Assembly (NCBI GenBank): GCA_022393335.1
Contig: JAJEKB010020660.1
Location: forward strand, 21,114-85,113
Length of the DNA stretch: 64,000 bases
Direction: 5' to 3'
DNA from: Macrotrachela quadricornifera
Taxonomy: Eukaryota > Rotifera > Eurotatoria > Philodinida > Philodinidae
Position numbers and translations under genes: made by a program. Positions 1 through 64,000 of the stretch are shown here, in pieces (within the stretch, counting starts at the first letter, position 1; the number at the start of each line of letters is the position of its first letter). The notes under the pieces are model-generated. The model ran no database searches. It saw only the letters and a list, made by a program, of their open reading frames with translations, and was not told the origin of the DNA.

Positions 1-41
1 ATATAAAAATGAATATCTATATGAAAGAAGTCGATATCTAC

Positions 42-3000
42 CGTATTATGTCGCAACATACGACCAAGATACACTAAGTCTGTATGTTCAATAGGCTGTG
101 ATGGAAGTTCCAAGCTGAAACACCACTACAAGGACGAATTAACAGTAACTGCGCGAGGTATATGATGGGATAGATTGTTACCGTGTCAAACCGCAATGTC
201 ACAGCAGCAGCCAGAACTGGACAGTGGTTTCCATCGAGATAAACTTTCTCCAGAGTCTAACAAACAGAAACACTGGACACGAAAGAAGAATTCCGAGTCA
301 ATAGCACATACTTCGCTCTGCTCAAATGCATCGGCAATGAAGCGACCTCCTTGACTTTGAATTTGATTGTTACAAATGCTCAATACTTTTAGTGTCTACG
401 GGCAAAGAGATGATAAAAATGACAAAAATATACAAGAAATCCTTCTCACTCGATTAATTTTCAGCATATCTGCAAGACATTTCGCTCCTTGATCACTAAT
501 TTGGTTTCCGTCAAGAGTCAACGATGTAATTTGCTGTGTGAAACAGTCAAGAGAGTCATCTTATCATGGTAAAGGACAAATAAAATATACCGTATCATTT
601 TTGAGCACATTTGCAAGATATTGGACACCTTGATCATTGATATCATTGCGCTTAAGATTTAAAGTCGTGACGCGCTAAATGAAATAGACAAAAGCCATGT
701 ACGAATAATGAAGAGAAGATGAAAGATACCGTATTAGTTTTCAAAGCATTCGCAAGATGCTGTATACCATTTTCTCCAATTTTCTTCTCAATAAGTGTCA
801 CTGTATCTGTCATCTGTCAGAAAAAAGTTGGATAATAAAAAACAGATTGTAGAAAAACTGAATAGGAGTTACCCCATTTGGTCGCAGCGAAATAATAGCT
901 TCTAAGACTACACAGTCATCGGATGCATTCCTATCCATACTGAGTCCTTTTAATGTCTGTACCAATTATTGAAAATGTAAATTCAACCTATGATACACAA
1001 AGGAATAATACCGTGTTGTTCTGTAAGGCATCCATCAGATATTGAGCTCCTTCGCTTCCAATATTATTTCCGTCGAGATGCATTATGGTTAATGTCTACG
1101 ACAGAACATGTTATACAAATGTGAGAAATAGTCGAAGACAATGATGTTTACATGATTCGCTTGCAAGAAACTAGCAATACGTTTGGCACCGTCATCACCG
1201 ATCTTATTATAGGCAAGATTTACCTTGCTGATTGCCTATGTAGAAAATAAAGTTCGACTTAACAGAGAAATATTTTCACTATTTTACTCACCGTTTGATT
1301 GCGTAGCATATCAACTAGATCTTGTATACCGATGGAACTGATGTTGTTTCTTGGAAGATTGAGTTCGGTCAATGTCTTTAGAAAAGGAACGAAGAGAAGT
1401 GATACGAATCCTGAAGATCAAAGATCTGTACCGTATTATGAGCTAATGTACAAGCAATGTATCGTACACTTTCATCGCCTAATTGATCATTTACAAGATC
1501 CAACACTGCTATTACCTATATCAATGAGAAAAATGAATCTGGCCGCAGTCTCAGTGCAAAAAGAGTAACCTTGTTCATAGCCAGTGTGTTTGCTAAGTAC
1601 TCCGCTTCTTTTATCCCGATTTGTTTATGTGAAAGATCCACATTGACCCCACACTATAGGGAAAAGTATCCAAAATAGAATAAAGTCAAGTAGAATGAAT
1701 ACCTTTGTTTGTGCCATCATAATACTGATCGATGTAGTCAAGTATCTGGGTGTTCGATTACGAAAGAGATTGATTGTTGAGAGTGTCTGTTGAAATCAAC
1801 AGAATAATACGAATGCGATTGAAGAGCCAAGGTAACCTGGCTGTTTTGAAAGGAATTTAAAAGGCTTATTCCACCCTGTTCACCAATCTCATTGTCATAA
1901 AGGTTCAAGGTTATCAGCGTCTATGTCATCAAATTCAAAAATGTGCAAACTATTATCAAAAGATATATGATACTGTATTTGTGTCTAAACTCTTAGCAAG
2001 ATATATAGCACCGTTGTCTCCTATGACGTTTATCGATAGGGAAAGTGTTGAAAGTGTCTTGGTAAGACAAGAAACAGAAGTAAGTAAGAAAGATAAATAT
2101 GAATCACGCAATGCACTTTGTTGTTAACCAATAAATTAGACAGATCTTCTTTGCTACTATCTCCAATTTGATTGAATTCTAAATCGAGCGTTGTCAATGT
2201 CTAAATAGATTCGATTTCACAAGAATGAATAAAAAAATCGAATCGGCTTACTGTATTGTGTGATAATGCGTTTGCTAAATATTTGACTCCAAGATCACCT
2301 ATTTGATTACTTGCTAGATTGAGATATGTGATACTCTACGTAGACAAATCATTATGAATATACAATTGAGAGGGAAAGATTAATCGACAGTTACCTTGTT
2401 CATTTCTAAGGCTTCTGCAATATATTTTGTACCTTGCTGGTTGATTTGATTGGAAGAAATATCTAATATGGTGAGTGTCTAGATGTTATCATTCGAACAG
2501 GTAGAGACAATGTTATCGGTCATTGATAATTACTGTATTTATTTTCAATGCGGCCGCCAAATGTTTCGCTCCGACTTTACTGAGACCGTTGTGACAAAAA
2601 TACAAGGCAGTCAATGGCTGTATAAACAAGCAAGACATTTTTAAAGGAATATAGGAAAGAAACAACTGAGCATACCGTCGAATAGCGTAATAAATCAGCC
2701 ATATGCAATGCTCCGTCCTTTCTAAATTGGTTTTTTGTAACATTTAACTGTTGAAGAGTCTGTCAAACGTTGAGTAGAAACATGTAGAGGAGATCGAGTA
2801 AGAGAATGTGAATTTACCTTATTGTATCGTAATGCATCAGCTAAATATTCTGAACCATGACCTCCAATTCGATTATTAGAGAGATCGAGCTTGATGATCA
2901 TCTATGTGAGAAAGAATGATTCAAATTGTAGCTGATACAAAGTTCAGAATTACTTCGTTTGTTTGCATTGCAAGAGCGAGATATTTTGCGTCATGATCAT

Positions 3001-4192
3001 CCATCTTAATCGATTGAAGGCTCATTTCTGTGAGCGGCTGTGTCAAAACATCAAATATGCCATCTGTCCAGTTCAGTGTTGGAGAAGAATGTACATTGAG
3101 TGATGATATTTTCCATCTGATGGCGATCGAAGGATCAGAAGAGCTGTCTCTTGATTGAGCTAAGTAATCAAATTTGCTAAGACATATTGGCAAACTATAA
3201 AGATTGACTTTCTTCCATTGCGTGTTATAGTCACATGTAACAAAACAATGTAGACTATTTAGCCAAAACGATGTTTGGAATGAATCAATCAAAGAATCAT
3301 CATTGATCATCTCTTTTATCTGGGCTGTCGAACAGGTAAAAAAAAACTCGAATTTGACCAGAGATAAGAGATTAGTTTGAAGATATTGTTCCCAAGAAGA
3401 ACCATTGAAGACGGAATCAAATTTTTGTCGACAAGAAGCCAATTTGAGATGCACAAGCGAAGATGTTCGCGAAAGAAGAAATTTTATATCGTTCATAGAC
3501 AGATGACAATCATTGATAGTAAGAGAACGTAATTGCGAGGAAGACATCAAAGATGCTTGTTGATCATTTCCTACAACACAATCTCTCATCACGAGTGTTT
3601 TTAAACCTGGTAAACTACTAAGAATGGTCTCATATTCTGAATATACACACTTGTCCAGTGTGATATGTTGTAGAGTGGACAAATGCTCCCACGATATATT
3701 TTGGACTAAAGAATTCGAATATTTCAGAGTTAACCTGCGAAGTCTTAACTGGACGAATACAGATGATAGAAGAGCGGCTTCTTTGTTGTTCCATTCTTCA
3801 TATGTGCGCGTGGAAAGTGACGTGGTAGGATAAGCAGCGAAAAATTGTAGCAAACGATCGACATCGTCATTGTTAACTTCAGTTAGTGTCAGTGAGCGAA
3901 GCTCCGAAAATTGATGGCTGCCAAAATGCGAGAAAAACACATTGACAATGTCTTTTGCACGGTTGTTATTGCTTAAAATTATTGAAATGACATGCTGAGG
4001 CTGTAGAATACGACAGATCGGATTGATATCGGATCGTCGTAATGAAGAAACATCGAGTTCATATCGATTGTAAGTGTTCGTAATTGTGTATAAGCGTTTA
4101 CAAACATAACGAAACGCAAGAAGAATCGACTGGATATCGAGATGGTCTAAAATGCGGTAAAGAATCTCCACCGGTAAACTGACGAGCGACAT
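42..4192 (-). CDS. F-box protein with 21 one-exon LRRs (3' partial)
   Basis: Exon 1 (2954-4192, 413 codons) starts MSLVSLPVEILYRILDHLD, an F-box, followed by irregular LRR-like sequence. It ends at a GT donor and is followed by 21 exons on the minus strand: 2818-2901, 2676-2759, 2534-2617, 2395-2478, 2252-2335, 2117-2200, 1974-2057, 1837-1920, 1703-1786, 1570-1653, 1432-1515, 1292-1375, 1152-1235, 1012-1095, 873-956, 730-813, 591-674, 450-533, 312-395, 182-256, 42-125. All are 84 bp except 182-256 (75 bp), all have AG/GT borders, and all are phase 0 at both ends. Each encodes one ribonuclease-inhibitor-type repeat (pattern LxxLdLxxNxIgdxGaxyLa). No stop is reached, so the gene continues past base 1. 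F-box proteins usually link SKP1-cullin ubiquitin ligases to targets; here the LRRs would be the target-binding part (inference). Repeats at 1703-1786 and 42-125 are the most degenerate. Confidence 0.88.
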
Positions 4193-4457
4193 GGATGTGT
4201 TGTTAGAATGAATGAATTCTTTCTATTTCTGTTAGCCATCAAACGCCGCACAGATATTTATCGACGTGACTTTTTTCTCATGTGTTTCGCTGATAAGACA
4301 CTTCAAACGCTTCTCTCTATAAAGTGATGAGGGATAAAATGTTATCGTTTCATTCTTGCTTCTTCATCAGTCATGATCAAACAGAAAAGAAAAGAGAATA
4401 TCAGTTCAGCTCACTTCTAATGTCCCTACCAGCAAACCTTCATCTACGTATTGAGCT

Positions 4458-4570
4458 CGCTTTTTAAATTATAGTCATACCAGTTTGTAGAGTTTATTGA
4501 CGAATGACTTTTATATCAGTTAATAACTCAACAAACTCTACAAAGTGGTATGACTATAATTTAAAAAGCG
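4458..4570. repeat. Short foldback (inverted-repeat) element
   Basis: The left arm beginning cgctttttaaattatagtca (from 4458) is mirrored by the right arm ending at 4570. A second matched stretch around gtttgtagagttt lies just inside, leaving a loop of about 40 bp. It has no coding capacity and is probably a MITE-like insertion upstream of the F-box gene. Confidence 0.75.
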
Positions 4571-5935
4571 ATTGATCAGTTCGTGGTGTTCCCTTATAAA
4601 TATAAACACGGACGTTTTTTGATAAGTACGTAGAATTTACAAATTGCTTTTCCTCGCAATCTAATGAATTCTCAATGAACAATAAATACTTCAACAGCTT
4701 TACTAGATCGTGTTTTACAAAAGAAATATTCAATTTTTAAGTTTTCTCTAAGCTAAAAATAGCGTCTAAAAACGGTAAATCGTCTACATATGTCTGCAAT
4801 ATACTTCTTACATCCATTTTTGGTTAAACGCAGGCCCACAAAAATCTGATTGTCTGAAAGAATGTGATTTCGATGCTTAGTTATTTTGACCTTCGACTAC
4901 CGGTGTCAATCTCGAATTCCATTCCCAAGAACCTAGAAACCCGTCATAACTTTGTGCAAAAAGGCTATAAAAATATTCCATTGCGTCTTAGAAATGCAGA
5001 AAAATGGATTGCGAAGCGAGTTCCAGATTCCTGGAAATGAAAACCTAGGGAACCCGAAATTCTGACACTCCTACCTTCGACCGTGTCACAGCCAAGCAAA
5101 CAAACGCATTTATTTTCTTTTCTAAAATAAAATACTTGAGCATTTTGTAGAAAATTTAACGGTGCATCTTTTGAAAAGAAATCAATATCGAAGGGGTGAA
5201 AGGAGAATTGCCCCAGAGAAATGCAAAACATGGATAGTTGAACTATTCATTTTCCAAGGGAGAAACAGCGTACTCCGAGAGTACAACATATAATGTCGAG
5301 TGTTAGGTTCACAAGAGAAAGAAGGAATACATATATATATAATTCAAATAGTCATACAAGCGGTTAAACATAATGAAGAAAGCAATATCAAACGAAAGAG
5401 AACAAGAGAAAAGAAAGGAAAAAATTGAGACAATGAATGGACTCTGGTGATATTGTTTACATTAAATTAATATGTGGAGGACAAAGCTTATTTGTTTGTT
5501 ATTTTAATCGTTCTCTAGTCTATCAAATCATCTTTTAAGATGGCATGCATAGGTTCTTTTATCCATTTTATTATCTACTTAGGGTGATCCAAAAGTAGTG
5601 GCGAAGGTACTTTTTTTCTTATGGAAAACTTAAAGAAGTTTTCCTTTTTTTTATGAAAAGATAGAGCGTCTTTCAACTAAGATCATAATAAGAAAATTTC
5701 TATAAGAGCTATTTTTGTTGAAATCTAGCTTTGTACATTCATCATAATAATCAATTAATTATAAATATCTCTTACTTATTCAAAATTGATCACATTTTGG
5801 AGCAAAGAATTCATCAAAGAAAGATGATATAAAAGGATATCTTTCGTACAACAAAAAACTAATAATAATAAAATAAAAATCTTAATTATATTTTGATTTT
5901 TATTTAAAACTAAACAGTTTATACAATTCATCACA
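4571..5935. other. Intergenic, no gene recognised
   Basis: AT-rich sequence between two F-box genes. The minus-strand ORF near 4965-5231 has no recognisable family feature. A string at 5581 (agggtgatccaaaagta) resembles a mariner terminus, but no matching partner was found. Confidence 0.5.
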
Positions 5936-7714
5936 TTATGAAATCATTAAGTCTTGTTTTTTTCCAATCCAAATAAACATTTTGAACTTATTAAATTTGT
6001 CTTCAAAATAATATATCGTATGATTTATGGAACTTTCCCGAAAAATTATATTTAATCTTTGTGCTTCATGTTTAAATTTACGAAAACCATCTTTAATAGT
6101 TGGATAAATATATTCCGCCCCTGTTATTTCCATAGTGGATAATTTTGGTAAATTTTTTAATAAAAATAACAGATCATCATTCCCGTAATATTTATATTGT
6201 AAATGTTTAATATTAATAAATACTTCACAGAATTGTTTTAATTTCGACATATCAGAGAATGTTTCTTTTGAATCATCGTATATATATAAACGTTTAATCA
6301 TTTTATTTAAATATTTACATAATTCATTATCATTAAAAAATGATATTAATTTCTCGAAATGAATAGATAAAGATGATAATTGTGGTGTTTCTTTTAATAA
6401 TTCTAATAAGAATAATGAATTTTGATTTTCCAAATACGAATTAAAACATAAATGTTTCAAATTAAATAGATTAACAATTTTTTTTAAATATTCAATAGTT
6501 TTCATTGTCATATTCTCACAACGTAACATTAATGAAGTAACATTTGAAAAGTAATATTGGTAATTCGCTGCTGATAGATAACCAGATAACATTAAATCTA
6601 TCACATTATTGAATGTATCAACATTATTTATTAAATTATTCGAATATCTAATGTCCTTCAATTTTGCATTATATTTATTTGATATATAAGGTATTGTATA
6701 AATGTATGCTAAAAAATCACTTATTACATATTCAGTATACCAATGATGTTCTTCTTGCCAAAAATGACTTTGAAATTGTTTAAATTTATTAACTACAGTA
6801 TTAACATTATTTATCGTAGAATCACAAAATTTGAACATGAAAATATCTAAATATGGTAATAATGACTTTATTAAATATTCCCATTGAAAAGCATCAATTA
6901 AAAATTTACATTGTGAAGAAGTTAATGTTAAGCTTTTTAAATTTGGCATTTGTTTTAAAATGTTTTTAATGGTTGTAAATTCATTATCAGATATATTTTC
7001 AAGTTTACCAATAATTAGTTTTTTTAAATGAAGAGCATATTGATTATTAGAATATATTTCAATGGCTTTTGATTCCCCACAATACAGTGTTTTTATATTA
7101 AAATATTCTAATTTAGATAGTTGTTTTATTAATTGATAAAAATCAATTAAATGACATACTGTAATTGTTAAATTGATAATTGATGAAGTTTTACAAATAG
7201 TTATAAAAGAAGTATCTGTATATGATAATGATAATGTTCGTAGTTTAGGTAAAAAGAAATTAATTAGTATAGGATTAGAATAAAAATCTGAATGAATTAC
7301 ATGTAAATAAGATAATTGAGGTATTAATGGTAACATTAATTCCAATTTTTTACCATCGTTATTATTAATATCAATTAAAGTTAATGATCGAAGATTAGAA
7401 AATTCATGAAGTGAAAAAAATGATAAAAATATTTCAATTTGATAACATGTTAGTTTATTTGATAATTTTAATGAATAAATTTGATTTTTTATTTGAGAAT
7501 TTAATAATATTTTAGTACAAAATTTATCGAATATTGTTTTATTAATATATTCAAAATTTAAATGTAATAGAATTGAATAAATAAGTTTATTAAAACGATT
7601 ATTTAATTCATTAAATGAGTGATAAATATCAAATATATTCAAATATTCAAAACATTGAATTAATATTTCATTTGGAAATAATTCAAATTTCAATATATTT
7701 TCTCTTTTACTCAT
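5936..7714 (-). CDS. F-box/LRR protein, single exon
   Basis: 592 codons without an intron. Residues about 10-50 form an F-box (FPNEILIQCFEYLNIFDIYH). The rest is LRR-like with recurrent short leucine-rich beta segments such as LRSLTLIDINN, LRTLSLSYTD and LKSLTLTSSQ. It shares layout and N-terminal motif with the gene at 59162-61131 (595 residues, one intron, opposite strand), so the two are probably paralogues. Codon use is extremely AT-rich (Asn, Ile, Lys, Phe, Leu-TTA), more so than the F-box exon at 2954-4192. The expected role is a substrate adaptor of an SCF-type ubiquitin ligase; the target is unknown. The start is the first ATG of the open frame, just before the F-box. Confidence 0.85.
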   Translation of the reverse strand: MSKRENILKFELFPNEILIQCFEYLNIFDIYHSFNELNNRFNKLIYSILLHLNFEYINKTIFDKFCTKILLNSQIKNQIYSLKLSNKLTCYQIEIFLSFFSLHEFSNLRSLTLIDINNNDGKKLELMLPLIPQLSYLHVIHSDFYSNPILINFFLPKLRTLSLSYTDTSFITICKTSSIINLTITVCHLIDFYQLIKQLSKLEYFNIKTLYCGESKAIEIYSNNQYALHLKKLIIGKLENISDNEFTTIKNILKQMPNLKSLTLTSSQCKFLIDAFQWEYLIKSLLPYLDIFMFKFCDSTINNVNTVVNKFKQFQSHFWQEEHHWYTEYVISDFLAYIYTIPYISNKYNAKLKDIRYSNNLINNVDTFNNVIDLMLSGYLSAANYQYYFSNVTSLMLRCENMTMKTIEYLKKIVNLFNLKHLCFNSYLENQNSLFLLELLKETPQLSSLSIHFEKLISFFNDNELCKYLNKMIKRLYIYDDSKETFSDMSKLKQFCEVFINIKHLQYKYYGNDDLLFLLKNLPKLSTMEITGAEYIYPTIKDGFRKFKHEAQRLNIIFRESSINHTIYYFEDKFNKFKMFIWIGKKQDLMIS

Positions 7715-8850
7715 ATTATAAAGAAAGAAATTTTATTATATTTTACAGAGTCACATGTTACATTACTTAATATACACAATAAAAAGTTTATTGTGCAATA
7801 CGAACTGATAAAAATTTGCCTATTTTTTCTTAATGTCATAGCTAAATAATAGATAGGAAAGAGAATGATGAAACTTTGTTTTGATGAATAAAACTCAGTG
7901 ATAAGAGAATTAAGAAGAGATTATTAATGTTTTTCAATTAGTTTCTAAAACTAGAAATCGAAAAACTATGTCATACTTAGGTAATTAAGCCGTTTAAACT
8001 TTTTCGTTTTGTGTTAATCAGATCTCGATGAATTATAAAAATTTGAAGATATATAAGAAAAGAGAAATTGAAATGATAAATGATTGTTTTCTGAAGAACA
8101 GTAGTGTATACCTACATGAAAGGTGTTTTAATATCATACACTGCTCGTCCAAGTTATTTTGCATTAAGAGTTTGGTTAAATTTAAACAATAAAAAATCTT
8201 TGATACATGAAAGAAGATAATACATCATCCATTCTACTCTCCCTCCTGAAGCAAACAGAGTGTATTTAAATATTGATTACACAACATTCTTATCAGTCTA
8301 TCGTTAAATTTAAATAGATAATACTTTATCACATGCTCATGGTATAGTGATGATACTCGATTAGATGGATTTTAGTTTGACAAATGTTTCTTTTGCACAT
8401 TACAGCCATATACTGCGGTTTAGAGAACGGCAACAATTGCTTAAAAAATCAATTTGATTTAATTTCAGGTGTAATAGTTATATGATGTATCATACTAGAA
8501 ATATGGTTTGTACTTTATCAAGGCCATCCTCAGAGTCTCTTTCATTCTATCTTTATATGGGTATTTGTCAAAGTGACAAAAAACGAAAAGAATTTAAAAG
8601 AAAACAAAAAAAATTGGTAGATCGGATATAAATAAAGTATAACAAATCTAAGGCTTGTATTTAAATGCACAGTATTTTATAGAAATTCACAGTATGTTTT
8701 TTTCCATACGGTAATTAAATAAAGATTCTCAATATTTAATCGTTTTTCTGCTCAGTAATTAAGTTTTTTTTGCCCAGTAATTAATTCATTTTTGTTCAAA
8801 TTTTTCTTCACGTTTTTCAGTAGGAGCATTACAATTATAAGTAACAAAAA
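7715..8850. other. Intergenic, nothing recognised
   Basis: AT-rich non-coding DNA upstream of the single-exon F-box gene. I see no ORF with family resemblance and no clear repeat. Confidence 0.5.
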
Positions 8851-8853
8851 AAT

Positions 8854-9125
8854 CTACTGAATCAGTAACGCCTTTTTCGCTCTTGAGAGTCCACCAAGAC
8901 GACGTTTTTCGCCAGTTTTGAAATGTTTAGTAGCAGGTAGTGGTGTGCAGCAGTTTAATCTGATTGCTACACTGACAACATGTTCACACAAAAACTTCTT
9001 GAAAAATGCTAAACAATTACATAAATCATCTAACTATTTTAGCTTATCCATTGGGTACTGTAACGCATCATATATTGAATGCTTTGACTTCATATTGGTC
9101 AAAAGAATAATATTTCAATTTCTTT
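8854..9125 (-). pseudogene. MULE-type transposase C-terminal remnant with SWIM zinc finger
   Basis: On the minus strand, one frame reads through a SWIM-like zinc finger, CNCLAFFKKFLCEHVV (CxC...CxH), then a basic tail ending RAKKALLIQ and a stop at 8854-8856. This finger-plus-tail arrangement is typical of the C-terminus of MULE-like proteins. An in-frame TAG sits just upstream (between DKLK and LDDL), and no catalytic domain lies next to it, so it is a decayed fragment. About 100 bp further upstream (9160-9240) another frame reads GIPGYVSDDGCRRG; I cannot place it in a family. Confidence 0.6.
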
Positions 9126-9724
9126 AATACATCAATATTGACGTTTGAAATGTTTACCTCGTCTACAGCCGTCGTCAGAAACGTAACCTGGTATTCCAAT
9201 CACTTCTCTTGTTGTTGCAATTTTCGAACCAAATTGTGATGAAATAGTTGAGAATTGATTAGAATAGTAGATTACGGCTAAACTATATCTTCTCTCTTAA
9301 TAGAGATTATATATATACCCGAACTAACCAGGAAAACACCGCAATGACATGTAGGGAAAAAATTATAAAATATCTGAACCGCGTCAAGAGAAGAGATTAT
9401 TCGAAAAATACCTTTAGGCGAATAACAGAAAAGAAAAGCAAAACATATATTTGAGCCGATGACGTCATCACTGGCTAGTGAAGAAAATCATTTCTCTACT
9501 GATACTTTGTATATAATACTGAGCACATTTTACTGAGAATTCATAGCAAAATACTGTGCATTTAATTTGTTGCCCAAATCTAATATTTGAAATATATTTA
9601 TTTTGTCAAATAAAAACCAATAAATTAATACACTATACTATAAATAAATTGATTGAACATATTTTAGAAATATATTTCTTATAACATTAATATAAATGTC
9701 GTAAAAAGTTAAATAAACTATTCA

Positions 9725-10720
9725 TTAAATTGGTGTTGTTTTTCTACGATTTCTTGTATTGGGCAGTACAGCATTGTTTGTGACTTTACTTATCAATGGA
9801 TAAACTTGATTATTATTACGTAATCGTAATATTCGGGACATCAATTGAATAAGTTCTTTTCTATATGCACGACCCGAAGTAACATACAAAATAAAGGGTG
9901 TAGCAAAGGAAAAATATAAGAGAAGTTGAGTCATCATACGAGCAAAATAAAATGCAGATGTTGTATGAATTGATAGTGGCATCATCAACATTATATAGGT
10001 TACACATGTTGGCATGGTCAATATTATATTGGTGGTCACTTGTACAATAAGCATGCAGGCTAGTTGAGTTTCAGTACGACGATGACGCGAAATTGTTGTA
10101 GGAGTAACACGTACTTGCTTTATATTGTAAATGGTCATTATACCGAATATCGCCATAAGGAAAGGTGCAACAATAGCATATAAAATAACTTGTATGATTG
10201 AATACACTTGTTTATAGATAGTATCACCTCGAACACGACATCCAAATGTATCTGTTGTTCGTAAATCGATAAGAATTACTGTATTTATGTAGAAAAGCAT
10301 GATAATTATCATAATGAATAAAATTGTCCATCCAGTTACTTTAACATTGCTAAATTTACGTAGATGAACATTTAATGAACTGGCACAATATCGATCAATC
10401 GAAGCAAGAATAATAAAATATAGTGACAATATTCCACATGTTTGCAATATATATGTAACTAGTTTACATAAGATAGGAGAAATTTTTGTTATATCAAGTT
10501 GATATCCATCAGCCAAAAGACGATAAACAGTTATTGTACTTGTGTAAAAAAGATTGTTACAAGCAAGTGCCAGAAAATAACGAGAACAAGCATGATTATA
10601 CAACGCAGGTCTAGTAAGTACAGCAATGTTTAGTGAATTTCCTATAATACCAACAACTATTATTATAGGTACGATGGTTCGTGTCATTTGAATAGCAAGT
10701 TGTGTTAGTGAGTCAGCCAT
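9725..10720 (-). CDS. Rhodopsin-class (class A) G-protein-coupled receptor
   Basis: 331 residues, no intron, with seven hydrophobic segments. TM1 contains the GNSLN motif. The end of TM3 carries a canonical DRY box (ASIDRYCASS). Cysteines in ILCKL (start of TM3) and FGCRV (extracellular loop 2) fit the conserved disulfide. TM7 has a divergent ATPFILYV in place of NPxxY. The tail after TM7 is short and basic. It should be a plasma-membrane receptor coupled to heterotrimeric G proteins. The overall look is that of the peptide-receptor-like families expanded in rotifers and other spiralians, but the ligand cannot be deduced. The start ATG at 10720 gives a short extracellular N-terminus. Confidence 0.88.
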   Translation of the reverse strand: MADSLTQLAIQMTRTIVPIIIVVGIIGNSLNIAVLTRPALYNHACSRYFLALACNNLFYTSTITVYRLLADGYQLDITKISPILCKLVTYILQTCGILSLYFIILASIDRYCASSLNVHLRKFSNVKVTGWTILFIMIIIMLFYINTVILIDLRTTDTFGCRVRGDTIYKQVYSIIQVILYAIVAPFLMAIFGIMTIYNIKQVRVTPTTISRHRRTETQLACMLIVQVTTNIILTMPTCVTYIMLMMPLSIHTTSAFYFARMMTQLLLYFSFATPFILYVTSGRAYRKELIQLMSRILRLRNNNQVYPLISKVTNNAVLPNTRNRRKTTPI

Positions 10721-12900
10721 TATCTCTCTTTAAAGATTTCTAGGAATATTTAATACTTATGTATTCTTTCATTACCTTTAAATATGCGTCATTTATATTC
10801 ATCTTCTCTGTTAATTATAAATATTAATCCTGTAAGATAAAAACAACTTTTAATATTATGCATTATTACTTGATTCTACTCGAATTATCCATGTTGCTTT
10901 AGGGGATCAGTCTTTTTAATATAACAAAATAAGAGATTATCATAATAAGAATATTTCGATGCTTTATAGTTCATTTTTAGCAATGACATAATGACAAATT
11001 GTCAAGAAAGAAGTAAAACTATTTGACATCGATGAATTCAAGTATCAGATAGATAAATAATCATCTATAATTGATAGTTCTATATAAGTAATAGAACCAA
11101 TTATAATGCTCACAAATGACTTGACAAAAGAAAATTTTTGAATGAATTCAAATAATATAATAATAATTATCTTTATTCTGCACAGAGAAAAGAGGAAATG
11201 ACGAACTTTTATTACAGATCGGTGATAACAATATATATATGAGTTTTACAGTTGATTGAGATCTATTAGATAAAAGACATAATTTGTTTAAATATCAATC
11301 GAAGATATCATTTTGAGTGTAATATAAGTCTCAATAATAAGTCATTCAGTTCTTCGTATCGATCGATTGCATAGCACTAATTCCAATTGCTCAAAAATTC
11401 TTTTTCTCTCTTCATCATGATCAAATCGATAATATCATGTTAACTTATTGGTTAGATCAGCTAAAATTAGAATCTAAGAATCATCATCGTTATAACCTAA
11501 TGTGTATGGTTCTTGATACATTTAATTAGTGAGAAAATATCCTTAAACTGAAACAAATTGAAATTGAATATGCAGTTGTTTTTTCGTTATATTCATAAAT
11601 GTAATATTCATAAATAGTCAAACAATAATACAAAGATATATGAGGATATTTTAAAAAAATGCAATAAGTTTTGATGGGAGAATTGAAAAAACAAGGAAGA
11701 AAGGAAGAAGAATGCCCTATAGTATTGCTTATATAAAAGAGATGTTTTATACGATGATTTGTAAAAAATTCATCAAAATTGATTGTGTTATTAAAATATT
11801 AATTTAGACAATATGATAACGATACATCACTCAAGCGAAGATCGGCATAAAATTTGTGCTATAATAATTGTTCCTTTGACTTCGACGAGCCAGAATTGAG
11901 CTCGAAGAAAAACAGAAATTTAAGCTGGGAGTACTTAATTAATAAGAAAAGACAGCAAAACGAGCTCGGAAAAAATTCATTAATGCTAAAGCAGTAAATT
12001 AATAGGAAAAGAGCTCAAGTTGCATATGATAAAGAGAAAAAGCAAAATATCGTATTATATCTTATGTGTATATGAATAAATTAGACTCTGTGTGGCCGAG
12101 AGCTATTTTTCAATGTGATATTTATTATTTATTAAAAGAAAATAGAAATACATAAGATAAGGGTGCAGCACAAATTAGTACGTTAGAATAATATAAGATT
12201 CATACAGATTCCAATTACTGCATGAAATGATCATAGGAAAAGCAATTCGTATAATAAAAATGATTAGCCAAAGTACGAGTATCCATATGAGGTTCGTTCG
12301 AAGGAACTATAATAACATGTTAGTTGAGCCTTCACAAATGAGTCTCTAGTCATATGAGCTTAATGAATTAATTAATCAAATAATGACTTTATTACAATAC
12401 AAAAATCAATAATTTCAAAAATTAACCAAAGCTCTGCCTCTTTTAAAGTATTTATTTCTTGGTTTTATATGAAAAGTGGTGATCAACTGTTGCAATTACT
12501 CGTTCATTTATTCATATTTATCATGTTTTGTCAATTTCATAAGTCCTGCTTCTAACCATTCAGCCATAATTAAATTAGTATGTTATTCCATTTGAAGAAC
12601 TTTCATGGACTGATAAATCGATGGATTTATACCAGCCGAGTTCTAAATAGACATCGGTAAAGAATAGAAAAATAATTTGCAAAATTTTATGCTGCCTTTA
12701 ACGTATAGTATTGATCTAATCACAAAAGACAATTCCAGAAATCTTTTTTAAAACGAGAAAGATGACGACGATTATTATAAACTCAACGATCTATGTAGTT
12801 GCTTTCGAAATAATTGAGAAATCCACATCATTTCATTGTAAAAAAAAACACGTTAACCCATTCGCCACAATGGGACCAACCGGTGGGTTCCACTTAAAAA
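10721..12900. other. Intergenic, nothing recognised
   Basis: A long AT-rich tract between the GPCR gene and the first transposon remnants. Both strands lack ORFs with family resemblance; only simple AT-rich runs and a few repeated gagctc-containing phrases (11.88-12.02 kb) are visible. Confidence 0.5.
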
Positions 12901-12916
12901 ATTTGATGATGGATTT

Positions 12917-12993
12917 TATACCGAATGAAAGTTGGTCAAAATTGGGATTTAGTACTAATAAATTCCATTTTTGACCAGATTTCATTCGGTATA
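12917..12993. repeat. Small imperfect hairpin
   Basis: ttataccgaatgaaagttgg (from 12917) is mirrored by sequence ending tttcattcggtataa at about 12993. Arms are about 28 bp around a short loop. Function is unknown; possibly the remnant of a foldback element. Confidence 0.6.
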
Positions 12994-14430
12994 AGATTGA
13001 TTATATACTACTCCTTGGAATAGTATCATTTATAATTCTGTATCTTGGGGTATCCTTCAAGTTGGGCACTCCGATCTTATTATCAAATTCTACGTTTAAG
13101 GATAGATTGTCATGGTATTCATCCAAGTGCATCATAATGTTTTGAAGGCTTTTGGAAGTCAAAAAGACTCACCAAAGTTTGATGAAATTCACTAAAAACT
13201 ATTCGAATGCATTGTTCTCTATCAAATACCACTAGAATTTTAACATTATTATTTAAAGATAAGGAAAGTCGTCTGAATTTTACTGAATACTGTTGAATGA
13301 TTACAGATTCAAATTACCACTGTATTCGTCAAAATTCATCGAAATTCATCAGAACTCATCATGTATTTATTGTTCTAAGTTAAATTATTCTTCTTCAAGT
13401 ACCAGCGATGTTTCTAATAAGAACAGATTTTCATCAGCTGTTCATATTTCTTTTTTTATTAGAACATTTCTTATCATCAAAAATGAACTAACTATCTCGA
13501 ATATAAATCAAGTAATTATCGGTAGTTTTTAAGTAATTGAATTTGTTCTTATTAAGAACACAGTCCCTAATACGAACAGTTAGCGAAAAATTGTTTCGAA
13601 TAAGACGAGTCTAGGTAAAATACATAGAACATAAAATATTTGTAGTGAATGAACATTTTTTATATCTAAACTGGAAAATTTCTTCGTGAATCTATCAGAA
13701 GAAATGTTCATTGATTAATGATACATGAATATTTAGTGGTTCAGGTGAAATAGATTTATAGGATGGTTTATCAGAATCATACCATATTGATTGCTTGAGA
13801 GTGAGTTTATTTTTCAAGATCGGATAGACTTTTTTAACATATTGTGTTTAAAAAAATCATTTTTAACGTTTCTGTTTCTTTACAAGATAAATTATTTATA
13901 TAAAATTGATTCAATATTGATTTAATATGGTATAAAATCTTATGAAAATCATTTGATTTTAGCATAGCTACAATTATTTACTGTCGAATTTAAAAGGAAA
14001 AAATTCTGAAACCTATTTTTTTCTACACCTGATTTCTTGTAAATAAAACTTCTATTTAGAATTTTTTGATGAATAAGATACAATTTGTTTGGTTAATAAT
14101 TAAGTTATATCTTCATATTTCAATGCTCTTTTACATTCAATTGAGATGAAAGCATTTGATCGTGTTCATGTCCGTATATGTAACAAAGCCAAAAACTAAA
14201 TCACATAGTAATTGTTATTTTTCCGAAGAAGTAAACGATTCCAATTGACCTCGATATCAGTTAAAGATAATGAATGCTTCTTCCACCTAAAATACAACAA
14301 AAGATTTTCTCTTCATGCAAAGTATTTAATCTGCTGGATACTGGCAATTCTTGCGTTCTGTCGCTATCAATCAGCTATATACATGTGCCATACTTTATCA
14401 CTGTCGCATATGTTCAGAATGTCTACGATT
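12994..14430. other. Intergenic, nothing recognised
   Basis: AT-rich DNA with short, low-complexity ORFs only. I see no splice-linked coding signal. Confidence 0.45.
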
Positions 14431-14435
14431 TAGGA

Positions 14436-15600
14436 TGGAGAAGGAGAGCTTCTCTGATGACGAAAACAACAGCGAAGTTGAGGATGTAGTTATGTTAGCT
14501 GTTCCTGATTCAGATATCGATGAAATGCACAATCAACTGATGGATGTGAATTCAAATTATTTGAGTGACGAATATATGTGATAAATAGAATTTGATATAT
14601 ATGAAAATACTAAGATAAAGCTATTCTATAGTAACGATGATACGATGTACGCTCCTCTTGCTACTGATAAGACGGATAAATTGATAAATAACAAAAAAAA
14701 AGGTTGGACCTACTTTTTCCTGTTGATTCTTGTTTTTCACTGGCTTGTTTCTACAATGAGATGTTACCTAATTCATTGTTTGATCATATTGTTACGTGTA
14801 CTAATACTCGTGCTCGTGTTTATTATAACAATGTTTCATCATCATCACAAAGTCAAGAAACATGAAAGCTTGTGAGATTATTTCTAATATTCTGAAAATA
14901 TTCAAATCCTATGTTTTGAGATTTCTCGCGATGAAATGAAAAATGATACGTGAAAGAACAATCAATGAATATTGGTCGACTGATTCTTATCTTATAACAT
15001 CACTATTTCATTCATTCTTTCTTTCCATCAGCTTTGTTCGATTTACTGATTGTGAGATTTTAGTTGCTGATGATCGATTACAACCAATTCGTGCATTTCT
15101 CGATCGAGTGAAACGAATATGTCAGTCGAAATATATTGCATCAAGCAATATAGCTGCTGATGAAACATTATTACTCTATAAAGGAAGATTAGTGTGTTGA
15201 TTTTTTCAAATTGATTAAAAGTAATAATGTAACTTTATAGGTTTTCAAGCAATCCAATCCTCGAAAAAGAGCTCGATTCGGGATAAAGATCTTTGCTTTA
15301 TGTGATTCATCAAATGGATATCTCATAAATTTTGAAGTATACATTGGACAAGGTAAAATTATTTTTAATTTTTTATAATCCTCACAATGTGTTTTAAATC
15401 AAGAAGCGAATTCATGAGCAAACAATTTTTTCAATATTCAATCACTTTGAGTTTCTGAAAAAATAGTTATTCATTTAGTTGATCACCTTTTGAAAAAACA
15501 GTATTGCTTGTATGCTGATAATTGGTTTGTAAGTTGTCGCTTGGCACAATGACTGCTTGAACATCAAACAACAATTACACGAACTATTAAAAAAGTAGAG
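14436..15600 (+). pseudogene. piggyBac-type transposase remnant
   Basis: Several plus-strand pieces in order resemble piggyBac (DDE_Tnp_1_7) transposases. An acidic N-terminal stretch (14436-14580, SDDENNSEVEDVV) comes first. Next is a piece with NEYWSTD and then DRLQPIRAFLDRV plus AADETLLLYKGRL (14943-15200), matching the family's first catalytic Asp block. FKQSNPRKRARFGIKIFAL (15243 on) follows, then YCLYADNWFV (around 15510), matching the second Asp block. Stops and frame breaks separate the pieces, for example a TGA right after the LAQ codons near 15550, so the gene is dead. No terminal repeats were identified. Confidence 0.7.
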
Positions 15601-15728
15601 GTGAAAAAATTCTTTTTATTTTAATAAGATATTGTCATCTACAGTGAATATCAATCATTCTTATTCTTTCCGCAAAGATGATAAAAATAAGAAGATATAT
15701 AATCATGAAGTACAATATCAAATAACAT

Positions 15729-16155
15729 TCAATATATTTTCTTGCAAAAGTCTTCCCATTGAACATAGTATTTATTCTCTTCAGATACATCGTTCAATTT
15801 GCCATTTTTGAAACCTTTGACGGCTTGATATGTTCGAATGTCGTTGGGAAATCGACATCGGATTAACTGACGCATAAGATCAGGAAAGATATACGTTTGA
15901 CCACGATTTCGAACTTGACGACGATCGAGGTATTCAGATAAACGTGTATATAGCTCTTTTCGATGCTCTGCATCATTTCGATTTGTTTTATTAGTTCCTA
16001 ATCGATCAATAACATCTATAATACAAAAACAAGAAAAACTTATGATTGATACAATCATAAAATAAATCCTTACCAATTATATGAAAAGGAATCTCTAGAT
16101 TATGTTTACGAAATTCTTCAACTATTTCATTTCGAATTTGTACTTAATCATCAAT
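15729..16155 (-). pseudogene. Two-exon coding remnant, family unknown
   Basis: The minus-strand frame 15729-16019 (ending EDFCKKIY) joins across a 50-60 bp GT-AG intron to an upstream piece reading VQIRNEIVEEFRKHNLEIPF (up to about 16150). An in-frame TAA precedes that piece, and no convincing start is visible. The composition looks like a real protein (charged, helical, with a YLDRRQVRNRG stretch), but I do not recognise the family. It lies against the piggyBac remnant on the opposite strand and may be unrelated. Confidence 0.4.
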
Positions 16156-17500
16156 CATTGTTTTCGGTTTTTTTTAAATCATCATTATTATTATCATTTT
16201 CTTTCTCTTCACAAGAGAGAAGACGACGTTTTCATGAGAAAAGGGGGAAGTGCTTATGGTTAAGTTTGTAGACAAGAAAGCTATAGAGGATAAGGAAATT
16301 TATGTAGCTAATTCGAAAAAGATATGCGAACAGGATTACCAAATTTCTCGACTTTGTCGTTAGAGAATGACTACATAATAAATGACTTGTTTCTAAAACT
16401 CACATTTAATATGTGATTTTTTGAACGCATATTCAAAAAATTACATATTAAACATGAATTTTATAAAATCTATGCAAAATATTCAGTTAAAATTATTTTT
16501 AAGATGAATACGGAAAAGTCTATTTCGTTTATATACAAATTATTTTTATTTTTAGATGTGATAATCGCGTTATTACTTATTATTACATTATTCTCTCTTA
16601 TAACTTAATATAACAGTGAATGAAGATCGTGAAAGTGTTAATTTAAGTAAGGTTCACACACAAATATTAACATTATACAATTTAATATTGTTTAGTAATG
16701 CATCGTTCACTGAGTCGTCTAACCGTCGATGATTTGAATTTCATATTAAATACTAATGAGAAGTTAGAAAGTTCACCCGATCCTGTAACATCTGATGTGA
16801 CGTATCGACTATGATTAACAATAGAAACTCAAGGTGAGAATTATCGTTTATGTGATAGCATTTTTAAAATATGTATTTATAAATGTATGGAAAAACGAGA
16901 AATCAATTTCATATTCTCGACAACAATCCGATTTTACAAAAATGTATTATTCTTGTATTAATTCAGATAAAAAGAAGCATGCACGTTGTGTTAAACATGT
17001 TTATATATAAAAAAATAATTTAGATGTTATCGTATGTTATGTTGATAAGGAGTCTCATTTAATTTAAAATAAAAAAAAATGTATTCAAAGGAATTTAAAA
17101 AAAAACGGAGTAACCATAGTTCTGCAACATTTTTAACATAAATTTGACCGGGAAAGACAATAGAACTATATAAAGGATTGATATTCTTATGAAATATAGA
17201 AAATCATATGTTTGCAGTGAATCATCCGTTATAATCTTATTATAAGAAATTAATTTTTTTTACATTTTTTAAACAGATAGTTTTCTGACGTTTTCATTAT
17301 TAAAAGATTGGTTTTTGTGTATATATTGTGATAACTGAGAGTAGTATATCCTTTAAATTGCAGCGTAATGTGTTCCATTCAAATCTCATTATGCTACACA
17401 GATTATAGGAAATTGAATGATTAGAGAAGGAATATCATAATGTCGGTCAAACATTGATCCTATCTCATACAGTTTTTTCACTAACTTAGGTAATTTCGAT
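16156..17500. other. Intergenic with possible decayed coding traces
   Basis: Mostly AT-rich non-coding DNA. A plus-strand frame near 16697-16815 (MHRSLSRLTVDDLNF..., then a stop) has protein-like composition and could be a lost transposase N-terminus, but the link is weak. Confidence 0.35.
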
Positions 17501-17606
17501 ATTGCAACATGACGTGCACATGGTAACTCAAAATCATCAACCTTACATTTATTTATTTGTACTTTATCAGCAACAATAAAAACAAGTTGATACTCTTGTT
17601 ACAAAT

Positions 17607-18047
17607 ATGTCAGATTCTAAGGCTTATAAACTTCTCGTTACAACAAATAATGGTGATGACGCACCATGTAATGTTGCTCAATGTCAATATCGTCATCAAA
17701 AATGTCTGAAGCAACAAAGAATTACAAATGATGAAATAAGAAATCTTGTATTATTATCGTTTGATCTTAATGGTTATTTTAAGTTACTTCAGATACAACC
17801 TGAATTGCTATTCGTTTGGATACATGATTCGATGATAGAGCAATTTTCTAAATTACTAATCATGGCCAAAGAAAGTGTACCTTTATTTTATGATACAACA
17901 TTTTCTTGGGGTGAAATATCCTATATAACTCTGAAACGCAGATTAAACGAGTCTAAATGCGTTTTCTGTGTTTTAATTATTAGTCGCGATCATACGCGTG
18001 TACAGTTTCATTTTGTCTCATTTCTGAAAAAGAACAAATGCATTTAA
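17607..18047 (+). pseudogene. Transposase-core fragment, possibly MULE-like
   Basis: An open frame of 146 codons. It contains the phrase VPLFYDTTFSWGEISY, which resembles the first catalytic Asp region of MULE-like and related transposases (YDTTF followed by a short beta strand), plus a Cys/His-containing segment near residues 20-35. The frame stops well before a full catalytic domain, and the sequence downstream is not coding. It may belong to the same kind of element as the SWIM-finger remnant at 8854-9125, though that one is on the other strand. Family assignment is tentative. Confidence 0.45.
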
Positions 18048-19531
18048 ATGGATTTTCCTCAGCGAAACAGTCAAAAATGCTTCTACACACTTTTTTTTAG
18101 ATAAAAATAACTGTGACTTTACGAATAACTTTTGGCTATGCTCGAACAAATTGAATAATACCTATTAATTTGACATAATCCCTGAAAGATTTCTATATAA
18201 TTATACAGTTAATTATTACGTAATTTAGAAAACTTATAGTTGATTTTTTGCAAGTATTTTTACAATGATATTCTTTCGAAAAATTGATGATTCATTTAAA
18301 TGTGTGTGCCTTAAAATATATCGTCATTTTAGTTTTCAAGTGTTTTTTAATGTATAACGTGCTGTATAAGTTCTCGTAATGATGTTATTTTTCGTCTCTG
18401 TAAAAAAAATTCCCAGCCTGTAATATGAATGAACAAAAGATGAAGGCTTCTATAGAAGTAACTACACAACTTTTTTCTTTTAATTATGTGCAAAGTAATG
18501 AATCGCGCGCACATTATTTTTTTTCGTTCCTTAACAGCGCAAATGAATAGTGAGAGAGAATATAATACACTTACTGGATAAACTGATATATGACAGATAA
18601 AAGCATAAATTTAAGAAAACAAAAACTCAGAAAGTTCTCTCTAAGTCGTATCGTGAATAACATTATTCGTTAAACTTTCACATTGTAAAACGCAATTATG
18701 AAATTTTGTTTTTAATTTGAAAAAGCAAACAAAGCAAAAATTGTTCAGCAGCAAAAAGTTCTGGGACATGGTCGCTGGAAAGAAATATTGGTCTGGTATC
18801 TCAGCCATTCTAGTGCATAAGAAACTGAAAAATTGTGCACATATATCGTAAAAGATACATGAATCATTGATACAAACTCGGTCTACAGATGTTGAATTGT
18901 TCAGGAGTTACAACAACCAGTAATTCATATTATTACACGCCTTATAAATCATGAACTAGAGATTATTAAGAGCCGGAAGATCAATTATTACGTAGCCCTA
19001 ATATGTGCCTATCTACGAATTAAGTGTTAGAAAGATTCCTTAAATTGTTCTCAAAGTGTGATCATATTATCCTTGCGAACAATGTTGAGCGAAACAATTT
19101 TTCAAGTCAAATACGAAAGAGATTACAGCAAACCAATCTGAAATTCTCACAAAACATTGGGCAACACCAGAGTAATCTTTCTCACAATTTGCAAGAAAAA
19201 AACACTCAATAAAAGTTTAATGAATGATGTTATTCGTCGTATGTATTTAAATCTAATTCAAGTGAGATATTGAACTATAGGATCTCATTCTACAGTGCTC
19301 CAGGATTTTTTACTATACCTGTATTACATTTATTTTTTTCTTTTATAAACATTCATTTCTTAAAAGTTTTCTTTTTCTAGATTAATATAAGTCCTGCTAA
19401 TCATCAACATAGAAAAAAAAATAGGAAATCAGCATATCCGTTCACTGCCATTAACATTGAACTTCTGTGCTGATAGGTTTTGTTAAGGATCTATAATATT
19501 GGTCATAAACGAATAGCGACGAATCATTTTT
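18048..19531. other. Intergenic, nothing recognised
   Basis: AT-rich DNA downstream of the GTPase gene. The ORF at 19024-19212 shows no family features. Confidence 0.45.
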
Positions 19532-21158
19532 TTAAAATTTTTTTTGAGGGAGTAGCTTATTGTACACTGCAGTCAATTGTGTTGGGAAATTGCTCAGATT
19601 TTTCCAAAATCGTTTGTTCTCGAATGTCAGCATGCACCATTGAGCTATTTTTTCATCATCAAGTGATTCCATAATGCCTAAAATAAGTTCATCGACGCCG
19701 GATGGCTCCAAGGCTATGTTAGTACTTTTAATCGCAAATCTTTCGCAATTGACAGCGGTGCATAGACCCATATTACCAAAAAAACTAATGCCATTTTCTT
19801 CTCGTGTTTTGGTATGATATTTCTCGAGTAATTGTTGAAAGTTTTCCATAACAGCATCACGCTGTTCATCACTTCCTGCCCATTTGTTAGTGCATACAAG
19901 AGTACAAAATATATGTTGATCCATACATTCTTTTATTATCTGTTCTAGCTGTTGAATATTTGCGAAAGAGCTTGGTGATGCACAATAGATCATACATAAT
20001 ATATCGGATTTCGGTTTCTGTTTAATATTTTCTAAGATTTTGTGAATGTCCTTGTGAGTCCATGTTTCGATTCCTGGAGTGTCCCAAAAATTATATCGAT
20101 ACTTTATCTCTCCAGAGTCAACTTCAATGTCACCTCTAAGAAAGTGAGAAGAAATTTTATTCGTGCAAGCACCAAGCCCAGCACGTGCTTTAGCTAGTGA
20201 TTTTCCACATATAGCATTGATCAGAGTACTTTTTCCAACACGTGGTGCACCAAGTAAAAGAATATTCATTTCGTTGTATGTCTCACAAATATCTCGACGT
20301 TTAACTGGATCACGAGTCAAGCGTGAACCAACCTCATTGATCTTAGTAATGTAATGCTGGTAGGTATTAGCTAATTTTTCTGAGCGAGATGGAGATGAAA
20401 CAGTATCATTTGGTACGGTTTTCGATCCAGAAAATCCTAAATTTTCTTGTGTAGATTGTACATGTAGAGAGACTGCTGGACATGGATTATTTACATTCGA
20501 CTCTAACTTCGTAGTATCAAAGTTTTTCACCTCTTCATTTCTGTTTGAAGAAATACCACAGAAATTTTCAGATTGAGTATTGGGTAGAGCCCTGCTTTTT
20601 GGAGATGGTATTGGTGTTGGCTTCTTTACTACGCTGCGTTCTGATGCACAAAAATTGGTCGTTGGTTGATTTCTGACAACGTTTTCAGGAACAGATGACA
20701 ACGACTTGAAATATAAAAATTGTTTAAGCAAACACGCTGAATGAAAAGATCGATGAAATCGGGTCGAAACTTACATTTTCGTTACTTTCTGTTTCTACAT
20801 TAGATTTGGTATTATCAGGTGGTATATTTGATTCAATTGTTGCTTGATTTGCAAATGCGACTAGATATTCTCGAAGACTATTTATCATTTGTACACGTTT
20901 CTCTGTTTTCATACGCAACTGATAGTCAGGATTTTCTATTCCAACTGGTCTGATTTCTTCAAATATTCTCTCATCAGGCAGGACACTTTCATTGTTCAAA
21001 GAAACAATATAATAATCGTTATAGTCAATTTTCGTATTGATTATACTTTGTTTGCACACATATTTTATAATATCTTGGACTGTAGTTGTTGATGATACTG
21101 GTACAGGAAACTGTTCACCAGTTTGTTTAAAACGAACTATTATAGTTCTAGACTCCAT
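19532..21158 (-). CDS. Ubiquitin-like / P-loop GTPase fusion protein
   Basis: Two exons, 20775-21158 and 19532-20704, joined by a 70-bp phase-0 GTAAGT...CAAG intron, give 518 residues. Residues 1-80 look like a ubiquitin-like or Ras-binding-type fold (start MESRTIIVRFKQTGEQFPV, VQDIIKYVCK). Residues about 110-265 are a Ser/Pro/Asn-rich linker. Residues about 270-480 form a GTPase domain: G1 GAPRVGKST at about 280-288, G3 DTPG at about 336-339, and a G4-like TNKW at about 400-403 (TNKW instead of TKxD). The pattern suggests an AIG1/IAN- or septin-related large GTPase, a group often tied to immunity or membranes; a nucleotide-dependent switch role is inference. The start ATG at 21158 is the first of the open frame. 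Confidence 0.78.
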
Positions 21159-22690
21159 CAGTTCTCACACTAGAATAGAGATCACAAAGAAATTTATTTT
21201 AGCCTAGATATCTGCATATAAGAAGCATATTTCATTTTGACATATGTGTTACCATTACTCTAATCATTACAAGGGACATACTGACTATTTTTAATCAAAA
21301 TTAAAAGTCTATTGAGAAAATTATTTAAAAAACTGATGATAGGTGTCTAGAGAAACATGTCCGAAGGTATGAACACTATAAAAGAAAATAAAACAGTTTT
21401 AACCATATAAACAAATAGGAATATACATTACTATTTCTAAGACACCACTATACTCTACGAAGATATCAACCACACTGTAAAAAAAGATGCAATAAAGAAC
21501 GAAAAAGAAAGTTTATCAGTATGCAATCAATTGCATACTCTCTTTTTTTCATTTATAAAACTGGTAATAAATGTTTTCTCGTTTATGATTCTCGAAAAAG
21601 GGTTTATTAGATATTTTTGTAAATGAGGACAGGGTTCGTAACTGGTCGCGAATTTTTCATTTATTATTATATCTTTTTTTGCAGTGTAAAGGCTATGGAA
21701 GATATCTATCTAATCAATAGAGTTATATGAGGAGTTTTTCAGAGTGTCTCATGCCAGATAGGAGTGTTGAGAGAGGGTGGACGATATTCGATACATCAAA
21801 AGGAAGTTTAGTCGCTAAAGTATCTTCCACGTCTGCGAGAGAGAAAGAGGAGGGGGGAGTCGAAGTTTCTGCTCTTAAACTTTAAAAAAGCTCAATACTT
21901 TTACTTATTTGGCGTATCAATGCTACACTTACTGTTGATGGCAATAAAGTCAGTATTTCTCGACCACTAAACAGCTGCTTCGAAAGATATCTAAGTTGGT
22001 TGCATATCTTATAGCCTATCAATAAGGACATTCAAGACTCCTGAAGCCTCATATAGTATAAAAGTTATATAGAAGTTGTAAGTGTTCTTTTACGAAGGCT
22101 ATTTGTAAAAAAAGGATGCGCGAGTATATAACTGCTTTTGATCAGAGGCGTAAATCAAATCTCAAAACAGAGAGAGAGCATTACGCCTCTGCTTTTGACG
22201 TAGAAAATATAGTTTGGTTTTTATCTATTAATCATAACTGATTCATATTTATCTCGATATGTCAGGAGCAAAAATGTTAATAGAAACGAAGCAAAAACTC
22301 TTCAAACATCTTTTATATCTAAAAAAAAGAATTGTGACAGTAGATATGTTATTTACAGAACAGAATCGAATCAAATTACACGATACTTTCTAAACTTGTT
22401 CATTTTTCTCTGAACTGCATTTAGACATCATTGATAAGATTATTTCAGCAAACTGTTGGGTTATAGAAATTTACATCATTTAAAGCAGCATTATAATGCA
22501 AATAATAGTTGACAGTGTTATATGCTGATGATTTGTAGTAAAAAATGACTTGCATGTTACAGAACAGAATACTTTGTAATTCGATAGTCAACAACATTTG
22601 GTAGTCTCAAATGACTATATTTGCAGTTAGATAAGAAAGTGGATGAAGATATCAGGTTAAATATTTATTTATCATCGTTAAACGGTTCAC
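21159..22690. other. Intergenic; one short hairpin
   Basis: No genes seen. Around 22143-22196, agaggcgtaa and ttacgcctct form an inverted pair around a gagaga-rich loop. Confidence 0.45.
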
Positions 22691-22900
22691 CCCACTTTCA
22701 TCGAAAAAATAAATATCGAACTGTAAAAACGTCGAAAAAAAATATTATGAAAATATCAAATAATGTAAATGTCGAAAGTTAGAAGTCGAAAGATAGAAAT
22801 ATCCAATATAAAAATATCGAAAAGGAAAATACCGACAGATGAAAATTCCGAGTGACAAAAATACGGAACAGTAAAAAGGTCGAAAGTTAAAAATAATATT
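22690..22900. repeat. Degenerate short tandem repeat (tcgaaa-type)
   Basis: The phrase a-a-a-t-a-t-c-g-a-a-a and variants (gtcgaaag, accgacag, ccgagtga) recur every 15-20 bp over about 200 bp. It is an AT-rich minisatellite with no coding potential. Confidence 0.55.
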
Positions 22901-23035
22901 TGGGTAAAATGCAGAAATTACAGAAACTACTATTTTGTTATGAATAATCGTGAGATATTTTTATTTTATTAGAAAAAATGATGAAAAAAACTCACATTCA
23001 AACATATGTGAAGAAAAGGAAAAACCAAGGGGGAA

Positions 23036-23150
23036 AAAGCGTTACTTCCGTACTTCCAATACTTCCTCGTACTTCTCTCATACTTCGTTGTACTCCACTT
23101 CTACTTCCCAATACTTCTCTCACTCTCCTTGTACTTCTTTTGTACTCCCA
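23036..23150 (+). repeat. tacttc-rich short tandem repeat
   Basis: tacttcc/tacttct units recur about every 9-13 bp over roughly 110 bp. The two overlapping ORFs here merely read through the repeat. Confidence 0.65.
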
Positions 23151-23164
23151 TTGTATATTAATAG

Positions 23165-24208
23165 GTACCTATAAGCCATCAAGTGTTATATCATGGGGGT
23201 ACCTCTAGGTCTTCAAGTACTACACTATAAGGGTATCCTTGGGTCCTCTACTGCTATAGTTTAGGGGTATCCTTGGGTGCTTAACTACTATACTACGGGG
23301 GTACTCTTGGGTCCTCAACCGGTGTACTATAGGGGTATTCATGGGTCCTCAACTGCTATACTCTAGGGTTGCCCTTGGGCCCTCATCTAATATACTATAA
23401 GAGTGCCATTAGATCCTCAAATTAGGAATGGCACCATATATTTACTCTACTGGTGACAAAGCACCTATGGTAAATCACTGGTCGCTGCGTCCGCTTTATA
23501 TTAGTGGAAAAACGGGTCAGTTAGATCGCAGCAAATTGTAACTCGCTTATTTCATGGATAACTGTGGAAGATTACATGCGGACTTTTATAGAGCACCATT
23601 GATGACCTCTAATTGACCCGAACAACCCTATGTTCCGTCTTTCTCTTCATGGAAAAAACCGCCTTGAAATCTAATTCGTTGACATTCTTTTGTGACAGCC
23701 AATTAGATTCCGAGGCGTCTTTTCTCTATCGAGATAAGGACGTATCATAGAATAGTTCGGCCAATCTTGAGGTTATCAAGCGTACTCTACAAAAGTCCTC
23801 AGAGAATCTCAGGCGGTTGTCCGTGAATTAAGCGAATTACAACTTTCTGCCATCTCATTGGCTGAAACTCTTCTATAGCAGCCAATCAGATTTCGAGGCG
23901 TTTTTTTCATTGAAGATAAGGACGGACCATAAAATTGTTCGGGCCAATTTTAGGTTATCAAACGTGCTCTACAAAATCCTCACAGAATCTTGTACGGCTA
24001 TTTATGAAATAAGTAAGTTACAATTTGCTGCCATCTGATTGGGCCGTTTTTCGACGAATAGAACAACTGACGCAGCGAGCAGCATTTTAAGAAAGGTACT
24101 TAGTTACTAGTAAAATAAATATATGGTACCATCCCCAAGTTGAGGACCTATGGGTACTCACAGAGTGTATTAGATGAGGACCCAAGGGACCCCTATAGTA
24201 CATTTAGC
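23165..24208. mobile_element. Composite inverted-repeat element with about 40-bp tandem ends
   Basis: The left end (23165-23425) is about six tandem units of about 40 bp around the phrase aggggtatccttgggtcctc. The right end (about 24135-24208) has the same unit in inverted orientation (gaggacccaagggacccct). Just inside, accatatatttactctactgg (left, about 23435) is mirrored by agtaaaataaatatatggta (right, about 24107). The interior holds two imperfect direct copies of about 200 bp (about 23650-23860 and 23850-24060) sharing the cagccaat...aga.tt.cgaggcg core. There is no ORF. The right end abuts a broken LRR exon. Probably a non-autonomous DNA transposon or satellite-bearing foldback element. 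Confidence 0.6.
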
Positions 24209-24535
24209 CCATGCTTTAAAACAAAACAAAGTAATATGAAATCGTATCAATCTTCTTATTCACCTGCGTACTTATGATTTTACACAGACACTCACCACAT
24301 TGGACCTTTGGTGCAATCAAATCGGTTCACAAGGAGCACAATATTTAGCCGCCTCTTTAGAACAAAACAAAGTAATATGAATGAGATAAATGTTTTTTTT
24401 CATCATCTATGCACTCACTATTTGATACAGACAGTCACGGCCTTGGAGCTCTCGTGGAATAACATCAATTTTAGTGTAGGAGAGCATATCAATGAAATAC
24501 TCAAAAACAACGCGTCACTTAAGGAAAGAATATGA
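24204..24535 (+). pseudogene. 3' end of an LRR gene, truncated by a repeat element
   Basis: Three plus-strand pieces with the same architecture as the array at 42-2901. The tail of an LRR exon (HLAHALKQNK, ending at 24230 before GT) is followed by a complete 84-bp LRR exon at 24288-24371 (TLTTLDLWCNQIGSQGAQYL...), then a last exon 24431-24535 ending SLKERI and a stop. Introns are about 57-59 bp and phase 0. No upstream LRR exon or F-box is visible: the composite repeat ending near 24203 interrupts the first piece. It is a relic of a second gene with one exon per repeat. Confidence 0.75.
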
Positions 24536-26470
24536 TTGTTGACAAGGAACATGGCAATGCCAGCAATGTATTTTTAAAAGAGGGTTAAATTGTCTTCTAT
24601 TTTTTAATATGGATATTTTTTATGAATCGGTTTGATCTTTTTTTGTCGGATCCGTTTAATAAAAGCCATCGAGAAAGATGTTGTGTTCTTGAGGATGAAG
24701 TAGAAAATTAATATCTTCAATCGGAGACGTTTCTTTTTAATTACATGTGTTGCGTTTATCAGACCGAAAAGAATGTTATCATAAGTGGTACAAGTCTTAT
24801 GTAAATGTACAAGATGTCCTGAATGGGATTTAAGAAAAGTTTTTTTTCTATATCTTTGCTATTTCATTAGTTTTGTATACGATTCTTTTTCAAATTATAG
24901 ATGAATACACTGGGTTTTTATTCCTTGTAACGATTTTCGATACTAATATCCAGATGCATCACCTTGAATCGATATACAAAACTTTTGCTTTTTTTTCATT
25001 TGCCCATGAAAACATTATGTGTATGTTTTCATTTTAATTATTTCGACTATCTGTAGTAGTCTTCTGTAAATTTTGCTTGAAAGAAATAGTTTAAAATTTT
25101 TTCAATCTACATATTCCTGTACAATTTCAGAAGTTCTATTTAATCATATGAAATAAGAATTTAGAGACCGTATCTTATTTTTCAATGAATTGCATCTAAG
25201 AAAATAATTTTTTTGTATTTCGATGCGAGAAGATGATTTTGCATAATTGTGCCGAAGATCGTTAGATTAAATAAGAACTCAGTATATCCACCTATAATTC
25301 AAAATCATTTCGATAAAGTTAAATGAAATAACAAAGTTATATGAAAAACGTTTTGTTAAATGGCTTTCCAAACATTCTGTATATGCTTTAGAAACTGTCT
25401 ATACTTTGTTTGAAAGCAGATATGACAGAAAATATTACCTCTCAAAATCGATGAAAGACTTAATTATGTGCAAAAACGATATTGGCTTATAGGTATTTGT
25501 ATTGCATATTATTGATATTATTAAGATGACGGAGGTCGACACATTGATTTTTTTATAATGTGCTGTAAATTGAGTTGTTGCTTTTTTTATCAAATGTCAT
25601 CTAAATTCATTCTTTACTGTTGATTTTTAATTTGTGTATCGATCCTATATGAACTTTCAACGAAGAGATTATGAAAAGAAAATAATAAACATCTCACTCT
25701 AATTTAGAAAATTTCTTGGATAAGTAGAAGATGCAGTCCATTTATCTGCTAAGCAGTCGCATATTCTAATACGCTAAACGAAGACTAATACATTAAGTAA
25801 CATTACAAAGTAAATTGTCTATACTGACTTTGCCCAAATATATGCTCGTATCTCCATGCTAATTTATTTATTTTACACGCCATGTTCAATCGCAAGTGGA
25901 TCGTATTTATTTAAGCTTTTAGTATCTTCTCATATTATTAGTCTTTTCGATTTTCTCTATCAAGCTACGTAATATAATTGCATTTTTAAAGACAGTAGAT
26001 GCAATATATTTATAAGATACAACATGACGTTTAGTTTTCTGAATACATTTATTTTGGATGTTCTTCGTCAATACATAATTTAGTAATTTTCATTTTGATT
26101 GGTATGGAGAGTAAATTACAAGAATTCTGTCAAATCATCGGTTAAAGAAGGAATAAAGTAAACAGGATTATATTATTTGGAAAATATGATTCTGTTATAA
26201 AAATCAATATTTGTGCACTTTAATAAATTTATCAATAATGATTAATATTAAAGGGTAACTAATTTTAGAACGATTCCTATTAAGAAAGGTTCATTTATGA
26301 TTTTTTGATCATTACTATTTCATCTTATCTTGATAGAACTTTTTAATAATAGTTACTATGACTGTTGTTCAAAGAACTTATGTTAAATTAATAATAATAT
26401 TAAAAATGATAAATCTATGAGAAGTTTATCAATAGATAAGTGAAATATTCAATAAAACTTTTGTTCAAGT
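24536..26470. other. Intergenic, nothing recognised
   Basis: AT-rich DNA, no convincing coding region or repeat. Confidence 0.45.
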
Positions 26471-26474
26471 AGGT

Positions 26475-26790
26475 ATTCTTGGTCACATAAAACCACTAGT
26501 CGACAATCTTGCCTTTCATCTTTTCAGATTCTTGATTTTATTGGTTATCAGTCAAGATTCTTACCCTCAAAACAAGACCTTGACATTCTTGTAGATAGAA
26601 TCTTGTCTATTGAGGTAAGAAATGCTTCATCAGACAAGATTCTTGTGTTCTTCAGCTCTTGTCTAATTCTTTTTATTAAAAAAGAGAAAAATTCTTGCTT
26701 ACCCTCGCAAGATTATTGTGCTTTATTATCATTATTAATATATACCAACTATAATTACATTGCTTTGTTATTTTATTATAGAATCTTGCA
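26475..26790. repeat. Interspersed caagattcttg/attcttg repeats
   Basis: The core attcttg (and its complement caagaat) recurs at least ten times in both orientations over about 300 bp, for example agattcttg, tagaatcttgtct and gcaagattattg. It is possibly a decayed inverted-repeat element; the short ORF across it is not credible. Confidence 0.4.
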
Positions 26791-28000
26791 AGACTTAAAG
26801 GTATTTGAAAAAACATTAAAATCATCAAAATGACAAATAAAAAAGTTATGTAGTTTTATGCGCATTTAAAGAAAATTTCGATTGAGGAAATTGAAACAAA
26901 CCTTGAGTAGAAAAACAAAAAAAAGTCTGTTTAAAGTGTTAACATACTTTATTTATAGGACTATGCTAACAGTCTCACTATCAATATAGAAATGAACGAC
27001 GAAGTATATGCAAGAGACATATATAGACATGATGGACAAAGGATAGATCTTCTCTCTCTCTCTCGCAAGTCTATTTAGGTTCTTTTTGAGAGGAATAGAA
27101 AAATATTCTTGCCTGACTTATAAGACTAACAAGAATCTAGAAAGAATAGGCTCAAGAACGTAGATTAATGATTACGTTGTCAACAATATTCATTGAACCA
27201 TTCTTATCTTTATAATACTATTCATCAGTGTTCAGGATATGGTTATTATTAAAAAGATTCAAATAGTTGTTTCGAATTCAATGATGATATGGCATTCTTT
27301 ATTTAGATAAAACAGAAAGTGAAAATGTTGATCAATGTTTTTAAAATATGATAAATTTTTTCACAAAGATCAATGTGTAAATTGTATCTCTAATATATCT
27401 ACAAGTAACGCGGCGCAATCGTCGCTAACCCTCTATTGAAAGGATATGATCAGATCGCTCAGATCTCTTGTAATAAGAAAAAAAATTTGTTTTAATTCAT
27501 AAGTCCAATCACTTGATCACTTGCCCAACAGTCTTTTACTCATACTCATTTTGCTTACTATAATCTACTCAAACTAACGTCCAGTCGTTCGTCGGCCTCT
27601 CTCTGGTCGGCCATTCACGGCTAGCCGTTTATATATATATAATCAATTTTTCTATTTTCACACTAAAAAACTAACTCGTTTATAGTAGGTCGGTTCGTAA
27701 TCAAAGATATTGAAACTTTACGTAACAGTGTGGTCTGCAGCGCAAATTTTATTCTTCCCTCCATTTTCAAGAACTGATAATCGGCCGCACTCATTTTTAA
27801 AGAGGCATTAATTAAGTTCCTTCGAAAAATTATTCAAAGTACCTGAGTCTCTTTCGAATCTCATCTTTGAAGTAGCTCTCCAAATAAACGTCTAGATGTT
27901 TCTATCGACACCTCCACTATATTATCCATTTTTTATTTATTTTCAAAGCCAATAAATGAGTTGACTTTTATTCTATATCCAAAACTAATGACATTCTATT
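26791..28000. other. Intergenic, possible old retroelement piece
   Basis: No gene. A patch with higher GC and repeated cggcc/gtcgg phrases (27.40-27.63 kb) differs from its surroundings and could be a relic long terminal repeat, but no matching second copy or primer-binding site is visible. Confidence 0.3.
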
Positions 28001-28539
28001 ATATGTAATACGATATCCATTTGGTTACTCCTGATGATTGTTTGAAAAATCTGTTAGCGCAATTCCTATGGGATTAAAATGTGAAACACGATATAACTGT
28101 TTTCGCTGTCGGTCACGGTCTGTGACGCGAACCTTTGTGTCGGTTATGGCCTGTGAGGGAGGCGGGGGGAGTGGTTCCAAATTTCTACCCCGAAACACTT
28201 CAACACTCTTTTTCAGATCGCATTTCCCAGAAAAATATAAGAAAGCGTTTCTTTTCAGCATTAAAGGGTAAAAGACCCACGCACAATCACAATGGATTTG
28301 AAAAAGCTAATTCAAGACTAACATTCCTTACTGCTCATAATCATTCGTCAAATTCTAACATAGTTGATTTTCTTGTAGACGAAATATCAAAAAAAGACTT
28401 GAAAAAACGGTTCACAAAAAGACTGACGTCAGATTCGAGTTCCTCAACCTTAATTACCTTTGGTCAAACTTTATACGAAAACTAGCGGAGGTATCCGATG
28501 AAAAAAGAATATGGTTAAAGATTTGCATCTACCACCCGA

Positions 28540-28875
28540 CCTTTTCTGCTGTACATAATACGTCTTCTACAAGACTGTTCCCCGCTGTGGATGAGCTATC
28601 TACAACAGAAATTTTCGCGTCACACCTGAAACCTCTTGGCCAGGATTTTTACCGGCATGCATCAGGCATCTATATCAGGATTGTTCCTGCTATGCGTTAG
28701 GTATTCGTCATTGGACTCTTCTACCCGTGTGTGATGCCTCTTCCACAGGACTTTTTTCACCGTACCTGGAACCTTTGCTACAGATCTTACCCCGCCGTGC
28801 GTGGGGTATCTTTCACAGAGCTTTTCCCGCCGTGCATCCGGCAACTTCAGTGGGACTCTTCTCATCAGGCTCAAG
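28540..28875. repeat. Minisatellite, about 36-bp unit
   Basis: The unit runs cccgccgtgc, then about 8 bp, then a ctt-c-acagagctttt-type stretch, and recurs about every 36 bp (for example from 28734, 28770, 28802, 28836). About nine imperfect copies are present. Its GC content is clearly higher than the flanks. The ORFs on both strands here are by-products of the repeat. Confidence 0.6.
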
Positions 28876-28949
28876 TTGACACCCTCACTCTCAAAATTGC
28901 ATTGAACTGCGTCATTTGATTAGAAAGTGAATAAAATCTTAATCTCTTG

Positions 28950-29765
28950 CGACTTGGATGAAGTTTCACGCACGCCTCCCTTTCTCACCTCCAATCACTC
29001 TACCGATTTTCCTTAGCACTCAAAGAACTCATGCGCATAGTTCTGTGACGCCATCTCTCATGATGACTAAATACATCGCCAACAGACTCATCAGAATCTC
29101 GATCTGTATTGATCGCGATGAAATTTCGCCCAGCCCCTTCCACGCACTCCGTCTGGTGGTTCCAACCTCAAGTTGACTTTCCTCAGAAGTTAAGAAAGTA
29201 GTGTGGAAACTTTTGTGACGCTAGCTATCACACAGACTGAATGCATAGCGAACAGACAAATGTTCTTCTTTAAATATATAGATACGTCATCGTTGTGAAT
29301 CAAGAAAACACTTGTATACATTTTTTTCTCTTATAACCTATTAGAAACCTTCGATTTTTAAATTTCGACCAAAGAATCATCGATACAACATGATTAATCT
29401 TAGAATCGTAACAAATTCCCTAAATTTCTGAAAAATCCATGCACATTTCATTCCCATATGACTTGGGTGAAATTTCACCCAAACACTCCATCCTACTCCT
29501 GTTAATGGTAACAGCACTTTATAAAGCTACCGCTGGACTCAGAAACGCACCGTGGAAAGTTTGGTACTGTTAGTTAATACACTACTATCTGGGTGAGATT
29601 TCACCCACCTCACACCCTCGGTGGTTAACCCCTCTATGACCTTCCTCCGGGCCTGGGGATGCACCATGGAAAATTTGGTGATGCTAGCTTATACAGGGAC
29701 CGAATGCATAGCGAACAGACAGACAGACAGACAGACATTCTTCTTTATATATATAGATATAGATA
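28950..29765. repeat. Degenerate retroelement-like modules with cagacagaca/tatatagata tails
   Basis: Modules recur containing a gatgaaatttc-accca block (near 28960, 29117, 29468, 29590), a gtggaaa-tttg-tga-gctag block, and an atgcatagcgaacagacaga block. Two end in ttctt(c)ttta-atatatagata (29270 and 29745). Such cagacagaca + tatatagata ends are seen at the 3' ends of invertebrate non-LTR retroelement families. It is probably a set of stacked, non-autonomous copies; no reverse transcriptase is present. Confidence 0.5.
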
Positions 29766-30072
29766 ATTGGTCAACTATCTTCGATTATTGGTGCGAATAT
29801 TAACTATTCAAAATTAATTGATCTATTCTTCATTTATATTTTAATTAATCTTTATAGATTGGAAGGAATATTTTTCTCATTAAGTGGAACCCTGCTATAT
29901 TTCTCTCTTATTTACATGTAAAATCTAATTAGACGGTGCAACATTTTTTCAATGCAGAGGAACACGTTCTATAATGCTACCACTAATTAGCGGTGGAACA
30001 CATTCTAAGGGAATACCCTCCTCTAAATTACTTTAAAAAAAAAGTTTTTTTTTATGTTTACCTTTTGTATAA

Positions 30073-30443
30073 AGCTGCCATGGCTGAGTGGTTACGTTGC
30101 TCGACACGTACCCACAAGGTACTGTGTTCGAACCTCAGTACAACCAGTCATGGAATTACCCTGGACAAGTCACTAACGACTGTTTATCTCGGATCACCCG
30201 TCCGATAGCACGCCGATTACATTGTCGACATACCATACAGCTCCTGTAGTTGGTATGTGGTTAGTCAGTATGTCTGGGGAGCTCAAGTAATTGAGCGAGA
30301 AGAACTCAGCGTCCGGCCGGCTTTCTGTCCAGAGCTGCAAGTAGCAACAGTTGTAGGAAAAATATTGGGCCAATGAAAATGTCCTTGGACATCATCCTAT
30401 ACTGAAAGGTAGCCCAAAGACGGGGTACTCTTCTTCTTCTTTC
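30073..30443 (+). mobile_element. tRNA-derived SINE
   Basis: The head has an RNA polymerase III A box (tggctgagtggtta, from about 30080) and a B box (gttcgaacc, about 30126-30134) spaced as in a tRNA with a long variable region (Ser/Leu-like). A non-tRNA body of about 300 bp follows. The element ends in a ttcttcttctttcttc tail. Near-identical 11-bp flanks (cttttgtataa before, cttttgtgtaa after) look like a target-site duplication. It would depend on a LINE for movement. The short antisense ORF in its body is not a gene. Confidence 0.78.
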
Positions 30444-30454
30444 TTCTTTTGTGT

Positions 30455-31940
30455 AAGCTGCTTCATTTATCATGATGAACACAAAGCAACGAATGGTTAA
30501 AATAACATTCATTCTCTTTCACAAAATTTGACGCTCCAAATAGAAATAAAATAACCTCATTTTCACCAATTTCAAGTATTATAGCACTTATGAAATGGAT
30601 TCTTGAATGATTTGTTTAAAGTGCTTTTAAGGTTTTTTTCTTTCCTTCTCTTTTCATAATAAAAGCGCTTCATCTGCATACGATTGTACATAGTTCATTT
30701 ACTTAATCCGTTTCGAAAAAAGAAAGAATCGATGATTAAATAAAAATGAAATATTGCGTTATGCATGCCATTTTCAGATTCAGGTAAAATGTAGAGATAT
30801 TAATAATAACTTTTTCTATTGATTGTATATACGTAGATGAATGAATTATTCATATAAAATACAACGTCATAAAGTAAATGGAAAACATGTTCGTATACAA
30901 ATACGTCTACAGTGAAAATAAGATAAGTATTAAAAATGTAAAATCTATTGTAAAGTCGATTATGCTCTTTTCAAAAGATTTTTTTTGTTTATTTATCAAT
31001 AGCTTCAAAATATGATTTCTTTTACAGAATGCGTATGAAACTCTTGTCAAAATAGCTATTTTTTTGAGAATGTCAACTTTAGAAGAACATTCCATCAACA
31101 AAGGAACTTTTCCTTTAAACTGATTTGATGAAATTACGAACTAAAAATACATTTGTGATGATGTGACTAATACTGGTAAGTGTCTGGTCTAAGTTTTTAT
31201 TTTGAAAAAAACTTATAAGTCTATGACATATGAAATAAGAATTGACATATGTATTCATGGTTGTCTGAAGATAATTTTATAAATGAGAAATTTTCATATT
31301 ACTATATGATAGAAAACTTTTTGAGATTTGTTCTTCGACAGCGATACAGTCAATGAAAATTAAAATAAAACCTTTGACTTTTTTCTTTTTATTTTCTTTT
31401 ATGAATAAGTCAGATAATAATCAAATATACATATAGACAAAGTACACTGTGTTATAGTAGGTAGTAAATAGTTGACGGAGTTTGAATAAAAACGAATCAA
31501 TACAATGAACAATCTTTTTATCTAAAAATAATTATAAGAATTTGAAAGGGTATTATATATTGACTGAGTATCAATTGTTAATGATATTTTTCGTACTTTT
31601 GTTTGATATAAAAGATTGTCATTTTATCATACATATATTTAATTCAGATTTTTTAATTCTGAAAGTTTCATCTCTATAACTGCAACTAATAGTGAAATAT
31701 ATCAGTAAGATTTCATAATATATAAATTTTTTACTAATTTTTTTTGTATTTCACTCTAAAAATAGTTTGTATTTCGTCATAGTTATAATGTGATGATTTT
31801 TATTCTCCTATCGTCAGAGAATAAAAAACATCGCAATCTATACTTGAGAAAAGGTAGCTTCACTATATCCAGACACATCGTATCGATATTAAAAACTTCG
31901 ATGATTCAAAATCGTTCAGAAAAATGATTGGCGTGTTTGT
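30455..31940. other. Intergenic, nothing recognised
   Basis: AT-rich, no ORF with family features. Confidence 0.45.
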
Positions 31941-31942
31941 CG

Positions 31943-32016
31943 TACTTTGATAGCTCAATGGTTAAAGTGCTCGTTTAGCTCAACAGTCATCTTATCAGAA
32001 GTTCAATTTCCGAATG
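31943..32016 (+). pseudogene. tRNA-like relic (A and B boxes)
   Basis: An A-box-like tagctcaatggttaa (31951 on) and a B-box-like agttcaatttcc (32000 on) sit about 40 bp apart, as in a tRNA. The anticodon stem does not pair well and the T arm is degenerate, so this is a tRNA pseudogene or SINE head rather than a working tRNA. Confidence 0.35.
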
Positions 32017-32315
32017 AAACTTATCATTATTTTTTCTAAATGACATTGAATCATTGCAGTCAAGCAAAATAAAAGAAACAGTGCTATATAATTATATATA
32101 ATTCTTTTTATCTTTTAAACTATCGATCTATTTCTTATGATGTTTATCTGTCTAGTGACAACTCTCTAGAGCATAATAGTGAATAATCGAAATAATCGTA
32201 CCAAGTAATAATCAAGAATTAGATAAGTATAGTTGGTATATCAAGAGAATTAGTCGATTTTTTTCGCCATTGTTAATTTATTTATTCACATTTGTAAAAT
32301 TTTCAAAGTTTACTG

Positions 32316-32664
32316 TAGGGGTGTCAGCTTAGTATTAGTATTAGGAAAATGCTAATACTTTGTATTAGAATTCAAAAAATAATTTAATGCTTTGGTATTA
32401 GGATTAATAAAATAATTTAATACTTTAGCATTAGTATTGAATTAAAATTAGTATTAAACTAGCATTGTTTAATACTTGTTTCCATGAGCATTAGTATTAA
32501 GTATTGATAATTTAATATTAAAGCTAATTCAATACTAATACTAAAGTATTAAGTTAATTTTTTAATATTAATACGAAAGCATTGAATTATCTTTTGAATT
32601 CTAATACAAAAGTGTTAAATTAGCATTAGTTTAATGCAATGTTAATTCTAAGCCGACACCCCTA
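32316..32664. mobile_element. TA-flanked MITE
   Basis: It begins taggggtgtcagcttagtat and ends with the mirror image agccgacacccct-a, bounded by TA on both sides. The body (about 330 bp) is built of attagtatta-like words in both orientations, giving an almost fully self-complementary element. There is no ORF. TA target preference fits Tc1/mariner- or PIF-related MITEs. Confidence 0.75.
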
Positions 32665-33576
32665 GAGTACTGTTTTAGAGAGTATGTGAACGATATGAGA
32701 AAGAAAGTCTCCAGATGAGTCAAAAATTGTGGGTGCTTTGTTTCAGATATTTTTACCATCTATTTATTTTAACATGAAGAATACGAGTATTGGAAAAGAA
32801 CAGTCAAGGACAGATTACATTACATCAGCAACGAATAAGGTAAAAAGCATAAATTCTTTTATTTGAATGAAGAGATTCAAAGTTATATTATACGTTTATT
32901 ATTTAGTGGATCGAGGAGCGGTTTACAAAATGGCAACAAAACAATCCGTAAATAGTCTTTTTTTAGATGAAATATAAACGTTTTACTTCAACTGTTGAGT
33001 GTCATTTCTTTTTGTTTCCATTTATTTTTTCTATGATGATTGCGTTTGTTACTCCATCAGTTTACTATGCTTCATACCTTTTCGCAAAATTTAATAAGGA
33101 TTAATCTTGATTTGTCTCAATAATTCGATGATAAACTATTTCAATCTAAAACCTGTTATATTTCATTTTATAAAACACGTTTATAAATCAGCAACTGATT
33201 GTTCAACGAGAAAATAGTAATGATAGTGATCCATTTTTCATTTACCTTGAGAAATCGTAAAAGACCAGCTTCAAAAAGTGTCTCATGTAATAGTATATCA
33301 AATGTAACAAGACATTATTTTGTGTGTTGTGAAAGACGATTGGACAAATTTCTAGAACAATCGCTGCAGTATTAATATGTTAGGGCATCATTGTAATCAA
33401 ACTGTATCTCTGGTTTTTCTTTGAAAAGAAATATCATTTTCTTATATGATCACCATTTATTGCCGAAAAAAACTGTACCATTCAATTCTTTACAGAAAAC
33501 ACACCCTGCAATGCAATTCTTACGGATTTTAAGTACGAAACATAATGGAGTCGTCTTAACTGTAATAAAAAGATCT
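32665..33576. other. Intergenic, nothing recognised
   Basis: AT-rich, no gene; the ORF at 33421-33654 runs into the foldback element that follows. Confidence 0.45.
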
Positions 33577-34207
33577 CTTACGAGGGAACCTTTCCAACTG
33601 TCTAATCGTTTTTTGAATGAAACGTGCTGGGTTCTAGGTTATCGACTGTACTGATTCCGAATATTGGTATGCGAAGTGCCCTTAGGCCTTCTGTTCGGAG
33701 TTATGGACATTTTGCTGAATTTTTAGCCTATGACATGATATATACTGAAAAATCGAGTGACGATATTTCGAGCTGAGATTTTCCCCAGAGATAGGTCTAT
33801 TTACCAATAGAAAGCTCTGAAAATTTCAGCTCAAAAGAATGTTTCTTTCTCAAGATATTATACTCCCAAAAAACACACATATCCTGTAAACAATGCTGGA
33901 ATATTTTGGTTTTTTTGAGAGTTTAATATCTTGAGAAAGAAACATTCTTTTGAGCTGAAATTTTCAGAGCTTTCTATTGGCGAATAGATCTATCTCTGAG
34001 CAAAACCTCAGCTCGAAATATCGTCAATCGATTTTTCAGTATATATCATGTCATAGGCTAAAAATCCAGCAAAATGCCCATAACTTTGGACAGAAGGCCT
34101 AAGGGCACTACTCATACCAATATTCGGAATCAGCACTGTCGATAACCTAGAACCCAGTACGTTTGATTCAAAAAGCGATTAGACAGTTGGAAAGGCTTCC
34201 TCGTAAG
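33577..34207. mobile_element. Foldback element, about 300-bp arms
   Basis: The left arm (33577 to about 33880) and right arm (about 33908-34207) are reverse complements with few differences. Matched landmarks are cttacgagg/cctcgtaag, ggccttctgt/acagaaggcc, and ctcaaaagaatgtttctttc/gaaagaaacattcttttgag. The loop is about 30 bp. The same interior phrase (tttcagctcaaaagaatgtt) reappears in inverted form at 41.95-42.11 kb, so a family exists. There is no ORF of its own. Confidence 0.85.
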
Positions 34208-36116
34208 TGTCTAATAGCTTCATTTAGGAAAAATTATAACATTCATTTTATTATTATTTATTTTTGAATGTATATGTTTCAATGTATTTTGCGTCGGTAG
34301 AAAATAAAACGAGCTCCTGATCTGCGATTTCTGCCAATCCATAGAGAAATTCATAGGATACAACTTACGTAACAAACAAATATTTTAACACACATAAAAT
34401 AATTTGTATTTTGTCAGTCTTTCAGAAAGTAGCTTACAAAATGATGAAATGCAAACGAAGTTTTAATTCTAATACTATAACTAGATAGACTAATATACCT
34501 TCTAGAAATCAATAGAAGTCCGATGACGCTGTCTCTAATGAATATTTAGAGGGTACTTTTTTCTATTGAATAACTCACATGCATATTTTGAAGTTAGTTT
34601 ATTTTGAAAATGAATGCAATTGTAGGTTATAGACGATGCTAAACTGCAAGGTATCTTTCTATTGCTTAAAAAAATGTTTTTAACAATACACAATTGACTT
34701 CATCTATACGTATCAATATAAATTCACAATTAATTTAATTTGTGCATAAACTAAATTATTTTATTTTTTTCTAAGACATCTAGGACTAGTTCACATAACT
34801 CTTGAAATTCTATTTTCAAGAACTTCTAAAAACATTTTAACCAATATTTGAGAATACTAATCACATCTCCGCAAGCCCTATATCAAAATATGTGCAGTAC
34901 ACAATTTTATGAAAGTTACGGATAGACGAATATCAATAGAATATTAAAGTATTACAATTAGCGTTAATGTTTCGATAGTCTCTCATAATTCGTCCTCAAC
35001 AAACCAATATTTTTTTCGAGCGAAAGAGCAGAAATAGACATGGGGATAGGTAGGAAGAATGGAGTTTTTTTTGGCTATGTTTTTTTCCACCATTCGACTG
35101 ATGAAACCTAGTATTGTTTATGTCAATTAGGGATTGTGAAGGGTCCTGTATAATTCTTCTCGCTACTATTTAGTCTCTGGTTTTATCTATTATTGTGGAG
35201 GATGGACATAATTCTTTTCAGAGCGAACTTTGGCCCGATATGAAAACTATCAGGTTCCATCATTATAATCGTGGAAAAATTTGTGAAAATTGATAATGAC
35301 TATCATAAGTGTCTCTTAAACAAACAAAAGAGCACTTTAATTTAATTGAATATGAAAAGAAAATGAGTTATTTTTTTTTGAGTTTAAATAATTTTTAATT
35401 TAAATTGATATAACTTAATATGGAAAATAGTATCTCTACTTATTAGTGAAATTCGAAAAATTATCCATTTGAAATATTGCATAAGTTTAGATCCTTAAGA
35501 CAATAATTCAAATACAATAGTCTATCTTTGTATTATTTGAAGACTTTAGGATCGATAGACTATTGCAAGTTTCTAGTCATCATCTGACTTAACTAATTCA
35601 CCAAACGTTTTCTCAAAATATACTACATTTTCACTTGTCTGAGTAGATAGCGAAGTGAACTTCGAACGGTTTTTATTAATTTGGAAATCTTTACTGTAGT
35701 TTCGTGATCTAAAACTTTTTTGATTGTATTTTTAGGAGTTTTGGATTTCTGGGAAATCCTTTGCTGCAAATATTTAAAGATTTTATAAAGTGGTATATTG
35801 GCAAACCTTTAATAGATTCCCACTCAAACTTTCTTTTTTCGGGGTATAGCTTATCTCATTCTTGAGTTTTTCAAAATCATTAAAGACCATTATATTTTGA
35901 TATGGATAAAAATAACTTTTATTATTTACATGCACAAAACTTTCCATACTCATGATATGAGCAATCTAAGACGCTTTAGTAATCGAAGTAATATTTAGTA
36001 ATGAATTAAGAAAACTAATATGAATAATGTTCAAAAACATATATTCAGTTCTCTATAATAAATAATTTTGATTCTTTTGCTCCGAATCCTTCAATCTATT
36101 TTTCTGTTTTCTACAG
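34208..36116. other. Intergenic upstream of the TRPM-like gene
   Basis: AT-rich, with no clear coding signal. The missing 5' end of the TRPM-like gene may lie here, but I could not identify an exon or promoter. Confidence 0.4.
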
Positions 36117-39100
36117 AAAACATGCGATCTGCGCTTTCATAACGTATGCACAAAGTACAATATTTTACAGCAACTTTCTCATAATAAATTAGGTACCCTA
36201 TCTTATAATGCATATCTTGAATGTATTTTAGAATGATCCAAGCTCCGGTGACAGAAGATTTCGGTCAAATATATTTTGCAACAAATGATAGATTGTCTCG
36301 GGTAAAGTATTTTTTTTGTCTAATATATAAGATAAGAATGATGCAGGCTAGTTTTCTCATTTGTATGCAGTACATTCGATTTCCATTTCAACCAATACTG
36401 TCGAACGAAAATGAAAATGATCTTGTACCACAAGCACATTCAAAAACTGAAAAGAAACATCAAACAGCAATGACACAAAGTAGCCGTTACGCAGGGGTGC
36501 AACAAGAAGAGTACAAGTCTGTCGAGAGAGGGCAAAATATATCTCATGACGGATTAACTGCATTAAAACAACCGTCAACAATTAGGCATCGTCGAACTAG
36601 TTCAGAATCATTTGCAGAATTCACCGAAAACAATAGCGATGAACCTGTAGTGGTGAGAAAGAAAGAAGTATTGTCGCCCGCAGCTGAAATTGTTGATTTT
36701 ATGAGAAATGCATGGAAATTACCGGTGCCTGGTCTGATCATTTCAGTGACTGGAGGAGCAAAGTATTTTAGAATTGTATCACCAAGAATGCGAAATGCGC
36801 TTCAACAAGGCTTGATAACTGCAGCGATGGCAACAGGTAAAGTCTTCATTTAATGAGAAAAATCTTTTATTAAAATAATTTTAAATCATTATTTTAGACG
36901 CATGGGTTTTCACAGCTGGAACTAATTCTGGGATAATCAGAGAAGTCGGTGATGCATTTGACAAATTTCGATATAAAAATGCGACGAGTGTATTGACAAT
37001 TCCTTGTATTGGCATTTGCAGTTGGTATGCAACCACAGGTTTGCAGATTTTTATTTTAACTTATTCCTGTTTTCTCGATAATGATGAATGATCGTATCTA
37101 GATTACGCACAGCTATTACAAAACCCTCGTATAAATTCACCTTCAACAACATCGTCCAGTGATAACAATTCAAATCATCCATTGAATCAGGTATTCATAA
37201 GTTATTCCATGGAACATTTTAGAAATATGCAATTATTCTCTCCATATTCATTAATTTGTTGTAGATTACAAAAGACGATGAGAAGAATGTGAGTGATACT
37301 TTCTTAGCTCAATCAGAAAAAGGAAGTCAAGACCGTATACGTTTGTATCGAACACGATTTCCGTCAGAAGAAGGAGAGCCTGAATCGTATCCTCTTGATC
37401 ATAATCATACACATTTCATTCTATTAGATGATAATTTTGGATCAGTGGATAGACTTTGGAGGACTAAATTTGTTGATCGTCTTCGGGCTGATTTAATATT
37501 GCCTATGCGTGCTCAAATTGAACAAGAATCACGAAAAATAATTCAAAAAGAATCACAAAAAGTAACTCAACAAGGACAAAGTAAATTCTATTATCAATTT
37601 CATAATGGAATTGAAAAAGCATCTGTATATTTTCAGCAAACATAATTCCAATTGTGCAAATTCTTATCGAAGGTGGAATTTCTTCGATTCTTACTGTGTG
37701 TGAATCAATTGAAGCTAAAACACCTGTTATTGTCATTGATGTAAGACAATTTGTTTATGATAAATAACAGAGCAAATTTGTATTATTTTTCTTTTCATAT
37801 TCTAGGGCACTGGGCGTGCAGCAGATTTGATTGCATATGAATATAAGCTTTTATATGGAGAACATAATCGATCAAAAAAACACTATGAGAAAATTGCAAA
37901 CGGTGAAGGATCACATTTGAAAGCATAGTATGTATATAGTAACGGGTGTCCCATAATGAATGAGCCTCTCAGTATTTTGCATATTTCTCACCTATAATTC
38001 AGCTTAGAAAGTAAAATTTTTTATAGAAAGATTCCTCATGAAATTCTCAACAAAATGTAGATATTTTTATTATCTTAAAGAATTTCCATTATCTTGTTAG
38101 ATTTGATGGAATCGATATGTCCAAGAAGCATAACTTTCAACAAGAAGTTTTTAGTAAGATTAGCATATCTCAAAATTACTGAACTACGGAGAAATGTCAC
38201 TTAGTAGGTTTTGTAGAGGAAAATTTGCTCTACAACACAGAATAGTCGCATCCTCAAATGCATTTGGATACAATGAATAAATATTAATAGAATATTGTAT
38301 ACTATATCCATATAAAAATTACGATAAATATCTCTTACAATATTCTATCAAGATTTATTCATAGTATTCAAGTTTATCTGAGAAACGGCCTAGAAGATAT
38401 TATAGAGTAAACTTTCCTCTACAAAACTAGCTATCTCATATATTTCTACAATATAGCCGTTTTGAGATATGCTAATCGATCTTTTATACTTACTGATCAG
38501 AAAAAAACTGCATTTCGAGATTATTTAGTATTTCGACTATAACACTGTTATTTGTCAATGAAGTTCAGAAAGTTGTTTTTGCCAAAATAATCAGTGAGAG
38601 AAGCTTTACAAAAAGTCTCATCTGAAAGGAAACTTGTTTAAATACTTTGCGTCTTTTTTGGTTGACTTCTCATGAAGGTATTTGCTAAAAACTTCTAGTT
38701 TGAAAGCAGTGCTTCTTGAATAAATCGATTGCGTCACATCTCACAAAATAATGAAAACTATTTAAGATAATAAAAATATCTACATTTTGTAGAGAATTTC
38801 ACGAGGAATCTTTTTATAAAAAAATTCTATTTTGTAAGCTGAATTATAGATGAGAAATATGCAAAATATTGAGAGGCTCATTTATTATGGGACACCTGTT
38901 AGTAATATTTTCGATAATGATACTACATGCTTTCTTGATTTTTAAATTTTAGCAAAAACAAGAAATATTTTGGACAAAAGTCAGACAAATCAATTATAAC
39001 TAAAGCAAATCGTGAAAAATTCATTCAAATAATAACATCAAAAGAAGGTTATTTTTTGTTAAACACTTTTAAGTTAGAGATTACCGATCATCAATTAAGA

Positions 39101-42100
39101 CTTGATGATGCTATATTGGAAGCACAGATTAATGGTAAGAATTAGATTCATGTTTTGTTTCTTGTAAAAGAAAAACAAAGATTATTTTATTACACATGTG
39201 TATATTTAGCGGCAATCTTAACTGACAATGAACAAAATCAAAATTCAAAAAAACTGAAGCTAGCTATGGCCTGGAACAAATATGATAAGGTAGCTGAGGA
39301 TATTTTAACAAATCAAACTGCCAGTGATTGGCCAGTAAGAAGTGTCTTTGATAATATTCGAATGAACCATCGATTTTTTGCGTTGTAATTGAACAGGACT
39401 TGCAATTAGATGATGCTCTACGTGAAGCATTATTAAAGGGATCTGTAAATTTTGTTGAATTACTTGTGGAATATGGAGCATCTTTTGAAAGGCTGCGACG
39501 GTTAATCAATATTAGTGACCTATACAAAAGTTTGGTATGAATTTGGTGTTTCTTTTTCCAAAATGACAAGATTAATTCTGTGATGCTTCTTTTTCACAGA
39601 ATGATGATGTTCTTCCATCACCGCTTCCTATCAAAAAGCCAGCAGACAAAAGAAAGTGTTTGTATTTTTTAAAGACAAATCAAGTAGTTCCTGTAGCTTC
39701 CGATATACCTGAACAGAAGCAAAACGATTCTTTGAATTTAAATGAAGATTTAATAAATAGTACACAATTGAATTATTACAAAACATATTTGAATAGAGAT
39801 TTGATGTTTGATCTTAGACAAAAAGAGGTATGCTAAAGAAAACAACTTCTACAAAAAAGTAACATCTATTTTGTTTGTATTTGTTTCATAGATGGAACAA
39901 TCTAATATTTTAGGTAAGAATTCTCGCAATCTAAGTAATCTCATTATTTATTTTTCAGTTGTATTTCTCTGTTTCAGTTACCGATAAATATGGCATTATT
40001 GATCATCTCCGTAGAAAAGATTCATTATTGCATCAAATGGTAGTATTTAATCAAATGGATGTCATTCGTAGAAGCGGACATGTAACCAAACTTACCATTA
40101 ATTTTGCACAACCATCAGCGGATAAACGATTGCCACCAGTTTTCTTATATATTGTGTCAACAACAAAAAATCAAGATGAGTTTACTATTATTTATCGGCA
40201 TCAAATATCTGATGAGAAAATTGATTCATCAATCAAAACTGAGCAATCAGTACCATCTACAGTATCAATGGAACAAGCAAATATAGAAAACAATATTGAT
40301 GACGTAAGTTCCATTGATCCTAAAGATATGGACTGACTTCAATATGTTTTATTTTATCCTTTGAAGCTGATTAATCGGTCTCCACCTATGCATCTTACCA
40401 ATTCCAATGTCCACGCACCATCAAAATTTGTAGGAAAGTCAACAAAATTGGCACCAACGACAACAGATACCGCGAATGATAGCTCTATTCGAATATTGAA
40501 CATTCAAGAACCTACTCTTTATGCACAGACAGGTCAATATCTAGCGATTGGTTTTGGTTGTAGTTCTGCTCGATTATTTCATGTGAAAGGAAGTGATTCG
40601 TACTACCTTACTCAAAGTTCAGCTGATGCGGCTCTTTCATCGGGCAAACCAGTACAATTTATTCGGCAAGCAATTTATGGCTTGACATTCAACTTCGAGA
40701 TTACTCCAGAAACAGGTTTCTATAAAAAAAATGAACGTTTTCACTGTAACACGATGTACAGTGTGGACCCTTCATTATTACAATAATTTCATACAACTTC
40801 TTATCTAATTACTGGGACTAAAAATGTTAACCGAATCATCATACAGAGATAACAGAATTCTTCTAATCTAATTGTCTAGAATTGTTTGGTTCTCCCTGTT
40901 TAAGAGCGTCTGAGCTAAGAGTGCTAGAGAAAGTTGTGATAATAACTTTTTAATTTTCTTATTTTGATTTATTGAATCTTCACTATACTTAAAATTTTAT
41001 GAAATTCATAAGTCATGCCAATCTTAAAGTGATCTGACGAGCACAATTCAACCTTATGTGTTTCTTTGTTTAATTCATTAAACATGTCTTGCATGAAATT
41101 TGGGTCATAGTACAGATTATTTAAATGAAGTACCAATGTATTGATCAATAACCAACTAACATTATAGAAACAGGTCTTAAAATATCGCAAATCGCTCGAT
41201 AAGACTTCTTAGCATCGCTAGAATTAATCCAATCGTAGTTAGACATAACTCAAACCTAAACCGTTTGGAAGTTTTGATTTGGGTGTTGAGTTTAGATGAG
41301 TTTGGGTTCGATAGTCAAGTTAATTGAGAGACATGAGTGTAAGCTTAGGTTTGTCTCCGTTAAATTATTTGATCCGAACATTTGCTTCTTATCTACGGTT
41401 GTTAAGTAAAGAAAGATATTGTTCAGTTTTGATAAACTGTATCTACTAATATTTATCTGAGAAAGCTTTAGAAAATTTTAAAAATATATTTGCTTTAACA
41501 GACATGTACGTTATTATCTTTATATAGTGACACGAAAATTTGTTGTCAATAAACCTATACGAAAATTAAAAAAATATAAGTATAGTATATATTTTAAAAA
41601 TAACTTGTTGTTAAACATCTATCATTCTTTAGGAGAGAATTTTAAATTTTCTTTTTTAGTTTACATCTGTTTTTATCAGTTGATACATAATAATAAGATA
41701 GCATCAGACAGTATGACGTCAAATCCAATTTGATATTTAGTTATAAAAGTCAAAAGATCGGAACTTTGTTTCCAAGCAACTGAATAGAATATTGAAACAA
41801 ACGTTCTCGATTATTTTATCTTTGTATCGAATGTAAATTTGATTGATTATTCGAGAATTAATGTAGCTGGTGTGTCAGAATAAATGAGCCTCTCAGTATT
41901 TTACATATTTCTCACTTATAACCCACTCCTCTTTAATTCTGGCGCGGATATTAGAATGCACTGGAAATTTCAGCTCAAAAGAATGTTCTACTCACGAGAT
42001 ATTGAATTCTTAAGATTAACGTTCATCCTATGAAAGAAGTGCGAACCTCATGTTTTTTTGGGAATTCAATATCTCATGAAGAGAATATTCTTTTGAGTTA

Positions 42101-45100
42101 GAATTTTCTGTGCATTCCAGACATAAGCATAGCTATCAGTAAGTTAAACTTCAGCTCCAAATAATGTCATTCTATTTTTTGCTGCATATTGAGCTATAAA
42201 CTGAGATTATACTAAAACAGCTATAACTCTGGAAGCAAGGCCTAAGAGCACATATCCATTTGGGGTTTTTCATACCTCATCAATGTCTATCTATGGCCAA
42301 AAGATGGACTCTAAATTTGTTGGACATCTCAGGACCTATCCTCATGAGTATGAAAGTAAGGTGAGCGATAGATCTCAGAAATTTCATAGGATTTTATACC
42401 AGTATGGCAATAGACTTCAATATCATGCCTATGTACAAATTTATGTAAAGAGAGAATGAGCGTGGTAATATTGAGACCTCTATCAGGGTTTCTAAAGCTG
42501 CCATAACAATGTCTATCAAAACACTTGCGATCGGTGGTACTCCGAACTATTACCTTTATACGTCAATCGTATGTGAAAATAAATAAAGAATTCTAATCAT
42601 AACTCAAATCCAAACCCAAATGGTTTGGATTTGGGTCATGCCTAATCGTAGATTCATAGTGAATATCGAGCCAATAATTCTGTATCTATTTTTTATGAAC
42701 AGAATAAAAGTACATATCATCATCCTTAACTATGCGAAAACTTTTACAGTTTCTTGTTCATTTTAGGTTTTATACGAGATTTATTCTTGTGGTCAGTATT
42801 CGCTGATCGCTCGAATCTAGCAACTTGTCTATGTTCACGATCTGAGGTATTTATATATATACAGGTTGATTACATTATTTTTAATGGTTTTGTATAGTTT
42901 GCTGTATTTATGTAAGACATTGAAAATTTGTTGTTTTAATGCAATTGGATAGAGCATGGACTCTTCTATGAAATCATATAATTTTCATGCTCTTTTGTCT
43001 AGCTCTACTCAGAAAGATAGGTAAATCTAAAACAATAATGAAGAAAATTTTTTTAGAGTAGTGTACGTTATTTTTAATAGTTTTATTTTTCATATATATG
43101 GGGATGATCAGTCTGGCCGGATACCCCAATACTTTTTTGTATGAAAGTCCTTCTATAATATATCAGATAAGAATGATTTTTTTTAGCAGTTATAGTACTC
43201 GTGTAGTGCTAAAGTTCTGCCAAGGATAAGAGGTTTGTAACCTGTTTAAAAATAAAGTAATCAAATGTCTGCAGAGAATCGGTTGTTATTTGTGAACACA
43301 TTTTTTGCAGACATGTGATTACTTTATTTTTAAACAGGTTACAAACCTCTTATCCTTGGCAGAACTTTAGCACTACACGAGTACTATAACTGCTAAAAAA
43401 AATCATTCTTATCTGATATATTATAGAAGGACTTTCATACAAAAAAGTATTGGGGTATCCGGCCAGACTGATCATCTCCATACATAAACAGAGGAAAAGT
43501 GCAATTATAAACAACGTTCGATATGAGAGCCTCGAGCCTTCTCATAGCATACAAGCTGATCGCAAAGCCATTGGCCAATCAACAGATAACCTGTCAGTTG
43601 TGGTAAATTCTATTTACTAGACGTTTAATCGATTATTCATTCAACATGTTTTATGACTAAAATCAAAATAACTGTGATTAAGCCATTTGATAGAACGACT
43701 TTGGGAGAAAGTTACTCTCTCAATCATTTCCATAAGGTGCTGCCGTAGTTACCATGGGAATAACGATAGTTGAGCGCTTTTCTGTTAGTCGGCTAATGTT
43801 TATATATATGAAAAATAAAACTTAAAAACGACGTGCACTATTCTAAAAAAATTTTCTTCATTATTGTTTTAGATTTACCTATCTTTCTGAGTAGAGCTAG
43901 ACAAAAGAGCATGAAAATTATATGATTTCATAGAAGTGTCCATGCTCTATCCAATTGCATTAAAACAACAAATTTTCAATGTCTTACATAAATACAGCAA
44001 ACTATACAAAACTATTGAAAATAACGTAATCAATCTGTATATATATATACTTTAATGCATTATCATACGGTGGTACTCTGTAATCAATGACCGTTTTAAC
44101 TTTAGAATTCAATCGTAGCCGCACTAATGGCCAGTAAAATCTACCAAACTGCAGCTGAAAAAACAAATAAATCTGAGAAGAAAAAACATTTCAAACAAAA
44201 AGAAAAGTATATACGTATTAAACGCTTTCTATACTTTTTCTTTGATTATCGTGCCATATTCTTCTATAGAGACTTCGACGTACATGCTGCAGGTATTATT
44301 GAAAAATGTTTCCAGAAAGATGAAGAATTTGCTGTTGGTATATTAACTGATAATTCTCAACTATATTTTAACTATAGTCCGTTACAATTAGCAAAAGAAA
44401 CTAATAGTCGTTCATTTTTAGCGACGAAGTGTGTTCAAAAATATTTGGATAGAAAATGGTACGGTTCAATTGATGATTATCGACATTCTATGTTCTGGAA
44501 TGTTATTATGGTAAGTATTTGAGTAGTAGTACAACATCAATAATCTATTTGTTATAATCTAGATCTTCATTACAAGTATTATTTCATTCTTCATTCCATT
44601 AATTGCACGTTGTATGACCTCTCTGTCATCGAGGAAACGTAAAAAAGAGTATGTATCCTATTCTGTTATTTTTTGATTTATGCAATCAGCTACTGTTTAT
44701 TGTAGGCCTACAAGTATAAGGCAATGGACTATTGCTCAATTTTATCAAAAAAGAGCAGTAGTACGATTCTTTTATAATATTGTATGTATCGAGCTGTCCA
44801 GTTATATTTCATAATATTATTCTAAATATATTATTTTATTGCTGTTTCCCTTATAGATCTTTTATGTTGCATTCCTATGCCTGTTTAGTTATGTGCTCTT
44901 AGTGGACTATTTCCCAATAAATAATAATGGTGGTACGCGTAATGGTTATTTTATATTAATACCAATCACAGAAATCATCGTCCATATTTTTATGCTTAGT
45001 ATTTGCATTGAAGAATGCATAGAGGTTCGTAAAAATTTGATTTTTGATCTAACTTTTTTTAAATTCATATATTTGTTTTATACATACTTAGTTTCTATTG

Positions 45101-47969
45101 TATTATGCGGAGAAACGTTTGTGTAATATTCATTGGATTCCTTGGAAATATTTTACTATTGATAAATGGAATATTCTTGACGTAGTTGCCATTCTATTTT
45201 ATATAGCAGGTTTCATTGCGCGTTGGGTTCCTTCTGAATCTGCATTTGTTTTTTCAAAGTGAGTGCATTTGCAAATTAGATGATTTTGTATGACTGTTAG
45301 CCTATTTTTGTAATTTATCCCAGGATTTGCATGTGTTTGTCATTATTTCTTTGGTATGTAAGGATTTTGCATTTCTTCGTAGTATCAGAACGCATGGGTA
45401 CCAATTTACTTAAGATATTTCACACGGTAAAAAAACAAACGGGCGTCTCATAATAAATGTCTCATTTTTGAATTAATCAAAACGTACATGCTTTACATAT
45501 TTCTTTCTACTGATTCCTACTTTATGTATTTGGAATACACAAGAGTTATATAATTGTATAATATCAGGCTTATAAATGCGGTTTGAATTTATTTTGTAAA
45601 TGAGATCTGAAGATGCTCGAAAAGTTATCTTGCGAATGAAAGATAATCAGTGGTCATCGTGTCAAATTGCTAAACAGTTATGAATGTTAGTGATTGATCG
45701 TAGAGTTAGTCGATATCAATATTTATAAAGAGCAATAGGTGATGTTGACTTGAAAAACGCGTTGAAAATTAAAAAGACAACAAGTCTTAATACTGCAAAT
45801 GTAAAAAATAAGTTTATTTACCAATATGGGAAAGGTGCAAGAAAATCGCTTTAATCATTTGGCATTTTCAAGGAAATTATAAATCGGGCGACTGACAATG
45901 ATCTTTATTTGCATGTGTAGCACGTACAAATAGAGCAGAATTTTGACGATGAACAAGAATAGCAGATAGTATTCTTTGCATAATAAATGGAAAGGTTACT
46001 AAGAAAAAAGATCAAGAGAAATATTTTGCATTGGATAGAATATTCAATCAGCACAATAATCATATTTATACTTCATATCGATAGGAAGCAGATGAACATA
46101 GTAGAATAAGATTGAGAGTGAAATTTACAAAAATAAAAGAATAATGATATAGTTGAGTGCACCATCACTCATTTGTGCGAGTACTTTTTGACGGTCTTTA
46201 GATTTCATTTGCATAATTAATTTAAAACGCATTAATAATAAGGCTGATATTTTTTAATCATATAACTCTTGTGTAGTTTAAAAATATAATGTATGAATCA
46301 GTCGAAAACATGTATATTTTAATTGAGGCAAAAGTAGGACATTTATTATGACGTTCCCTTTATTTGAATTTTATATCATTAATGCTTGTCTATGTTATTT
46401 AGTTAAAAGATTTGCAATTCTTTATTTATTTTATTGTGATTTTCTTAATCGGTTATGCTGTGACTTCATATTCTCTTATTACTACTAATCAACAGGTTAT
46501 TTGGCAGAGGAATTCAAATTCAAATTCTTCTGAAACATACAAACTAGCACAAAATGGGATTGGTCTTTGGAACTGGACGATTTTAAGAAATGTTATCGAT
46601 TGGGGAATGTGGAAAGTATATGGACAAGTATCATTGCTAGACGATCATCAAGTAGATGATGTCATATTAAACGGTATGAAATAAAGTTCATTTGTTGTAA
46701 ACTTTCTTTGCATTAAATCGTTTTGACTACTTGCAGTGGATTATGATGCTTATGGAACAATAGCATTTATCTTGACGATTATTTTTGTCTGCATAGCAAA
46801 CCTGCTCTTATTAAATATATTAGTCGCACTCTTTAAGCATGATTGAAATCTTGATTTTTTTTTGATGAAGAATAATTTTCTATATGTTTAGTGATACACT
46901 TGGTAAAGTTGCGCATAATTCACATATATCTTGGGCATTTCATAGATTTCTTCTCGTCAACGAATATCGACGAAAATCACCTTATCCACCACCAATCAAT
47001 CTTTTACATTATATTTATAAGTTTCTTAAATTTTTATATCATCTTAGCCGAAATAAGATTAGTGGTAAGTTTTCTCCTATACTTTCTATTAATTTCTGAC
47101 AAAAAAACTTTTCATGTTGCTTCTTTTTTTTTAGATAATGTTCATGGCTCACTTGATGATACAAGTGAGCTTGATTCAAATTTATATAATATAATTTCAT
47201 TCAATACAATGGATCAAGCAACAATAACTGGCACTATTACTAAGGTTTCAATTAACTTTTCTACTGCACCAACGACAACAAATCCTGAAATTTGGTTGTT
47301 TATTATCGAGGCTGCAAAAGTTGCTTCGAGTCCACATTCCTTTATAATTGTTCATAAGCATCCATTACTAGAGAAATCCGAACGAAATATTACTTCAAAT
47401 CAACAAAAGTCTACCACAATTAAATTAGAAAAAGGAATTCAAACATTCGATACACAAATCAAAATTAGAAAGGAACAATATTTAGCTGTACGATTTTCAC
47501 CAGGAGCTGGCAATCCATACAGTATTGGACGCAATCAGTATTATTTTAATGCACCGGTTGTACCTGATCTACACTATCTGATTCTATTTACAAATTGTCC
47601 TACTAAAGGTATTGCAATGAGTTTCAAGATCGAAAAAGCAAAAGGTATTCGGTGATATTCATTTGTCTGTTAATAATTTTTATTTCTTCTCAGATTTACA
47701 AGGAGTAAAGCGAGCATGGAGAGACATTCTTCGAGATAACATGAAAATAGCAACCTTGAAACTCGCTATTTCCGGTTCGAAAAAATTTTCTTCTTTATTA
47801 GTATATGTTTTTTCATTTGTGTATTAATGCAATAGATTCGACTGAACGAAATGAATTTCAAGTGCGCGACAATATGATACGTGAAAAAAGAATCGCACAA
47901 GAATATTGGGCCGACATTATGATTGATATCAAACAACGGGAAAGAGATGAGAAGGAATATTTCAGTTAA
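36117..47969 (+). CDS. TRPM-type cation channel with two extra beta-rich modules (5' end uncertain)
   Basis: Exons: 36117-36192 (tentative), 36243-36301, 36371-36836, 36898-37038, 37102-37190, 37265-37580, 37637-37740, 37806-37927, 38953-39134, 39210-39334, 39397-39534, 39600-39827, 39892-39913, 39978-40303, 40367-40715, 42767-42846, 44106-44206, 44270-44510, 44563-44648, 44706-44781, 44857-45024, 45092-45258, 45324-45426, 46403-46673, 46737-46836, 46892-47064, 47135-47644, 47694-47774, 47836-47969. All phases agree; about 1,677 residues. N-terminal TRPM SLOG/MHR region: GLIISVTGGAKYF, TAGTNSGI, ILIEGGISS, VIDGTGRAADLIAYEY. MHR helices: NFVELLVEYGASF, RDLFLW, ALMASKIY. Six TM segments follow with pore motif MWKVYGQV, S6 ending LNILVALFN, then a TRP helix (ISWAFHRFLLV). 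An unrecognised module occurs at residues about 690-915 and again at about 1437-1607. Intron 46837-46891 uses a GC donor. Predicted plasma-membrane cation channel; gating ligand unknown. No ATG start is established. Confidence 0.85.
37942..38899. mobile_element. Mariner-type TIR element without transposase, in a TRPM intron
   Basis: It starts acgggtgtcccataatgaat and ends with the mirror attatgggacacctgt, bounded by TA on both sides. Terminal inverted repeats extend about 140 bp. The interior has no ORF. It lies inside the intron 37928-38952. TIR sequence and TA flanks fit the mariner group. A third end of the same family is at 41868-41930. Confidence 0.8.
41230..42650. repeat. Nested degenerate inverted repeats in TRPM intron 40716-42766
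   Basis: The outer pair, ttagacataactcaaacctaa (from about 41235) against a mirrored copy ending near 42645 (ggtttggatttgggtcatgc), suggests old terminal repeats. Inside lie a mariner-type terminus (tgagcctctcagtatttta, about 41883) and a diverged copy of the 33.6-34.2 kb foldback family (41.95-42.11 kb: ctcaaaagaatgtt mirrored by aatattcttttgag). The frame 40361-40786 reads on into this intron to a stop, but the real exon ends at 40715. Confidence 0.55.
42880..44040. mobile_element. Foldback element with a second, near-perfect foldback inserted in it
   Basis: Outer arms: about 42885-43060 and about 43850-44035 are reverse complements (shared ttgcattaaaacaacaaatt, gagtagagctagacaaaaga). Between them sits an inner palindrome, 43102-43478, whose about 165-bp arms (gatgatcagtctggccggat at the left, mirrored at the right) look identical base for base around a loop of about 50 bp. 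The whole lies in TRPM intron 42847-44105. There is no coding capacity. Confidence 0.85.
45441..46358 (+). mobile_element. Degenerate mariner element with dead transposase, in a TRPM intron
   Basis: The termini gggcgtctcataataaatgt and, mirrored, acatttattatgacgttccc belong to imperfect inverted repeats of about 150 bp sharing cacaagagttata. Inside, a plus-strand frame starts MRSEDARKVILRMKDNQWSS and continues CQIAKQL before a stop, the N-terminal helix-turn-helix of a Tc1/mariner transposase. Near 46090, EADEHSRIRLRVKF recalls the conserved block before the last catalytic region. Several stops make it inactive. It occupies most of the intron 45427-46402. Confidence 0.75.
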
Positions 47970-48702
47970 GAACAGAATTTATTGAAAGACATTAATGATA
48001 CACTATCTCGCCTTGGAGAGCAACTTTTAAGAAAGAGACATATGTGACTGAAGCCTTTCAGTAGACAAACATTTTACAGAAAGTATAAACAATAATTACG
48101 ATATATGTACTTCGCAAATGTCATTAGCAGTGTTTGTTTACGAACAACAGATTTTTAGCGAGGTTCAATGATTTTTTTTGTGTTTTTCTTTTGTAGCAGT
48201 ATTTTTTTCGATCGGGATTCCGCAATTACAATTTTTCTAATTTATCCTATTAGTATGGCGGTTTTTGAATACAAATCTGTTGTGTGAAACATCGTTCTAA
48301 GACGGAATTTTACATCAAATTTTTGGGTACATCGTCTTTCTTAAAATTCTATTAATCTAATATAGATTTTATCCTAAAAAATTATCAATAACTCTGAAAC
48401 ACAATAAATTCTTTTCGTGTATGAATTCTGTGTTCATTTTAGATATAACCTTGGAAATTTGCAGTAAGGCTTAAAAACTTATTACTCAATATTGGACAGA
48501 ACAGTTTAGATCAAATATTGTTTAACTATTCACGTTTTATTTCTTTGTCAAAAGCTCGTTTAGAACGTAATATTTATTCTATACTGTAAATTGAGAGCAA
48601 AATAAGGCTCAACGTATTTGTTCTGGTTTCAAATACTGCATATTACAATTAAAGTATAAAATTAACGAAAAGTATTTTATTGTTAAATCTTAAAACATAA
48701 AT
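47970..48702. other. 3' flank of TRPM gene and upstream region of ART gene
   Basis: AT-rich, no ORF. Candidate polyadenylation signals such as caataaattc near 48405 are present. Confidence 0.4.
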
Positions 48703-51532
48703 ATGGGTGTCGGCAACAGCCTTGTCAAAAATAATAAAATCGATAGACTACAACCATCGGAACCTGAAGTTTTAGAATTAGGTAAATTTGGAACGATCGT
48801 TTTGACAGCTCCAGCCTATAATGATCCGAAGGCTTCTGATGAAAGAAATCCACCTACGACAACTATAATGGAGCGACCTTACATGCCACATTCAAGAGAA
48901 ACCAATCGGCTGCCTATTTCATTCGAACATGTTTCTCAGAACCAGCAATATGTTGTAGATGAAGTGAATATTTCTCATGATGCACATAATCGTCAACTAC
49001 GAAAAGCAGCAAGTGAAGTTAAGGATAGAGAAAAGGACAAAGCTAATCCAGTAGATCTACAGCAATGGTCCCCACATGATTATTTAATACCTGTTATTTG
49101 GTTAGACAACGAAGTTCGCGATACAGATGAAAATATAAATATGCAAGCTGAATTAACTAAAGTGACAAATTCATTAGAAGTATTCAACAATATTGAAGAT
49201 TGTGAAGATTATATTCGAAAACTAGATAGTACTGATAAAGTAATTTTAATTGTAGCAGGTAGCGTTGGTAGTATTCTTGTTCCAATGGTACATGATTCAG
49301 AACAAATAGATATTATTTACATTTATACTATCGCAGGAGACTATTTCAAAGAAAAATTTATAGAATATGAAAAGGTAAGCGAAAATGATTTTTAGAAACA
49401 AAATCTTTTTCTTTATTTCTGAAAAATTGAGTAAATAGCACGTTTTCTTATAAATAGGTACGTGTTGTTGTCAAGGAATATCAACTTATTCAAAAGATTC
49501 AAAGTAAACAAATTCATTATCTAAATTCTTTAGCTGAAATTGAAGAAGAATTATCAGTGAATATTTACAATCGAAAAGATGGATATCAATCAAAATCTAA
49601 TGTTTCGTTTATTTGGATGTATCTTTTTATACAAACATTGCTTAAAACAACTTACTCTAATAATTCAACATCATCATCTTCCAAGGAAACGTTGGATAAA
49701 GAGAAGGAACATTTAGTTTTAAAACTAAGCCAAATATATCGTCATGACCATAAAGTTTTGGATGTGCTTATGAAATTCAGTGACAACTATTCGTTTAATA
49801 GGGCTATCTGGTGGTATACTTGTGATTCACCCTTCTATCTAGTACTGAATAAAGCACTGCGAAATAAAAATCTGGAACTTTTATTACTTTTTCGATTTTT
49901 CATCTCTGATATGTTGCAACAGTTGTCCGAGATATATGAATACCAACAATCTGAAGATTTACAACATGAAAATCGTCGACCATCTTATTGTGTGTATCGT
50001 GCTCAACAAATGTCAACAAATGAATTCGAACAGATAGCAAAATCGAGCGATGGATTTATATCAATGAACTCGTTTTTGTCGACTACTTTAAATAAAAATA
50101 TAGCACTAGAATTTATTAAGCAACAGCGACAGAATTTGTCTGAAGATTGTCAAGCAGTATTATTTGACATCAAAATTGATCCACGTTTTAAAACACTGCC
50201 ATATGCAAACATTTCAGACTTTAGTGCCTTTCCCAATGAAAAAGAAATTTTGTTTGTACCAGGAACAATTTTTAAAATTCAAAAGGTTTATGAAGATAAG
50301 AATTTTGAAAATATTGACACTATTCAACTGGAATTATGCAGTGAAGATGATCCTGAACTGCGTAAAATTGTCTCATATTGGACAGAAAAAATTGAGACTG
50401 AAACTAATGAAACTTCATTGGGTTGGTTAATTATGCAAACAGGTCATTTAGATAAAGCTCTAAAATTTTATGAAACATTGTGGAATCGATTGCCGCATAA
50501 TGATCCATTGATCGCAGATTGCTATTATGGTCTCGGTAATTGCTATCAAAATGCTGAAAATTTTGATGCAGCCATTAAGTGGCACTATGAAGCATTGAAA
50601 GCTGCAGAGGAAATGCAAATTGATGAAAAATGGTTTGCCAAAGGTTATAGTTCATTGGCAGATAATTATCTTACTCTTGACATGGAAGAAGCACTTGGAT
50701 TCTATAAAAAAGCATTATCCATTTACATGTCGAAATATGGAGAAACACATCCAGATACTGTGAAATGTTATATAAACATCGGTAAAGTCTATGAGAAAAT
50801 GAAAAAATATGATTTGGCAGAAGAGTCATATCAAGATGCATTTGATATAACTAAAAAATCCAAATCGAAAAAAGATTCATTTGATCTCGCCACATTATCA
50901 ATCAATTTGGCTCATATCTTTTATTTGAGAAGAAAATTCTCTGATGCACTAAAATTTTATCAAAAACCATTAGAAATTTATCAAAAACAAATGCGATCAA
51001 ATGATCTTCGTATTGGTAATTTGCATGAAAATATTGGTCATGTTCATCGAAAACAGAGAAATTTTCATCTTGCTGCCATATCATATCATAGGGCTGCAGA
51101 AGTATATTATTATTCTTATTCACAGGATAATGAACACAATAAAAGGATACAAAAAGCTATTGGATATTGTAATGAGAAATTGAGGTTAGTTCTATTCAAT
51201 TGTTTTCTGTTTATATGTATTACTTTATATATAGATTAAGTCAAAACATGGAAGAAACGAATTTAACTCAAGCGGCATTCTCTAATACAGGGATATCTTC
51301 AATTGCCGTGTGTCGAACTTCGTCGCCCACTTTATCAAATAAAGTGCTAAAGCAAGATCCATTCAAAACTGAGAAACACACAAAAATTGAAGAAAATGAT
51401 AAGACAAACCTCACGCGTAAAGAGAATACCAAGCAAACGGAAAACAAAAAAATATTAAACTCATCAACAAGTCGAAATCTACCAATTACTACTAGAAGTT
51501 CACGGCCACTGTACCTCAGTACAGACGAATAA
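48703..51532 (+). CDS. R-S-E type ADP-ribosyltransferase with C-terminal TPRs
   Basis: Three exons (48703-49374, 49458-51184, 51235-51532) with matching phases give 898 residues. The N-terminus MGVGNSLV has Gly2 and Ser6, a plausible N-myristoylation signal. Residues about 120-220 form an unassigned alpha/beta region (VIWLDNEVRD ... KVILIVAGSVG). Residues about 330-510 match arginine-specific mono-ADP-ribosyltransferases: Arg about 405 in CVYRAQQMS, the S-T motif in NSFLSTT (about 432), and the ExE motif in FPNEKEILFVPG (Glu about 485 and 487). Residues about 545-795 hold at least five TPRs (for example ADCYYGLGNCYQNAENFDAA). The Ser/Thr/Lys-rich tail is probably disordered. It would transfer ADP-ribose from NAD to arginine on a partner held by the TPRs, perhaps at a membrane (inference). 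This ART-TPR layout is common in rotifer genomes. Confidence 0.86.
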
Positions 51533-51844
51533 TAATAGATATCGAAGAAGAATTTAAATTCAAGAATAGTTCGTAAGAATGATCTAGATTTCGATATAGC
51601 TGAAGGATCCTTATTAGATAACTAATTTTATTATAGTTAGTCAGAATAATTTAGAATAAAAATCATAAACGAACCAAAAAGATCTACACACAATAGAATA
51701 AATAATTCAAAAGAAGAAAGAAAATATTCAAATCATAGATACCATTTTGGTGCTGAAGTAAATACGAGTAGCCATCAGCGGTTTTCCTTAGAAACACTAC
51801 AACTATATTGTAAAAGGGAAAAATACATAATAATACTTGTGTTG

Positions 51845-52975
51845 TAGTGGCGTAACCAGAAAAAAATTACAGGGGGGGGGGGGCATTGCCCCTCTCAGAG
51901 TTTTTGCGATGGATGAAAAAGTTTTTTTGGTGCCCAGAGATGTCCAAACGTTTTTTGCATCAGAACACAAGCTAATTTTTCCAATATCGAAAAGCCAAAA
52001 AGTCTTGCTGTTTCTAATTGAATTTCATGCAAAGATTTTGGCGTTCGAGAACTCTATAAATTATTAAAGAATTGCATAGATTTTTCGCGAAGCGAAAGCT
52101 TTTGCAGGATTTAGAAAAAAATTCTACTTTTTTTGTAAGAATTCCCAAATATACAAAGATCTTCTAAAAGCATCAATTTTTTGAATAAAACAAACATAGT
52201 ACTCAATACTTTCGTTACTATCGGCTTTGCCGAGATTTTTGGCCAAAATAGCAGTTTTGTTTTATTCATTCATAAAACTCGTGCTTTTTCGAAATTTCTG
52301 CGTGTCTGATTTTCAGAAAGAAAAATCGTCATAGAAAGCTTAGAAAATTCCTCAATATTTTTGCTGCCGAAGGAGGTCAAGCTGAGAATGATTTTTTAGA
52401 TATAGCGCTATTCAGCAGGAAAAAAGACTTTGGCAACCAGTTCAGACAAATTTTTCAGTTAGAAATAGCCATCCTTGATATCTCTCAACATCACTTTTCT
52501 AAAAAAAAGTTGTGCTTTGAAAAAAATGCCAAAAACTTTGAGAAACTCAGAAATATCAAAGATATTCTTTTTTCAAAGATGACCAAGTTGTTTATCGACT
52601 ACGCATAATAAAATGCAAATTTTCTTCGGCCGATACGACAGTTTTCTTTGAAAAATGACGATTTTTGCTGCACAGAAGATTTTGAGCTTCCCACAGTCCT
52701 ATAAAATTCTCAAAAACTGATCCTATGAATCACTAGTCTCAGCATTTTTGCCGCCGAAGGCGGCCACGCTCGTGATGGTTGTAGAAAACTGAAGTTTCTA
52801 ATTTCTCCGATGTATAAAGACACATTTTCTTCAAGGCCACCACTATAACATCTTATAATGTAAACGTAGAAGCGTCCGTTCATTTCGAATCAAAAATTTT
52901 ACAGGGGGGGGGGGGGCAAAACCATTTACAAGGGGGGCATTGCACCCCCGTGCCCCCCTGATGGTTACGCCACTA
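51845..52975. mobile_element. hAT-like non-autonomous element with perfect 8-bp target duplication
   Basis: The element starts tagtggcgtaacca and ends tggttacgccacta. It is flanked on both sides by the identical octamer ttgtgttg (51837-51844 and 52976-52983). Runs of G (ggggggggggg near 51874 and 52906) lie just inside each end. The 1.1-kb interior has no transposase ORF. An 8-bp duplication with a (C/T)AGTGGCG terminus fits the hAT superfamily. It lies 300 bp past the ART gene. Confidence 0.82.
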
Positions 52976-52983
52976 TTGTGTTG

Positions 52984-53449
52984 ATGAATAAAACTAATCA
53001 ATCGAGCAAATAGTATCTATTTGTTTAATTTGATGAATTATCGAAATGATAATCAGAAATGGTTCTGTTTTAATTTAGCGATATATCCTCATTATTAACA
53101 ATCATATTGAACTGTATTTGATGTTTCTTTTTGTTCATTGATAGTAATCTAAATCTTTTGATTATTTTCAGTTAGTATTTCTATCATGTAGCAAGATAAG
53201 TTTTCAAATGATTATTTAGTTTAATCATATATCATGATATGTCAATGGCGTTGAGCTGTTGATAGTGAATTATTCATAATAATAATTTTGATCAAATAAC
53301 ATTGTTGCCTTTTTTTGGTTATCATAATTATTTTTATCCTTATACAATAATACATGAAGGAGAGTCTCCAAATGTGAGTCTCTTTTTCGAATCTGTTATT
53401 GATTATTTTGTAGGCAAAGTGAATACAATATATGATATATAGGGTTCAT
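52984..53449. other. Intergenic, nothing recognised
   Basis: AT-rich, no ORF or repeat of note. Confidence 0.45.
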
Positions 53450-53955
53450 CCTCATACTGGACTTTTAAGGAACTACGAGATACAACAAAGAATATTTCAT
53501 AATAACTGTGGACAGATTTTTAATGGTATTTCTCATATTTTATCTGATCGTAAACGGCTGAAATTTTTCTGTCATCTATAGTTAATTAAGATCTTCTATT
53601 CTTGAAAGTTTCAGCTTCCTAGTTATAACTAGTAGTGAAATACATAAATGAGATTGAGTTACAAGTTTTCATACTTGATTTCTCCATTACTTTCACATGA
53701 CAAAAGTACAAAAATGAAATATAAACATTTAGGTTTCAATCACATTGATATATTTAACTACTAGCTATAGCTAGGGAGCTAAAACTTTCAAGAATAAGGG
53801 ATCTTAATTAGATATATATGCGAGAAAAATTTCAGCTCTCTACGACGAGATAAAGTATGGAACGTTCCATTAGTAATTAATCACAGTTATTATGAGACAT
53901 ACTTTTCAGTATCTCATAGTTCCTTATAAAAATCCAGTATGCAAATAAACCCTTT
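53450..53955. mobile_element. Foldback element, about 500 bp
   Basis: Left (agggttcatcctcatactgg, 53451 on) and right (ccagtatgcaaataaaccct, ending about 53953) halves are imperfect reverse complements over about 200 bp. The halves share aaggaactacgagata/tatctcatagttcctt and cttgaaagttt/aaactttcaag. There is no coding capacity. Confidence 0.75.
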
Positions 53956-54431
53956 AGATTACATGTTGCATTCACTCTGCATTAGAGAATAATCAATACT
54001 GGATGTGAAACACAGACTCACACTTGGGAATCATTCATCGTAAACGCATTAAAATAGTCAATGCATGAAAACTATAACTGTAATTAACGAAATAATTTCC
54101 ATTAGAAGCATGAAATCTTAAATAAATGCGTTAAAAATTCTACATTTTTTCACGCTTACCAAGAATTGAATAAAGTTTAATATAATGATTCCCATAAAAC
54201 ATCGTTAAAATGTTACCTAATTAGAAAATTAGTGTTAATTTCAACGAGGGTGAGGATGAATAGTGAAAAAAGATTGATTTCAACACTAATAAATTTCATG
54301 TTTGTCGTAAAAGTTAATTAAAAGCAATGTAGTAGCAGAACATAGATTCTTTGCGGTTTATTAGTTTGAGGTATTTAATAAATGGACTTTTAGATAAGTA
54401 TTCTGTAAAAAAAACTTAATTTGTAGTCATT
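53956..54431. other. Intergenic, nothing recognised
   Basis: AT-rich DNA at the 3' side of the AROM-like gene. Confidence 0.45.
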
Positions 54432-56585
54432 TTAAGTATTAGATGACTGTATATATAATTCATCGTATTTTTGTTCAATAGTCTGTTCCAATAATGATCT
54501 GACAAGATGAGCTTTATTTGTCCATAATTGAAATTGTTCAAGTCTTTGTTCGGTAAACATATCAATACCACGAATGATATGACAATTGAATTTTTGTGCT
54601 TGTCTAGTCAAATAAGTATGGTAAGGAATATAGTTAACATCAAATAAAACTGGCAAATTATTTGTTTGATGAAAAAATAATTTCTCTTCAAATGTAAATG
54701 TACTGTCTGATGGTAATGTAGATATAATTAAATATATATTCTGATTTTCAAGAAAACTTTGTTCATTCACAGCGATAATATTTTCTTTAGCTAATTCTTT
54801 TGCCTTTGTTGGATTACGAGGATTGTATAAAAATATCATACCAGTAAATTTAAGTTTTTTCAAAGCATATAATGCAGCTTGAGCTACACTACCTGTGCCA
54901 AGAATAAGAATATTGTATTCATTTTTTATTGATTTTTTTAATGTATTATCTAATAATTTATAGATAGCTTTCCATTCAGTATTATCTCCATATAATTGAC
55001 CATTATCTAATTTAACAATTGTATTTATAGTTCCAATTACTTTAACTGATTGACTTACATAATCTATAAGTTCTAATGGAAATTTTTTCAAAGGCAATTT
55101 AATACTACCTCCGCCAAAATCTTCTTGTTTAATCATACATTGAATAATATCAAAATTATCTGTTTCACATAATTCATATTTATAAGGTAAATAGAAATAA
55201 TCAAATCCTGTTTGATGTAATAATGATGTTAATAAATATTCAATTGATTTTCCAACTAAATAGAATTTTTTTGATTCTAAAAGACCTAATGTTTGACGTA
55301 ATAATTGAGTTTCTTCAATAGTCATTTGTCCTTTTGCTGATGAATATGATAAAAGTGAATGTGTTACTGGTGTCATAAATACATTTAATACTCGAGTTAA
55401 TTTTCCTTTATTACCCATACATAATGAAATTATATTTTGATGATTTTCTAATTTAAATGATTTACATATACTAATAAATTGTAATATATATTTCATATCT
55501 GTTGTATTAATAACAATTTTAATGATATCAGCTAGACCATTATGTGAACATTTTATTAACATTTGTTCAATATCATCAAATTTTTCTGCATGTATAGATC
55601 CAATAATATTTGCATGTTTATCTTTATATTTATTTAACCATTCATATCTTAATTCATTATTCCAACAAGTTTCAACATCAATAATTTCACAACCAAATCT
55701 TATACCATATGTTAATAAATGAAATATTAATTGTTCATCATTATTAAATTTTCCATATTGTGATTGACTTCGAACTGTATAAATAATTGGTAATAAAAAA
55801 GCATTTTTACGTATATAAGATATTTGTTGACCAATAAAATCTATATCATATGAATCAAGTAAATCAATTCTTAATTCAATAGCATCACATCCTTTAATAA
55901 TTGATCGAAATTTATCTTTATCAACCATTAAGAGATTATTTGATGTTAATGAAAGAAAAAAACTTGGATTAGTTTTTAATCGATATTTTTTATTTGTTAT
56001 TGTTTTTAAAAAATAACAGAAATTCTTCTCTAACAATGTCCAATCATTTTCATCTTTTAAAATATAAAATTCATATTGTGAACATTGTCGATAAGCTAAT
56101 TTATGATTTTCATAGTTATTGTACATATCAATAGAGGTACAATCTTGATTTAAATAAACGATAAATTTTTCTGTATGTAATATATTACGAATATCAACGT
56201 TATCAACAAGATCATCTCCACACCATATTATAACATTGATATCAATCAAATTTTCAAGTATGTTCATCAATGTATTTAATTGTAGATTACGAAATGAATC
56301 CGAACCGTTTTTATTAATATAATCTTCTATATTTCCTTCTATTTTTGATTTAATTTCATCGTTCATATTGATAAAGTGATAGCCTAACAATTTTGCAGCA
56401 CATTCAATTAAACGATTAATATCAACAGATGATATACCGATCAAAAAAATTCTTGTCGAAACAGTTGGTACATCTCCAATAACTAAATAAACAATAAATT
56501 AATTTAGAAGACTAGTGCATTGTTTTTTGATAAACTTACTATGAAAATGTAAATTATTTGAAATATCAAATAAATGTTCATCCAT
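54432..56585 (-). CDS. AROM C-terminal-like protein: dead shikimate kinase, type I DHQase, shikimate dehydrogenase
   Basis: Two exons (56540-56585 and 54432-56482, phase 1) give 698 residues. Residues about 26-165 resemble a shikimate kinase, but the Walker A GxGKT/S is replaced by GISSVDINR, so ATP binding is doubtful. Residues about 190-410 are a type I 3-dehydroquinase with catalytic-site matches: ELRID, Glu in DVET (about 286), His about 313 (IIGSIHAEKF), Lys about 337 (ADIIKIV), Arg about 379 (KLTRV), Gln in AKGQ (about 401). Residues about 420-698 are a shikimate dehydrogenase: FGGGSIKLPLKK, GTINTI, GDNTEW (Glu where Asp is usual), GTGSVA dinucleotide loop, IDMFTEQRLEQFQLW. This is the order found in fungal AROM C-termini and fungal quinate-pathway repressors. 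Animals lack this pathway, so fungal transfer is likely. It could be an enzyme or a regulator. Confidence 0.85.
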
Positions 56586-57705
56586 GTTGAATTGTATTAC
56601 TATTCGAGCAATTATTCTAAATAAAAACAAAAATCGAATACGAGTTTATATAAAATAATGGTAATGAATTTCGTCAATGAGTCTATAAAGAATTAAAACA
56701 GTCCCTCATCTCAATTTCTTTCGTTTTTTTTGCTCTTTGTCTTATCTTATTTTGTATTCTAACCTTTTTTCTTCTTACGTTTTTCGTTCCTTTGTTTATC
56801 TTTGAAATTGTTCTTGTTCTTTGAGAGTTTTTATTCTTTATCGCATTAACCATTTGAGAACGGGATTTTTTTTAATGAAATGATGGAAGAACAATACTCT
56901 ATTTGTCTATATTGTTTTATCACTATACAACTAAGTAGTATCATAATTACAAAAGAATGCTCGTAGTTTATGATAATTCTTGAGAGAATTTTAACGGCAC
57001 TTTTGCTTTCTCTTTTGTTACATGAGAAAAACATTTTTCGACGGTTAGGAAATTGAATAAGCAAACTTTAGAAATCATATTAGAAAAATCTCAATACATT
57101 ATTCAATATCTTTATCTTCTCTTTTCAATAGTGTGAACTGCTGTTCTCTATCTGAGAACTTATTTAAATAATACTCATTACTAACCATGTGATTAGTAAA
57201 CATATAAAGAAACAAAAAAAAGCAATTACAGCGACTTTTATTAAGAACTCTACAAGAATACGAAACCTGAAAGTTGAACTCAAGTATTCAACTATCACTT
57301 GAACTAATTGAGTATTGAAGGATTGAGACTTTTAATTTTTAACTTCATTCGTACTCTTACTTGCCACCTCTTTGAAATCGAATATGTAGCTTTATTGCAT
57401 GTATAGATACAGGTTCGAATCTTCTATAATTTTTATAATTGCTTTGATGAAATACTTTGTCAAATCTATCAAGACAATTGTTTAGACATATATTAACGTA
57501 TGAAAGCAAATCATAGCAATGTAGAAACAAAAGAATGAAAAAAACATTAAATTACTCTTTGATATCAATATTATAAAAATGATGCAAAAGAAAACTTAAT
57601 TTTTTAAGGATTAAAAATTTTGATTGACTCTATAAAAAAAAAATAAAATCTAATCTGTTCGTTGCTTGCGAAAATAAAAGCAAAAATTTATTTTGACCGT
57701 ATAGA
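56586..57705. other. Intergenic between divergent genes
   Basis: About 1.1 kb separates the AROM-like gene (-) from the collar protein gene (+), so both promoters should lie here. No specific element is recognised. Confidence 0.45.
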
Positions 57706-58468
57706 ATGTTCTTCATTGTTTTACTAACCATATTTGCTATATTATTTCCGCATGCACAGTAAATATCGTTCAAGTCGATTTTATCTTTCACATCAATGAT
57801 ATTATTCATCTTACTATTTCAATTTAGATGTTCATGGTCTGATGATCGTTATTTAATACCTAAAGGAGTAATTGTACTATGGTATGTAAATTAATTTTAG
57901 TTTTTTTTGTGATTTATTCATCGTCTTTTCTCTTTAGGAGTGGAGAAGAAAATAGGATTCCTGAAGGTTGGGTTATTTGTGATGGAAAAAATGGTTCACC
58001 TGATTTAAGCGATCGATTCGTTATTGGCTCTGGTTTGTATTTTTTCTTTCATGCAAAAAATTATTCAATTTGTTCATTTCAAATGTAGGTTCAGCACATA
58101 AAGCGCACAGTATTGGTGGTTCATCTAGTGCAACTCCAATAATCTCAGTTCAGGGCACTGTATTATCTGAAGCACAACTTGCAAGTCATTCTCATGATGA
58201 TGTGACAGGAATTGAAGATAACGAGAGTATTTATTATGATCTTGAAGCAGAGCCAAAATATTATGTCACAACAACTCAAAAACATGTTGATAGTAGTACA
58301 CGCTATCTTCATATTCGTCGACAACCATGGGAAAACTGTACAAGTTGTCAACATAAACATACAATTAAATCAAATGGACAAAATCAACCTCATTCTCATG
58401 TTGCAACATCGTCTGAAATTAATTTAATTCCTCGATACTATGCACTCACTTATATTATGAAATTATAA
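57706..58468 (+). CDS. Secreted phage-tail-collar-like protein
   Basis: Four exons (57706-57758, 57828-57881, 57938-58032, 58089-58468) with consistent phases encode 193 residues. Exon 1 supplies a signal peptide (MFFIVLLTIFAILFPHAQC, cleavage likely near residue 18). The mature protein starts with IPKGVIVLW, then IPEGWVICDGKNGSPDLSDR and FVIGSG, the signature of the phage tail collar domain. A His-rich region follows (SHSHDD, CQHKH, QPHSH), ending IPRYYALTYIMKL as tail-fibre-type proteins do. In phage the collar fold helps form tail-fibre trimers that bind surfaces. Here, introns and a signal peptide show a eukaryotic secreted protein; a role in metal-linked trimers or surface binding is inference. 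Probably an old transfer followed by intron gain. Confidence 0.82.
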
Positions 58469-59161
58469 AGGATCATGAATCAACAGACATTTTTTTAAAC
58501 TTTATTCATCTATCTTTGGGATAAAACGATTAATCTATTCTTTCTTCTCATATTTGTCTCTGAAATCCTATACAATTATTTTACAAGAGATAATGTGCTT
58601 TACTTAATAAATAATTGTCACTTATTTCATCTGCTTTTAAATGTCATTTCAATGTCAAAGAGAAAAAAACGGAATCATCTATGTTGCCAACTTTATTTCA
58701 GAGAATTTTTATTTTTATATAAATTCGTATCCTTCAAACTTCTCTTTCGAATACTAAAAACTACACTTCGATAGATGTCCTAGGTTGCTATCTTATTATG
58801 ACATGTGCTGTGATATTTCTGTTTCTCTTCAACTCAATAAATCATTGATTAAAAATATAAATATAAAACACAGTTCGATGTAGACAAATTTTCTCTACTC
58901 ATTGGTATAAATTAAAAATTCTACCTATTCCATTTTTTTGAGAAATTGTTATTATATATAGTTTCGCTTACAACTCTTTTTGCTTTATTTGTTCCATCAG
59001 CACACTAATATAATAACATATAGAAGAGAGAAAGAAAAAAAGAGCATACTTTAATGGAGGTTGTGTAGAAGAATTGTATTGGTTATGTATTCAACACAAC
59101 AAAAATTTTCTCATGATTAACTTTTAATTATAGAAGAATTTGTTATCTTATAATACAAGAA
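58469..59161. other. Intergenic, nothing recognised
   Basis: AT-rich. Possible polyadenylation signal aataaataat near 58605. Confidence 0.4.
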
Positions 59162-61131
59162 ATGTCATCATTATCTCAATTTGAAGAAATATTACCCAAT
59201 GAATTAATATTAACAATATTTAAATATTTAAATGTTTATGATTTATTTCAATCATTTTATAATCTAAATAAAAGAATTAATAATTTAATTCATTCATTGT
59301 CTTTATATCATATTGATTTAAATAATATTAAACAAAAATCAATATATGATTATTATTGTAATTCAATAATACCAAAAATTCAATATCAACAAGATAGAAC
59401 AATAATTATTTTAGATATTGATGATGATTTATGTAATTGTATTAAAATTCTTGATAAATTAAATCTAATGAATTTAAAATCATTAAGAATAAAAAATTTA
59501 AATAAAGATAATGCTATTTATTTATTATCAATATTACCAACATTTAAACAATTAGTATTTTTACGTATTCAATCAAAAATAAATATACATTTACAACAAT
59601 TTATAAAATTAATTACTATATCTTCATTAAAACAATTTGAATTATTATTTTTAAATTATTATTATCCTTCGTATACATTAATAGAATCACAAATATCTAT
59701 ATCAAATATTGAATACTTATGTATTTATCGATATTTTTATATTGAACAATTTCAAGAATTACTTCGATATTTACCAAAATTAAAAAAATTATTTATATAT
59801 ATTAGATCCGAAAATTATTCGACACCTATTAATGATAATCTTAATCAATTTGTACCAAATTTATATGATTTACAATTATACGTACAAAATTTAGGTATCT
59901 AAAATAAAATTCTTATTTTTAATTTAATTAAAAGATAGTCCTGTATAAATCTGACATATTTCCTTACAGAATTATATTCATCATATAGATAAAAAAAAAA
60001 AGGATTCTAAACTAATTTTTAAAAACATTCTATAAAAAACTCATATATTAATTTTTTATTTTATTTATATTTAAAGAATTTGATGAATTACAATTATTAT
60101 TACGTTCATTATCTCAACAATTAAAACGTTTAGCAATATCTTGTTGGTCATATGAATATACTAATGGTCAAAAATGGGAAAATTTCTTAAAATCATTTAT
60201 ATTATTAAAAGATTTTCATTTAGATATTACTTTATCAACATTACCATCAAATTCAATTAATATCAAACAAATATTATCTACATTTCAAACAAAATTTTTT
60301 TTCGATTCTCATTGGTATTTTGCAATTGATTATAATCCAAAAGTTCAAATTAAATTTATACTTTATACATTACCATGGCCTATTAAATATTTTCATACAA
60401 TTTTATATAATATAGAAACATTATCAACAATAACAATAATGAATCATTCATATTCAACAAAAAATATTCAAAATTTATATATTGAATTATATAATAAAGA
60501 ATTAGATTCAATGGATATAATTAATAAAAATTCTAAACAATGTTATTATTCAAATGTTGAATCATTAATTTTAATTAATTGTTTATCAAATAATAATGAT
60601 CAATCATCTCAAATAATTAATGATTTATGTCATATAATAGATTTAACAAAAATAAAATCATTAAAATTTGAAAATTTTGATCATTTACAATCAACATTGA
60701 TTATTAATATAATTAATTTTCTACCAAATTTATTAGAATTAAAAATAATTTTTAAAATCTATTTACAACATCGTGATTTAATATCAAAAATATTAACAAT
60801 TCAAACATTAATACTTTATTTTGATCCGGATGATATTACAGAAGATATATTAATAGATTTTTTTTCATTATTATCTCCAAATATAAAAAATTTAAAATGT
60901 ATAACAAATAATCAAAATGAAGTATTAAATTTATTAAAAATTTTATATCAATTTAAATTTATAAATCTACAATATGTATTATTAAAAATTAATAATAGTC
61001 TAGGAATAGGAACATTTACAAATGAATTTATTCGATTGATAGATCAATTTATGATGAATATGTCTTTGAATGATAAATTAGATTTTATGTATAAAATAAA
61101 TGATCACAAACAATTAATCATATGGTTTTAA
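59162..61131 (+). CDS. F-box/LRR protein, two exons
   Basis: Exons 59162-59894 and 60077-61131 (182-bp phase-1 GT-AG intron) give 595 residues. An F-box lies at residues about 8-48 (ILPNELILTIFKYLNVYDLF). The rest is LRR-like, rich in Asn, Ile, Lys and Leu, with strands such as LKSLRIKNLN, LKKLFIYIRS and VESLILINCL. Length and layout match the gene at 5936-7714, though that one has no intron. Codon use is extremely AT-rich. Likely an SCF ubiquitin-ligase adaptor of a lineage-expanded family; target unknown. The start ATG is the first in frame before the F-box. Confidence 0.83.
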
Positions 61132-61531
61132 AAAAACAAATAAACTAACTAAACTCTTGAACATATTACAAGACATCCCAATCCCTTCTCTTTTCTTCTC
61201 CACATATAGCCGACGGCTTTTTAACACTTCTGTTATATATATATTCTTTCTAATGTTTAAAACGGTTTGCTATTGAATAACAGTAAATATAATTAATGGA
61301 CGTGCGTATACGACATGTAAAAACAACATTGTGTATTACGATTAAAGTCTATTTTTTTCATTTAAATTCTTTTGGCACAATTTCGTAATGAACAAAATTT
61401 ATCTAAAGATTAGTATACTGATTGTGATCATATCATCAAGTTCTAGCAGATCATAGTCAGAGGCTTCACATCTCGTGATTGTGAAGTGACAGAGGTCTGA
61501 AAATTTATAATACGAATACGGCCTGTCCAAG

Positions 61532-61922
61532 CGTGACGGAATCACGTCTTTTCACTTTGTTTTTTCAATAGTTAAATAGAGAGAAGTCATATACGGTGAG
61601 AGATATTCATAAATTATGTAAGCTTATTTCCTCTACACCTGCACGAAGTCTTACGAGAATTCATCTGTCTGTCTTTGTTTTATAAAAGAAATATTTGCAC
61701 GTTATGGAATCACCAAAAACAGAATTGTGTATTGAGAGTGCTGTAAAGAAATAGAAAATTTAGCTCAATTGTAAATGCGACGGGGGAACTTTTTATACAA
61801 AAGTTTTAGCTTTGATGACAATCTATATATATAATTAAAAAAAACTTTAGAAATAAAACAATCTCTGTCTAATATAAAGGAAAGACTCTTGTGATGGAAT
61901 CACATTTTCGTGACGGAATCAC
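61532..61922. repeat. Four copies of GTGA(C/T)GGAATCAC-type motif
   Basis: gtgacggaatcac at 61532-61544, an 'atggaatcac' version at 61704-61713, gtgatggaatcac at 61891-61903 and gtgacggaatcac at 61910-61922. The motif is partly palindromic. All copies lie 200-600 bp beyond the stop of the transposase-like gene at 62117 and may be subterminal binding sites of that element (inference). Confidence 0.6.
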
Positions 61923-62116
61923 TTTTGAAAAATGACCATGTTTTTCTGACATTTATTTTTTTTCAAAAGTACATAGTAGTCAATTATATTTCAAAAACTA
62001 TTATTATATAGAGATAGGTACGTAAGAGACGAAGTATAAAAAAATATCTTGCGAATATAAAACACTTTACATAAACACATAATATATACATAAAAGTTAA
62101 AATATATACATAACAG

Positions 62117-64000
62117 TTAAAATCTATAGACATATTGATTATCACTTGTAGCATATTCTGCATATTGTATAACATCTTTATGTAAAACTTGAAAATGGTG
62201 TTGTTTTTGAATGTCAGGTATACTATTAATTTGAGAAAATGTTTTTTCAAGTGTTAATTTTGTTACATCTAATTGAGCTTGTCTAACAAGAATCGTAGAA
62301 ATTGTTTGTGATTTTTCACGACATATTTTGACAAAATCATGAGCTGATGAACATTGTTCGCCAGCCATGATTTCAAGCCATACTAATCTTTTTAAAGTTC
62401 CACCAACACCATCTACGACCCCCTTTCCATGAGCAGAAGCAAAATAATTCCAACTAAAATCGATATCCATTGTATCCATCATGTGTGTTAAATAATTAAG
62501 AATATAACGATTTTTAAATTGACTTGAAGCATTATCAGAAAAAAAAATAATCTCATTGACATCAGGCATCATAGTGATAATTTCATTAACCAGTATTTCT
62601 AAGCACGTAATAACTGAATATTTATCATGTTTGATAGAATTCGAGACTAAACCAAAAGATTGACCATCACCTCCACTTCCACCCATCCAAGCATAAGCTG
62701 TAAAGATTGAAATAAGTTTTTTGCCCCAGTGAGCAGACTGTATTTGGTTTTGGTTATCAATGGAAAAATTCTCTGCATAATCAACTTGGCATATCACAGT
62801 ACTATCATTTGCATGAATCTTCATATATTCAAAGTAATCGCTTTGTTTTCGTTTAATATATACATGACGAAGATATTGTGGTACTTTATTCTTTAGTAGC
62901 TTGACACATTTTAATACTGAACCTTATATAACAGAATAAAACAAAATTCAAGAACGTCTTTTTTATAGAAATTAACTTAGATATATCTTACCAGAGAAAA
63001 CTTTCTTGGTTGCCCTGCCATGTATATTCAACCATTGGTACCACTCAATTTTTTTTTTCTTATCAATTACTTTGTTCAATATGTTCAGTGTAAATTTATT
63101 TCCACATTTATCACATAATGACATCATACAGGATTTTTCATGTTGATCGCAAACAAGTTTCGACAAGAATGTGTTCAAATTGTTTGCCAAACCTTGTACT
63201 TCATCCGACAATGCTTCTAGTAGAAGACTAACATTCTCGTGGATAATACAAACACATACTCGATGTGCCAAGCAATTCTTTGATAAAACAAACTTAGGTC
63301 GAAGTTTAGCAAATGAAGACCGGCCAATAGATAAACCTAGAACAACATAAAAGTATAGAAAATATTATAGTTTTATAATGATGTACATTCAGAGAAAACT
63401 TTATACACCCAATCTCTTTGTCAAATCTTTTTCTTTCCGCCATAGCATGACTTAACAAAGTAGTTTTATCCTTATCAGATTGTAGCGATTAAAAAATATA
63501 TTCATACCTGGATGGTCTTGAATAAACAGTTGATGAACTTCTCGAATATTGAATAACAAAAAACGCTTTTGATATTTAACACGAATTCCATTTTCTCGAA
63601 CAGTTACATAATCTCGTTTTCCAGGTGCTTGCCATGAAATATTGTCATTTTTGTAAAAGTCCTGAACCTTCTGAATAACATCCATAGGTATGGCTGCTTG
63701 TTGACGTCGAGACGTCGGTTTTTGAAATAAACCTAAATTTTGCCCAACTCGTGTTAAAATCTGGTGTTGTTTATCTGGATCAGTAGGAAGTACACGTAAG
63801 ACTTTCTTCGCAGCTTTGGCAAGTGTTTGTTTGTTATACAATGACCTAAATATCAAAAATTGTATCACAGGATAAAAAATATTTTCATTCAAAATACTTT
63901 GGTTGATTTGAATTATTTTGTTTTAATTTTTCACGATGACGTTGCTGTGCTATTCGATGATTCTTAGCAAAAACTTCTTTTTCTTTGATAGTCATTGAAG
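62117..64000 (-). CDS. Transposase-like (RNase-H-fold) gene, 5' partial
   Basis: Five exons on the minus strand: 63898-64000 (continues past the window), 63508-63845, 63409-63450, 62992-63336, 62117-62922, with matching phases. The visible N-terminus is basic (KNHRIAQQRHREKLKQ). A Cys/His cluster (CDQHEKSC, CDKC) lies in the fourth exon, after the phrase IGRSSFAKLRPKF. The last exon holds a probable catalytic core: VDYAENF, FFSDNASSQFKNR, and HGKGVVDGVGGTLKR, spaced like the acidic residues of DDE/DDD enzymes. This arrangement recurs in uncharacterised invertebrate proteins that look like DNA-transposon products; I do not name a superfamily. The frame is unbroken, so it is a young element or a domesticated gene. 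Confidence 0.72.

Follow-up and report, generated by a model that had tools for sequence, protein, structure and literature searches.

Why does a TRPM-like channel gene of the bdelloid rotifer Macrotrachela quadricornifera carry the same intron-bounded module twice, and what might the two copies do in the channel? The gene lies in a 64,000-nucleotide stretch of DNA, referred to as the window, for which a first-pass annotation had described a TRPM-like channel with a duplicated beta-rich module. The gene model consists of 28 exons on the forward strand (36233–47968) and encodes a product of 1655 residues, with a single reading frame kept across all junctions; the exons and junctions that had been named all exist and are phase-consistent. 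The assignment to the TRPM family was borne out by Pfam: the SLOG N-terminal domain is present (LSDAT_euk, 1.8e-45), the TRPM2-like domain (PF25508, 1.3e-29) matches in two stretches, the better of which (profile 147–256) follows module 1, and there is a six-transmembrane ion channel domain (Ion_trans, 5.2e-11). The best matches among PDB sequences are human TRPM2 chains (1.8e-77, with 6mix best), and the membrane part through the PPPF segment aligns to human TRPM2. Among named proteins, the closest to the window channel is Rotaria sordida P0002 (81% over 637 columns). The features of the gene are collected in Table 1.

Table 1. Positions of the channel and module features in the window
Feature	Position	Strand	Basis
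Exons 1–12, TRPM N-terminus (SLOG/MHR1-2, MHR3, linker; aa 1–667)	36233..39913	+	Phases, LSDAT_euk 1.8e-45, PF25508 first part 5.5e-06, TRPM2 alignment
Module 1 (aa 668–892)	exons 39978–40303 + 40367–40715	+	Phase-1 acceptor and phase-1 donor; fold from relative P0024
Phase-1 intron, module 1 to next channel exon	40716..42766	+	Weak donor gtttct; join matches P0001, P0005, P0006, P0009
Exons 15–25, MHR4/pre-S1, S1–S6, pore, TRP-helix region (aa 893–1414)	42767..47064	+	TRPM2-like and Ion_trans Pfam, TRPM2 alignment
Phase-1 intron preceding module 2	47065..47134	+	Matching-site intron phase 1 in 4/4 module-less paralogues
Module 2 (aa 1415–1584), one exon	47135..47644	+	Phase-1 acceptor and phase-1 donor
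Exons 27–28, rib-helix-like tail, stop TAA 47967–47969	47694..47969	+	Phases; name inferred from position
In-frame coiled-coil-like stretch after TAA	47970..48044	+	Like tails of P0010, P0014, P0037 (by eye)

The model may lack a 5' exon that would encode the TRPM N-terminal start. Exon 12 comprises only 22 bases, and a GC-AG intron follows exon 24 (window 46837, donor gcatga). The join 40715/42767 agrees with the predicted proteins P0001, P0005, P0006, and P0009, where module 1 runs directly into an F(I/F)RD(L/I)F(L/F)W segment. A short isoform may exist through the weak donor at 40716 (gtttct), with an alternative frame end at 40786. In the window copy, the coiled-coil-like stretch sits behind the in-frame TAA; because this stop removes the stretch, the window copy might be impaired. 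The TAA could be natural, shortening the protein, could have arisen by a recent nonsense change, or could reflect an erroneous base. Three introns of the gene contain transposon-like stretches with inverted repeats (37937–38904, 42852–44047, and 45448–46351), the arms of which measure 86, 247, and 47 bases and are 91, 93, and 79% complementary, respectively. A neighbouring open frame (49458–51236) encodes an ADP-ribosyltransferase domain (ART, 1.8e-07) followed by TPR repeats (8.3e-29).

Local alignment of module 1 with module 2 gives a score of 120, whereas 2000 shuffles gave a mean of 33.1 (sd 5.7) and a maximum of 63, with none reaching 120. This upholds the claim of a duplicated module and rules out that the two segments are unrelated; the matching blocks on which the claim was built (FNQMD/FNTMD and others) are present in both. 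The pairwise alignment spans the first halves only, because module 1 is interrupted by a long insert rich in Ser and Thr; adding relatives brings the second halves into alignment. The module has a size of about 165 residues. By site scanning, too, each window copy is bracketed by a phase-1 acceptor and a phase-1 donor, as in a symmetrical (1-1) shuffled module. Boundaries were then scored for 14 TRPM modules and 14 modules from other genes, excluding two broken copies with one TAG each (C4385 and C4372). A phase-1 acceptor candidate is found within 20 bases of the start anchor in 28 of 28 modules, which are not independent tests because many copies are closely related. This acceptor precedes the YG (or equivalent) codons by 8 bases in 13 of the 14 TRPM modules and by 11 in window module 1. 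A phase-1 GT lies 37 or 40 bases past the end anchor in 12 of the 14, with further GTs near several; in the two C4721 copies of module 2, the stretch scanned held no such GT. Six of the 28 modules show a second acceptor candidate in a different phase (module 1 of the window and of C120, module 2 of C3326 and of C2741, and the non-TRPM modules of C2321 and C4156); in window module 1 it is a phase-0 candidate 19 bases further upstream. The acceptors of module 1 at C119 and C120 are pyrimidine-poor.

Module 1 had been placed between the MHR region and the pre-S1 helices. It is not simply located before pre-S1: since PF25508 matches up to profile position 73 before the module (profile 7–73, 5.5e-06) and from position 147 after it, module 1 sits inside the Pfam TRPM2-like domain, which we take to be the MHR3–MHR4 region. 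In the phmmer alignment, human TRPM2 matches up to its residue 528 (window residue 586) and again from 619 (window residue 892, the last of module 1). Module 2 is located after the TRP-helix/PPPF segment (window residue 1406 corresponds to TRPM2 1098) and before the tail, which aligns with its counterparts in bdelloid paralogues that have no module, and poorly with other TRPMs. The match to TRPM3 ends at window residue 1402, at about chain position 1137, and PMC11785169 puts the rib helix of TRPM3 at 1163–1192. By its position, the tail behind module 2 would thus be rib-helix-like. Both modules are presumably cytosolic, as judged by homology to the TRPM topology.

AlphaFold2 models of module 2 (pLDDT 82.0, pTM 0.79) and of P0024, a relative of module 1 (pLDDT 80.2, pTM 0.78), are both mostly beta, in line with the initial description, and share the same leading neighbours in VIA-align. 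These are the phi812 baseplate (10.9 for module 2 and 10.3 for P0024), the lectin-like domain of Cwp84 (10.5 and 10.1), and the Bxb1 tail tip (11.0 and 9.7). Lower neighbours include the N-domains of carbohydrate esterases (about 8), PHR domains (6–7), carbohydrate-binding modules (CBMs; about 6, module 2), and SUN domains (5.5–6, P0024). The module is therefore predicted to be a lectin-like beta-sandwich, where the lectin likeness is a resemblance of modelled folds and no evidence of sugar binding. Pfam gives no match for either window module at E up to 5, and its best value for P0024 is 0.061. A PHROGs search with window module 2, P0024, and two non-TRPM modules reached a best E of 0.11. Against PDB sequences, phmmer gave a best E of 1.1, one profile search gave no match, and the other gave four matches to unrelated enzymes at E 0.036–0.046, the best being LuxS (E 0.036) over about 50 residues. 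The most constant polar feature, in TRPM and non-TRPM copies alike, is an FN..D motif near the first strand (N invariant and D at least 90% in a 16-row alignment), which may be structural. No conserved binding pocket was identified, and the invariant residues in alignment A1 are mostly structural.

A homologue search for the region yielded 23 proteins (P0001–P0023), and phmmer with both modules finds matches in 10 of them, P0001–P0009 and P0013. P0001–P0006 and P0009 have both modules, and P0008 and P0013 have the full module 2 with the second half only of module 1. P0007 is incomplete, ending in the membrane part, and has module 1 only. The same phmmer search shows no module match in the other 13 (P0010–P0012 and P0014–P0023). 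Two of the proteins, P0003 and P0004, appear to be versions of P0002 and P0001. The public prediction of P0001, from Rotaria socialis, fuses the TRPM to a reverse transcriptase (PF00078), which is probably an annotation error. Because P0005 of Adineta vaga has two modules, the pair predates the Adineta–Rotaria split. A channel tree was calculated for 22 TRPMs with the modules cut out and with P0003 and P0004 excluded. The nine module-bearing rows fall on a single branch (100/100), and their sister group consists of five module-less bdelloid TRPMs (99/99), with 100/100 for the joint clade. Module loss instead of gain was considered and rejected, as the outgroup TRPMs P0016–P0023, which lie outside the two bdelloid clades, are also without a module match, making gain the simpler course.

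Searches with the modules also revealed at least seven two-module loci in the genome of the window: C4268 (the window gene), C3326, C2741, two on C4721, and C119 and C120, which may be alleles. Among the matches listed there is no single-module TRPM locus. The two C4721 genes, at 650500–660400 (minus strand) and 773000–782900 (plus strand), are similar, with a dS of 0.08–0.09 for the module frames, and are an inverted duplication. A query with the TRP helix and tail gave 53 genome matches at about 46 loci, including all seven two-module loci. The number of loci indicates that TRPMs are much expanded in this bdelloid, the two-module channels being a minority. Many of the 53 matches have internal stops, which may be introns or decay. 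The module-bearing TRPM class has so far been seen only in bdelloid rotifers, and a literature search found no paper on it.

To see what the insertion sites look like when empty, we read module-less loci (C4677, C3707, C5393, and C4230), which were found with the tail sequence of P0010/P0011 and are not rows of the channel tree. At the site of module 2, all four have a phase-1 intron between the PPPF segment and the tail, and the joined exons keep the frame. The intron lies 45, 45, 45, and 49 residues after a QRF motif, respectively, compared with 41 residues after HRF in the window. Module 2 thus looks like a textbook case of a module shuffled into a phase-1 intron that was already there. At the site of module 1, the one paralogue read (C4677) lacks a phase-1 intron; its intron there is of phase 0 and precedes the REFFLW segment by about 16 residues, so that the case for insertion into a pre-existing phase-1 intron is made at the second site alone.

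The module also occurs outside TRPM genes. A genome search with the C4934 module gives at least 25 places; among those listed, 7 rows are TRPM loci and 18 rows represent at least 16 non-TRPM loci, 2 of them broken; several of these look like allelic or duplicate pairs. Profile comparison relates the non-TRPM to the TRPM modules with probabilities of 99.5% (E 1.8e-22) and 97.3% (E 1.9e-11), and the two groups share the phase-1 5' boundary. In the intact non-TRPM copies that were read, a stop codon ends the open frame right after the module, which therefore seems to be C-terminal. The C4456 module (79556–79975) lies downstream of same-strand exons matching Astacin (1.3e-17 and 2.1e-07), and the modules of C4422, C4769, and C4635 come after repeat-like, Thr-rich sequence; for C4422 and C4635, Pfam gave nothing above cut-off upstream. 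C4934 and C4449 have a hydrophobic N terminus. From these sequences the non-TRPM proteins look like putative secreted proteins. A PAN-like first exon of C4934 was a by-eye impression that was dropped, as there is no Pfam PAN match. N-glycosylation sequons and cysteines, compared between 22 TRPM and 3 non-TRPM modules, show no clear secreted-to-cytosolic difference. The two copies with an internal TAG (C4385:696242–696602 and C4372:53233–53587) are probably decayed.

A second homologue search added 13 short proteins that read like module exons, and a third added five, two of them from Rotaria sordida. A search for a prokaryotic or viral source, with a four-row non-TRPM alignment, gave 46 and 33 short-pattern stretches, none of which was confirmed. 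Within these searches, which reach only as far as protein length and the need for short exact words allow, the named sources of the module family are all bdelloids. As the same module is found in other, secreted-looking rotifer proteins, the channel seems to have gained it by exon shuffling, and its source was probably a family of accessory modules in bdelloids, members of which also form the ends of secreted-looking proteins.

Whether the pair arose by one capture and internal duplication or by two independent captures of related modules was addressed with module trees. In a 22-row tree, the module 1 and module 2 copies are the two sides of one branch, with weak support (58/36). When three non-TRPM rows are added, the best tree breaks up the module 1 copies, which speaks for two captures, as does the paralogue that lacks a phase-1 intron at the first site and has one at the second. 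Against this, the p values of the one-clade tests (0.215, 0.23, and 0.491) give no ground for rejecting the groups, and the boundaries are alike at both sites. We consider two captures possible but rather unlikely.

Our best explanation, held at slightly better than even, is that the window gene belongs to a bdelloid TRPM class in which a shuffled pair of cytosolic modules biases ring–rib coupling and gating. Both copies would lie on the cytosolic side, where module 1 would hang on the intracellular ring and module 2 would interrupt the link by which this ring should be coupled to the TRP helix. The modules might bind a ligand, a protein partner, or one another; given their places on ring and link, such binding would tug at the ring–rib helix coupling and alter gating, so that they may act as an extra sensor or clamp on the gate. 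That a ligand or partner regulates the gate in this way is proposed tentatively. A more specific version, to which we give a little less weight still, is that a secreted lectin-like module became an intracellular control element shuffled into the TRP/rib link, where a skirt of eight modules per tetramer would detect a ligand in the cytosol and gate the pore.

The modules could instead be passive spacers, or folding or stability domains kept after insertion, without a role in sensing. They diverge faster than the channel core, as linkers would: identity to P0002 is 59% for module 1 and 77% for module 2, against 84% for MHR3 and 86% for the transmembrane part (119 of 323 residues aligned), and identity to A. 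vaga is 27, 33, and 50% for module 1, module 2, and the transmembrane part. The lack of a clear conserved pocket points the same way. On the other side, both copies are kept at all seven loci found and in both Rotaria and Adineta, and the module boundaries are conserved. In addition, dN/dS of the module-holding open frames is below 1, at 0.42 and 0.54 for C119/C120 and 0.18 and 0.37 for the C4721 pair (0.66 and 0.06 for two non-TRPM pairs), on few substitutions (10–28 per open frame, some residues outside the module included). On balance, a spacer role is doubtful. No more probable in our judgment are docking domains, whose task would be not to sense a ligand but to recruit another protein to the channel, such as a component of the cytoskeleton or a scaffold. 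Finally, that separate genes or exons were joined by eye is very improbable: the donor at 40716 is weak, but the phases are consistent over 28 exons, the same order occurs in predicted proteins of four named bdelloids, and the module pair is found at seven loci.

With a regulatory role, the module pair would join the known NUDT9-H and kinase domains as a third type of addition to TRPM channels. The pair is also a case of an intron-bounded module from an otherwise extracellular-looking family that moved to the putative cytosolic side of an ion channel. In its modelled fold, the module resembles the beta-sandwiches of the Cwp84 lectin-like domain, the phi812 baseplate, and the Bxb1 tail tip, which are bacterial or phage proteins with 6–11% identity to it. 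PHR domains (BTBD2 and MYCBP2) score within the range of common arrangements, and the modules have no Pfam match to them. With human TRPM2 (6mix), the bdelloid channel has in common the SLOG/MHR region, the TRPM2-like domain, the six-transmembrane Ion_trans domain, and the TRP-helix region; it differs by the two inserted modules, and Pfam shows no NUDT9-H or kinase domain in it. The closest channel relatives are the five bdelloid TRPMs of the sister clade (P0010, P0011, P0012, P0014, and P0015), which are without a module at either site (by alignment for P0010, P0011, P0012, and P0014, and by phmmer for all five). These sister channels make comparisons with and without the module available, as a natural domain-insertion experiment in a channel family with intensely studied gating.
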